64,000 nucleotides of DNA from Neckera pumila (lineage: Eukaryota > Streptophyta > Bryopsida > Hypnales > Neckeraceae), in assembly GCA_963969595.1 (NCBI GenBank), contig OZ018415.1, positions 18,538,001-18,602,000 of the forward strand. Reading direction: 5' to 3'. The notes below the pieces were generated by a model. It saw nothing but the letters and a program-made list of their open reading frames with translations. It was not told where the DNA came from and searched no databases. Shown here in pieces: positions 1 to 64,000 of the stretch; position 1 is the stretch's first letter; every line of letters starts with the position of its first letter. Made by a program: the position numbers and the translations under genes.

Positions 1-140
1 TTACACCAAGCAATGTACCAACCCAAAAATAGTGAAGTTCATGTTATTAAGTAACCCAAACCCACTGAGCAACACACCGGAGTACGTTTACAGTTGTTCC
101 GAAGATGTTGGAAACCCTAAATCTTCAATTCAATGACCCT

Positions 141-170
141 GGAACCCTAAACCCTAAACCCCAAACCCTC
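141..170. repeat. Interstitial telomere-like repeat
   Basis: The sequence contains CCCTAAACCCTAAACCCC followed by CAAACCCTC, which is the plant telomere word CCCTAAA in two to three degenerate copies. It is far too short to be a chromosome end. Such short telomere-like words are common inside plant chromosomes and as telo-box promoter motifs. Confidence 0.7.
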
Positions 171-2100
171 AATTTTGTCACATTATGCATTTCTATATGT
201 CTAGGTTTGACAAAGGATAGTGTAAATTTTACCCCCTTTGGAAGATATGGCGGTTTTAGGGTGGTTTGGCCCCTATAAATGCCTAGAGCAAGTTGATGGC
301 CTATTTGTATTTAGCCATTTTTAAATTTGCTTAGAATTATGGGATCTCTGATAAAATGTTGCTTAAACATTTAATTTCCTAACCTAGAAAGCCCCTCCCA
401 CCCTCCCGTATGTCTAATTTCTGTATAGTAGTTGTTATAAGAACTTTTAGCCACAGACTTGTCTCTGACACTAAATTATAAAATTTGGCCTTCCTTTGAG
501 GTTTTGTTTTTTTGGGGTCTTTATTATTCTTTCAGCCATAGAAAGTGATTTTATATTTCTTGGCTTAGTCCAAACTATACAAAGGCAATTGGTTATTCTT
601 TGTATGAGTAGACTTAATTTATCTAGCATGAAGGGTGAAAAATTAGAAGCTTCTATGTTGGGTGGAGTATGGCACAAGGCAATTTGACTTGACTAGTCTC
701 CTTGGTTGTCACGTCACAAGTTGTATCATGCCTAGGCACTGAGTGGTGGCTATTAGTTTACGTGTGTGGTCCTAAATAATCCAAGTGTCGTGGAGGTTTG
801 TATTTTCCTTATTTAGGATGCCTTCGTGGACAAGTCTGGTTGACTTGACTAATTTTTTTTCCTTAGCATCCAAGTCCTAATGACTTGGGGGCTTAAGGTA
901 TAATTTCTTGGAGCCCAAGGCACGCGTCTTTGGGACCCAAGACTTGGACTAAACCTAACCATGGTTGACCATGATGGATATAAAGGACTGAAACTACTCT
1001 TGAACCTGCACAATTGAGTTTTGTTGGTTGGCTCTCACGAGGTGTTGGAAGTGACTACGAGAGTTTGGTGTGAGGACTAGAAATGGCGTCTACACAGGTC
1101 TTTTATGAGGCTCCATGTGTTAGACTGTGATTTGGAATTTGTTGTTTTGGTTTTTGTTTGATGTATAGAGCTTTGTCAAGTTGATTTTTCTATTGCGATT
1201 GCAATAACACGCTGCTATGGGCTGTAGACACCTTGTCTACGACTTACTAACATTCTAATGTTGGGTTTGTCATGGGGACAGGTGAGGTCCATAGCTTCTT
1301 TGGATAATTCATCATGGCAGCTCTCTCCAAGACCTTGACAACAGATTGTGTTATTTTATTGGGGATCTAAATCACTTGGTTACAAGATTTAGTTTACAAC
1401 ATGATTTAGTGACTAGACTCTACTTGATTGACATTTTTGCTACTATTGTACCATTTAAAGATGCTGATTTGATCTTTATTTGGTCATTATACATATATAC
1501 TTCTTTGGAATAGTTTATTCAAGAAGTGTTTGATTGATGTGATGGATATGGTGGTTTGTTGATTGGATGTGAGAGATCTCCATTTTGTCTATAACTTGTA
1601 TAGTCCTTTTTAGAAATGGATTTGTATGTTATTTATAGGAAAGGCCCTTTTTAGGGATGTCCCTCCCACCCACCCGGGTTGCCTAAATCCTAAACCCTAG
1701 CATTCATTGCGGACAAGGCACGTGGCATGGAATAATGAAGTATATAGTAACTATATATTGTCCTATAAATGTCAATGAAGGTGGATGTGCTTTGTGAAGT
1801 CATTAATCTATTTGGACTTCATAATTTAATGGAAAGAGTAAAGTAGTCTGCTCTTATAGTGACCACGTAAGAGATTTTTGTCTTTAATAACTTCGAGGAA
1901 GGTGAATTCCTTGAAACAATTTCAGTAAAATTTTTAACTTTCCAAATCGGATTGGCATGTAAGCCAAGTTCGTTCATATGTCTATGACCTTTGTAGACTT
2001 AGTTACAAAACTCTTAATATTTGAACAATATTCGTAGTACTTGTAGTTACAAAATTTGTAATATTCGTAAAATTCGAATATTTGAAGTTAAAAAGCATTG
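171..2100. other. No gene recognised
   Basis: I see no convincing coding region here; the only frames of over 60 codons are a short overlapping pair on opposite strands near 470-690. Around 690-1,130 a mixed-composition stretch with a TATA-like word (GATATAAAGG near 978) could be the promoter part of an old long terminal repeat, but I found no partner repeat, primer-binding site or TG/CA ends, so it is left unassigned. Confidence 0.4.
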
Positions 2101-3477
2101 GTCACTGAATCCAACGACCTCCAAAAATGTATACGATAGATGTATTGCCAAAAGGGAAATGTGAGGGTGCGGCATGTTCGGAATTAGGAAGACAGTCGCT
2201 TTTTGCAAGACAGCACATTACGTCTCTCATTCGGTTTGGCCAGTTCAGGTTGCCAACTTGAGTATTATGTCCTTTGCATGAAAACTCCCATTCAATTGTG
2301 TTAAAAGAATGCAAAAAAAGGAGTAGTCCGCATGCAATTACTGACTGGACAATGCTAGAGTGGTAAATGCTGAATCCTGTTCCCGGGAAATGCCAAGCTT
2401 GGAGCTTGAACGGATCCTTGATAGCCGCAATGAATGCTGCAGGATTCAAGAATCCGGATCAGATTCGATTTCAAAGGCTGCACGTTTCCTCTCAAAAATC
2501 TCCTAGGGCCCGAATTTCATGCACAGTAACTCATGCGCGACATTTCTACAGTGAGGGGATTGAGACGAACAAGAACGCAGTCAACATTCTGGAAACACGA
2601 TCGCATCCTAAGATTCTACTTGGACACATTGGTGCACGGCTTTGAAGAGTGCATGTGTTAATGAAAATGCAAGTGGATCCTATCCAAGTGAAAGCGGGAA
2701 GCAGGACCTCGGACAATATCATAAATCCCCAACCGAGTTTCCTTCTTTTTCCCAGGCCCACGTGAACGAGCAGTGGCGGTCGAGGAGTGTAGACACTGAG
2801 CTTTCGGTAATTGGCCGTGCTTGTGGATTGTATGGAGCTTGCTGATCCGTCATAGTCGTCCATTTCCACTTTAGGTATGCATTCTTCAAATCCTTATTGC
2901 CTGCGGTTTTGACTTTTACGAGCAATTCAGTGTTTTGAGGACAATATATAGAATTTGTGAAGGAAGAGTGATCAGGCAAGTGATACAAGCATTGAGGAAT
3001 GGCCACAAGGTCACCTTCTATAATTATCTGAGTGTCCGCACTTCAGGATTTGTGAGTTTGATACTAAAGTATAAATTGCGTATCACATGAGTACTAATTG
3101 GTGAAAGAAGATTAGTGTCTACATTGTTGAAGTAGTACAGAATGTGCGCACAACCATTTGCTTTTGGTAGAAACACTGCTGTAAGCGGCACTGTGCATAC
3201 CACTAGCAATGGCAGTTTATAATGTCATTTTCTTCAGTGAAGAACGCTTCTGGTCACTGCATCAGTGGTGAAAGCAACGAAATCGTAAGGTGTAATAGTG
3301 TAGTCCTCAGCCCCTTGTTCTGTATACGGCCATAGACTACGAGTATTGGCTTTCCTACGTAGTCGACATTGTATACCGGAGCCGTGTTGCTCCGACATTT
3401 GATAATCTCCTATCTCTTGTTGAGACCATCAGAAAATATCCCGCTGCAAAAAGCTTCTTCATAGAAGTCTTAAGTTA
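2101..3477. other. Unassigned stretch with short frames on both strands
   Basis: Base composition is more balanced here than in the flanks. Several 60-115 codon frames overlap on both strands with no recognisable motif. This may be the decayed left part of the transposon relic that starts near 3.48 kb, or unrelated old coding DNA. Confidence 0.3.
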
Positions 3478-3545
3478 TTCTCAGTGGGAGACATCCTGCT
3501 CTTCTCAACGGGATTTTCCCGTTGTTCTTAGCGGGAGATATCTAG
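3478..3545. repeat. Palindrome cluster of the DUF7869-like element
   Basis: Three related words lie within 70 bases: GTGGGAGACATCC, the perfect short palindrome AACGGGATTTTCCCGTT, and AGCGGGAGATATCTAGCT. The same CGGGAGAT/ATCTCCCG theme recurs at 5.40-5.47 kb and as a tandem array at 10.87-11.06 kb, always in non-coding parts of the same transposon relic. It may be a protein-binding or structural repeat of that element. Confidence 0.55.
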
Positions 3546-3913
3546 CTGTTTCCATGACGACCTCTCACTTGGTCAACATTCGATAGTGTACAAGATAATA
3601 TCTAATGATGCCTCAATCCAATATATAATATTGTTCCATAATGTGACCTTTCAATGCCTTCGATCATTGGGTCACCAGTTTCATATTCCGGAGGACAATA
3701 TTCCATTTGTATTTTTATTCATTCTTCTTTATGTACTGCAGTAGTGCAACCCCACTCCACCTCGGCCAAAAGCGCAAACCACACATATGGCTGGGTCAGG
3801 GGAGAAATCAACATATCTTGCTTGACTAGCGATGTCTAGTCAATAGTACAAGGTGGACTCATATTCTCAAATTTCCGTCTCCAGGTTCACTCTTCATTAC
3901 GTTGTTCCGGTAT

Positions 3914-4798
3914 ATGGATTCCGGATTCAGTGTGTCAGAGACAATGGATTTGTACTCTGATTCTTTCCATGTTTCCATCACTCCATATGTTGGCGAGTCT
4001 GCCGGAAACGCTGACTCTCAAGAATCTTATGCACGGACTGCTCCGCTGAGCGACGGTGACGTAGTGAGGCTTGACCTTCCGGAGTTTGGCAAAATTGGAG
4101 TGGGTTGTGCTATGGAGGCCCATCCTCAAGGTGAGTGGCTGGGTGTGCCGATCCCTTTTGAGCCGTGGGTATTCGTTCTAGTCAGGCCTTCATTGATCGT
4201 CCTAGAAGCTCAACATATCAAGGTCTTTCCCTGCCAGAGAGGTCTACAGACGCTGGGGGAAATTGAAAACAAGACCGTGCTGTAGAGGGTAGCCAACGTG
4301 GTGAAGGTCATTGTGGATCCGCATGTCGATGGAAGCCCATTCATTTGTCAGGATGACTGGATCAGCCTTGAGGTGCATCAACTGGATTCATTAGGTGTCC
4401 TTCAATCGTCAGGTCGAATTACTTGCTGGAGGGTGGATGATTACTTCCAGAGTTCTATCGTCGGTGAGGGCCACGTAGGTGTGACAGTCCTTGATGTTTT
4501 TGTGGGTAATCTAGACACAATTATGATCTATGCTTGGTGGCTTGTTTTGAGTTGCTGGTTCCCTGATGGTCAATGCTTGAAGGATATAGTCAACCACTTC
4601 TTTGTCTTCCCTGATGTACCAGATCCTTTGGCTTATTTGGGTGGAAGACAGAAGGCACCCTATCGCTTCATAGTTCATCGACCCTCCCTCAGTAAAAAGG
4701 AGACAGTGTTCAGGCGGAAGACGACGGACTTCAAAATTCAGAAGATAAGCTCGCAAAATTGCTACGACAGTCATTGCTACCAACTTTTCTCCCTTTAA
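3914..4798 (+). pseudogene. Unrecognised ORF with one in-frame TAG
   Basis: One reading frame runs from the ATG at 3,914 to the stop at 4,798 and is broken only by TAG at 4,283-4,285, giving about 295 residues if read through. The first half contains PLSDGDVVRLDLPEFGKIG; the second half, after the stop, contains VIVDPHVDGSPFICQDDWI. I recognise no domain. It lies on the same strand just upstream of the DUF7869-like relic, about 170 bases before its first recognisable exon, and has a similar decay level, so it probably belongs to the same mobile element, as an accessory or N-terminal part. It could also be an unrelated captured fragment. Confidence 0.45.
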
Positions 4799-4968
4799 AA
4801 ATCGCTGAAGATCAGGCAGAGATACTTCTCAAAATCATTTGAAGAGCGTTGAGAGTATGGAATTGTTGTTGGTGGACAGTTGCATACTGTACAGTGGACA
4901 CAAAAGCGGAAGTACATTATGCTGGAAGAAGTGGAAGTCTGTGCCATAGCATGATACATTATTTACAG

Positions 4969-5224
4969 AATCCCGAAGTTGACCTATCACAATTACATTG
5001 ACAAGTACAAGGAAGGCATTGTTTTTTCCACACATAGGAACAAAGGGGTTAAGCGGCCTCAACTTCAAACTGTGCTGGTCACTGGTACAATGAAAGCAAT
5101 CATCGACAACACTGCTGACCAAATGCCGCATCAAATGCGATGCATTGGAAATGGGAGAGTGGACACGCTTAAATTCCTGCCTGCTGAAAACAACTGGAAG
5201 CGCGTTCATGCTGATGCTAATGAG
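4969..5224 (+). pseudogene. N-terminal part of DUF7869-like transposon protein
   Basis: After a plausible acceptor (TTTACAG at 4,962-4,968) an open frame begins IPKLTYHNYIDKYKEG and continues through motifs such as MPHQMRCIGNGRVD and AENNWKRVHADANE. It can end at a donor-like GTAGTT at 5,225; without splicing it stops at 5,233. The order of motifs (NWKR, a Pro-rich GLPPVSQ segment in the next exon, then a FAKC Cys motif, then a RRLY...IIHDKMD segment) matches my memory of DUF7869 proteins of mosses, ferns and invertebrates, which are usually carried by DNA transposons. No in-frame stop lies inside this exon. Confidence 0.6.
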
Positions 5225-5593
5225 GTAGTTTGATGGACCCGTCCTTCTCTTGGTTATGATCATTGATGGATTTGTTGAACTGTAATGTCAATGGAAAATC
5301 TCCTGTTGAACTTCTGTATAGGGCCTTCACTTAGTTGGTTCTTTCTGCAAGATATCTCCATGAGAAAGTACTCTATGGATACTTTGTTTGGATGGTTCTC
5401 TCATCGGGATATCTCCCGATAAATTTTGCTGGAGGACTTCAATGCATTCATGTACTCAGCGGGAGATATCTCGTTGTTGTTGCCTGTAATCAATTCTTTT
5501 CATTGCTATTGTTTTTTTTGCGCCTGTCTGTTTCTGAAATCTCATAGTGTTACTGCCTTTGTTGCTTATGCTTCTGTTTCTTGAAAATTGTAG
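5225..5593. repeat. Intron-like spacer with palindromes
   Basis: This 370-base spacer separates two coding blocks of the DUF7869-like relic. It holds ATCGGGATATCTCCCGAT near 5,400-5,420 and AGCGGGAGATATCTCGTT near 5,458-5,475, the same palindrome theme found on both outer sides of the relic. Donor-like GTAGTT and acceptor-like sequence before 5,594 are consistent with an intron of the element. Confidence 0.5.
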
Positions 5594-6604
5594 TTGAATG
5601 TAGAGTATGGCCTTCCTCCCGTTAGCCAAGCAACTGTTAGTAGAATAAAGAAGGAGCACTTCAACAACGTCTAGATTAAGCCTGTTGGTAGCTCTTTTGC
5701 AAAGTGTACGAGTGCGACGAACTGTAGCAGTTCATCCTGAAATCACTAAAAGGGAGCTCGGATTTCGTGGAATTCATGAAGCAGCAAACTTAACATCTTA
5801 ATCATCAAGCATCCTGCCGTCGTCTGTATGCTTTGTGGCGTGAAGAATCTAGGAGGAATCCTCAAGAGATACTGTGTATAATTCATGACAAGATGGACAC
5901 AAGGAAGACGGCTCTCCCAAGAATGCGGGTGACGACAAAGGCCACACAAGGTTTGGGGCAACTTCCCATGAGTATAACTGGAATGGTGGCTCATGGTCAT
6001 GCTGATGGTGCGTATGCACATTATGCACCAGTCTGCTGGCCGGGTGACTCGAACTTCACCACTTCATCGCTCGTTAGACTGTTCAGGCAACTTGAAGGTC
6101 CACCAATTCGAGAGACGGGCGACCTCCTTCCCTATCCACCTGCAAATGTAATGTTCGACGCGCTACTCAAAGGAAAATCTTGGTGTATGGATGCCTTCAA
6201 GTTGATTCCACAGGAAGTTCGGCGTGGATTTAGTCCCCTTTCTAACAAGCTCTATCTTCAGCTTGACAACTCCGCCAAGGATAACAAGAACCAATACCTC
6301 ATGGCGTTCTTGTCTTTGCTTACTGCGCAAGGAGTCTTTAAGGAAATTCAGGTCGGTTTCCTTCTAGTCGGACATACTCACAAAGATATTGATGCGTATT
6401 TTAGCCACTTGTCGAAGGCTTTAAAGAGCAAGAATACATTTGTTGTTGCGGACCTCATGAAGTCAATCATGGAGTCCCAAGAATTGTCATTCATGCCGGA
6501 ATTCATCCAAGAGGTGGCGGATTTCAAGTCCTTCGTCAAGGATACCTGTGCAGTGGTACAGCTAAACTAATTGGTTTGGGAGAGATGCACTGTCGCAGCA
6601 CATG
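5594..6604 (+). pseudogene. Core of DUF7869-like transposase-type protein, broken
   Basis: This block carries the main domain. From 5,600 a frame reads GLPPVSQATVSRIKKEHF and stops at a TAG; a frame change then leads to CDEL, TAG at 5,725-5,727, a stretch ending MKQQT, TAA at 5,791-5,793, and then an open run of more than 250 codons. That run has the family-like landmarks RRLYALWREESRRNP, IIHDKMDTRKTALPR, LYLQLDNSAKDNKNQY and GFLLVGHTHKDIDAYFSHL. The spaced D (HDKMD), D (LQLDNS) and H/D (GHTHKDID) would fit an RNase-H-like transposase fold; that role is inferred. The frame ends at TAA 6,568-6,570 and resumes as LVWERCTVAAHG before the 6.6-9.9 kb block. At least four stops or frame changes make it a relic. 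Confidence 0.7.
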
Positions 6605-7706
6605 GCAAGCAAATTTCCAGTTATAATACCAAAAACCACTTTAAAGTATAACAAAGTGACTCTAAAGATCGAACCTGCGAGATTCTGTGAAGTATCTAGC
6701 CTTATTTGGTCTCTAAGCTAAGTCAGTACCAATATTTCTTCTTCCAATCCTAACACCACAACCGGAAACACAACAACACCAAGAACTACAATCAGACCCT
6801 CTTCTCCTCCTCCAATCCAGTCAACTTTCCGATCCGGTTTGATAAGCTTACTTCTGCTCCTACTACCATATGGTTTAGTTTTACCTCTGTTTCACCATCA
6901 AAGGGTTCCCCCCTTGATTTTGAGAGTGGCAAACCCGCCGCACTTTCTGTGACTTATAGTGGTTGAAGACCCACTTCTCTATTCTCCGATTTCCTACACT
7001 AATCCGGATCCGATTTGATCCTTCACAACAATCCAGAGAATTCTCCGGATCACCGGTCACACAAAGACCCCCCGTACAATCTTCTCATACTACAACGACC
7101 TTAGCACCCCGTTCTGTCTATATGAAGCCAGGTGGCTGCAAGTGAACCCGTCCGTTCCAACATCAACTAAAGCCCTTCCATTTGCCCACTAAGACAACGA
7201 AATCTCTCAGGAGATTGGACACTCAACTGGATTTTCCACCTAGGAGTTCTGGCGCAACTAAGGAATCCCTCCCTATTTGCCTAGCCTAACAACGGTTGTC
7301 CCTTCCGAAATCCTAAACCTTAGAGCTGCTGAGGAACTGAAATCCACTCCCAACACTTTCGCAACCCGCTCACTTGCACATAAGATCAAAATAAGAACGC
7401 CAAAGGGAGAAATCACACCCGCACAAGCATGCGCCTTCCTAACTCCTCACCACACAACCCTGCCGCACACGGGAGAGACACGCAACAAGAGGCCAAGAGA
7501 AGACGTACACAAAAATTGGGCAAAAAGACACCCAGCTCCCAAGTAGGGGCTGACTTATATACAACTTGGTTACAAAGCCAAAAAGGCCCCTAGAAATCCG
7601 TGCTGGACATCCGGGTCCGATCCTAACCAGCCAGACTAGATCAATTTCCGGTCCGGTCCTAACTATCTTACAAAAACTCTGCATTTCTAACTACCTACCT
7701 ACCTAT

Positions 7707-8813
7707 TTACTTTCCAACTCTCCCACCCAGCGTAGGACTCTTGGGTTCCTCGGGCAGTTGGTTGAAGACGTCGGCAAGGTTTCGGCTCCGCTCCCCGGCA
7801 GCTGGATCCGGAAGATTTGACCCTGGCGATGAATCCAGATGAATCGGTTGTCCAGGCCCAGGTCTCCGGTTACTCTTTTTCAACTCGGGTGTCTGATCCT
7901 TGGGCTCCCTCGGATTCGATCCTCTGATTGCAAACAAATCTGGTAGCAAAATATCCAAGAGGTGGATCTCCCGGGAGTACATGGACCCGTTCAGCTTCCG
8001 GCTGCTGATGTCCATCCGGTTGGCTGCCTCTCTTGCTGCCACCAAGGATGCTTCCACCCAATCGGTGAAGTTGGTGAGGATCCGAACTATCCAGGAACCA
8101 GATACCTTCTTCTCCTCATGTACCCCTTTATTAAATAATGCCGCTTTGACTGCGGTGGATCCAGACTCTCTAAGAGTGTCCTTCACTGACTCGGCCACCT
8201 TCCGGGTTGCTTCCGCCATCTCCCGGACTGCAGCCTTGTCTTTGTTGAGGGCTACCATGTCAGCCCTTAGGGTGTCGACTTCCTCCTGAAGCCGACGGAT
8301 CTCTGCCTCCTGCCTCCGGTGCTTCTCCGGATCAGACAGATACTGACCCACCTTACTCGGTAGATCACTATCCACGGGTGCACCCACCAGATCTCCGATA
8401 GTGACGAGAGCCCTCCTCTTGACCTCCCAATCCATTTGTATTCCACACAAGATAACTGTCAACTAGTTGAATGGGTCGGTCGGGTCTTCGAGATCCAGCG
8501 TCTCCACATCCGGTCCCTGTTCTGGGGTGGACCGGGTGGTTGTAGGGGTTCCTCGCTTGCAAGGAGGCGCCGTCTTCATCCGCTTCCTCGGCCGGAGTTG
8601 CTCCTCTTCTTCTTCCGTTTGGGGTTCGGATCCGGTTTGCTCTTCCTGTTTGTCATCCGAGCCCGACTCCCCGTACTTCAGGATGGACTCTTGAAGGCTC
8701 CACGTCTTCTCCTCCATCTCTGTGAGGAGTTGATTCCGCTGGTAAAGGTGGAAGAGATAGGAATTGAAAGGAGTGGCCCTACTCTTTCTGATCCTCGTTA
8801 CCAACTGAGACAC
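7707..8813 (-). CDS. Coiled-coil, acidic/basic ORF of the insertion block, one TAG
   Basis: Read leftward, one frame runs from about 8,813 to 7,707 with a single TAG at 8,463-8,465; no ATG opens the first part, so the true start is unknown. The first part has an acidic run (TEEEEEQLRPRKRMK) followed by a DLEDPTDPFN end. The second part begins near MDWEVKRRALVTIGDLVGAP and has a strongly helical, heptad-like stretch (EIRRLQEEVDTLRADMVAL) and a Pro/Ser/Arg-rich tail. This organisation resembles a structural (Gag-like) or accessory protein of a retroelement, but no zinc knuckle, protease or polymerase is visible. The function is not recognised. Confidence 0.4.
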
Positions 8814-8935
8814 TAGATCGGAAAAGATCCGAGCCTAGTTTACTTTCCGTTCCTTGCTCAGGGAACTGAAATGGTGTTGCCAATGGTCATCGTCATCCTC
8901 GTCCGCTTCTCCGAGTGGACGATTGGAACCAAGAA

Positions 8936-9358
8936 CTATAGGAGGTTACGGTGCTGGTCGCTCTTAGAGTCCACGACCGCGTACCCGTCCTTGTTGCTCG
9001 GCTCCCCATGAAACTTGTCATAGATGAACTTGTCCTTCTTTCCAGCCATGCCGGAACCTCCCATCCGGAAGTTGTAAACTTCCCTCCACCTCTCTTCTTT
9101 CCATTTGGTCGGGCGGCCTCGGAGCGTGTTATCGAATTCGTTCGACACCTTACACCTAATCTCTCTGACCATCTGCTCTTCCCTAAATCCCCAGGGTTTA
9201 TCCATCAACACGAGGCACCCCATGGCGTTGAGGTCCTCCATGAGCTCAGTCCGGGCCGATTCCTCTGTAGGAATGACCAGAACTACCTTTTGGAGCTTGA
9301 TGTCGGAGGAGGAACTGGGCGTGCCCAGTCTGTTTTTACGCAGCTGAGGCATGGACAC
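8936..9358 (-). CDS. Unrecognised ORF of the insertion block
   Basis: A 140-codon frame read leftward; the first ATG is at 9,352 and the frame extends six bases further upstream. It has LGTPSSSSDIKLQKVVLVIP near the start and a basic, Trp-containing C-terminal half (KWKEERWREVYNF, GKKDKFIYDKFHG). It lies upstream of, and on the same strand as, the coiled-coil ORF, 120 bases away, so both may belong to one transcript driven from the TATATA word at 9,626. I do not recognise the family. Confidence 0.35.
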   Translation of the reverse strand: MSMPQLRKNRLGTPSSSSDIKLQKVVLVIPTEESARTELMEDLNAMGCLVLMDKPWGFREEQMVREIRCKVSNEFDNTLRGRPTKWKEERWREVYNFRMGGSGMAGKKDKFIYDKFHGEPSNKDGYAVVDSKSDQHRNLL

Positions 9359-9905
9359 AAGTGGCCACTGAACCCTTACCGGTTGCTACCTCACTCTCTC
9401 CTAGCCGCACGTCCCGTTCCTCACTTCCTCTCGTCCGATCTCAACCGGAAACAACACAAAAACCTGCAATCCACACGCTTTCTACCTTTCCTACACACTC
9501 TGACATGCTCAACCGGAAGCACATACACATACAATGGCTCTGGCGCAGACAGAGGCGTAAAAGCGCTCAAGGTCAGCTTCAGAGCTCGAGGGAAGTAAAG
9601 GAGTGAAAATGAGGACGACCAGCCCTTATATAGTCCCAGGACCCCTGGCAGGTCATCTTAACATTTTCCGGTCCGGTCCATATCAATCCGGTCCAACCCT
9701 AATCCGATCTGAGGTGAGATCCGGATGTAATTCCGTTCCTAAATACTAACATTTTGACCGGATCAGATCCCGTTTTTTCCTTACTAGATTAGCATTGTCT
9801 ATCTCCAGTTTCCTTCTGCCCCTCTAACCGGATACAGATCCTAAATACCCCTTTTCACTCCAATAATTAGATAAGCAAAGGAAAACCAAAAATTCTGGTT
9901 GCGAC

Positions 9906-10842
9906 ATGCACCTTTTCCAGTTCTATGTGGATAGTGATGGAATTCCCATCATGAAGTACAAAAAGTCTGCAGTAGATTCACAGTGGCTACCATCGGATAC
10001 ACCTTCTCGATGCCTGTGGAAGAAAGACCGCATGGGTTGTGCGCCACTCCCTCGAGGTTGCCCAAAGCCTGTTCCTTTCAAGCCTGTGTGGGGTAGCGAA
10101 GTTGTGGAAGCTATGGGAAATCAAGAGAAGGCAGTGGAGGCGGCACGGAAAGCGACCTTAAGCAAGGGTTTGATTCTGTTAGGACTCGAGAAGTACATTC
10201 AGTACTGGCGAAACGGAATGTCCAAATGCGAGGGATTTGCGGCCGCCTCTGCGCCATATGTCGATTACTGGAAACGTGTGTTGCGTGAGCTCAAAAAGCC
10301 CCTTCCCGACTGCCCTTTGGAATTGGTTGAAGGCTTTTGGCCAAAGTACGATTGGAGGTTGCAAGAATCTTCTTGCCAGCGGCCGACCATCAACCCTGTC
10401 GACATGGTTCCTGAAGAAGAGGAATTTGAACCTTATTGCGGACCCGCAAATGAGGTGCCAAGGGAAAGCTTTAATCCTTAGATTGATATTTGACCGGGTT
10501 CATGGGTTTTGCTCAGACCTGAAGACCCCTCAGTATGTGCTGTCTGGCAAGGAAGAGCACTGTCCGACGTCTGCACAGAGGAAGGACATGAGAACAATGG
10601 AAAGTTCATGCTCTAGTATTGAAGACCAGATAATTTCTGAAAGTAACTTGGAATTGATGTACCAAAATTGTTGGTACGGGAAATGGATTGTTGAGAATAG
10701 GCCTCCCACTTGGGTGGACGCATCTTGTGCATTGTACGCCAATTGGTCCAAGAAAGTTAACCCAAAATCACATATTATTCCAAAGAAAAGCAGAGAGGCT
10801 GCCCAGGCGAATTTGAATAGGGCGAATGAGGCGGACCCCTGA
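9906..10842 (+). pseudogene. C-terminal part of DUF7869-like transposon protein
   Basis: After the insertion block the coding text resumes with HLFQFYVDSDGIPIMKYK and SQWLPSDTPSRCLWKKD, which fits the usual C-terminal end of DUF7869-type proteins. The frame stops at 10,481; the same protein appears to continue in another frame (LRLIFDRVHGFCSDLK, then SNLELMYQNCWYGKWIVENRPP, quoted in part) to the stop at 10,842, so there is one frameshift near 10,470. The final segment ends with a basic stretch. Together with the two upstream blocks it completes a transposase relic of roughly 900 residues. Confidence 0.6.
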
Positions 10843-10865
10843 TCGATTAACGTCTTGTGGTCCAC

Positions 10866-11060
10866 CACGACTACTAGGAGATCTCCCAATGCTTTTCTTT
10901 GTTCAGTGTAATTGTGGCCGAGCTATCGGAAGATCTCCCGATGCTTTTTTTTGTTCAATGTGACCGTGGCAAGGCTATCGGGAGATTTCCCGATGGTTTT
11001 TTTTGTTCAATGTGACCGTGCTAGGACTGTCGGGAGATTTCTTGATGGTTTCTTTTCTTC
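10866..11060. repeat. Tandem array of palindrome-centred 55-60 bp units
   Basis: Four neighbouring units each contain a palindrome of the type ATCGGGAGATTTCCCGATGG followed by a T-rich run and TTGTTCAATGTGACCGTGG. The palindromes read, in order, AGGAGATCTCCCAATG, ATCGGAAGATCTCCCGATG, ATCGGGAGATTTCCCGATGG and GTCGGGAGATTTCTTGATGG. The array starts 24 bases after the last stop of the DUF7869-like relic, where a 3' UTR or subterminal repeat region of the element would lie. Each unit could form a short hairpin followed by T's. Confidence 0.75.
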
Positions 11061-11450
11061 GGCTTCATAATGGCACAGTTCGTTTCTTTAATAAAGGATT
11101 TTCTATGTCTTTTACGGAAGTTACTAGCACTGGTAGTGGAAGCTGATGTGTGTAGGATGGGTTTATTTTATCAAAATATACCAGAATGTCCGGTTTTTCT
11201 TATTCCTCGAGGGCACCCTCCAAATCCCATGTCATAGTCGTAGCACATGTCCACACTCTGTTTCCTTTGCTATTCTGTCTTTCCTTGTACTCAATCTCTT
11301 GTGGGATTACTACAGTGTTGCAAGATCCTTTTTTCCTTGCCACTTACTGTTCTCAATATTCATCTTCACTTGCCACCTTCGAAACCTGCATTCAAACTTC
11401 GAGCATCATTCAGAGTTTATATCGTCCCTAACATACAAGTTTGAGTGCAA

Positions 11451-11880
11451 TTGACCTCTTGGGGGTTCTACAGCATACTTAGGAAAATGAACTTGAAGGT
11501 ATTTGACTATCTCCCAATGTAATGCCTACCACCATGCATTGCAGGCTATATACTGATCCGTATTTACATTTTATATATATCCTGAGATGCATATTCATGG
11601 GCTTCATTTGACCTCTTGGAGCATGTGAACACTCTCAACAAAATGAACTTCAATATATCTGGATATCTCCCAATGTCTTGCCAAACACCACGCAGCCATT
11701 TGAAGGCTATCTGCTTTACATTTGCAGTTCATGTACATCCTGAGATCCATGTTGTTGTGCTTCAATGGACCTTCTGGGAGCCTTGCAACGCCTTCATAAA
11801 AATAAACTTAATTGTGTACAGAAATCTCTCAGTGTATTCCCTAATACCATGCATTGGGAGATTTTAAATTTTGGACTTCG
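11451..11880. repeat. 158-bp tandem repeat, three units
   Basis: Unit starts TGACCTCTTGGGGG (11,451), TGACCTCTTGGAGC (11,609) and GGACCTTCTGGGAG (11,767) are each 158 bases apart, and each unit repeats ATCTCCCAATGT, ACCA(C/T)GCATT-like and ATCCTGAGAT words in the same order. The third unit is partial and more diverged. No coding frame is shared across units. Confidence 0.6.
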
Positions 11881-12299
11881 AATAGTCCCAAAGTAGTTAA
11901 ATATGGCATAGACCCTAAATTGCTTCATTGTACACATTTCTAAAATCAATTTTGTACCTATATCAAATAAATTGTTTTAGAACCAAACTTTGTTCCATCA
12001 TAATTTTTGCATAATGTATCCAAAATGCTGCGTTCTTTGGTGTGTTGAAACCTTCTTTCACTTGCCAATAAGAAAATATGAAAGTTTGATTAGTCTAATA
12101 ATTATAGTAACTAGGCATAGTACCAAAATGTGGCGGTTGAGAATATCCACCTTATTTTAAGAAAAATCAAAATCCACATTTCCACTAAAATACAATAAGG
12201 GAAGAGGCAACGTACTTTTTATGGCCCAGAAAGAAAAACGTTGTTTTGGTACAATATAGTTACAAGATAGTCATGTCCAATTCATTTATGAATTTTTCA

Positions 12300-13260
12300 G
12301 TTAGTTTTCATTAGAAAGTTCTTCAACTTTAGGAAGCTCTAGCATGCCCAAAAAATGAACCGAATTTAAAACTATGTCAGATTTAACCCCTAAAGGACCA
12401 ACATGCGTTTTTTGGCCATATAGAAATTTTGGGCAGGTATGTGTGACTAGAGGTATCCATATTTGAGGCTGAAATTTTAATAGAAGGTGGGGACAAGGAA
12501 TATCTTCATATGTACCAAGTTTCATGACATTTCAAACTACAAGTCAAAAGTTGTGACCTAATATGTTATTTTTTTTCGTAACTAGGCAGTTTGAGTAGAT
12601 TAGAAAAAATCATTTTTTCCGGAATTTTTTTTTTGAAATTGGTTCTCTATATTTATATATTGTTAAAAAGCTTTAAGTCGTTCCATTTCAATAAATGAGT
12701 CAAAAGTTAAGAGGTTTTTTGGTTTGCGGGTTGTTATAGATTGTCTATTCTTAAAAAAACTTTAAAGTCGTTTATTTAACTCAATTTTCAATATTTTTGG
12801 AAAAAAAATACTAGGATGTAAATTGATTGTTACAACATTACAATTGTTGGAACTGGCATTTTAAAATTCTATATTTAATTTTTTATAAATTTAGTATTTT
12901 GAATCATTTTCTACTTCTTTCTACTTACTAATTTTTTCCTATATGTTGTACAATTCCAAATGATGTGAAATTTTTCAAGCATATAGACAACTTGTTTAGG
13001 AACTGAATTTAAAGAAGCACCACCTTTATCGGCATTTTTTCATTGAAAAGTGAGCTTGCAAAGTGCAGCTGCCCGATTTTTCGCAGGATTGAAAAAATGG
13101 TTTTAGAGACTTTGAATGCTTATATCTTATGATCCACATGGTGGAATTTTTTGAAATTTTTACCACATGTTTTCAAAGTATCATACTACAAGATCTCACG
13201 GTTACATGTGTCAAAATTGTAAATGAATTGGACGTTTTCTAGAATCACTTAATCAGATAG
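12300..13260 (-). repeat. Dispersed repeat family R3, inverted copy
   Basis: Blocks here are the reverse complement of blocks at 52.9-53.9 kb: TAACCCCTAAAGGACCAA at 12,386 matches TTGGTCCTTTAGGGGTTAA at 53,819; AAGGTGGGGACAAGGAATAT matches ATATTCCTTGTCCCCACCTT; and TTGTACAATTCCAAATGATG with the poorly conserved CAGCTGC stretch matches 53.1-53.3 kb. Length, AT-richness and lack of frames suggest an old non-coding or non-autonomous element. Confidence 0.7.
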
Positions 13261-13481
13261 AGTGATTGTTGCACAAAATGAAAGTGGAAAATTGGTGGAA
13301 GATATTCAGACTGATATTTGCCTCACACTTCTTTTGTGTTTCATTGGGTGATTTAGATCTAAGCTAAGTTCTCTGTCGCTAACTTGTGAACCTTTTCAAC
13401 AACTAGAATTCGGCTCATAAAACCTACACTAAAATCTCAGACTAAAATGAAGTCGTTCAAGTTCGTTTACCCTCAGCATTA

Positions 13482-13542
13482 GGAAAATTTTCAGCCTTCA
13501 ATGAGGCTGCTAGTCTTGCACCCCCGTGATGCAAGTATGGAG

Positions 13543-13574
<32 letters not shown>

Positions 13575-13771
13575 AATGTGACATGGTTGCATTGCTGCCA
13601 TGTTAGAGCTGTCAGCGCCATGTTAGATTGAAATTTCAAAAAAAAAAAAATTTCAAAAAAAAAAAATTTCAAAAAAAAAAAGATTTTTTTTTCTTTTTTT
13701 TCTCTGTAATTGCACCCCACGGGTGCCGAAAATCACGTATTGGCAGTCTTGTTGAGGGCTGAATTTTTTCG
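13482..13771. mobile_element. MITE-like element M2, copy in duplication A
   Basis: The two ends are imperfect inverted repeats: the left end reads GAAAATTTTCAGCCTTCAA and the right end, on the other strand, GAAAAAATTCAGCCCTCAAC. The centre has long A and T runs around the words ATTGCTGCCATGTTAGAGC. It has no coding capacity. The homologous copy at 55,938-56,668 is interrupted by another element. A target duplication was not resolved. Confidence 0.6.
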
Positions 13772-14060
13772 TAATGTGACTTTCTAGGAGAGAGTTGGTG
13801 GCTTTCTGGAATGAGAAGTAGAAAAGAAAAAAAAGGAAATAGATGTGGCTTTTACTGTGACTCAAATGGGGCATCACCACGTTATTGACAGAAATGGCAA
13901 GAATCATCACTTTCACTGAGGTAACATTTCAAATAGTTTGAATAAGGGTTTAAGCATACTTAGTTCCTGTAGTTGAACTCTATAAACTTTTGCTGGGTCT
14001 TGTTGAGAGTCAGACTGCTGGTAACGAACTGCCTTACAGTCACAGAATGCGGCCAGTTAC

Positions 14061-14580
14061 TTCATATATTTTGCAATTGACAGAGAGCCGCAGACTCCAA
14101 ATTGGTAGCTGCCTCAGAAAACAATCCGGTGCGCCGGTTTTCATTCAAGTCAGGTACACGAACATCTATCCAGACAGTAAACCATGATAATTTGAGAAGA
14201 ACACTCGATTGAAGGTTCTTTTTATGGGGTTTTATTAGATACCTACTGAAATGCACCAATTACACAGGCATGCAAGTGGATTCATCGTAGTGCTCGCCAG
14301 CAAGTTCCAACAATCGACATGTATCTGCAATCATATCAGAGCAGAGGTGTCGAAGACACAGAAAGAATGCTAATGTACCACTCGTCCTTAAGCAACACGT
14401 CCTTAAGCAACTACTGCAGTTCATGATCAACTCAATTCTAATGAAATTCCTACAAACAGTAAATTCTAATTCCTGGGGCAGGGCAAAATCCTACGGAGGC
14501 AGGAACAACTTGAAGTCCATGAATAGTTTAATTACAGAGACAATGTATAAGGAGAGTGGCATACGGAGGTACATTTCTTC
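14061..14580 (-). pseudogene. Gene fragment of unknown family (duplication A)
   Basis: On the minus strand this part reads, with interruptions, ELEFTVCRNFIRIELIMNC and then CSDMIADTCRLLELAGEHYD before a stop. The same segment in copy B reads MIADTFRLLELAGEHYYE and stays open longer. A donor-like GTATCT follows a CAG near 14,243. The composition looks like real protein, but I cannot name the family. Stops and frame changes show it is not intact here. Confidence 0.35.
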
Positions 14581-14887
14581 TGATAAAAAATGACAACTGT
14601 CCAGGCATTTGACAGAGTTTTGCTTACAATGAGTGTTGCATGTATGTGCACGTCTAGTAATTCACCACCCCTTATGGTCAGCACTCAGCAGTTGCAGAGA
14701 GGGTTTAGTAGCCCGACTGCAAGAACTCAGTCTCTGAATAAAATGATTCCACCGCATGTCAGCCGGCAACTGAACAGTTGAAGAGTAGCACACACCCAGA
14801 TGTGAGGCAGGAAGATGTACAACATGAATCCACAAGCTCTTTAATACGCTACTGAACTTGTAAATAATTTCCAGTCTGTCAACATAC

Positions 14888-14955
14888 CGAAATAAACGCA
14901 GGCACTTCAATCTCCAACTTTGGCCTTCAAGCTCAGCATCCTCTTGGAAGAAGAT
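14888..14955 (-). pseudogene. Exon-like segment of the duplicated gene fragment
   Basis: A 68-base minus-strand segment sits between an acceptor-like TATGTAG and a donor-like GTATGT. It encodes FFQEDAELEGQSWRLKCLRL, and copy B at about 58,045-58,110 encodes the diverged VDAELKGQSWRLKCLRLF. Conservation of this reading frame between the copies supports real coding origin. The neighbouring minus-strand segment at about 15,408-15,473 ends in a donor-like GTGAGT. The family is not recognised. Confidence 0.4.
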
Positions 14956-16017
14956 CTACATATAGAAGCGAGTATGATTGCTGTTAAGTTACACGCACGC
15001 TGTTGGAATCCCCCTTCCTAGAAACCTAGCGGCCGTAAATAATAAACCTAGCTCCCAATTATAAAGCAATTGAAGTTGTTACTTTCTAATAATCCTCCTG
15101 CCAAATTTTTATCACGATCATTTTTCAGAGCACCTCCACTGATTGGGTTTTCCACTAATAAATACATGATGTGCAGCACCCCTACCTCGATGGATTGTTG
15201 ATACTCTGTTCATCTTAGCAGAGAGATTCCTTCTATGCACACTAGAAAGTGTGACCAGATTTATGATGTCCATCAAGACGTACATGCAGATCTGTGCGAC
15301 GTTGATCCATCTTCAGTCTTGACTCTCCTGAACATCCTCCAAAAACATCCGGGACAACATGATGAAAGATATGTAGATGCTCAAAACAAATGTTGGCGAT
15401 TAATTAGAAAATTACTCACTTCTTCGTGCAGAAGTCGAGTGTCTCGATCCCTGCTTTCACGAATTCGTGATTGAGCACCTGCTATTAAAACACCGTCGAT
15501 GGTCCAAAGTCAAGGAAATAGTTTGTCCCTAAAACCAGGTCATGTTTGGCAGAACGTACTAAAGTAATTTTTGCAGTTAAGAGACGAACAAAGAGCACAT
15601 CGTGATGATGAATTGTTTAATTTCTAGTTTAAATTTCACCAACAGCAGAGGATTTTACGGAACGAAAGCTTCTTGAAGCAGTTGATATGAGCATAGGCAA
15701 ATTTCTTCTTACCGTCCTCAATTACAGAAATTGCTTAAGTAAATTCATCTCTCTCATATCTAATTGAAAGAAAATGGCATTGCCTCTTATTCTCCGGTGC
15801 ACACAAAAACGATCCAAAATTTCAAAGTTGAAGTCGAATTCTGGCACAACAACAAACAGAAAACAGCAAGGGATCAATCTATATCGTTAACAAGGATCAA
15901 TTCTGCTCAAAAGCTATCACAGCAGGTAGAAATCCAATATCGTAAGCACGAGGATATATTCGTTCCAAGATCTATGAAAACAATTCATAGATCAACCGTC
16001 CAAGATCTACGCATTCA

Positions 16018-18247
16018 AGATTACAAGAAGTGTGATAATCACAAGGTTCACTATAACTACTACTAAGGTGCGATGAAGGCGTTGCAAACCCGATCAGCGA
16101 GAATCGACTCTAGCAGAAAATCCGCAAGGAAGAGAAAATTCCTTTTCACAGAGAACCTCAATACTCTTTCTCCAGGGTACTGTAAATTTCACGAGGTGTG
16201 GGAGGTTGAGGACGAAAAGCAACCAATACGAAGAGGTATGTATCAATCGAAGCGCGCAGAGCGTCTGTGTTGTTTGCGCTGGATGCAGCGCTGGAGGCCT
16301 GGAGGTCCGGTTCTGGACCCTCCAGGCCCCCATGGAAACTGGCCCTAAACTAGACATGCACGGCTGCCCATACGGACACTAAAATTGGCGGTAGATGGGA
16401 GATACATCGAGACGACGACGAAGATCAAAGTTTTCCATAATTTTGTTCGGGGTAAACCCTCTCTCAGATACAATACCCTTTATCGTTGGAATTGACTTAA
16501 CCCTTGAACGCCGACGAGGATGTTCTGCGTCTTTTGAATGACAAAGAATCTTTTCCTATAGGACAGAAGTGCAACTTTTCATCCTCGGTATTAGGCGTGG
16601 GAAGGAAAGATCTACAACAATTCTTTGACTTCCAATAAATATATTAGGCTTTTTCAGAGTACATGATGTCACACGGAATCACAATACATGATTTCCACGG
16701 CTACCAGTCCGTCCTTCAAGGGTTAAGCTTACTGCAGTTCCACTTTTTTCTCTGCGTTGAAAACAACACCTGACCAACAAGTTCCAGCCCTGGCTCACAC
16801 GGATCCCAAGCAGTAGGAAACAGTCCTCTCGCTGACGTCGTCCACGTTCAACAGTGTTCTTCACGTGGGACGGCTGACACTAGTGGTACCATTCTTGCCA
16901 CTCCTGCTACCCCGCCAACGTCCCGGGATCCCGGTCGACCATTCACTGGCGAGCCCCATCGACTACCCTAGACCTCTGCAACTTTTCTACTCTTGCCTTG
17001 TCTGCGTCCTATTTGCGTCTGCTTGTTGACAGTTCTCGAGCTATGACGTATCCGCAGCTTTGTCCTCTTAGCGTATGCACACAAGGAGGATAAGACGAGG
17101 CCCTGCTCTCATGCATGTGACGCTGTTTTTGCCCGTCCAGTTCTTCTCTGCTGCGTCATTTCGTCGCTGGAGTGTCTTACAAGCCAGAGAGACGACCCTA
17201 AATGCTCGTGGATCGTCACGGCAGTAAGGTATGTGCACTTGGGAATGCGTTCAAGTTTGAGATTGAGTGTGGTTCCCTTGGTCATACTGCTTGAACTTTG
17301 GTTGGGATTTGGTAGCACGTGAACAAGCATTTCAGCGCGTCTTAGTGTGTGGTTTTGGGATACCGTGTGTGTGACTTTTGCATCTTGAAAGCGCTTTTTT
17401 AGGTGTTCCTAAGTTTGGTAGGTTTTTGTGCTTGAGTCTTGTGTTTGGTTTTTTTCTTGCAATTAGGATTAGAGTAAACTTGCCTTCAAATCCGTCTCCA
17501 CAATAAAATAGACTCTTGTATGTTCTGAAATTTGGTGTCATTATCAAATATATCATGTTAAGACTCACCTTCAAAACATAGAATGCAAAACGGTCTCTTC
17601 CTACAAATTTTATTGCAACTTAAAGGCAATGAGGCTTAAATTTAGTTAAAAATTCCTTGCAGCCTTTTACCGCATAGTGTTCCCATCGCGATCCCATCGC
17701 GTTCCATTTCGTTCCCCAAAATGCTTGGATGAACTTTCTGTTGCTGGATGATATTTTCAGGTAAGGACCAGCGACCTTAGGTTTTTAAGGTGGCGGCTTT
17801 GCATGTTAGGTTTCTCTGCATGTTGTTTCGAGCACGCCAGCCTCGTTGTATGTTCTTCCGCTGCTGATGACGGTGTGTTTCCGTTTCAATTTTGTTGAAG
17901 CTCCTGTTGTTTTCTCCGTCTTTCTCTGGCATTTTCTGGAGAGCTTTTGGTGTGATTTAGTGATTTAGGTTTCTGGATTCCAGTGGGAAGAAGAAAGAGC
18001 CTTGTGATTTGGAAGTAGCTCTTCTGTTGACAAGTTGTGATTAATTGAAGAGTGAGCTCTGCTGTCGTCTGTAGTGTTAGTAGTTTAAATTATTGCTTCA
18101 AGCTTTGTTTTCGTGAGGTGCTTGTTCGTTTGGTCGCTACGTTCTAGCAGTATTGTGCGAGGCTGCCGCATTGTGTAGCATTGATAATTGCTGTACTCTC
18201 TTTCTCTGGCTCTGATGCTTAAAGTTTTGCACCTATATTTTCTGTAG
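16018..18247. other. Mixed-composition region, no firm gene
   Basis: GC content rises between about 16.2 and 17.3 kb. A minus-strand frame of 87 codons (16,094-16,357) and one of 73 codons (17,109-17,330) are present but unrecognised. From 17.65 to 18.25 kb the sequence looks like a leader and first intron: a donor-like CAGGTAAGG at about 17,759 and a pyrimidine-rich acceptor ending TTTTCTGTAG at 18,247. Confidence 0.3.
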
Positions 18248-18289
18248 GCGTTTCCTGGATGGCCCAAAGTGGAGGAGGTCCTGCTCCTG
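18248..18289 (+). CDS. Possible first coding exon, MAQSGGGPAP
   Basis: A 42-base exon candidate lies between acceptor TTTTCTGTAG and donor G|GTAAGT. It contains ATG at 18,259 in a good context (TGGATGGCC) and encodes MAQSGGGPAP with a phase-1 end. The upstream DNA at 17.65-17.76 kb could be the 5' UTR exon (donor CAG|GTAAGG). The best following acceptor is TTATCACTGATTCAG near 18,454, which would continue DSNLVSGTVHKST, but that frame then runs into intron-like text. The family cannot be named; the exon could also be chance. Confidence 0.35.
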
Positions 18290-21200
18290 GTAAGTTTTCA
18301 TGCACAATGACCTCGACTCAGGGTTTGCGAGACTAGCAATTATAGGTTGCTGAGTAATGATCCCGTGCTAAACCTGGAAAGAGAGCTGGGTGATGTGGTC
18401 CAATACACATGTTCGCATTGATATCCTGATCACTGATTGCTTATCACTGATTCAGATTCAAATCTCGTCAGTGGAACAGTTCATAAGTCGACAAACTTCC
18501 ATGCCAATATAAGTCACGGTCTATGGCTAATTCCTTGTTTTCTGGTTTTGTTTTTTTTCCTTATCTTCCTACTGGAGTATTGGCGCTCTATCTTGCTCTT
18601 GCGCACTTGAAATAGGCAGATTCAACTTGACAGGATTTGGAATTTGTCTTGCTTGTCTGATTGCTTATCACTGATTCAGAGAATTTGCTAAATGTCAACG
18701 GAATATGAAGCTGAGGGGAACAGTTACCTTGTTTATCGATGAAGCCCCAAACACTTGAAAGTCTTTGAAGTAGCTCAATACCATGAAAATGAGCTCCATA
18801 ATTCTTCTGCAAGCCACTGCTCCTTGCTTTGTGCAGCGGAACTCTTGCGGAGTTCCAAACTTTGCAATCATTCCTGGAGTTTATGTGCTGTGCAATTATT
18901 GTAGTCATAGGAACCACCGTTGCCCTGTTTTTGGATCTGTATTGTAATTTTTGGATTTGTATGGTAAAAAGCAAGTTTACTCTAGTAGCCCACAATAGAA
19001 CTCTGCTTGCAGGGGCAATACTTGAGTTGGAAATCATTTCCTTGGTGGTGTTGCACTACATAGACCTGTCAATAGAATGCCGGTGCTCTTTCATGGGTGA
19101 ATTTGCTAAATATAGTATACAATGATTGGCAAATTGGTGCAAGACTTTGGCTGAATAAATGAATGGTTGCAATGTTGTAGGGGTGATAAGCGTGGGAATG
19201 ACTAGAATGGTGGGACAAGAGTGCAATCATTGATGAGCTTTGGACACATTTGGCTATGAACTCTTGGAAAGAGTGGTGTAGAAAACTCGACTTCATATTT
19301 CATTTATTTGGGTTCAATGATTTCATGATGTCAAGTGATCTTTGACATGGCTTGAGATTGAAAGTCTTATTATTTACAAGGTAAGATAAGACCCAAATTC
19401 ACTTTATGTCGAGCATTGCACTTTCAATCTTTTCAAAAATATGCCATTGCATTTTGAAATTACAATGTGCAAATTCATTTGTTGCAAAATCGTGAGGCAG
19501 GGATAGTCAATGTTGTTTATGGTGGATAGCAATTGCAACATGTATTTAAATGTTCCACTTGAAGATCTTGTTTGATTGTGTTCATATTGATTGATGTTAG
19601 CTACTAATAGAGTTTGAATCGTATTGCATTTTGTGGCTCTTGGGGGCATCAATTTTCACTTTGATTTGAAGTATTCAAGAAGTCACATCATTGCATGTAC
19701 AATAAATCATTGGAATGTCACCTTTTGTTGCACATGTTCTATTGATAAAGGGCAATAGTAGAGGTCCAATGGTAGTCATGACTTTGTAAGTTTGTATTGA
19801 TTAGTATTTAATATAGGTTGAAGGATTGACTTGAATTTTTCCAAGGGTACCATATTCAATCTTGCAATTGCCTTGAAATTAATTTATTTTTTTTATTGTA
19901 TTCTAATATTTGAATTAGCATTGATTTCTATGAATGAAATTTTATGTTCATGTTTAGCCCTAGATTCCTAGGAGGATGACTCATCACCAAGATACTTTAC
20001 CAAAAATGATCTGATTTTTGGAGCAATATGTGCATTCTTCATTTCTAGAGATTTGGAAAGTAATCCATTGGTCACTTTTTGGCTGCAATGTCTTCATAAG
20101 GTTAATTAATCAATCAAAATAGTGTACCAAATGAATTTATAGGTCCTTTGGTATAGTAAGTTGTAGTTCTTATAACCCAACTTTGTTCTAGTCATTTTTT
20201 ATTATTTTGAATGATTTTGTTTTGTAACTAGGGTTTGAATTTAAGCATGTGTTCATGTGTTAAGGTGTATTCATTGTGCTAGTATTATAATGGAATACAA
20301 ACATAAGTTACATTTTATCCCACTTTTATTTATGTTTTTTGAACTCTTCAAAATAGTTATGAATTTTTGAAGTTAGATTGACGAGTTTTAAAAGCACCCC
20401 TACCTTGTAATGTTTGTTGGTTCATTGAAGAATCCAATATGTACCTTTGTTTTGGGATCTCTTACCTTTTTAGATTCGGGAATGTAATAGGTTTGCCCTT
20501 ACAAATGGGAGACATTATCTTCAAAGGGTTGTTATTATGTAAGCATAGGCATTTGAACCCATGAGCCTAGAATACTACACACCTATGTTATATGTGTATA
20601 TACTAAAGAGATTGTTTATAATTATAAGGTATGTATGTTACAAATATCCATATTATAAGTGATTATGATACATACACCTTCTATAGTGTGTAGTATCTAT
20701 TATTATAGGTAGAAGGCACATAGAAGGCATATAGAAGGCACTCTGTTGACAAGTTCGCATTCTTGGGCTCACATACTAGCACCGTTAATTATCTTCAAGC
20801 CAATATTAAACTTCTTTAGCCTTCTTCATATGTTTTAGGGGTTTTCAATCTTAAATACATGTTTTGAGGCATTTGTCATTTTAGATAGCGAGTTGCTAAC
20901 ATTTGATAAATCGCTACCACTTGTTTGATGAAAATTCTATTGCTTTCCAAATTTAATAGTAGTTTTATCCCACACCTTTTAATAAGTTCAAGCTTTGGTT
21001 TGATTATTGATAGTTAGCCTTTTGAAGAAATTTAAATTAACTATTATGATATGATGTTGGCATCGACATGAGTTGTAGTTATGAATTAAACAATTATTAT
21101 GTTGTTTTATCTTTTAAAAGATAGAATTTAAAAGTGCTCAAGTAGGATGGCCTTGAGAGAATATATATGCTAGTGAGACAATGTTGGTTTAGTTCAAACT

Positions 21201-21970
21201 TGTGTAAAGTAATGGTTAGATATTAATTGTAATGGATTGGAGTTGTATGTTATCTGATTCATTTGTATTAGAATTGGATAAAGATTTTTGTATATGGGTG
21301 AATATATATATGGTATTCAAGATTTGAAAAGTTATATGATTCCAAATGAAGAGCATTAAACATAACTAATGCTATGATTATGACTTCCATCCATCTTTGT
21401 CATTGTTTGAAGTCCAATTTCTATTGTCCTTTGTTGTATATTTTTAAACTTGAAGCATCTTCTAGTGGAGTTTTTGAAAGTCATTTCTTGATTACATTTA
21501 TAACATGGTGTTTTTTGTTTATTTGACATAGAAGTTTGGTGAATCAATTATATAACAGTGACAAAAGTTTATCTTTGTGCTTATATGGGTCCAATGACCT
21601 TTGAAACTTCCAATTTGCTTTGATTTTGGGCCTCCAATATGTCTAAGAAGTTACAAAATTGATTGTGTTGTATGGTATTGTATATGAACATCATAGCCTT
21701 TACATGTTAAAATGACATTAAAAAGTAGATGATCATTGTTGAATTACAAACCCATTAGTGTATATCTTATTATATTTTAGTAGATAATAATTTGAATTCT
21801 TAGAGACAAATATTGACAAATATTCAATAAAAAAGTAGTATTTTATCGCTTTTAACTTATTGTTTGACTAGATTTGTATAGGAATTGCTTACTAGATTTG
21901 ATTCAGTTTTTTATATGAGATAGTTTTTCATATGTTAATTAATGCAAATATTCTTAAGACCTTGCTGCAT
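18290..21970. other. Intron-like or intergenic AT-rich DNA, no gene
   Basis: There are no long frames and no strong repeats. Two copies of CTGATTGCTTATCACTGATTC (about 18,434 and 18,657) form a small dispersed duplication. At 20,706-20,743 there are three copies of a roughly 11-base unit ATAGAAGGCAC. The 1.2-kb stretch up to 20.6 kb is very AT-rich. If the exon at 18.26 kb is real this could be its long intron. Confidence 0.35.
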
Positions 21971-22013
21971 TTACATATTTGGATGTTATGTTTGACAACT
22001 TTCTTCGGATTTG

Positions 22014-22151
22014 TTTTGAAGGTAGTGTAGAATATCAAGATTTTACTCCATTTGGTGCAAGAAGTGGCGCACTTCTTGATGTGGATGGCACGCTTCTTCA
22101 CAATGGCAAGCTTTTGGAAATACATGGGTTTTGCATGGTTTACCCGGTGAG
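22014..22151 (+). CDS. Weak exon candidate
   Basis: An open segment reads DFTPFGARSGALLDVDGTLL and ends at a donor-like CCG|GTGAGC near 22,150. The acceptor side (TTTTGAAG) is weak. I recognise no domain. It is listed because it lies between the possible first exon at 18.26 kb and the helical frame at 22.44 kb on the same strand. Confidence 0.2.
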
Positions 22152-22454
22152 CATAAATGTTCTTTTGCAAGTGTTGGTGATTGAAAAGTGCATGTTAGAA
22201 ACCATATTGTTCACATTACAAAGTTCTTTGTATACTTTTCTATGTGATTTACTTTGTATTGTGCAATCAATCATGTTTCAAACATTTATGTATATGATCA
22301 AACTAAGAAAAGAAGTAATCTAATTTAAATAGATGGACAACTCTCTTACTGAATAATGTTTTATATTGTTTAATTTGTAGATCATGTTCAATTATTTGAA
22401 TGTATGTCATAGGGTACTTCTTGAATATCCTGTCAAAATATATCATTGACAATA

Positions 22455-22771
22455 GATTTAAAGCACTTTACAGCACATACGAGGATTTCTTACAAGTGCA
22501 AAGTGAGCATTGTAAAAGACTATGTGATGTTATACCACGTCTTGAGAAATTCTTAAAGGATATGAAAGCATCTCCAAAGATGAAAGTCTTGAATAGAAAT
22601 CAATGCATACATCTTTTTGGCAAATTCATATTAGCCATGAAGGGGATCGACAAAATGTTGACAAGTGCTATTGGGGACCTCAAGTTCCTTTTAATTTTTG
22701 AAGAATTGTGTTTTCTTCAAAACCCTATCATTGACTTTGTGAAGAATTGGTCTCTGCCCACCCTGGCATGA
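22455..22771 (+). CDS. Helical exon-like frame, unknown
   Basis: After a possible acceptor (GACAATAG at about 22,455) an open frame encodes a leucine-rich helical stretch with YSTYEDFLQVQSEHCKRLC, IPRLEKFLKDMKASPKMK and GKFILAMKGIDKML. The pattern of a Cys-Lys-Arg-Leu helix followed by two further helices faintly resembles the N-terminal helical bundles of plant MLKL/RPW8-like or kinase-associated proteins, but the similarity is only of general character. It ends at a stop at 22,771. It overlaps the start of the next frame. Confidence 0.3.
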
Positions 22772-23028
22772 TGCTTTCTGATAATATCAATTCTCTTGCG
22801 TCGTCTTCCATGACAAGTGCAGCAAGGGCACAGGTACTTCCTCAAGTTCAGCTCAGTGGCCACCCTCAACTTCGTCTGCAAAATCAGGTTTCCAAGTGGG
22901 ATGTGGCGAAGGACACGGCCGTCCGTGTTGATGCGGATTCGTGCACCCCGCCGTTGCGCTCTAATGTCCATAATAGTCTCGGACAACCTAAGTGCCTAAA
23001 CGTATATATGGACCTCATGTACAACTGA
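22771..23028 (+). CDS. Unrecognised frame with coding-like composition
   Basis: The GC level rises sharply here and a frame with MMLSDNINSLASSSMTSAAR, QLSGHPQLRLQNQVSKWDVA and NSLGQPKCLNVYMDLMYN is open to 23,028. A further piece (RATRDDVASGWMLKRK) appears in another frame at about 23,097-23,145, as if one protein were broken by a stop and a frameshift. No family is recognised. Confidence 0.25.
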   Translation: MLSDNINSLASSSMTSAARAQVLPQVQLSGHPQLRLQNQVSKWDVAKDTAVRVDADSCTPPLRSNVHNSLGQPKCLNVYMDLMYN

Positions 23029-23154
23029 TGTTCATCTTCCTTTGGCGCATTCACTCTACAGGAAAACAAAGCATGGACGTTAGCATGTGCACAGAGGGCC
23101 ACACGCGATGACGTTGCAAGTGGTTGGATGCTGAAGCGCAAGACAGTTTGAAGG

Positions 23155-24300
23155 TGCTAAGTCCTAACTTAGTGCTGCTGAAGATGTTCCCACTAACATC
23201 GTCAACTGCATGGCATAGTTCTTGTATGAGAATTTTCAAAAGAATACTTCTTGATGCTTACTGCGAGTAGGTTGTCATTGGCCAATGGCCTTTCAAGATG
23301 CAAGACATCCTTCCACGGTGACTTGCTTTTGAAGGGAATGCAAACATCATGATATCTAGATGGTTCTCTAGATGTTTCTACGGATGACGGTGGACAACCT
23401 GTACTATGTATAATATCTGAGGACCTAGACAACATGTAGTTGACAAAGACATGTGCAGACAAACATGTTGGTGTCGAAAAATCGTGTACATATCTTAGAA
23501 AACGTTTTTCAAAACATTTTCACATACATTTAAGGACTACCCAAAGTTCCTACTAACCAGCACTGAGAGGTTGACAATTGCTATTGTAAAACACCCTCAG
23601 CAAAGTATAGTAAGAGACATTGCATTTATAGAAGCAATGATGCCAATTACATAAAAAGAACATTCTGAAATATGGTCATCCTTTTCAATTGCATATTCTT
23701 CATTCAAAGGGCATTTTACCTTTGCATAAGAATATTGTTTATGTCCAGGGCTATGCTCGTCATTGACCAAAACTAATGACTCCTCTAATGCATATTAAAA
23801 TTCAAGTTCAACCTCCCATGACAAAGAATGTCTTCAACGGCATTTCAATGTCCTACAAAATATTTGAGTGTCCTTGTAGACGCCATCCTAGACACAACTA
23901 TGAATGGAAACTAGAAGACACATGGAAGGTCAACCTTTGGTTAATATGACTTAATTTTATAGAGGTTTGGTGCAACTATTACCTCCACTGTCTGCCACAC
24001 CGCTTGTAGAAAGATAGAATGACTTCTAGTTCCCTCTCTCTATAGAAGAAGAACTGCATGTCCCAAAATTGAAGGTAAGTTTTGAAGCCACTTCTATCTG
24101 AATGGTCTACAATGAAACAAAATCACTAAAAGTCCTATATGACGTCTTCAGTACAAGAAAATAAAATGAGGAATGCTTTGTAGGTCTTCTTATCTCAAAA
24201 AAAAAAAAAAGCAACTACAAGTCCAAAAAACACAACACAATACAATGGAAACAAATGTATGGTAAGTTTTGAAGCCAGTTGTCTCAAGAATGAAATACAC
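23155..24300. other. No gene; scattered AGACATC-type words
   Basis: No convincing frame is visible. Words such as CTAGATG, GTAGACG and CTAGACAC are frequent near 23.34-23.9 kb, reminiscent of the motif-rich flanks of the 26-32 kb element, so its left subterminal region may reach this far. No CACTA-type left terminus was found. Confidence 0.3.
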
Positions 24301-24570
24301 ATTACATGAGATTCGGGGGTCTTAGAAGGCTATGAGTTCCCCTGCTGTCTGCTGCATTCCCGCAGTCTAGGAACACAGCAGCAGCAGCTGGCTGACGTGG
24401 TCGAGCGACTGCCACATCACTTTTTGAAAAAAAAAAAAAAAAAAAATTTGCTTAAAATGATATTTTGGTAAAAAAAAATTCTGACACACCCGTACCGGCG
24501 TTCACTGGATCTGGGCAAATCAAGGAACAGGCCTGAAACGGCCCTCTGCGACCTCCAAATATCATCTAAT
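24301..24570 (-). mobile_element. MITE M1, copy 1 (inverted)
   Basis: About 270 bases with terminal inverted repeats of the type ATTAGAGGGGATTTGGGG; here the left end is ATTACATGAGATTCGGGGG and the right end CCTCCAAATATCATCTAAT. It shares its interior with copies at 50.66, 51.29 and 54.57 kb: AAAATGATATTTTGGT, a run of A's, and a GTGGC...GCCACATCA core. It lacks coding capacity. Orientation is opposite to the other three copies. Confidence 0.75.
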
Positions 24571-24835
24571 GACACTCAGAGTCCTACATTACCTACTTAC
24601 AAGAAGAGGAATGACCTTTAGTGCTTCATAGATCCCCTCTTCTCCAAAATGGAAATAATTTTGTACAAGTCCCTAATTCAATCCTAACCTGCACTATGGG
24701 CAAGAATTTAGAAAAGTGTTAGCTGGCCACTTCTCACCAGTATCAAGAATGAATTAGAAGAATCCTACATCACCTCCTCTAACCCGCCAAGAAATTGAGT
24801 GCTTCCTAGGTCAGAAACAAAAATAATATAGTACT

Positions 24836-25640
24836 AATGAATAAACCATTACCTTCCACAATGGATCCAAGAAAAAGAATGAGAGATATATGGATTTTGC
24901 TCTACTCTTTAAAAAATTCCACATAAGTTCTTGTTGCCGTTCTCTCCAAAATAAAAACAATTTATTACAAGTGAATAAACCACTATCTTCCACCACGGAT
25001 CCCAAAAAATGATAGAGCTTTTTGTAGACATCTCTTTAATTTAAAAAAAAAAATTCATATGAATCTTTAGTCTTTCTCTCTCTAAAATCAAAAAAATATC
25101 TCACAAGTGAATTAATGAACCACTACCCCCCACAATGGACCCAACAAAAGAATAAAATTTATGTGGACTCTTCTTAAAATTTAAAAGTGTTTAAAGAAAA
25201 TCCTAGGTCCTCTTTTGTCCCAAATCAAAAAAATATAGTGTAAGTGAACCAACCACTAACCCCCACAATGGACCCAACAAAAAAGAATGAGCCTTATAAT
25301 TATTGTCTTTCCTTTAAGTTTTTAAAATTTCTATGTAAGTTCCTTTGTCCTTCTTTCTTAAATTAAAAAATAATAGTGAAAGTGAACAAACCACTCTTTC
25401 TCCACAATGGACCAAGAAAAAAAGAGTGAGCTTCATAATTATAGACTTTTCTTTAAATTTTTTAAATTTTCATTTAGGTCCCTTTTGCCCTTCTCTCCAA
25501 AATCAGAAAATCATATCACAAATGAATAAACCGCTACCCACCGCAATTGATCCAAAGAAGAAGAATGACCTTTATGTGAACTTGGCTCAAAATTGAAAAA
25601 TTAATTCATATGAATTCTTGGTTCAAAAATCAATGACAAA
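24836..25640. repeat. Tandem array, six units of about 135-141 bp
   Basis: Unit starts of the type AATGAATAAACCACTACC..CCACAATGGA occur at about 24,836, 24,971, 25,107, 25,242, 25,381 and 25,522, i.e. 135-141 bases apart. Each unit then has GACCCAA(G/C)AAAAAGAATGAG, a TTTAAATTTTT run and TTCTCTCCAAAATC. Units are clearly diverged. Related but longer-spaced words extend left to about 24.0 kb. It resembles a small local satellite. Confidence 0.75.
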
Positions 25641-26092
25641 GTGAAATGCTTTGTAGGTCTTATTTCTCTCTAACATTTAAAGAATTTAATACAAGTGAAT
25701 TCCAAATGCCTCCATCTACAATTCAAGATTATAAAGTACATCTTCAAAACAGTCCCCCATAATAGTGGACAAAAATATAGAAAAAGTTATTTGGCCCCTT
25801 CTATATTTGTCCCAAAGGCACAAAGAAGTCTACATGCTCTCTGGTCGGATTAGAAGACAGAACATGTTAAATCATGGGACTCCACTAGGACTCTATGATG
25901 TCTTTGAGAACATTACCATGCCATATTTGATGTTTTCTAAGACATCTAGACTTCCAAACAGCATGAACGGTATGATTTCAGCATTCTTGACGTCCGAGAA
26001 ACACGTGTCGCGGATATATTTTAGAGGATTCTCATTTTGGATGAAACCCTAACACTTTTTGTCGCTTCCTCTCCAAATTTCTGCACGACAAT
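25641..26092. other. No gene recognised
   Basis: Short frames only; a 95-codon plus-strand frame at 25,765-26,052 has no recognisable motif. This may be upstream DNA of the multi-exon relic that begins near 26.09 kb. Confidence 0.3.
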
Positions 26093-26425
26093 GTGTGTAG
26101 CAAGATAGAGCATTCTTCACTCCACAAAATGCCGCATCCTTCATCACTGCAGAATCTGAACATGGTTGCAATTGTTGAAGGAGGTTCACAGCGGCAAGAC
26201 AATTGTGATTTGGGACCCAACCACGAAGCTTTATCCGTTTTTGAGAAGTTCATAGAGGGAATTGTGGCCGCTTCACTCACTTCGCCAATGGACACAACTG
26301 CAGCCCCAAGCACGCAAGGAAGAGGTTCGCAGGGAAGCCTTCACAAGAGCAGGCGCTTGCAAAAAACAAATGAGGAGGTTCAAGAAGTTAGAGATCCAGT
26401 GCCGAAGGAACCAAAATCAACGAAG
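26093..26425 (+). pseudogene. First exon candidate of the 26-31 kb gene relic
   Basis: The frame opens at ATG 26,093 (MCSKIEHSSLHKMPHPSS), passes EGGSQRQDNCDLGPNHEA and a Ser/Gly/Lys-rich linker, and ends VPKEPKSTK directly before a consensus donor AAG|GTAAGA at 26,426. The composition (charged, low-complexity linker) suits an N-terminal region of a DNA-binding or mobile-element protein. It is the first of seven same-strand coding blocks up to 30.86 kb. I do not recognise the family. Confidence 0.4.
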
Positions 26426-28197
26426 GTAAGACAACTCTCTGTTGCACACCTTCTTCATTTTGAGTTTTTTGTTCATCTCAATCCCCAGGTCGCGCGCTTC
26501 CCATTTCTAGTCACGATTAGTTTCTTCGCAATTTCTTGGCGGTGTTGGTGGCAGCTGTAGACTGGGGTGTTTTGCCGTTTTAGCAGCACCGCACTCCTCT
26601 CCTGCGCTCCGTTGTCCGGGCCGCTTCGCTAGATCAGAAGGCGCTTTCGCTTGCTCGCCGACCCCCGTCCTCCCTCCACGGCGATTTGCTTCATGGCTGC
26701 GCCAGAAACGACGCTTCAAATTGAATTTCAAAAAACTGGATATCAATCATAGTGGAAGTGCGCGGACCTCAACCCATAGTTATTAGTTTCATCTCTTGTT
26801 GGCGGCGACCAAAATGTCAATCTTCATCCAAAGGAATCCGTTCATTGTGTCAATCCTCTCTCAAGGTGTCTACAAGAACACCGTGCCGTGGTTTTTTGTT
26901 TCTTTTTGCTTTCGACTGTAGAAGCTTGTGTTTGCACGGCCATGGTTTTTTCTCCTCTAAGAGCATTGCAAGGTTCTTGCATTAGCAGTTGGTGAGGATT
27001 GCAGAGTTGGATTCTTGCAATCGAGAGAATTGGGTTCTTGGATACTGGATGAGGACTGTAGTGTTGCACCAAAATTCTCCGTCGCAGCAGCGCTTCGGGG
27101 GTTGCGGGGTCGTACGGTGGCTTGTCTGAGCTGCGGCGGTGGTGTAGCAACTAGATTGAAGAGGAATTGGGCAGGCACGTTTGGAGGTTGCGAGGTTGTG
27201 AAGCTTCACCGAGTTGGGGTAAATCCAGTCACCGTCGTTTTTGCTTCTTGTCTTTGCCGTTGCTGGTTTTTATGAATTTTGGGTTTTTTGTTCTTTCTTT
27301 TCTTGCAGGATTGTTTAGATCAGGCAAGAGGTGCTTAGGGTGCCGGATCATTGCTGAAAGCACTCTTGATTTTGTAGTCTACATTTTCTTAGTGCTCTGG
27401 TTAGCGCACTTGTATGCTAGGGTGCTTTGCGATGCATGCTGTGGTGAATCACGTAGTCCCATGTAATTGGCTGTATTGTTTTGTAGCTAGTCCTAATGTC
27501 CATTGGGACGTTGACATGTTCCCTTGAATGTCTTGTCCGACGTCACTACGTCAGGCGCACAGTGGATTCAAATTGTGGGTGTCGCAAAATGAATGGAAAT
27601 GCTAGTGGAGACAAAGTAGGACTGATAGTGGAGATTTAGTGAATTGCTAGTGGAGATTGAGTGGAACTGCTAGTGGGGATTGAATGTGACAACTACTGGA
27701 GATTGAAGGGATTGAATGGAACTATTACTACAAACTAAGTGAGACTGGTAGTGGACACTCAGTGGACCATTCTTTTAATTGTGAGTAACTACATGTGGTC
27801 GTTGATGTTATCTCTTTTAGTTGTCACTCCATCGTGGGTTTGTGCTTGTTGTTATGCTTTTTGATTATTTCAATTGTTATGCTCTGTGGTTATTTTGTAG
27901 ACCCGTTGATGTTGTAAACTTCTGGTACCAACATGTCTGTGTTTCCAAATATGTCAGCATATTGTACAGGTGCACATGCGGGTGTCCTTGTGGATGTCAT
28001 GATGTTGTTAAAGATGTCTTCTTCGACATCCATTCTTTTTTTTCTCCATAAGAAGGTCGTCCCAGTAGAAACTGAAGGTGTGGAGTGTTGTATTGATGTG
28101 TGTCGATTTCTTTTGCAACTGCTGTGTGCAGGTAGCAGGTGAAGATTTTCTATCTTGGCCTTTACCACGAGCAAAGATGACAAGGAGCTAGAAAAAA
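26426..28197. other. Intron-like region with GC-rich part and 23-bp repeat
   Basis: Between 26,560 and 27,300 the GC level is high and the text resembles a 5' UTR or promoter region (CTCCTCTCCTGCGCTCCG and similar). From 27,490 it becomes ordinary again. No firm exon was recognised. If 26,093-26,425 is spliced to 28.2 kb, this is a 1.77-kb intron; alternatively a second promoter lies here. Confidence 0.3.
27598..27765. repeat. Minisatellite, about 23-bp unit
   Basis: Seven or so imperfect units of the type GCTAGTGGAGATTGAGTGGAACT follow each other, e.g. GATAGTGGAGATTTAGTGAATT, GCTAGTGGGGATTGAATGTG and GGTAGTGGACACTCAGTGG. There is no long frame through it. Confidence 0.7.
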
Positions 28198-28480
28198 TTG
28201 CCTATGAAACGAGCTTTGGAGCCTAGATATGGAAGGACAAATTTCGAAGATGGCTCTCCACGTGCAGAACAAGGTCAAAGCCGACCTTCTAACGAGCAAC
28301 GCTCCAAGCACCGGAATCACCCTTGGCGTGTGCATTGTCATGACACAGAGAAGGGGAAGGCCATTGCGACTAGTCCAGCAAAGAAGCGTTGTAGACATGC
28401 GCTTCGAGAAGAGACATTAGATGAAGGTGGCTCCACCGGGAACTCAATTAGTGACTCGGGCCTCAGGTTAGAGCTCATTT
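28198..28480 (+). pseudogene. Coding block 2 of the 26-31 kb relic
   Basis: The frame reads MKRALEPRYGRTNFEDGSPR, has a basic cluster (SPAKKRCRHALREE) that could be a nuclear localisation signal, and ends near GGSTGNSISDSGLRL before text that looks like an intron. The basic, Ser-rich character matches the other blocks of this relic. The family is not recognised. Confidence 0.35.
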
Positions 28481-28782
28481 GTAAGTTATGCTTGTCACTT
28501 TTTGTTCTTGCGTGAAGACTCTAATGTTGTAACTGATGTCTGTTCAGACACAGTTTATGACAAGTTAGACGTCTTGGCATTTGCAACTTGACGCCTTAGA
28601 CGTCTTGGCAGGTGCAAGTTAAAGGTTGCAGTAGTATCTTTTTGGACGTTTTTTAGTGCACTAGACTCCTTTTTAGACATTGTGGAAGATAGACATTGCT
28701 TTTTGCTACGTGCATCCATTTATATTTGATGTTCTCATGAACATCATGGGAGCATGACAATTGGTATTGTTCCTTTGTGCAG

Positions 28783-29069
28783 TGGTGACTCGTCATCCGG
28801 CGACAGCAATTTAGAGGACGCTGATAATGATACGGTAGTGCTTGATGCAGAGCCCAGCCGCCCTTTTCAAAGTCAAAAGCAAGTGTCCCAGAAGGGGAAG
28901 ACACATAAGCAAGTTATACATGTGGACAAACGAGGGAATCCTTATGGCGAGGAAGCGGAATATTTGGCAAACGATGTCAAGTCCTTCGCAAAGGGGTTGA
29001 ACCCTAACTATGGGTGGGCCAACCAGCCACTTTTCGAGAAACATCAGTTCTTTGATTGTGTTGCCGCTG
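28783..29069 (+). pseudogene. Coding block 3 of the 26-31 kb relic
   Basis: A well-delimited exon: acceptor TTTGTGCAG before 28,783 and donor G|GTAAGT at 29,070. It encodes GDSSSGDSNLEDADNDTVVL, then KGKTHKQVIHVDKRGNPYGE and NPNYGWANQPLFEKHQFF, ending DCVAAG. Both splice signals and the lack of in-frame stops support a real exon. No family is recognised; VDKRGNPYGEE and WANQPLFEK would be good probes. Confidence 0.5.
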
Positions 29070-29339
29070 GTAAGTAAACCACGTTGTTCCCAACAATTTT
29101 GTATTGCTTGATGCTATTTTTATCCATGTGCAGGACGTCTATGAAGATACCATGATAGACATTAAGATGTTCTGATAAATGTCTGCTTGCTCAGGAGAAT
29201 GTGAGGAATACGACTTGAATATGTCCAATTTGCCATTGTGAATGTATTTTGTGCCTTTCAGGACGTTCAATGTCTCCCTTCATCACTTTCATTTGCATTT
29301 TAATTGTGTGGTGTTGTTGCATGTGTTGTCATGATGCAG

Positions 29340-29620
29340 ACTGGGATGTTACAGGTGATGCGACACAAATCAACCCCTCATGGTATTCGCAGTACATGAC
29401 AAAGACGTTGATTAATGTTTGCCACAACTTGATGAAGTTGATAGACTTTGACCAAGCAAGGCCTGTCGAGGTTGATCCCAACATTTGGAAAGCTCTTCAA
29501 GCAAAGAGGGCATCTCAAACATCGAAGGATAAGTCCATTTGGATATGGGCCATTGCAGTGGGGAAGCAGAGCAAGGAAGCACAAATGAGAGCCATTGAGA
29601 AAACCATGATAGGTGAATTG
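29340..29620 (+). pseudogene. Coding block 4 of the 26-31 kb relic
   Basis: After acceptor ATGATGCAG the frame reads DWDVTGDATQINPSWYSQYM, NVCHNLMKLIDFDQARPVEV and ASQTSKDKSIWIWAIAVGKQ, ending near KTMIGEL at a donor-like TTG|GTGAGA (29,621). The Trp-rich IWIWAIAVG segment is distinctive. The exon is open throughout. The order and spacing with block 3 indicate a common transcript. Confidence 0.5.
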
Positions 29621-29885
29621 GTGAGAATTACTTCATCCATTTGATATCCATGACAACATGCCTCTGTCCCGTGGTGCATCTGTGAGAAGATTAATCAATG
29701 TCCTAGACAATGTCCTAGATGATGTCTTTGTAGACGTCTTTGAAGACATCTGGCGTCTAATATGCATTAGGCCTTTGGTCCTCTAAATAGCAATTTGTAG
29801 TGTCGTTGAACAGTCATATGTAAACCGTGACTCCATAAGTCTATTTTTCAAACCCTCTGACTGAAGCGCATTCCGTTTCCTCTAG

Positions 29886-30518
29886 AAGTGCAAAAGGCAA
29901 CTGAGGCTAAGTATCTTCGACGCCAAACAGAGGCCCTGCAGCCCCCCCCCCCCCCCCCCCTGACTATGGCCAAGACATTGAAGAGGTTCGTGCAACAACT
30001 TCCAAAATGGGAGGGAGGCTTACTTGAATGGAAGAGATGATACGCAAACTCACTGACTCTATTGGAGTTAAGAGTCCACAGCATGAGACTGCATGTGTTG
30101 CGACTGGCAGTCCTGCAATCCTAGAGGGAGGTGTAGCCAACAGTGCCGTGGAAGACGCAGTAGTTGAAGAAGACAACGTCCCTGATGTCAAGGGAGTGCT
30201 GAAAACATTGCAATTGAGCCAGGTGATGTTGCTCAAGACAATGTCACAGATGCAGAAATGGAGTTGGACTACTTGGTGGACAACATCGCTAACGTCATTC
30301 CAAACACCAACTTTGAGAAGAATGCTGTTGAAGACGTCCCCTCAAATGTTGTGCAGGACGTCATAGACCCAACTCCCACTCTCGTTGTACCGGTTCAACA
30401 GAGTGACTTTGTTTCCACAGCAGTGGTTTTAGATCCCTACTCCATAGGGGTGACAGAAGTTCCAGCCAGGCAGGACGCATTGCCGGTTGTTGTTGCACAA
30501 CAAGTGCTGCTGCAGGAG
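29886..30518 (+). pseudogene. Coding block 5 with poly-C tract, a stop and a frameshift
   Basis: After acceptor TTTCCTCTAG the frame reads EVQKATEAKYLRRQTEALQ, then a run of 19 C's at 29,942-29,960 encoding polyproline. With 19 C's the frame hits TGA at once; with 20 it would continue DYGQDIEEVRATTSK. A TGA follows in RLT-stop-MEEMIRKL, then KLTDSIGVKSPQHETAC. Near 30,210-30,250 a frame change leads to ELDYLVDNIANVIPNTNF and VVLDPYSIGVTEVPARQD, ending at donor CAGGAG|GTAATT (30,519). An acidic, Val-rich region dominates the second half. Confidence 0.4.
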
Positions 30519-30677
30519 GTAATTCGGGCATTTGAGGTATCACCAAAAGTTACTGTGGTTTGTCTTTATGTTTGCATGGACATCTTGATGTGCATTGTCA
30601 TGTTGGGTGTCCTAAGTCTCTCGAAGTTTTTTTGTAGCTTTTTTTCACAAGTGTGTTTGCTTGTCATGGATGTGCAG

Positions 30678-30863
30678 GTTGCCAACGTCCCCATATTTTT
30701 GGCTTTGTCATCACGGTCAAACTGTGTCCCAAGGAGCCTACCACCCCCAAAGCAAGCAAAGTTTATTCAACCCGCAAAGGCCACAACGCCAAAGGTGGCA
30801 AAGCCCAACCCTCCCAAGGCAACATCTCCACCGAAAAAAGGAGAAGGAGCACAAAAGAAATGA
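30678..30863 (+). pseudogene. Last coding block of the 26-31 kb relic, basic tail
   Basis: After acceptor GGATGTGCAG the frame reads VANVPIFLALSSRSNCVPRS and ends in a Lys/Pro-rich tail (KVAKPNPPKATSPPKKGEG) with stop TGA at 30,861. A basic C-terminal tail suggests nucleic-acid binding. It closes the set of blocks that share strand, decay level and motif-rich introns. Confidence 0.4.
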
Positions 30864-32394
30864 ATGCCAAGGTGAGATTCTGACTCCAGCAAATGCTTGG
30901 CTTCTCACCTTTGTTTAGCAAGTGGTCAATGCACAATCCAAAATGACATGAGCACTAAAATTATGATTATGTTTGGCAAAATTTCCAATGTCTATTAAGA
31001 CATCTTCAAGAACACGTAATGTCTACAAAGACATTGTTGTTGACAACCAAACATATCATTATGCAAACTAGGACATCTCCAAGATCATTGCATGGGACAT
31101 GCATATATCTATAGCCTCCATGCAATGGACAAGTCGAAGCTGTAGTATAGGCTTTGATTACACAGCTTTGTGTGTGTGTTTTTAGGCAGGCTTTCAGCTT
31201 CGGAACTGGAACTGCCCGTTTTGTATTGGATTTTCTTTACAAGAATATGTTATTTATGTCTTATTTTCTTTTGGTCCTATTCAATTGTGGATCATGTGCA
31301 TGTCCTTTACAAGGAATGGAGGTGACCAATCTTCAATAGGTCATGTTGGAATGATGATCTGTGAAACCTGGATGCGCAAAATTGATTGGGAATTTTGTAG
31401 AGCTGCAATGAAAGTGTGTTGAATACGATGTTCACGTGGTCATGACAATGTCTAAATGTAATTTAAGAGTGTCTATTAATCTATCAATACAGACATCTTG
31501 AGGATGTAATTTTGCGTGCATGATTGCATGCAAATGTCATTGAAGGCACTCAAAAATTAGCTAAGACATCTATTCATTCAAAGTCCATGTCTTGGCAAAA
31601 TGGTTATTGACTGGCAACCTGTCAACAACCATGCCTCCATAGACGTCCTAGTAGACAGGACCATGTCTAAATTGACACCAGCGGCAATTAGACGCGCATC
31701 CAACTGACGTTCATTGTCATGGAAATCAACTTCCACGAGACATCATTTTGTACATCTCAACCTTCATGCACGTCATCTGAGACGTCTAATCAGAGTCGTG
31801 GTTGCAAACAATATTAGCATAGTTTTTGAATTCCTCATCCAAAAAAACATTGATGGCAGGAATATAAAATTTGTTGTAATGTCAGACTGAATGTCCGCCA
31901 CAAGGAGTTCTTCATTTCATATGACATAACATGTCAGGATGCACTTGTCCATACCTACGCTGTACGCTCAATCACGAGCATCACAAGTTTAAATTGTTGT
32001 CTCTATGAATGTCTTTAAAGACAAAAAGAGGTCTCCATGGACATCTTCCAAGACATGATAAAGGTTGTTAGAAGGCGTCAAATGAGCCCTCAAACTATGC
32101 CAACTCAGCTAACATGGCACGCCACATCACCCTCCAGACGCTGCCATGTGGCATGCCATGTCAGGTGACACATCACAACCGGGCAATGGATGAAAAAGTT
32201 AATGACATGGCTTCCCTTGCACATGTGGTGCACAGGTGGCAGCCACATGGCATGCTTTGAGGACCCTGTTAACCCATGTTTTTTGGACATCCGGGCATAT
32301 TGATGTCTGACATCAAATTTGATGTCAAACCCGAGTCTTGAGCAATGCAATTTTTTGGACATCCACGTAGACATTTCAGACACCAGTCGGGACA
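30864..32394. repeat. GACATC/GACGTC-rich region
   Basis: This 1.5-kb tail has no long frame but is dense in AGACATCT, AGACGTC and GTCT(n)AGAC words, e.g. GTCTATTAAGACATCTTC (30,990), GTCTACAAAGAC (31,021), GTCTTTAAAGAC (near 32,010) and GACGTCCTAGTAGAC (31,643). The same words fill the introns at 28.56-28.62, 29.13-29.17 and 29.69-29.76 kb. Next to a CACTA terminus this is the expected place for subterminal transposase-binding repeats. Confidence 0.65.
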
Positions 32395-32443
32395 TCAGGG
32401 CGCAGAATCCAGGGATAAAAAAAAAAACAGGTTTCTTATAGTG

Positions 32444-32692
32444 TTGGTGGCCTTGCCAGAGGAAGTGTGGAACTTGTCTTCCTTGACCACTCTAGATTTG
32501 AGTGGGTTTTTAAGCTTGGCAGCCTTGCCAAGGGAAGTGGGGAGCTTGTCTTCCTTGACCACTCTAAATTTATGGGAGTATTCAAGCTTGGCGGCCTTGC
32601 CAAAAGATGTGGAGAATTTGTCTTCCTTGACCAATGTAGGTTTGAGTGGGTGTTCCAGCTTGGCGGCCTTGCCAAAGAAAGTAGGAAACTTG
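32444..32692 (+). pseudogene. Plant LRR array, left part
   Basis: One partial and three complete 72-bp units (unit starts 32,471, 32,543, 32,615, with a fourth begun at 32,687) encode a 24-residue LRR such as LSSLTTLDLSGFLSLAALPR. The pattern LxxLxxLxLxxCxxLxxLPxxVxN is the plant-type LRR of TIR-NB-LRR-like resistance proteins. The array starts directly after the CACTA terminus and stops inside a unit (AACTTG) at the end of the 10-kb element. No NB-ARC or TIR domain is in the window. Other frames of the repeat are also open because 72 is divisible by 3; only this one matches a known repeat. Confidence 0.75.
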
Positions 32693-32810
32693 CACGGGGG
32701 GGTCACTCTGTATGGACCTTTGGATATCACATTGTCGTGTTGAGAGGAGCGCGCTTTGGGAATACGCAAAGTATCTGGCTGCAACTGGCACTAGTTAGTC
32801 ATTGACTTCA

Positions 32811-32900
32811 AATAATCTTCAAGTCTTCTAGTCTTCAATCAATAATCTTCAAGTCTTCTAGTCTTCAATCAATAATCTTCAAGTCTTCTAGTCTTCAATC
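32811..32900. repeat. Three 30-bp tandem units
   Basis: The unit CAAGTCTTCTAGTCTTCAAT plus CAATAATCTT is repeated three times almost without change and lies inside the left end of the 10-kb element, just before repeat R2 copy 1. It has no coding role. Confidence 0.85.
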
Positions 32901-32904
32901 TTCT

Positions 32905-34260
32905 CTTCGTTCTTCAGCCTTCAAACTCCTCCCTGTTGGCCTATCCTGTATTGGCTCTAAACGGGTCAGGATTTGGTCAGGTAGGTAATAAGAACCACGG
33001 GCCTCGGACGAGTAAAACGGGACAGCATAACACGAGATGCCGTCCGGATGATGGGCTCCTAAAATTCAAACTCCCGGTGACCAGCTCTAACTAGGCTTTA
33101 GCTTTCACCGTGAGAACAAACAGATTCGACCATGTGGATGATTAAATCCCACCGTCTCCACAAATACAAAACGAGGCTAAGCATTGGTTTAACCCAAGCC
33201 GCCCGCAACAACAAAAGTTTACAATAAAAGACAAGCCACAAGCCACAACACACAAATTCTCCTCCAACTCCAACTTCAAATCTTCACTCCAACTTCAATT
33301 TCAAAGCTAAACTTTGAATGAACGCCACCAATGCTCCACAACTCCAAATAGAATGAATGATGGCTCTTTGTAAAGCTAATACAATTTCCTATACTTTCAC
33401 CAAATTTTAACTCATTCAAATACTCTCTCCAATATCTATGATTGCCCAAAGTTTCGGCCTCTAAAAGTGAAGGCAGCATACCCTCCTTCACTTCAACACT
33501 CACAACTCACTCATAAATGCTCCAAATACAACAAATGATAGATATTTGAAAAGCTAACAAAATTCTCTACAACTTCTCAAAATTTCATCGCAAAATAAAA
33601 ATCTGTCCGTCTTCTGTGGTTGGTCAAAGTCTCAACCCCTTCAATTGGGAGGCAGCAGACCTTCCTCCACTCAAACTAGCACAAATCTCCACTCACAACT
33701 TCAATTCAAGCAAGAAAAGACCTCTTCCAATCACCACATCATAATACACAACTCCTCCAATTTTCATTGAAAAACCCTCCTCTCCAAAACATAACACAAC
33801 AACACAAGAAAAAAAACTCCCTCCTAAAACAATTGGTTTCCCCTCTTAACTCCCAACAAGAGAGAAGATGAAAAGTCCTCTTTTTTTATCACCTATCTCC
33901 ACTCTAACTTCACTCTATCTCTTTATCTTTTACTTTTCCATTCTATCTTCACCTTATCTTATCTCTAACTTCACTCTATCCACTCTATTTACGAAATAAA
34001 GAACTAAAATCCTCATATATCTAGTAGAGGTTAAAAAAAAACTAGAGCTCTAATTTCTTGAGACTCAGAAAAAAAAACCTCTAGTTCGACATAGTATAAT
34101 CTAAATAAAACACAAAGAAAAAGAATATCAAATGAGATGAAGCTACCTCAAATGACTTCAACTTCTTTATGATGCAACAAACATTAAAATCTATCTAAAT
34201 CATATATATATACATAATCTACATAATGTCTGCATTTGCAACACGACAACGTGCGGCTAA
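32905..34260 (+). repeat. Dispersed repeat R2, copy 1
   Basis: It begins in CTTCAAACTCCTCCCTGTTGG and contains CTAAACGGGTCAGGATTTGG, AAAACGGGACAGCATAACAC, GATGCCGTCCGGATGATGGG and CCCGGTGACCAGCT, all matched in order at 44.1-44.3 kb. It ends near TTGCAACACGACAACGTG, matched by GTACAACACGACACCGTG at 45.75 kb. Internally, a unit of roughly 180 bases (CTCCAAATAGAATGAATGAT...AAAGTTTCGGCC) is repeated. There is no LTR, coding frame or clear terminal repeat. Confidence 0.75.
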
Positions 34261-34440
34261 AGTTTTTTCTTAGGGGGGTGTTTAGATATTTTGAACCAAT
34301 TAAATGGTCCCTATTATTACCTAATTTTGGAATTCATGGTATTTTAGGGCCCCATACTATTACTTAGAATTTACAAATCGGGTCAATTTTCAATACCCTT
34401 ACTTCATTATAAAAAATAAAAAAGTGAAAAAGGCAATACC

Positions 34441-34750
34441 AAGATCAAAAGAAAATACCTTAAGCCCAAAAAAATGGGGAAGGAAGGTGAAAGAAAAGAC
34501 CTTAAGCCCAAAAAAATGGGGAGGGAAGAAGAAAAGAAAATACCTTAAGCCCAAAAAAATGGAGAGGGAAAAAGAAAGAAAATACCTTAAGCCAAAAAAA
34601 ATGGGGAGGGAAAAAGAATGAGTATTTTTTCCCTTTTCATTTTCTTGGTATTTTCTTTTCTTGTTCCCTTCCCTATATTTTTGGCTAGAGGTATTTTCTT
34701 TTCTTTTTCCCTCCTCATTTTTTCGGGGCTTAAGGTATTTTCTAACTTCA
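34441..34750. repeat. Inverted array of A-rich 50-bp units
   Basis: Four units of AAATACCTTAAGCCCAAAAA plus ATGGGGAGGGAA run left to right at 34,441-34,620. Two reversed units (CCCTCCTCATTTTTTCGGGG, CTTAAGGTATTTTC) follow at 34,640-34,745. The region can fold into a long A/T-rich hairpin. It lies in the non-coding left half of the 10-kb element. A plus-strand frame through the repeats is a by-product of the repeat length. Confidence 0.75.
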
Positions 34751-37378
34751 TTCAACCTCAATAAAATGGAAAGAAAAAACAATTGTTGATTTATTTAAGC
34801 CCACAAATGATTGCTAAGTACAAGCCCTCCTAAATACTTTCAAAATTCAAAAATTTGGAATGTAGCTTCAGTATTAAACTACTTCTAGCATGTGCAGATG
34901 TGCATATCGAATGATAATGTACACTCAAAAAAACAGAACCGACACAATTGCAAGCACATTCAATAATTACATGCATAACTTGAGAGTCTATAAACCCTAC
35001 TGTGAGTTTCAAAAACCAAAGGCCACAAATACAACACTTGCACTAGGAATATAGCACTCACATGCATCAATCAAAACTAGAACACAGAAACTGCTGCACC
35101 AGAATAACACATACAAATCCAACACAACGTGCACCTACAGAATTTAAAGTTCAACTTAGAATTGAACCACTGCCATCCAGAATTTTGAAAGCAAAGACAT
35201 CCAAAAAAACTGAGGCAGTTCACAACAACAAGTGACATATGAAACTATAATTAGCTTGAAATGCGTTTAATAACACAATTGAATGTGCAGAAACTACTGC
35301 AACAATACGCATAATAATACCTATAGAAATGCCAAGAATCTATACTAACTAAGAGCCGAGACAAAAACCCACCCAACTCCCAAATACTGTGCACTACTAG
35401 GCATCTGGAACAAAAGGTACACCAAAAAAACCCCACTAAACTGATACTACCGCCCATTACGCACGAGCTACAGGAGTGATCCACAAACAGAAATTCATGC
35501 ACTAGTTCACATCACGCGCCACCAACACCTTACAAGGCTCTCAACCATACTCCAGGATTCCTTGCACCTCCGACAAATCACCATTAGGTAACTTTGAAAG
35601 GGTGGCAGTGCAAAGATGGTCGGACAGTGAAGCTGAAAGCTCCAAGGATCTCAAAAAAATGCCCATGTTCCGGTCAAAGTTTTCCATCAAGAAGGCGTCA
35701 CAATCAAATTTATGATGGCGGGGAACACAATCAAGCTCAAACTAGGCCAACCAAAGCGAAGCATACTCCACCAATGATGCCACCAAACTGTATCATTCCC
35801 TGCAAGTAGAACCTGCATAAGGAATTGACTGGAGTCTTGTCGCACGGCCTCCACCTCCTACTGCAACCTCTTCCTACGGATCTACTGGCACTGCAAGTCC
35901 CTGCAAAACACCTGAAATCAAGTTGTCAATAAGGACAACTTCAACTTGTTCACCCCAGCCCAAGGGGATGCAACCAGCAATGGAACCCATGACACTCACA
36001 ATGTCAAACTACAGCAGTCCAGGCGCTAGTGACTGGTTAGTGGGATGCGCAGCAACTCAAGCGAGAGGGAGAACCAAAGAAAGAGAAGCAGCAATGCCAG
36101 CCAGCTGCAAACCGCAAACTAATCACAAAAATTCCAAAACAAGAAGGTCACACGGATTCACAGAAACGGGCAAGTGTTGGATTCACAACTACACACACAC
36201 TACAACAAGAAATGCCAAAGACAAAGCTACGAATCGTTCATGGGAGTAAGCTAGCATTTGTATTGCAAAAGAAGGGGGAAGAATCGGCACAAAGGTTTAG
36301 GAATTCAAAACCTGAATTTAAAGGCGCCCTCTTGGGCCAACAGCAATAGGGGCGTAGAGTCACCTTTGATACCTTGCATTCAAACCAGTGGATGCAAAAA
36401 TGTGTGAGAATAATTCTAGGAAATCATAATTTTCAAGGAAATGATGATTTCAAGGTGTGAAATGATTGCTAAACACAGGCTACATTGAAGGTTTAGGAGA
36501 AAAGCTAGCAGGCAGTTTAGGGCTGCTTCAATTACCTACATTAACAATTGGGATGTAGGAATGTGTGAGAGGAGACAACAACAATGATGAATTTCTAGAG
36601 AAGATGGCCTAAGCTATGAGAAATCAAGAAAGGATTGCACAACATGAAGAAAATACAACAAAGAAGGAAGGGGGGTACGGCTCCAAAAGCCTGCATTCAA
36701 CAAAGGATTCAGGCACGTGTGAGACAAATTTGGAAAAATCTTATTTTGACGGAAAAGATGGGCTGAAGCTTTGAGAAAATGCAGAAATCATGCAAAATCA
36801 TAACAAATAAATCCATAAAAATGTTACCTGACTTGGAGTAAATTCGCCACACATGTGAGTTCCAGTACAACTCAAAATCCTTAATTTTCTGGAATTTCAT
36901 GAATCTGCCAATTATAGCCTAATTTTGCCACATGACTTGAAAATTGCGGTGAAATGACAACATTGTCAAGACTTGGCATGTATGGTCAGTACTTTCAAGA
37001 GAAAGTGAACTACAACAAAGAAAAAAATTCAAGGCATATAGCTGGTTTGAATGCAGGAATTCAAAGAATTCAGCCACATCGTCATCTGTATCCCACAAAC
37101 GAACACAATAATCTAGGTAACCTTCTTGGCCAAAATGCTGGAGACATGCAGTCGTCATATCTGATACTCGATGGTTGCAATATGACATTTGAGATAGTAC
37201 CTCAACTATGGTCTAAAACAAACTTGTTTAATGCATCTGCATCCTTCGGGTCCAAGGTATACACAAAATTTATAGAATTGAAGGACAATGTCATAGTGGT
37301 GATTATGCACTCAATGTCAACCCATTTGGTATCATTGCGGTCATATTTGTATTTGCTCAAACCTGTAGTTTTGCTAAA
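34751..37378. other. Left internal part of the 10-kb element, no gene
   Basis: Only short frames without recognisable motifs are present. The sequence CACTACAACAAGAAATGCC near 36,197 resembles a CACTA end, but no partner end was found. From 36.3 kb there are several copies of (A/G)TGTGTGAGA-like words (e.g. AATGTGTGAGA at 36,400 and 36,562), each after a ...GCATTCA or similar word, suggesting a weak local duplication. Confidence 0.3.
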
Positions 37379-39190
37379 CTACTGCAAGAGTACTTGAATT
37401 GGGCTTTGGATTGGGTTCTTTTTTCCAGCTACTGCAGTCCAATTTTTCAAGTCCACCAGATTGCCGGTCTTGGAGGCGCTTTTTTTCCCTCTCTGCCTTT
37501 TCCCTGCAACTTTCATAGTGGATGCTTTAGTGGTGCTTGAACGTTGGACAAAATGAATGCCACAATCACTTCTAAGACCAAGAAGGCAAGTATTGGAACT
37601 AGCGGCAGCAGTCATATAATCATTGTGATTGTTGAAGTACATGGAGTGCTTCACATGAGTTAGCTGGTCTTTCGAAAGAAAAGGATTTCCATTCAATTGC
37701 AAGACAAGCGTTGATTTAAAAATTGTGTGACCAACATATTCAACTACCGGGAGAACTTTGGGTGGAATCAAGCGAGTAGAAACTTGGGCTTCATTGGTGT
37801 TCATGACATCAACTAGGGCATCACGAGTTTTGTCCTCCAAGCAGATTTGCAGGCACACACCATCATCAACAACCTCATCTTCAAGGTCTGAAACTGCTAC
37901 ACTGAGTAGAAGGGTACCGACACTTTGGGATGATTCAGCCGCTGCAAGTGTCTCCCGCATCACTTCATTGTCACCATCTTCACCACACAAGGGATTTGCA
38001 GCAGGAATGTAGGACATGAAGCTGGGGTCCTCCTTCTCAGTGACCTACGGCTTCTGGAACCACAACTTGCGGGCAGGTGTTGCATAGACGATAGGCGCCA
38101 TGTTCAGCCCTTGGAGAGTACACTGCACCCAAACAAAACCTTCCTTCAACGCATCCACAACTTCAGCATTTGTACTTATCAAACTATAGTTGCTTAATTC
38201 ACAGGCAGTTTGATCCTCTACCAACGGATGTAGCTTAGCCCAAATATTCTCCATCTTGTTATTGACTTTATTGAATTTAAGACCATTTTCACTATACTCG
38301 ATGGCAGACAGTTGGTTCAAAGTGTTTGCTGTGTTCACAAGTTCATGGAAATTGTATGCCCGTTCCGCCCCATTCATTCCACCAATCTTGGAAAAGAAAA
38401 TCTTGCATGAATCACTCCCTGTTAAGTGTAGTGGCACAGGTAGATGGGCGTATCTGTTCCTGAAATGAATCATCAGTAGCATGGCAAAACTACAGGACAA
38501 CTGAATGTCAATAAAACATTTTTTGCTCACAAAGTGATGAGCTTCAACAATTTGCTTGGAATTTCCAAGAACCCCATGATCACCGTGCTTAAGCCATAGT
38601 TGCCACAAACGGAAGAAAAAAGAAACTTTTGAAGCCAGCACAATTCTATTGCACAAACCTGTAGTTGAAGAACAGAAAATATCTATATACTCGGCACAAA
38701 TTTGCAGGTATGTCTCAGTATCCAAGCAATGTTCTCTATTTACATTTGGAGCCTCACGTAACAATTTCAAGCATTGCCGGACCTTCAGCTGACAAATTCG
38801 TTGGGCTGAAGCCCAATTCTGCCTATCCTTGCGGTCCACATCTTCCTGCTTCAACCCATGTTCATCGGATGTGAAGTGATTGTAAACCAACCCCAAATGT
38901 TCAAGCGTGCAGACATCTCCACCTAACTGCAACACACAAATTGCAGACAAAAGAGGGTTAATCAATTTTTTCCCATTATGAATGTAATTTTGGTCGTGTA
39001 GTCCGCGGACATTTCCTTGGTCATCAAGTGCCGAGGTCAGATTCCACCCCTCCCAACCAATAGTTAGACGGGTTCCCATGTCACTTCTGAAATCCTATAA
39101 CAAAAGCTGTCTTCTGCGAGAGTCTTCATTGCTGGCATTGCCTACAATAGGACCCACGGCTTGCAAACATTCTTTAGCCCACAAATCATT
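37379..39190 (-). pseudogene. Transposase-like protein of the 10-kb element, C-terminal exon
   Basis: Read leftward, one frame runs from about 39,190 to 37,379 with only two TAGs (39,095-39,097 and 38,045-38,047). Landmarks: DLWAKECLQAVGPIVG, GWEGWNLTSALDDQGN, YIHNGKKLINPLLSAICVLQ, LEHLGLVYNHFTSDEHGL, DRKDRQNWASAQRI, VSFFFRLWQLWLKHGDHG, FRNRYAHLPVPLHLTGSDSC and KIFFSKIGGMNGAERAY. The late motif resembles the acidic end motif (GSDxxE.FF) of large transposases, but the expected Glu is Lys here (codon AAG at 38,402-38,404, one G-to-A from GAG). The tail has a Lys/Arg-rich segment (KRQRGKKSASK). I recall similar proteins in ferns, mosses and charophytes. Confidence 0.7.
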
Positions 39191-39380
39191 AATAATTCCC
39201 CATTACCTCCTCACCTACGCTGAATCAAAACAATTACATGTGTAGCATGCAACCAATACTAAACCAGGCAACTTATCATGCATTGGATTCACAACTATCA
39301 CCCTAGCAAGTCCCCCTACTTTGTTGTTTCGGAAGGACTCCAAAATCATGTTGTACCCTTCCTCTCTAGGACCAACAAGC

Positions 39381-40076
39381 AGTTTCTACATGTGAGGTTT
39401 CTAAACCCTTTTCCATCAGTACAAAACTAAACACATCTCCTATGCCAAAATGCGCTAGTAATTTCTCCCCACCCACAGTTACAGATGTGGCAAGATGCGG
39501 CTCACTATATCAAACAACGCCAGACATGGAATCAACTAGCAAGCTTCTTACTGCATATCTGAGCCCATTATACAAACAGTGAGAATCTCAATAGCTCCAA
39601 CACATGAAACCGTTCAAGGCATTTGCATCTACACTTGAGGTAGAAGTCGTACCTGCATTCCTCCCTCCTGAAGCACCACTAAATGAAGAATGTAAATCTG
39701 GCTGATATGAGTGGGCACTGGTACTTCCGGATCTGGTAGGCCTGCCCCGCCTTCCAGTTAGCAACCCCGTGGATTTGGACTGCACTACCTGGGCTTCCTT
39801 AATAGCCATCATATGCTTTGAACCTGCTAAGTGATTTAGCAAGTTCGTTTCCAAATTCTTCTTTGGAGGGCACAAACTCAACATATTGCGGCAATATGGA
39901 CATTTAACCTTAAACCAAAAGCTTTTTGGGTTCAAAGTTTCTACATTGCTAACCATTGTGAATGGCAGCACTCCTGCAGCAAGCCCCAAATTTACATCTC
40001 CCAAAATGGAAACACCCTCGTCAATGAGTTCCTTGTGTTTCAATAGAGACAAGGGAATTGATTTCCCTTTGCCGAC
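39381..40076 (-). pseudogene. Transposase-like protein, middle exon with BED-like finger
   Basis: After acceptor CTGCAG a frame begins VGKGKSIPLSLLKHKELIDE. It contains CPYC followed by a NLLNHLAGSKH segment, a C2H2 arrangement resembling a BED zinc finger, then a Ser/Gly/Arg linker (GRRGRPTRSGS) and GFMCWSY. TGA at 39,588-39,590 and TGA at 39,510-39,512 interrupt CWSY-stop-DSHCLYNGLRYAVRS and SGVV-stop-YSEPHLATS; both fall where Trp would fit. A frameshift near 39,370-39,390 leads into EEGYNMILESFRNNKVGG and VNPMHDKLPGLVLVACYTC before the next exon. A BED finger suggests terminal-repeat binding. Confidence 0.6.
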
Positions 40077-40330
40077 TGCAGACTAGGGATGATCAAGGAA
40101 GCTCACGTGGTGTTTTCAGCACCAATTCTTAATGTGATGCGTGCTTGCAAGATGACCGGTTATGAAGTTTGAAAATAACTTCACAATTACAATATTGTTG
40201 TGGATGCTGCTGTCTCCCCCGTAGTCCTTATGACATTCTAGACAGTGCACCTTTATGATGCCAACAGCATCTTGATCCCATGATTCAGAATCCATTCATT
40301 GTCTTCTAAGGAGACTTCTTTCAATTCCCT

Positions 40331-40846
40331 TCACAGCCACTCCACTTGCCTAACGTATCGTTGCATGACGTCTGCTGAGATGAGGAGGGATTTCCAGGAA
40401 ACCCCGCTATCGTTGCCGCCATTACCATTGCCGCTAATCCTCGAGGAGCCCGGAGGTTCATCTGAAATCTGAATTGCTTCCTCTATATCTGGAAAATCCG
40501 GTACCTCAAAGCTGCTAGTAGGATGCACCGTAGGCTCTGCAGGAACAATTGTAGCTGCGTCCATTCTCCGGTGCTTAGGGGGTTGCGGATTGGCACCGCC
40601 CACAAGAATGACATACACATCTTCAAAAATGTCATTGAGCGCTTCAATTTTCTTCCGTATTCTGCATCCATCCTCAGCATCCCAAAATTCAAAGGGCTAA
40701 TCCAGGACATTGGCAAACTCCAAGCGCTTCCTCAATGACAAGAAAGATATGCCATCCCCTACTTTGACCTTCCCAAATAACTCTGAATCCGCACCCTCAT
40801 CTTCTAGGGTCCAAAGTTTTATATATCGCTCTCTTGGCGCTGCCAT
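40331..40846 (-). pseudogene. Transposase-like protein, N-terminal exon
   Basis: ATG at 40,844-40,846 opens MAAPRERYIKLWTLEDEG, followed by FGKVKVGDGISFLSLRKRLE and, after one TAG at 40,697-40,699, PFEFWDAEDGCRIRKKIEAL in the same frame. The stop sits at VLD-stop-PFEFW, where Trp would fit (TGG to TAG). The rest is a Pro/Ser/acidic linker (TSSFEVPDFPDIEEAIQISD) ending at TGA 40,331. The true exon end is probably before that stop. Transcription from the right agrees with the telo-box-rich upstream region at 41.6-42.3 kb. Confidence 0.6.
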
Positions 40847-40949
40847 GAAGCCGCCCCAAGTATTTGGAACAAAATTGCATAAAAACAAGAACCCTAACGC
40901 AGATTGCAAGAATCTGTGGCCATGAGCTACCCTCGGGGAGATCACTTAG

Positions 40950-42725
40950 AGGGTCCATTAAGAACTGTATGCATTAAGATTTTGGACTCCCTATCTTATG
41001 TTCTAAAATTTAAATAGAAGGAAAAGAAAAAAATATGAGTAGATTCTCCTACTTTAAAAGTTTATGTCTTGAATTATTGATAATTTTATTAATTAATTAT
41101 AATTAGTTACTAATTTTTGAAGTAAAAAGATACATTGCAAAGCTGAAAATAACTTTCACACCCCTGTTTTATATAAGAAAAAATTGTACAAAAAATATAC
41201 AAAAAATTCTCCAAAATAAATCTCTATTGAAAGTTCATATTCATTGAATATTGATGCAATGGTCATCTAAATGTATTCTCTATTTGAGTTGAGAACCATG
41301 CCATTTTAGTTCATTTTTCAACCTTCTCTAGAGATCATTTAATATGGTATTTGAATTGGGAATTTTTGGCAATAGAAACCTATAGCAATTGTTAAACAAT
41401 GCTCAAAATTATAAGTCAAAATCCTATTTCATTAAAAAGTAAATAGGAGGGCAAAAAATCACTTGAACACACGTGGTTAGTTATAGATACACTAAGTGAT
41501 CTCTTTGGGGAGCTGCCAAGCATGCACAAAAATCTAGACCCCAACAAGTACACCCTCTCAAGAACCTTAACCCCACACAACGAGCACCCTAAACCCTAAA
41601 CCAGTACACTCTAAGCAGACCCCTCACTAAATAGCCTAAATCCTAAAATTGCAAGAAAGAACCACTACACCCTAAGTGCAATCCTCAGTCAACAGCCTAA
41701 ACAATAAAAATCGCAAGAAAGAACCAGTACACCGTAAGCAAAATCATAACCCAACACAACGAGCATCCAAAACTACAAGAATGAACTTATACACTTTAAA
41801 CAAAACCCTCACCCTAAATCCCAAACCCAAGAACCACAAGAGTGAATGTTGCACACCCTAAATAGAATCCTAATGCCACACAGCAAGCAAGAGAAGCCGC
41901 AAGAGGGAACCAAAAACCTTCAACATCAGCAGTGAGATAAACTGCAAACCCTCAAAATTTGAACAACAGAATCAGTCACAAGCAGGAGCATAGCAAACCA
42001 CCAAAATCGCCTCATGAATCCCACTCAAACTGAACCCTAAACCCTAACGTAAACCTGCAAAAACAAAGCGCCTCCAGAATGTTTGCACAACCTAAGCACA
42101 TTGAACCCTAACACCACACAACGAGCAAGAGAAGCCGCAAGAAGGAACCAAAAACCTTCAACATCACCAGTAAAGTAAACTAAAAACCATCGAAACTTGA
42201 ACAGCAAAATCAGTCACAAGCGAGAGCACAGCAAACTGTCAAAATTGCCTCATAAATCCCACTTAAACTGAACCCTAAACCCTAATGTAAACCTGCAAAA
42301 ACAAAGCACCTCCAGACTGTTCGCACAACCTAAGCGCATTGAAACCCTGGCAGCAAATTCAACACCCCACCTGCAATACAGGCTGCCTGCAAACGCCCCC
42401 ACACGTAAATTCAAGGCAAGCTAACTTACGGAGGCAATGGAATCCTAAATAGTATGAAGGCACAGAAGTCCCCATTCATCCATCTTCATGATCGCTAAAG
42501 AGCACTTTTTCATCCAAATCAGTAGGTCAGCTCACTAGGAATTGAACCTACTCACATGAAATACCTAGGATCTATATATGAGAGGGTACCTTAGATCAAC
42601 TTTTTTTAAATATGAGGTATTATTGACCTATGTATCTTACTTCAAAGTAAAAATACACTAATTTATACACCGTATATTATCCCTAAGTTTTTCTAATTTA
42701 TTGACCTTATGAATTAATCCCTCCC
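40950..42725. repeat. Upstream region of the transposase relic with telo-box words and tandem repeats
   Basis: 41.0-41.5 kb is plain AT-rich DNA. From 41,585 the sequence holds repeated words with AACCCTAAACC (41,588, 42,034, 42,273) and CGCAAGAAAGAACCA(C/G)TACACC units spaced about 85 bases. Then a 238-base unit is repeated twice in tandem: GCAAGAGAAGCCGCAAGA occurs at 41,887 and 42,125, and the following 230 bases match closely. This could be a repeated promoter or leader of the minus-strand gene. Confidence 0.7.
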
Positions 42726-42776
42726 TATATTATATTGCATGTTGTTTGCTAAAAATTTCTAAGTGACCCCCCCGTG

Positions 42777-43660
42777 GGAACTTGTCTTCCTTGACCACTC
42801 TAGATTTATGGGAGTGTTCAAACTTGGCGGCCTTACCAAACAAAGTGGAGAACTTGTTTTCTTTGACCACTCTAGATTTATGGGAGTGTTCAAGCTTGGC
42901 AGCTTTGCCAAAGGAAGTGGGGAACTTGTCTTCTTTGACCACACTTAAATTGAGTGGGTGTTCATGCTGGGCAGCCTTGCCAGAAGAAGTGGGGAAATTG
43001 TTTTCTTTGACCACTCTAGGATCATGGGAGTGTTCAAGCTTGGCGGCCTTGCCAAAGGAAGTGGGGAATTTGTCTTCCTTGACCACTCTAGGTTTGAGTG
43101 GCTGTTCAAGCTTGGCGACCTTGCCAAAGGAAGTGGGGAACTTGTCTTCTCTAACCACTTTATATTTGGGTGGCTATTCGAGCTTGGTGGCCTTGCCAAT
43201 GGAAGTCAGAAATTTGTCTTCTTTAACCACACTCAAATTGACAAGGTATTCAACCCTAAACCGCCAAAAGCTTGGCAGCCTTGCCAAAGGATGTGGAGAA
43301 CTTGTCTTCTTTGACCACTCTAAATTTGAGTGGGTGTTCAATATTAGGCACTTTATCAAAGGGTGTGGGGAACTTGTTTTCTTTGACTACTCTATATTTG
43401 GATGGTTGTTCAAGCTTGGCGGCCTTGCCAAAAGAAGTGGAAAACTTGTCTTCCCTAACCACTCTCAAATTGAAAGGGTGTTCAAGCTTGGTGGCCTTGC
43501 CAAAAGAAGTAGGGATCTTGTCTTCCTTGACCACTTTAGGTTTGAGTGGGTGTTCAAGCTTGATGGTCTTGCCAAAGGAAGTGGGAAACTTATCTTCCTT
43601 GACCAATCTTGATTTGGAAGAATGTTCAAACTTGGCGACCTTGCCAAAGTAAGTGGAGAA
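42777..43660 (+). pseudogene. Plant LRR array, right part
   Basis: Twelve 72-bp units start at 42,779, 42,851, 42,923, 42,995, 43,067, 43,139, 43,211, then (after a disrupted unit) 43,299, 43,371, 43,443, 43,515 and 43,587. Typical units read LSSLTTLDLWECSNLAALP and LSSLTTLGLSGCSSLATLP with PKEVGN linkers. The unit at 43,211 degenerates at LKLTRYSTLNRQK and shifts the frame, so the array is not one intact ORF. It joins in phase to the left part at 32,692. The array ends near GCCAAAGTAAGTGG with no visible C-terminal domain. It most likely derives from a TIR-NB-LRR-type receptor whose N-terminal half is missing. Confidence 0.8.
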
Positions 43661-44029
43661 GTTATATCATTTGAATCAACTCAATTTCAATGGGCGTGTT
43701 TCCCAACTTCTTTAGGAGAGAATTTCAGGTGCATACCTTCAATTTAGATTCTTTTGTGGATAAATTGTCCAAATTTGGAATCCTATATGTTGATTGAATT
43801 GTTGTCACAAACTTCTTTGGCTAGTCTTGAAGACAGTTTTTTCTACTTTGAAGGTGATCATCATGATGGATTGTCTTGTAATTGATGCAAAGTGACCCTT
43901 ATAATTAGGCCTTGCTTTAAGGCACAAGCCGCTGTCGTGTAGAGAGAGTTTGCCTCGGGAAATCGCAGAGATTTTGGCTGCAATTTGAAATGGTTTAGGA
44001 CTAGGGTGTGTAACGGTCGCGTCGAATCT
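43661..44029. other. Downstream of LRR array, nothing recognised
   Basis: Sequence between the last LRR unit and repeat R2 copy 2. It may include the former 3' end of the LRR gene, but no frame or splice site pattern is convincing. Confidence 0.3.
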
Positions 44030-45770
44030 TGTACCTCAAACCTTGAATCTTCTACTTAGAACGTCAAATCTTCAACTTCACCTTGAAACTGCTCCTTATT
44101 GGCCTATCCTGAGACTGACTCTAAACGGGTCAGGGTTTGATCAGGTAGGTGATAAGAAACCACAGTCCTCGGATAGGTAAAACGGGACAGCATAACACAA
44201 GATGCCGTCCGGATGATGGGCTCTTAAACTTTCAAATTCCCGGTGACCAGCTTTAAGAACCAAGCTTCACCGTGAGAACAAACAAGTCTCGACCATGTGG
44301 GCAATTAACACCACTTTGTCACCCACGACACAAAATGAAGCTAGCAATGGTGTAAACCAAGCCGCCCGCAACAACAAAGTTTACAAAGCCACAAGCCACA
44401 CACACACAAATCTTCAACACTTCCTCCAATCTCCAACTTCAACCTCCAATTCGTAAACGGAACTTTGGGTGAGTGTCTCCAACGCTCCACAGATTCAAAT
44501 GAGATGAGTAATAGCTCTTTAAAAAGCTAGCACAAACTCCTACTTCTCCTCTAAGTTTCAGACAATTCTAAAACTCTGTCCAACTTTTATGGCCATCCAA
44601 AGTTTCGGCCTTGAGAAAGAAGGGTAGCAGACCCTCTTTCACTTCTTCACTCACAACTCACTCATACAAACTCCAAATAGAACAAGTAATATCTTTATAA
44701 ATAACTAACACAAATTTCTACAATTTGTTGAAATCTCAAACAATTCTAAAACTTTGTCCAATATCTATGGCCATCAAAAGTTTCGGCCCTGAGAGAAAAA
44801 GGACAGCAAACCCTCCTTCACTTCCACACTTACAACTCACTCATAAGAACTCCAAATAGAACGAATGATATCTTCATGAAAAGCTAACACAATTTTCTAC
44901 ACTCCCTCCAAATCTCATTGTAAATCAAAAACATGTCCGTCTTTTATGGCTGATCAAAGTCTCTGCCTTTTAGTTTCAAAGGCAACAAAAACCCCTCCAC
45001 TCAAACTAGCACAACTTTTGATTCACAACTCCAAATCAAGCAAATGAGATCAATTTAAAAAATACACACCATGATACACAACTTCTTCAAATTTCATTTT
45101 AAAACTCTTCAAACTCTCAACACAATAGCTCTCCAAACATTCGGAATCCTCTCTAAAACTCATAATGAGAGAGAAGATCCATAGTGTCCCCTTTTTCCTC
45201 ACCCTATCTTCATTATAATCACACAAACAAGTGGGGTCCGCCCCTAACTTACTCTTCAAGGCTACAACAACAATAATTGAGCACTCACTTAGCCCACAAT
45301 TATTTTTTTATCTTTAACTTAGAAGGAAATTCATTCAAGTTCACCGAGAAGGCAAACTATTTGAATAATTTCCTCATACTACTTTACAAATACAAAACTA
45401 ATGCAAGAAATCACTCCAATTATGGAATGAAAAACTCAAACTCAACACACGTCTAGTAGAGGTAAAAAAACTAGAGTTCTAATCAAAATATCACTCCATC
45501 TACAGGAATTTGAGAAAATTCAAATTCACGCTCCGGTTGAGATTCTTCATCTTGAGACTCAGAAAAACCCTCCAGTTCAACATTCTAAACCTAAAGTAGA
45601 AAACAACTATCATTTATGGAATTTGATGAAGCACTTAGGCAGATTCGTCTTCTTATATAGATGTCATGCACCTCAACAAGAAGGCGTCACCTTGAAGCTA
45701 CTCGATAAAACATATAATATATATTTTTACACTATGTACGAATGTACAACACGACACCGTGGACATTGTT
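44030..45770 (+). repeat. Dispersed repeat R2, copy 2
   Basis: This is the second, longer copy of the repeat at 32.9-34.26 kb, in the same orientation. It shares CTAAACGGGTCAGGGTTTG, AAAACGGGACAGCATAACAC, GATGCCGTCCGGATGATGGG and the ending GTACAACACGACACCGTG. The internal unit around CAACTCACTCATA...CTCCAAATAGAA...AAAGTTTCGGCC is present three to four times at about 44.48, 44.65 and 44.83 kb. This copy lies outside the 10-kb transposon, so R2 spread independently of it. Confidence 0.75.
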
Positions 45771-45889
45771 TTGTGGCGTTTCAACTTTCAACAGATGACT
45801 TTGATGGCCATTTGTGGAATTTTTTTTGCACTACACACCATAAAGTTAAATTTTTTTATGTTGAACATTCGAGTTGAAAGTTGGGATAA

Positions 45890-46480
45890 AAAATTTCAGA
45901 ATGTCAAAACTTGATTTTCACATACAAAAAAATTGTTAAGTAGATGTAGGTCCAAAATTGAACTAAATACTAAATCGTTAATAGCACTTAGGTGGAATTA
46001 AAACACCATAATTCCAATGATGGGATTGTTTTTGCAAACAAACTTAACCTTTTCAAAAAAAGAACTGAAAAAATTTGAAAATTGCATTCAAAAATGAACT
46101 CTATAAGTTTTTTTCCTGAAGATGCTTAGTTTGCCTAAAAAACAAGACTGTCCATAACTTTCTTGTTCTTAGTCCAAATAGAATGAATCAAAGCTTCAAA
46201 AGTAGATAAAAACACGATCTTCGAAAAAAAAAAAAAAATTAAATCCAATTTTTTAAAGTTTTTTTTTTGCCCAGCAAACTATTTTTTTGACTTTGGGTGG
46301 CATAACTTTTGCTCACGGGCACCGAACATGGTAAAAATTATATTCTTAGAAAGCTCATGTGCTTTTCTATATTCCAAAAAAGTTTCAAAAAATCAGGTCA
46401 AAATTTCAGGTTACACGAGGCAGATCAAAATTGAGGGCTAGTGTAAAGCAAACTTGGACTAATCCTTCTTTCTCCTCCAA
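45890..46480 (+). repeat. R3-type dispersed repeat fragment
   Basis: It shares word order with 52.2-52.5 kb (same strand) and with 60.2-60.5 and 61.05-61.4 kb (opposite strand): GTCCATAACTTTCTTGTTCT, AATAGAATGAATCAAAGCTTC, CATAACTTTTGCTC and AAAATTATATTC. No frame is present. Old and strongly diverged. Confidence 0.6.
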
Positions 46481-49400
46481 TCACAATGCTTGAAATGCTT
46501 TAGTTACAGCCTTTAGTTACAAGTGTAAAGCGAGGCTCTAAATAAAAATTTTGGGCATTTGGGTACATTAACAATGAATATTCCAGCAATTCGGACATCT
46601 TCTGCCAAATACTCATTGTTTGAATTTGTCCTAATAGTTCGTGTGACATTAATTTGCCCAAATAATATTGTTTGAATTGATGCTCATTGAAATATTGTTC
46701 TTGTATTAATTTCTACAAAAACAAAAATTTATGGCAACACTAATTTTTCAAGTGATGCTAATTTTCCTTGCTTACTAATAAGACAAATCAATACAGCCTT
46801 AACAATCAATTTTGAATGGTTGAAAAGTACAATGTATTTTTATAGAATAGATGACAAGAAATTGTGCTCAAGGTTATATATGGTGTTCGACCAAATATAA
46901 TCTTTTCAAAATCAAAGAATGTACTTTGAAATCATTACTTTGAAGAGACTAACTAAAAAACATGAAAATGATTGTAAAACTCTAATGGAGACCTTTAAGT
47001 TGAAAATGATTTAGTACATAATGTATAAGTGACCCGTAAAGGACTATTGTCCCTTTAGGAATAAATTAAATTTTAGACATGCTCCAATAATCTTAAATTT
47101 TAGTATGATCTTTTGAAACTTTTTTAGAAGATAGAAGAACAAACAAGCTCTTCTAATAATTTACTTTCACTTCAATAGATTCCTAAGAGCAAAGTTATGC
47201 CACCTTGAGCTCAAAATATTCAAGGTCAAAATTTCCTGTATATAATACATTTTTGTGCATAGGAAATTTTTTAATTCATTTCAAAAGATTAATGATGTGA
47301 AAATTATATAGCATCTTGTTTTTGGTCAGTTAGAGCACCTAGATAGAATTACAACGTAGCATATTTGCTTTTGAATTCAAATTTTACAATTTTCTTAGTT
47401 TGATTGGTAGAACAATCCTACTATTTGGATTGATGTGTTTCAATCCCATCTTTAAACTAAAGTAGAAGCACCAGAAATACCACTTTCTTTGTCCCTACTA
47501 GGCAAGCAATACAAATGTTGATTTTTGTGAAGATGTTAGCTTTCTCAAGAGAAGACTAGCCTACAATGTTTCATAATTTATTGAAACTCACATAATAATC
47601 TAAGAATAATCAAAGTTGACAACATAAAATACTTATATACCACTAAATCCTCCTTGAAGTAGGAAATGTTTCAATTCCCATTGCTTGCTATTGATAACTA
47701 GTGGCGAAATGGGTGATTGAAGGTGGCCATTAGTGGTCCAAATAGAAGTGACCAGTGCAAAATGGGTGATGATGCTTTTAGGTGAGTATAACTTCTTATC
47801 AATTCAGTTTCAATTCCTTCCACCTCGTACCTGCTTCTAATTCACAATTTTTTAAGGAATGAACCTTTATGTTTTTAATTTTTTTCTTTAAAATCCTCCC
47901 ATCTCCCCCAATACAATTTTTCAATATACATTATCTTAAAGTCAAAATCTATTGTGAAGAAAACTTAATTTAATACCTTAAAGACCAAGTATTTGTTGAA
48001 CGACCAATTGAAAATTTGAGAGGTTCCTATGAAGTTAATTCTGAATGGAATCTTTCTCAAATTTTGATACAAGGTGTAGAAATATACTACCTTGTTGGGA
48101 GTATATCTTTTTGTATGATTGGATGCATGGATAAAGATTTATGCTACTCAAAGTTTTGGACAAGGTAGGCAACTTCAAGCACTCTACAAAAAATTCTTCT
48201 TTCTCCTCTAAAATTTGATATATATATATATATATACATGTATTTCTATATATACATATATTTCTATATATACATATATAACTAATGTCATTGTACATGA
48301 TGCAACTATCAAAAATCCATGTACAATGCAAAAATCTCACTTTAAAAGGAGTTAAAGGCTATTGAGTATTGACTACAATGGACACCGTTGGGAAAAAAAA
48401 TTCTTCCAACTTCAAATGTTGTAATCTTCTAATCCACAAGGTCAAAGTTTCTGAGAAATTTTCTATCCATTCCAATAGTAGTCTATTATAAGTTTGTATA
48501 GTTGAATATTTCCTACACATTCTTTTACATTTTTTCCTCACTATCCTAAAAGTGACAACTTTTGATGATATATGCTCACAATGTGCCACAGTCCTTTAGG
48601 AATCAAGAGGATTCAATGCTGTGTAATGTAGTACAAAAAGATACCAAAAAATATTTTTTTCAATAATATTACACAATAATATATTGCAATCCATGTGGTC
48701 AAAGTTTGTAATACTTCTTCCACACATTGTCATACTTTTTCAATGCAAAACCTTATGGTTCAAAATGCAAAATAAAATAAAATGAAAAATTTGTGTTTTT
48801 GCCAAAGGAATGGGAGTTTAATAATTCTTTCCTTTAAACCATTGTCATGGAACCATATGGATTATTTTACTACTATTGTAAAAGTGATAAAATAAAATAA
48901 AATAAAATTATAAGATAACACAACAATCTGTTTGTCCCCAAAAAACATTTGATTTAGGAACTGGGAATTAAAATCCACCAGAATGCAACAATGTTTTGTT
49001 CCATTTTACATTTTATATTTAATCACATTATTTATCTACAAAAGTAAATTGGAGGTGGGGGTAGGAATGTAGGACCTCGTAAACCAGGTTTCCAAAACTA
49101 ATTCTTTTTATCAGTGAAAGAATATCACACAATAAAACTAAATTTTATGTGATGGAGAAATATTAATAGAAGATTTCAAAACCAAAAATTATGATATGAA
49201 CCAAACAAATATTAGACATGTGAATTTCTGAGAAGGCATGGAGCATGCAATGTGTGTCCAAGTTTCTTTGGACATAAACATCCAAATAAAGGTCACAATT
49301 TCCAAAGAAGAGAAAGAGGAGGTGCATCCTATATACCATGAGCCTTTATATTGAATTGCTAATATCTAAAGCATCATTACATGAGCTCTCAGTATCAAAG

Positions 49401-49965
49401 TTTGCATAGAAGTTGGCCCTAAAATGACATGTGTTGTTAAAACAATATCGAACTGGACTGCCCAGCTTTTCAAATACTTGATACATGGTTTTCATCAAAA
49501 GTTGAGATATTCATATTGTCCAATGGATTGAAAAAAAAATCGAAAATTGATGCCAATAGTGTAATTGATTTGAAGGTGGAAATGACAACTGGACTATGGA
49601 TGGGGACCAATTGGTAGTGAGTCATGTATGTTGTGCGGACAAGGGTAATGGCGGACATCGGGCCTTGGAGCCGCCCAGTCCATCCAATGACTATTAACGG
49701 TACATGAAGCTTCTTGGTAAATGAAAGGATGGGTTGGAAGTCCCATTCTTTTCACATAAATTGGACCACTGCTTATTAGTTTGAATAGAATTTGAATCTG
49801 GACCAGTGTGAGTCCGTGTGGTCAGGTTGAAATATGGAATTTTTTTGTGATTTCTCCATACAACCAAGGTAAGTACACCTAAAATCGACCAAATAAGCAA
49901 TTCAACATGGTTATTATTCTTATATTGAAAGACTTTTTGTGGGACTTTGTTGGTAGTCAAAAGGG
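46481..49965. other. AT-rich DNA without genes; microsatellites
   Basis: No convincing frame is present. Simple repeats occur at 48,221-48,280 (TA runs and two TTTCTATATATACATATAT units) and at about 48,890-48,910 (AAAAT repeats). Scattered R3-like phrases occur, e.g. ACCCGTAAAGGACTATTG at 47,032. Nothing else is recognised. Confidence 0.5.
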
Positions 49966-50220
49966 CGTTCTAGATTCTCTTAGAATGCATTTTTTGGACA
50001 CTAGATGAATAAACTATGAACATTCAAAGTGCTGAGAATAGGTTTTTCTAAAACCGACCCCAGGCTCTCGTGAATAGTAGGAGTTTATTTTAGGCAAGAA
50101 TCTCTAGGGGTCAATTTTAGAAAGGGATTGAAATGAGGTGTAGTTACCTTACCATACCTTGTGTGAAAATTCCGTGGGACTTCAAGTTGTTTACCCTTAA
50201 CTCTTAAAATTATAGAGAAC
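49966..50220 (+). repeat. Dispersed repeat R4, copy 1
   Basis: TTTTTTGGACACTAGATGAATAAACTATGAACATTCAAAGTGCTGAGAATAGG-type text (quoted in words: TTTTTTGGACAC, GATGAATAAACTATGA, CATTCAAAGTGCTGA, CCAGGCTCTCGTGAATAG) is repeated at 56.91-57.18 kb, where it forms an insertion in segmental duplication B that copy A lacks. It is therefore a mobile or recently copied sequence, not coding. Confidence 0.6.
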
Positions 50221-50661
50221 CCAATTATTGTATCAATATGGAGTTTTCTTTTGGATTTGATATAGAAGGAGCATGGCATGAATGGTGGTATAGATTATCA
50301 TCAAAAAATTGTCGTCATGTCAAACTAATCCTATGACACATAACCCCCCAATATGGATTGTTCTGGGCCTCCGAGTACATATTTGACCATGCACCTATCT
50401 TCACACACACTATGATTTTTGGTTTCTTACCATTTTCACATTAAAAGAATTTGACACTACAAATCATTTGTCTACAGTATTTGTACCCTAATTGGGATCC
50501 TTATCCAACAATGATCTTTTCAACACCTAAAGTTCCAAGACTTGTTTTCCATCAAAAAACACTCAAAGTTGTCATTTCTATTGCAAAGAGCAAAAACTTA
50601 AAAAAATGTTTTTTGCATATAAAAGTGGGAGACTATGTTTTCACCAAAAATGCTCCAAAAC

Positions 50662-50932
50662 ATTAGAGGGGATTTGAGGGCCTTGGAAGATCATTTTAGG
50701 CCCACTCCTCTATTTGCCCAGATTTAGTGAATGGCGGTACAGGTGTGTCAAAAAAAAATTTCAAAAAAAATAAATAAATAAATTTACCAAAATATCATTT
50801 TAAGCAAATTGTTATTTTATTTTTTTCAAAAATGATGTGGTAGTTGTTGTGCCACATTAGCCAGCTACGTTCTCGCAGTGTAGGAATGCAGAGGAACTCG
50901 CAGTCTCCCAATACCTCCAAATCCCCTCTAAT
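50662..50932 (+). mobile_element. MITE M1, copy 2
   Basis: The best-preserved termini of the family: left ATTAGAGGGGATTTGAGGG, right CCTCCAAATCCCCTCTAAT. Duplicate Y at about 52,951 shows the uninterrupted sequence CTCCAAAACTGCCATTTC, i.e. an empty site. Target duplication is at most 2-3 bases and not resolved. The interior has TTTAAGCAAATT, T and A runs and a GTGCCACATTAGCCAGC core. Confidence 0.8.
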
Positions 50933-51293
50933 GCTGTCATTTTAGTACAAGTACCAAATTCTAGAACAAAAACATTTTTGGACACATATAACTATAAGAT
51001 CTTGTAGTAAGCTTGTTTGAGAATATGTAGAAAAAATTTCAGAATTTTTCGCCTTGTAGATTGCAAGATATTAGCATTTGAATTGACAAAAAACCTTTTT
51101 TGGGTCCTGCAAAAAATCGGGCAGCTGCACTTCACAAAGTTACATTTAAATGAAAAAAATGTCCAAAATGGTTGTTATACTTTGGATTCATTCTTCAAAG
51201 CAAGTTGGCTACATGCTTGAAAAGTTTGAGATCATTTGGAGTTGTACAATATATAGGAAAAAAGTTGGTTGTAGAAAGAAGTAGAGAATGATT

Positions 51294-51585
51294 ATTAGAG
51301 GAGTTTTGGATGCCTTGGAAGATTGTTTCAGGCCTGTTCCCCAATTTGCCCAGATTCAGTGAATGACGGTACGGGTGTGTCAATTTTTTTTTTTTCAAAA
51401 AATTAAAATTAAAATTAAAAATGATCAAAATATCATTTTAAGTAAAAAAATTTTTTTTTTTTCAAAAATGACGTGGCAGTCGCTTAGCCACATCAACCTG
51501 GCCATTTGTCAGCATTCCATTATTCCTGCAAAGTTCCCACAGTCTGGAAACTCACAGTCTTTTAGAGGCCTAAAATTCCTCTAAT
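51294..51585 (+). mobile_element. MITE M1, copy 3
   Basis: Left end ATTAGAGGAGTTTTGGATGCC, right end GGCCTAAAATTCCTCTAAT (quoted in part). The interior matches copies 1, 2 and 4, including GACGTGGCAGTCGCTTAGCC. The empty site GAGAATGGTTCAAAACACTA is preserved at about 53,304-53,323 in duplicate Y. No coding capacity. Confidence 0.8.
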
Positions 51586-51890
51586 GTCAAAACACTAAAT
51601 TGTAAAGAATTTAATTATGAAATTGAAAAATATCAATTTCAATGGTTGTAATATTGTTAAAAACAATATACATCTATACTTTTATTTTTTTCAAAAAAAT
51701 ATGAAAAATTGAGTTAAATAAAGGACTTCAAAGTTTATTTTACAGTAGTGAATCCATAACTGCCTACAAACTAGAACACCTCATAATTTTCATCTCATAA
51801 ATCAAAATGAAATCATTAAAATCTTTCTATTTATATATAAATCTAGAAAACCAATTTCAAATTTTTATTTTTTTTAAATGTGATTTTTCA

Positions 51891-52924
51891 GAAGAATTTT
51901 GAATTGCCTGTAGACCGTTGAAAATGGCATATCATCCAATAACTTTTTAACCATGTAGTCAAAAGTTTTGAAAATTGTTGGGCCTTAAAGCTCTCTTTGA
52001 GCACACATTGTGTGAAATTTTCAAAGAAATAAAATAAAATTTCCGTTTGTAGTGAGTTGCTCAAAATTGCCATGTTGCCAAAATTGCCATTTGGTCCTTT
52101 AGGGGATATCTAACCATAGAATCTTGTACTAGGGAAGAGAAAGCAAGTTTTTTTATACCTTGCTAGACTAGATTTTTTTGCTTTAAATCTTCTTAACTTA
52201 AAGTATTTGCCCAAAAAATAAGATTGTCCATAACTTTTTCAACATTAGTCAAAATAGAATGAAAGCTTCAAATGTAGACAAAAACATAATCTTTGGAGAA
52301 AACTTAAAAACATTCAATCTTTTGTGATCTTTTTTGGGTTGCCTCTTGAGTTACTTTTTGGACTTCAAGTGGAATAACTTTTGCTGCTAGTTACCAATTG
52401 AAATAAAAATTATATTCCCCAAAAGCTAATCTAGTTTTCTGTCTTAAAATAAATTCAAAAGATCATGTCAAACATTGAGATCACACAAGCTTAGTTCAAA
52501 TCCCAAGAGTCCCCTACAGAGCTTTTGGACATTACAGGTTAAATAAGCAAAACCTAGAGATGAGAAAAGATATGTAGATAGTCTAATTGAACTATCCCGC
52601 CAAAAAGCTTTCCTTCTTGCTAGTCTTTGAATTAGAGTTTTTTGAACTCTTCTTCTTCAATCAAATCTTCCGGGTCATAACTTGCAATTTTCGGGTCATA
52701 GAAGTCTCACCAACTTCAAAATTCATATTCCCTTTGTCTCAAAATAAAATTGTTCTCTCTTCTAGTTTGTGTAGTAGAATTTTCAAATCAATCCAAGATG
52801 TACTGATTTTTTGGAAGCCATTTCAAGCTCAATTTTGAATTCTCCCAAATTGCATTGTGATGACTGCAACTTTGGGGCTTGTATCTCCTTCACCCAATGT
52901 TTGTTTTTAACCCCTAAAGTTCCT
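51891..52924. repeat. R3-type repeat, further copy
   Basis: Continues the R3 phrase set: TTTGGTCCTTTAGGGGATAT near 52,090, CATAACTTTTTCAACATTAG and AATAACTTTTGCTGCTAG near 52,378. A short frame near 52.6-52.8 kb (83 codons) shows no motif. No gene is seen. Confidence 0.5.
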
Positions 52925-53860
52925 TGATTATGTTCTCACCAAAAATGCTCCAAAACTGCCATTTCTAGGACAAGTACCAAATTTTTAAAAATATCATTTT
53001 TGGACACATTTAACCATAGGATCTTGTAGTACTCTAAATTGAGAATGTGTGGAAAAAATTTCAGAAATTTCCACCGTGTAGATTGGAAGATATTAGCATT
53101 TGAAGTAGCAAAAGTCCATTTTTTGACCCTGCAAAAAACCAAACAGCTGCACTTCACATGGTCAGATTATTATGAAAAAAATCTAAAATGGTTGTGCTTT
53201 TTTGGATTCACTCTTTAGGGCAAGTTGACTACATGCTTGAAATTTTTCAGATTATTTGGAATTGTACAATATATAATAGAAGAATAGTAAGTAGAAAGAA
53301 GTTGAGAATGGTTCAAAACACTAAATTGTTAAGACGTTAATTATGGAATTGAAAAATGCCAATTCCAATGTTTGCAATGTCTTAATAAACAATCTACATT
53401 CTAAATCTTTTTCTTTTTCTTTTTTTAAATATTGAAAATTGAGTGAAATAAACGATTTCAAAGTTTATTTTAGAATAGACAATCCATAACTGCCCACAAA
53501 CTAAAAATCATTGTAACGTTTGATTCATTTATCCAAATGGAATGATTCAAATCTTTTCACATATATATAAATCTAATACTAATTTCAGAATTTTATTTTT
53601 GAAAAAAGTAATTTTTTTATCTGCCCAGATTGCCCGAGTTGAGAAACAAACAACATATTAGGCCATAACTTTTGACTTGTATTTCCAATGTCATGAAACT
53701 TGGTGGGTATGAAAGATATTCCTTGTCCCCACCTTCTATAAAAATTTCAGCCCAAAATATGCAAATCTCCAGTCACACGTACTTGCCCAAAATTTTTATG
53801 TTGCCAAAAAGCGCACGTTGGTCCTTTAGGGGTTAATAACATTTGTTGGATTGTATTCCC
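52925..53860 (+). repeat. R3 direct duplicate Y
   Basis: Uninterrupted counterpart of duplicate X, also the reverse-complement partner of 12.3-13.26 kb. It ends near TTGGTCCTTTAGGGGTTAATAA at 53,840 (quoted in part). It preserves the empty sites for two MITE M1 copies. Non-coding. Confidence 0.75.
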
Positions 53861-54567
53861 CTCAAAGTCTAGTTATTGTGGTAAAATTTTCATGTCAATC
53901 CAAATTGGTTTGAATGTTTTGGAGCAATTCAAAGTTCAAAATGTAGACATTTTTTGACTAAGGTGAACTTTGGCGACTTGTTTCTTCTTCATGAAGTATT
54001 TGTTTCCAATATTTTTGGGGAAAGTTGTGTATACTATAAGTAGTCTAGCTTGTGTGGTTAAATTTCTCATCAACCCAAGAAGTTATGAGTAGTTGAGAAG
54101 AATTCTTGTAGAAAGTGGTTCAACCTTAGATGTGATATTTACAACTTTTTTTGCCATTTTTTGCCATTTTGCAAATACGGTGAGTCAATTGAATGATATT
54201 CTCTTTTACCAAAGTATTTGTATGCTGGTTTTGAAGCACTTTATAGTTTAAAGTTTTCTCATTTGAGTAGGTTCAGAAATTGAATTTCACCTCCAAATGT
54301 GTTGCTAAGCAAATTTTGGCATCCTTTTTCAATACTAAAAGATTATAATCTTGCAATCTATGTGGCCAAATGACTCCAATTGATTCATGTCATTTACAAC
54401 ACATAACTAAAATTTGAGACTAAACATAACATTCAGTAGCCTTCAAAGAGGCTGCCTTTCCCTCTCCAGACTCTTCATCCACAATATTCATCCTCAAATA
54501 ATTAATGTCAGCTTAGGTACTAGGGTAGTGGCAGTACATTATGTTTTGTTTCATTTTCTTTGTTACA
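53861..54567. other. No gene recognised
   Basis: AT-rich sequence with no frame of note between R3 and MITE M1 copy 4. Confidence 0.4.
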
Positions 54568-54832
54568 TTAGAAGGGATTTGGGGCCAAGGGAGGGCCGTT
54601 TCCAACCTGTTTGCCAATCTATCCCCATGCTGTGAATAGTGGTATGGGTTGTCCAAAAAGTATATTTTAAATTTATTTATTTATTTTTATTTTTTGAAAA
54701 ATCTGATGTGGCCAAAGTTTGGCCATGTCACCCTGCTGCAATGGCGCAATTTCAATAGTCGGGGACTACTCAAAACTTGTGAAGAACTCATGGGAACTCA
54801 TGGCCCTCCCTTGGCCCCAAAGTCTCTCTAAT
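54568..54832 (+). mobile_element. MITE M1, copy 4
   Basis: Left end ATTAGAAGGGATTTGGGGCC, right end GGCCCCAAAGTCTCTCTAAT. The interior has the run around AAATTTATTTATTTATTTTT and TGATGTGGCCAAAGTTTGGC. More diverged than copies 2 and 3 but the terminal inverted repeat is still long. Short frames through it are incidental. Confidence 0.75.
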
Positions 54833-54950
54833 GCTTTTTGGACCAAACATACAAATCAACAAATAGTTGTAGAAAAAGGTGTTGGCAAAGGATCCAATGA
54901 ATAATGCATTACAACCATTTGTCATCAATAACATATTTGAGTTTTCAAGT

Positions 54951-55558
54951 GAAAAGACAGTTCTATCTATACACATGGGGTGGTAGGAGTAGTAGAATTA
55001 TCCATGTGGGATAAATAAATTTGAATTTGTAGTTTCTCAAGCACTCATAGTTAAGTCAAAAACAAAGAATTGTATTAAAAGTAGAATTTCAGACCTCATT
55101 TAGGCATAGTAAAATAACTTTTCTCAAAAAACTTTGAACTGAAAAAAGTTGGAAAATAAAGATAGGTTTCACCTCCAAAAATCCGTTTGTCATTTTGAAT
55201 CTCCAATCAAAAGTTATGGACAAATTTGAGAGAGGGGGTGGGAATGGACATTTTCTTTAACATTTTTAAAAATCCTCTCTCAAGATTTGTCCATAACTTT
55301 TGATTGGAGATTTTAAATGCCAAAAGGATCTTTGGAGGTGAAACTTATGTTCATTTTCCAACTTTTATTAGTTCAAAGTTTTTTGAAAAAAGTTATTTTA
55401 CTATGCCTAAACAAGGTCTGAAATTCTACTTTTAAAACAATTTTTTGTTTTTGACTTAACTATAAATGCTTGAGAAACTACGAGTTCAAAATTATTTATC
55501 CCACATGGGTTGTTCTACCTCCTACCACCCCATGTATATATATAGAGTTGTCTTTTCA
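54951..55558. repeat. Large foldback (inverted repeat), arms about 285 bp
   Basis: The left arm (54,951-55,240) begins AAAAGACAGTTCTATC, then CATGGGGTGGTAGGAG; the right arm (about 55,270-55,558) ends CTCCTACCACCCCATG, then ATAGAGTTGTCTTTT. Inner arms match as well: GATTTGTCCATAACTTTTGA pairs with TCAAAAGTTATGGACAAATT. The loop is only about 30 bases (around GGACATTTTCTTTAACATTT). Arms are imperfect, with small bulges. It may be a foldback transposon or a hairpin-RNA source; no coding frame is shared. Confidence 0.85.
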
Positions 55559-55937
55559 AACAAAAACACAAAACATGAATGAAAATCACATCAAAGTGAT
55601 GCATTCAAGCATAGAGATAATTAATCTCTATTTTGATTGCCATATGAATAAGTTTGCTATTTGAATTACAGCTTTAATTCAAAGTACTTAATTTGTTGTT
55701 AATATCAATGTGCATCTGCGACTTTGTAATTAACTCGGGCCCCTTCTTGGATTCTGACAAATTTCGCCAAGTGTCCTTGTAGTTACTGATTTGGTGTGGA
55801 ATATACCACACCATTTCATCCCTCGGATGAAATGATGTGATATATTCCACATCATTCCGTCCAGGGAAGGCAGTCGCAATGACTGCTACTGAATGTAATG
55901 AAATGAAGTCGTTCAAGTTTGTTTATCCTCACCATTA

Positions 55938-56668
55938 GGAAAAATTTCAGCCCTCAACAAGGCCGCTAGTCTTGCACCCTCGTGATGCAATTATGGAAAA
56001 AAATAAAAAAATAATAAAAATTGAAAATTTGAAATGTGACGTGGTCGCATTGCTGCCACGTTAGCGTTGTTAGCCCCACATCAGATTGAAAATTTTTAAA
56101 TGTTTTTTTTCAAAATAAAAAAAAAATCAAATCAAATCAAATCAATTTTTTTTTCTTTGTAAGGTAAAAGACCCCGTTGCAGTCAAATGGCCCATGATGG
56201 ACACCTAATGACCCCATTGTGTTTTTTCAAACCACAATCAATGCCTTACATAGTAGTTATGGAGTAATTAGTGACCTTGATAGGTACTTCCAACTTTTTA
56301 GTGTAAAAAATCTTTATAAAAATTGATTTTTTAGGTCTTTCATGTTTGAAAATGTTGTGACTACATTAGATAGGAAGATGACCATATTGGATCCAGATTT
56401 TGTTGGTCATGTGGTGACCTATAGCCCCTTATGGGCTGATCACTTCAAAAATTCAGAACTAATTCATACTTGATCCAAAAAATATAATTTCAAATGTGCT
56501 CACTGTCTCTTACACTTATCTTCATGTAGGAAAAAAAATTGAAAAATTTCAGCAATGACATGAGGGTAGACTACAAAGTTTGACCACAATGGGCTATTTA
56601 CCTTAATTGCACCCCGCAGATGCTGAAAATCACGCATTGGCAGTCTTATTGAGGGCTGAAATTTTTTG
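55938..56668. mobile_element. MITE-like element M2, copy in duplication B
   Basis: Left end GGAAAAATTTCAGCCCTCAA; right end, read on the other strand, CAAAAAATTTCAGCCCTCAA. The interior contains an AAATCAAATCAAATCAAATC microsatellite near 56,126 and is split by the TA-flanked element at 56,162-56,603. Confidence 0.6.
56162..56603. mobile_element. 442-bp TA-flanked element nested in M2
   Basis: The ends are inverted: AGGTAAAAGACCCCGTTGCA on the left, and on the other strand of the right end AGGTAAATAGCCCATTGTGG. It is bordered by TA on each side (56,160-56,161 and 56,604-56,605). Copy A of the segmental duplication has the undisturbed site CTCTGTAATTGCACC at 13,702-13,716, so exactly one TA was duplicated. 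TA duplication is the hallmark of the Tc1/mariner superfamily; with no coding capacity this is a mariner-type MITE. Confidence 0.85.
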
Positions 56669-56907
56669 TAATGTGGCTTTCTAGGAGAGGGTTGGTGGCT
56701 TCTGGAATGAGAAGTAGAAAAGAAAAAAAGGAAATAGATGTGGCTTTTCCTGTGACTCAAATGGGGGCGTCACCACGTTATTGACAGAAATGGCAAGAAT
56801 CATCACTTTCACTAAGGTAGCATGTCAAATAGTTTGAATTAGGGTTTAAGCATACTTAGTTCCTGTAGTTGAACTCTATATCTTTTGCTGGGTCTTGTTG
56901 AGAGTCA

Positions 56908-57250
56908 AAAAGAGGATTAGACTAGGTTTTTTAGAATGGAATTTTTGGACGTATATGAATAAATTATGAGTGTTCAAAGTGTTGAAAACAAGTATTTCCA
57001 ATAATTATCAAACCTAGGCTCTCATAAGTAGAGATTGTACATTTTTTTGACAAGAATATGTAGAAGTCGATTTTTCTTTTCTTTTCTTGAAACACATGGA
57101 CAATTTCCATTGTAGAAGTCGATTTCAGAAAAAGGTCACAATAGTTGGAATTACTTGAAAACAACTCCAACCCATGCAACTTAGTCTGCAATATGAAGTG
57201 TGCAAGAGGTTGCAGGTGAGAGAGCACTTGTCCACTGGAAATGGAAGTCA
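56908..57250 (+). mobile_element. R4 insertion in duplication B
   Basis: This segment is absent from copy A, where GAGAGTCA joins GACTGCTGG directly (about 14,006-14,020). It is related to 49,966-50,220. AGTCA occurs at both edges (56,903-56,907 and 57,246-57,250), a possible 5-base target duplication, although four extra bases (GGTA) follow on the right. No terminal inverted repeat is obvious. Confidence 0.6.
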
Positions 57251-57303
57251 GGTAGACTGCTGGTAACGAACTGCCTTACAGTCGCAGAATGCGGCCAGTT
57301 ACT

Positions 57304-57576
57304 TCAGATTTTTTGCAATTGACAGAGAGCCGCAGACTCCAAATTGGTAGCTGCCTCAGAAAACAATCCGGTGCGCCGGTTTTCATTCAAGTCAGGTAAA
57401 CGAACATCTATCCAGACAGTAAACCATGATAATTTGAGAAGAACACTCGATTGAAGGTTCTTTTTATGGGGTTTTATTACATACCTACTGAAATGCACTG
57501 ATTCCACAGGCATGCAAGTGCATTCATAGTAGTGCTCGCCAGCAAGTTCCAACAATCGAAATGTGTCTGCAATCAT
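57304..57576 (-). pseudogene. Gene fragment of unknown family (duplication B)
   Basis: The minus-strand frame reads MIADTFRLLELAGEHYYEC, then VESVHFSRYVIKPHKKNLQ, and continues into what is probably intron text. It is the better-preserved copy of the fragment at 14,061-14,340. The adjoining exon-like text at about 58,045-58,140 (HEFVRA-stop-IKTLDYFLQVD, then ELKGQSWRLKCLRLF) lies further right on the same strand, so the order matches copy A. Confidence 0.3.
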
Positions 57577-58696
57577 ATCAGAGCAGAGGTGTCGAATACA
57601 CAGAAAGAATGCTAATATACCACTATTGGCGCGTCCTTAAGCAACTACTGAAGTTCATGATCAACTCCATTCTAATGAAATTCCTACAAACAGTAAATTC
57701 TAATTCCTGTTGCAGGGCAAAATCCTACGGAGGCAGGAACAACTTGAATTTCATGAACAGTTTAATTACAGAGACAATGTATAAGGAGAGTGGCATACGG
57801 AGGTACATTACTTCTGACCAAAAATGACAACTGTCCATTTCACAGAGGTTTAGTAGCCGGACTGCAAGGAATCAGTCTCCGAGTGAAATGATTCACTGCA
57901 TGTCAGCGGGCAACTGAACCGGGAACTGAACAATTAAAGAGTTTGAAGAGTAGCACACACCCAATGTGAGGCACGAAGATGTACAACATGAATCCACAAG
58001 CTCTTTAATACGCTACTGAACTTGTAAATAATCTCCACTCTGTCAGCATACTAAAATAAACGCAGGCACTTCAATCTCCAACTTTGGCCTTTAAGCTCAG
58101 CATCCACTTGGAGGAAGTAGTCGAGAGTCTTGATCTATGCTCTCACAAATTCGTGATTGAGCACTTGCTATTAAAGCCATCGATGGTCCAAAGTCAGGAA
58201 ATCTTTTGTTCCTAGAACGAGGTCATGTTTGGCAGAACGTACTAAAGTAATTTTTGCAGTTAAGAGACGAACAAAGAGCACATATGTAGTGATGATGAAT
58301 TATATTCTGGTTTAAATTTCAAGAAAAACAGAGGATTTTACAGAACGAAAGCTTCTTGAAGCAGTTGATGTGAGCATTAGAAAAGTTCTTGTTACCATCC
58401 TCAACTACAGAAAGTGCTGAAGTAAATTCAGCTCTCTCATATCTAATGGAAAGAATATGGCATTGCCTCTTATTCTCCTGTGCACATAAACGATCCAAAG
58501 TTCAAAGTTGGTGTTGAATTCTGGCACAACACCAAACAAAAATAGCCAGAGATCAATCTGGATGGTAAACAGGGATCAACTCTGCTCAAAAACTATCACA
58601 ACAGGTAGAAATCCAATATGGTAAGTACAGGGATATATTCGTTCCAAGATCCACGAAAAAAATTCATAGATCAACCGTCCAAGATCTACGCATTCA

Positions 58697-59640
58697 CCAT
58701 CTTCTTCTCTAGACCAAGCCAACCGCCGGTGCTTCACTTGCACGGTCACTTTCACTTTCAGTCTGCTTGTGCGAGGAACAATTTCGCTGTCTGTTTCCTA
58801 CCTTCATCAACCGCAACTACCATAACTCTGAATCCGTTTTTCCACTGAGCTACAAAATCTTGCATACGGAGATTTTGAGCCCGGATTTTGAGTTTCCGTA
58901 GGATTCTCAATTTAGGGAGCAATTCGATCTCAACGGCGAGCGCAATGGTGGTGAGTGGTGACAGTGAAGGCGTTGTACATTTACCCCGTAAAATCGTGCC
59001 GCGGAATTGCTGTTCCGCACGCTTCTATCGCTCCTACGGGTACTAATTTAGGGATTGCACTTGTTGTGGACTTGATTTAATTTGCGCATTTGAGTTGGAA
59101 TTGAACGCACTGTGTGTTTAAGGAGTTCGGAAAAGGTATCTGCATTCGACGAAGAAGTAGAATTGGAGTGCTTCGTTTGTGTTTGTGATGCTCTTGTGTT
59201 TTTTCACAGTCCGCAAAAATTGATTTAAAAGTAGAGGCTCCATTAACCGTACAGGTAAACTTTGATTTGTGGTAAGTGAAACACTTACTCTATTTTGGAG
59301 TCAGTTATGGAGGAATATTTTGAATTCTTGACTGGTTTTGTGTATATTTGTGCATTTTTGGTTCATTGTGACTTCTCTTTGTATTAAACTCTACAGTGGT
59401 GGCTAATTGTTCTTGGGAGCTTCTTTTGTGGAAATTGGGCAGAATTCCCTCTTCTATTCATCTGGCTAAAATTTGTGCACAACATTTTGTTGTTGATTTT
59501 TGGTATGGACCCTATTGGAGTACAAATGACAGTTTTCCATTGGATGAGGCAAGGCATATTGCTTTCCATAACGTAGAGTTGCTTTATCATTATGAAGCCT
59601 TAGAACTTTTTAGCCCCTTGATTGAACATGGTTGACCAAG
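58697..59640 (+). CDS. Possible gene start with short exons
   Basis: From the duplication border the DNA looks like a leader. ATGGTG|GTGAGT at 58,945 could be the first coding exon. A well-bounded exon (TTTTTCACAG before 59,210, CCGTACAG|GTAAAC after) encodes SAKIDLKVEAPLTVQ. A third open segment after CTCTACAG at 59,395 reads VANCSWELLLWKLGRIPSS, KICAQHFVVDFWYGPYWS and HNVELLYHYEALELF to a stop at 59,632-59,634. Phase-true joining of exons 2 and 3 would instead give the frame WWLIVLGSFFCGNW with an early stop, so the model is unresolved. The family is not recognised. Confidence 0.35.
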
Positions 59641-59959
59641 ATCCAACCATTCAACCATTGAGGTTATGTTCGGTAAGGTGAAAGTAGAATCTCCTTATGA
59701 GAAATCTCATCCTTTGCCAATCCTAAATCCCGGCATATTATTTCTTATATTGAGATTCTACTTTTACATTGCCTAGTTTGTTGGGTCTTCTACAATATTA
59801 CAAGGCTCACCAAAGTAGGAGATCCATAAAGTGAACACTTATCAATTGATTCACAATTTTGGAAGGTTTGATGTTTTCAAATATTTTTAATAAACTTTTC
59901 TTCAACAATAAATAAAATTGATATCTAACTCAAGAAGTTTCTTATTTTTTGGACCTTTG
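59641..59959. other. No gene recognised
   Basis: AT-rich spacer between the weak gene candidate and the next R3-type repeats; nothing to report. Confidence 0.4.
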
Positions 59960-61860
59960 AAGAATTAGTTATGATTTTTAAAGTTGAGTCATATAAGACT
60001 TTAATATTGGCCAATCGGATTTGTTCAGGGAACAAATCGGATTTTGGGCAGGCTACTACGGCTTTAACCCCTAAAGGACTGGTTGTCTCCTTGGGGGACA
60101 ATTTGGGTCCAAGCAAGTTTCTACTCTCTCAATTTTTCGTGATATTTTTTGGGATTTTTTGAGGTTGTATATTTTTGCAAGAGCTTTATGAATATATAAT
60201 TTTTATTTTCATTGATGCTCGGGAGCAAAATTTATGGCACAATAAGCAAAAATGGAGTTTGGTGGACAACACAAAAAAAATCACAAAAAGTCAAAATATT
60301 TTTTTTCAATTTTATAACTCAAAGATTATATTTTTTTCTACATGTGAAGCTTTGTTTCATTCAATTTGGACTGATAATGAGAAAGTTATGGACAATCTTA
60401 GTTTTGCGGGCAATCTAAGCATCTTCTTGAAAAAATAACTTATAGAACTCATTTTTGAATGCAATTTTTAGACTTTTTCAAAGTAAATTGTTAGATAGGG
60501 TTAGAATTTCTTGCTAGAACAATCTCACCTTTGGAATTATTGTGATTCAATTCCATCTAAAAGCTATTAACAATTTAGTTTTTTCTTCAATCTTGAACCC
60601 ACCTCTATTTAACAAATTTTTAATGAGTGAAAATCAAGTGATTTTTTTCCTAAATTTTTCGGGTAGACTCTCAAATCAACTACTTAACATAAATAAGTAG
60701 AAAATCAAAATCATTAGTGCAAAAAAATTTAACTAAAAAGATTCAAAGCCAAAAAATCTAGTCAAGCAAGGTGGAAAAAAACTTGTTTTCTTTACTTTAA
60801 ATGTATATATCTTGCAATCTACGAGGTTAAAGTTTTTGAAATTTCTTCCACATATTCATATACTAGTTAAGTATAAGATCTTACGGCGGATATGCAAAAA
60901 AAAAAAATTTTAAACTCTTTTCTCTTTGCAATAGAAATGACAGTTTTGAATGGTTTTTGGTAGGAAAATCACCTTGGTCCTTTAGGGGTTAATATTCATC
61001 ATTATTTTTTGAAACTTTTTGTGAAGATATAAAAATACATTAGCTTTATGAGAATATAAATTTTACTTCAATCAGTGCCCAGGAGCAAAAGTTATGGTAC
61101 AAAAAGTCATTTTTTTTGGTATGGTGAGCAGAAATCTTCTCACACAAAAAAAATTTAAAAAAATTTAAAAACCTATTTTCTCATAGATTGTATTTTTTTC
61201 TGTATGGGAAGCTTTGATTCATTCCATTTGGATTTGTTATGTGAAAGTTATGGACAATCTTAATTTTTGGACAATTAAAGCATCTTTTTGAAAAATTAAC
61301 ATGCAGGGCTCATTTTTTAATGCAATTTTTATAATTTTTCAAAAAAAATTGGTTGACAAGGCTAATTTTTCTTGCTAAAACAATGTCACCATTGGGATTA
61401 TAGTGTTTTAATCCCATCATAGAGCTATTGACGATTTTTTTTTTTTTCAATCTTGGACCTACTTCTACTTAACAATTTTTTAAAGAATGAAAATCAAGTG
61501 TGTTTTTTTGGAATTTCTTTTTCTAGATTCTCAACTCAATTCTTCAACATAAAAAAAATTAAATTCAAAGTTTGTAGTGCAAATTTTTTTTACAAATGGC
61601 GGTCAAAATCATCTGAAATTGCAAGTCACTGTTCAAAAAATCAAAATTTTCCAACTCTGAATGCTAATATCTTCTAATCTATATGGTCAAACTTTATGAA
61701 ATTTTTACCACATGATCTGAGAGAAGTTAAGTACATGATCCTAAGGTTAGATCCTTAAAAAATTATTTTTTCTCTTTTCTTATATGAATGCAGCAGAACT
61801 TGCAGTTTTGAGTTGTTTTTGAAAGAAAAGTGTCTTGGGACTAAAGGTAATTAAATTAAC
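59960..61860 (-). repeat. R3-type repeats, two inverted copies in tandem
   Basis: Two successive copies in reverse orientation. The first has TTTAACCCCTAAAGGACTGG (60,062) and TGATGCTCGGGAGCAAAATTTATGG (quoted in part, 60,214). The second has CTTGGTCCTTTAGGGGTTAA (60,972), AGTGCCCAGGAGCAAAAGTTATGG (in part, 61,075) and CTATATGGTCAAACTTTATG (61,678). The corresponding forward phrases lie at 45.9-46.4 and 52.2-52.5 kb. Short frames are incidental. Confidence 0.65.
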
Positions 61861-62062
61861 GTATCTTTATAAAGACAATGAGGCCAAAAAAAAATGTTCA
61901 ATGACTTTCTAGAGCACTATAGAAATGAAGAATACACATACTGATCTATAAATTGGATCATTTTAGGTTAATTTTGTATTGATGTGGCAGCTTGAAAGTG
62001 TCCAATAGATGACATTCTAGGTGACTTTTTAATGTAGATCAATGTAGAAGTGAAGAATGCAC
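61861..62062. other. Spacer, nothing recognised
   Basis: Short intergenic sequence between R3 repeats and the minus-strand gene candidate. Confidence 0.4.
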
Positions 62063-62348
62063 CTATTGGTGACTACATTGGTCATAGGCCGGCATCCTTC
62101 CATGGACCCACTGGATTGGATCAAAAGCACCTTGCCACTCAGCTACACCTCTGCGAAACCTCAGCAATGACACCTCCGATCCGTCATTTTCCCAGGAGCT
62201 ACTTCCAATGCAGCTAGCCAACGGTTCACCGAAGTTTAAATTTCTTTGTCCAGCAACCACGACGACCGGCTGTCCATAACCTAGTACTGTACTCAACACC
62301 CCATTGATGGCCACCAACCTCCGGCCAGGCGTCATGTCACAGCTCTCT
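62063..62348 (-). CDS. Last exon of an unrecognised minus-strand gene
   Basis: After acceptor ATGCAGTGCAG (minus strand) the frame reads SCDMTPGRRLVAINGVLST, VLGYGQPVVVVAGQRNLNF, CIGSSSWENDGSEVSLLRF and AEWQGAFDPIQWVHGRM, and stops at 62,063. Amino-acid composition and GC level are those of real coding DNA. Two upstream exons with consensus donors fit it in phase: about 62,425-62,445 (encodes DFDLVM, donor GTAAGT) and about 62,562-62,636 (encodes SLHCGNRTATRFYTNRSNIQ, donor GTAAGT). No family is recognised, but the spliced model is consistent. Confidence 0.5.
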
Positions 62349-62424
62349 GCACTGCATTTCCTCAACAACAAATTCATAGAAATTTTGCTCATTAACTTTA
62401 TAAGTTAATTAATATATAACTTAC

Positions 62425-62636
62425 TCATCACCAGATCGAAATCCCTGCATTGCACACCCAAATTGATCAATGCAAAGTAATACGGAGTACAAAGTAAGCT
62501 TAATTAATCAATAAACCAAAATAATCAATCTCCCAGCTGATCAACAATCATATAACTTACCTCGACGCCCTGCATTGAATGTTGGAGCGGTTGGTGTAGA
62601 AACGCGTTGCTGTTCGGTTGCCGCAGTGCAGACTCT
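62425..62636 (-). CDS. Upstream exons of the same minus-strand gene
   Basis: Two small exons, each with a clear donor. The first (about 62,562-62,636, reading leftward) lies between CTGCAG and GTCGAG|GTAAGT and encodes SLHCGNRTATRFYTNRSNIQ. The second (about 62,425-62,445) lies between AATGCAG and GATGA|GTAAGT and encodes DFDLVM. The first overlaps the end of the tandem repeat at 62.63-63.14 kb, whose other units carry similar CTGCAGAGTCTG words, so alternative first exons may exist in each unit. Confidence 0.4.
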
Positions 62637-63140
62637 GCAGGTTAGCGATGTCAGTAATTGTCTAATTTGAGGACTTGAAGCTGTTTCGGGTTGGTAATAT
62701 AATTAATTGGACGCTGCATTTGGCGAAGGAATTGAATGTGTTGCTGTAGTACAGACTCTACAGCTTTGGAAGTAATTTGCAATCGCGGTGGCAAATTGTA
62801 GATCGAGGACTTGCAGCTGTTTTGAGATTTGGGTTCTGGGTTTTGGGTTGGGGATTGTATGCCACATTTGGCGTAGTAATGTGCTCCTGCAGTACAGACT
62901 CTGCAGCTTTGAAAGTAATTTGCACTCGCGGTGACATATTTTACAGGACTTGAAGCTGTTTTGGGTTTTAGGTTGGTGTTTGTACGCCTCATTTGGCGTA
63001 GGAAAGTGTGTTGTTGTGGTACAGAATCTGCAGCTTTGAAAGTAATTTGCATCTGAGGTCACAAGTTTGCGCTGGGGTTCGCGAATTGTAGAGGACTTCA
63101 AGCTGTTCCGTGTATTGGGGTTGGTGAGTGTACGGAGTGA
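62626..63140. repeat. Four tandem units of about 125-140 bp
   Basis: Units begin CAGTGCAGACTCTGCAGG (62,626), TAGTACAGACTCTACAGC (62,749), CAGTACAGACTCTGCAGC (62,890) and TGGTACAGAATCTGCAGC (63,018). Each then has AAAGTAATTTGCA, GGACTT(G/C)(A/C)AGCTGTT, GGGTTGGTG-like and CATTTGGCGTAG words. They lie between the minus-strand gene and the LEA_2 gene, so they form the shared upstream region of two divergent genes. The last unit runs into the leader of the LEA_2 gene. Confidence 0.8.
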
Positions 63141-63176
63141 GGATAATTTGTGAAGGAGTTAGGGTTATTTGTGGAC

Positions 63177-63508
63177 ATGGGGGAGAAGCAAGAATTTGAG
63201 AAGATGACGATGAGTCCCGCGGCAACGGAGGCGCAAGGGTTGAAGCCCCAGAAACCGATGCCCTTGTACAAGCGCCGCAAGTGCCAAGTCTGCTGCGGCG
63301 TTTGTTTAGTAATCCTAATCTCTCTCGCAGTCGTGGCGATTGCATTGAGTCAGACGGTTTTCAAGTTTCGTGATCCCAAGATCACCGTGGAGGATATGAG
63401 GCTGCAGAGCATCTCCCTCAACTTCGACTTGGCGTCCATCTCGACCGTATTGAACGTCTCCGTGTCGGCGGACGTGAGGGTGCAGAATCCCAACTATTAC
63501 GAGTTCAG
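63177..63508 (+). CDS. LEA_2 / NDR1-HIN1-like protein, first exon
   Basis: ATG at 63,177 starts MGEKQEFEKMTMSP. A short cytosolic region with a basic stretch (LYKRRKCQVCC) is followed by one membrane helix at about residues 41-61 (GVCLVILISLAVVAIALSQ) and then by the start of the LEA_2 domain: DPKITVEDMRLQSISLNFDL, LNVSVSADVRVQNPNYYEF. The NPNYY motif after VSVSADVRVQ is typical of LEA_2 proteins. The exon ends at donor TTCAG|GTACAT (63,509) in phase 2; the remaining exons are outside the window. Such proteins are single-pass, membrane-anchored and linked to stress or pathogen response. An earlier in-frame GTG at 63,150 is not needed as start. Confidence 0.85.
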
Positions 63509-64000
63509 GTACATTTTTTCCATACCTGTTTATAAAATGGATTAATATAGACCTATCTATTAATTTTTTCACGTTTTGGGAGTGAGCATTTTCAAAGGGG
63601 TTCTATGTCGGTACAAGAACTCGTAACTGCAGTTCGCAAGCCACTGGAATTAGAATGTTTTTGTTCCAGAAATCTATCCAGCAGTTTCTGAAGTTTCGAT
63701 TCCAGAAGCTTTTGAAAACAAGATGAATCACCAGTGAGAAATTGATATTGGTACACCCCTTTGAGGATATTATATCCATACCTATTTAGATAATGGACTT
63801 TTATACTCTCTATCTATTAATTTTTTCACGTTTTGGATGTATAAGAGTGAGCATTCGATCTCACAGGTGTTCTATGTCTGTTCAACAACTTGGAACTGCA
63901 GTTCACAAGTTGATCACTGGAATTTGAATGTTTTTGTTCCAGGAATCAATGAGGTTTCTGAAAACAAGTTGAACCACTAAAGAGAAATTGATAATTCGTA
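63509..64000 (+). repeat. Intron with tandem duplication of about 240 bp
   Basis: The first intron of the LEA_2 gene contains the same text twice: CTATCTATTAATTTTTTCAC at 63,553 and 63,811, followed by GTTTTGG, GAGTGAGCATT, GTTCTATGTC, AACTGCAGTTC and GAATGTTTTTGTTCCAG in both. The repeat unit is about 240-260 bases and the second copy runs to the window edge. No exon of the LEA_2 domain is recognised inside. Confidence 0.7.

Follow-up and report, generated by a model that had tools for sequence, protein, structure and literature searches.

With a probability of roughly 85%, a P-type cut-and-paste transposon entered an LRR array of a plant with an 8-base stagger, and this copy has since died. 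The window, i.e., the whole stretch of 64,000 nucleotides from Neckera pumila (contig OZ018415.1, positions 18,538,001 to 18,602,000) that was analysed, contains the LRR array in two parts, which are separated by the inserted segment (Table 1). By itself, an LRR relic with a transposon in it would be nothing unusual. The interest comes from the identity of the transposon, which very probably represents a little-described branch of the P-element superfamily in plants, with a seemingly different front end.

Table 1. Features of the insertion locus (positions within the window)
Feature	Position	Strand	Basis
Inserted DNA transposon, 10,084 bp	32693..42776	.	Inverted ends and array phase; inverted-end scans
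Left terminal inverted repeat, 15 bp, CACGGGGGGGTCACT	32693..32707	+
Right terminal inverted repeat, 15 bp, complementary to the left one without mismatch	42762..42776	-
Left copy of the 8-bp target duplication, GAAACTTG	32685..32692	+
Right copy of the 8-bp target duplication, GGAACTTG	42777..42784	+
Left part of the 72-bp LRR array, 3.5 units	32444..32692	+	TRF; LRR Pfam hits for the traversing ORF; phase
Right part of the LRR array, ~12 units	42777..43660	+	TRF; Pfam LRR; phase
Sub-segment near the left end, probably another mobile element, related to 43,937-45,763 beyond the element (~75% alike in aligned blocks)	32735..34254	.	Outer limits by eye
Palindromic fold-back within the element, with up to 82% complementarity between the arms	34441..34743	.
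P-element-like transposase relic, internal deletion at ~39,379, several stops	37205..40837	-	tblastn with relatives (10, then all 169)
Open piece of 349 aa, the longest of the relic; covers the D(2)H region, the insertion domain and the third catalytic position	38045..39094	-
N-terminal portion of the relic, with homology to the same region of the relatives	39456..40837	-	tblastn; fold of a relative

Boundaries of the insertion and state of the LRR array

The 72-bp phase of the two array parts overlaps by exactly 8 bases, for which the chance is 1 in 72: the next unit position after the left part would be phase 33, and the right part begins at phase 25. Perfect 15-base inverted ends had been proposed in an initial annotation of this DNA, and indeed CACGGGGGGGTCACT, searched with a tolerance of two mismatches, matches the window at exactly two places, namely the two tabulated ends (0.01 expected in shuffles); their inverted identity stops at base 15. 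By themselves, the inverted ends would be weak evidence, since the window contains 57 exact 15-mer pairs in inverted orientation at a spacing of 2-20 kb (counted with overlapping registers; many are AT-rich). The CACGGGGGGGTCACT pair has a G+C content of 11/15 and is located exactly at both array breaks.

The match of the two flanks (7/8, from one insertion only) likewise proves little alone, because LRR units resemble each other anyway. Among 15 unit sites, for which the right flank was included and the left flank left out, the 8-mer at the insertion phase has a mean identity of 80% (0.80), and 7 or 8 of 8 bases match in 49/105 pairs of sites at this same phase. Phase, ends and duplication had been put forward as mutually supportive; this stands for the exact 8-base overlap in conjunction with the inverted ends, but phase and flank similarity are not independent of each other. 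It is the overlap and the ends, and not the 7/8 match, that constitute the evidence for the insertion. The mismatched flank base, previously read as a G-to-A change, is G in 12/15 unit sites and A in 3/15, so that no direction can be assigned to it. Since the insertion sits in a periodic array, the target duplication is readable from one locus without an empty allele.

Joined on paper, the array comprises ~15.4 units of 72 bp, in agreement with the single array of about 15 units that had been suggested, and its first 10 units keep phase. Cutting out the element and one 8-mer restores the phase and leaves the LRR frame open over the join, which bears out the earlier reconstruction at the junction, on paper. 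However, taking the element away does not yield an intact array, because a 16-bp insertion near 43,255, in the right part, shifts the frame after ten units, and because the last LRR unit of the right part contains an in-frame stop. Regardless of the element, the LRR array is a relic.

The transposase relic and its relatives

Searches of the window with related proteins (tblastn) yield matches in pieces from 40,837 down to 37,205, i.e., a transposase relic within the inserted segment. Together with the ends and the exact 8-base overlap, this relic supports the initial reading of the locus as a transposon insertion into one LRR array. At an E-value of 0.001, the 349-aa open reading frame of the window retrieves 100 relatives; a second search, from relative P0082, gave 89 matches including overlaps, and 169 distinct proteins were obtained overall. 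Named organisms are available for 18 of these 169, of which 16 come from the liverworts Riccia sorocarpa and R. fluitans and two from the fern Adiantum nelumboides; one fern protein (P0150) is 35% identical to the window reading frame. No relatives were confirmed in viral and prokaryotic contig collections. The precomputed Pfam annotation is empty for 169/169 relatives, and the 349-aa frame itself has no Pfam match at E 0.1. The profile TNP-like_RNaseH_N (PF21787) matches 3/66 members, the best with 21.7 bits against a cut-off of 24.6.

The P-element superfamily is characterized by a DDE triad and a [C/D](2)H motif after β-5 (PMC8230255). Both are found in the relatives: the catalytic positions are conserved as D346 (72/73), D465 (63/67) or D467 (65/68), and E707 (52/55), and the D(2)H motif as D512 (65/66) and H515 (64/65). 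A D-x-x-N motif (D566 in 61/65, N569 in 62/65) resembles D444/N447 of the fly enzyme, by eye only. In a structural model, a relative is predicted to adopt the P-like fold, i.e., an RNase H-like fold with an inserted helical domain as in the P transposase, with 13% identity over the fold alignment to the Drosophila enzyme (structures 6P5A, 6PE2). At the DNA level, the 8-bp duplication and the terminal inverted repeats of the superfamily are both present in the window element. We infer that a P-like enzyme made the LRR insertion. By analogy with Drosophila, this enzyme would act by DDE chemistry with an insertion domain that perhaps binds GTP.

The front end of the relatives seems to differ from that of the Drosophila P element: no THAP domain was found, the N terminus of one relative (residues 1-83 of P0110) is modelled as ubiquitin-like, and Cys/His motifs in the N-terminal region were recognised by eye. 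The THAP profile found no match in 8 relatives with long N termini at E-values up to 10, a range in which the program filters drop most matches above ~0.1, and none at 0.1 in 66 members, many of which are partial. A THAP domain, if present in the relatives, may be very diverged. It is reasonably probable that the P-element superfamily extends beyond animals and that liverworts and ferns harbour an old branch of it, with a ubiquitin-like domain and two Cys/His motifs replacing THAP and with an 8-bp stagger, of which the window element would be a dead member.

The window copy is decayed. Its alignment to relative P0105 skips from residue 133 to 382 at ~39,379, so that ~248 residues, including the first catalytic Asp, are gone. 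D467 is kept, and D465 is changed to N, D512 (the D of D(2)H) to N, and E707 to K. Among the 17 stop positions listed, 7 face mostly W or Q in the relatives, 4 face mostly R, 2 face mixed residues, and 4 are seen against gaps only; most stops at W, Q, and R sites fit single C-to-T changes on either strand, but not every one does, as an R site with TAG shows. Some of the stop positions may lie in introns. Judging from its sequence, this copy is unable to encode a working enzyme, and its ends are intact.

The proposed course of events is that a transposon with a P-superfamily catalytic core inserted into tandemly repeated LRR units in a land plant outside the seed plants, where the 8-base staggered cut would have duplicated 8 bases within one unit. 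This copy would then have decayed by the internal deletion, by conversion of the third catalytic residue to Lys, and by the accumulation of stops. Since its own ends are perfect, it could in principle still be mobilised by the enzyme of another copy.

Probable unity of the element and other origins considered

The inserted segment is a patchwork, which contains at least one other repeat family (32,735-34,254), probably another mobile element nested inside, and a fold-back repeat. It is conceivable, though improbable, that the P-like relic is itself nested in an unrelated larger element that owns the 15-bp ends, and such an inner element could have lost ends of its own. Against this, further inside the segment an 8-bp duplication accompanies no conspicuous pair of inverted ends. 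A scan for 10-base inverted ends with 8-bp duplications (one mismatch allowed in each; left ends in 32,601-37,200, right ends in 40,840-42,860) found, besides the outer pair, a single weak one (shuffles 1, 0, 0, 0, 0). With 14-base ends, up to one mismatch, and no duplication rule, there were 4 matches, all of them registers of the outer pair, a count that carries no meaning in itself as shuffles gave 0 to 13. Moreover, a scan of 8 open frames inside the element recognised no second transposase. With no inner pair at 14 bases and only one weak pair at 10, we favour that the transposase gene and the 15-bp ends belong together.

Several observations concern the composition of the segment. The repeat at 32735-34254 and its second copy at 43937-45763, which lies to the right of the LRR array, have imperfect CAC...GTG inverted ends of 15 bases (CACATTGTCGTGTTG and CAACACGACAACGTG in the first copy), and no matching target duplication was seen for this repeat. 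Near the left end of the element, at 32811-32900, there are three perfect 30-bp tandem repeats; near the right end, at 41543-42350, there are tandem repeats with periods of 61, 62, and 238 bp and with CCCTAAACCCTAA-like motifs.

Assignment of the element to the hAT superfamily (Hermes, Ac) is quite unlikely: hAT elements share the 8-bp duplication and short inverted ends with the window element, but the structural comparison of the predicted fold leans to P and away from hAT. Hardly credible is the notion that there was no insertion and that two LRR arrays became joined to unrelated sequence by rearrangement or misassembly, as the 49/105 similar pairs might allow, given the perfect 15-bp inverted ends exactly at both breaks, the overlap of exactly 8, and the transposase relic within the segment.

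Known P-like systems and surroundings

In animals, the P element serves as the model system of hybrid dysgenesis and of transposon control. If a plant branch with a different front end truly exists, it would reveal the ancestral parts of the enzyme, and annotators of plant genomes would gain a family that is unrecognised by Pfam (in the precomputed column of the 169 relatives). No paper describing P elements in land plants was among the matches listed in a literature search, mostly of freely accessible papers. A general classification counts P elements among the transposons of plants, and for both reasons we make no claim to a first report. Transib/RAG1 is set apart by a 5-bp duplication, compared to 8 bp here, and by a fold match far below that of P. 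In the portion of the Ceratopteris repeat table available, no row is named P (PMC6890710).

The window element differs from the Drosophila P element in its plant host, as opposed to an animal one, and in the length of its inverted ends, which are 15 bp compared to 31 bp in Drosophila and 13 bp in a zebrafish P-like element (PMC7776569). The latter, THAP9/Pdre2, is likened here by description: it shares the 8-bp duplication and the short inverted ends (PMC7776569), but is a THAP-bearing animal element.

In the outer window, a long direct repeat (13445-16017 and 55901-58696) is up to 93% identical in blocks, a 637-bp near-palindrome at 54936-55572 is 85% self-complementary, and an open reading frame at 5794-6567 carries DUF7869 (Pfam E 4.4e-40).
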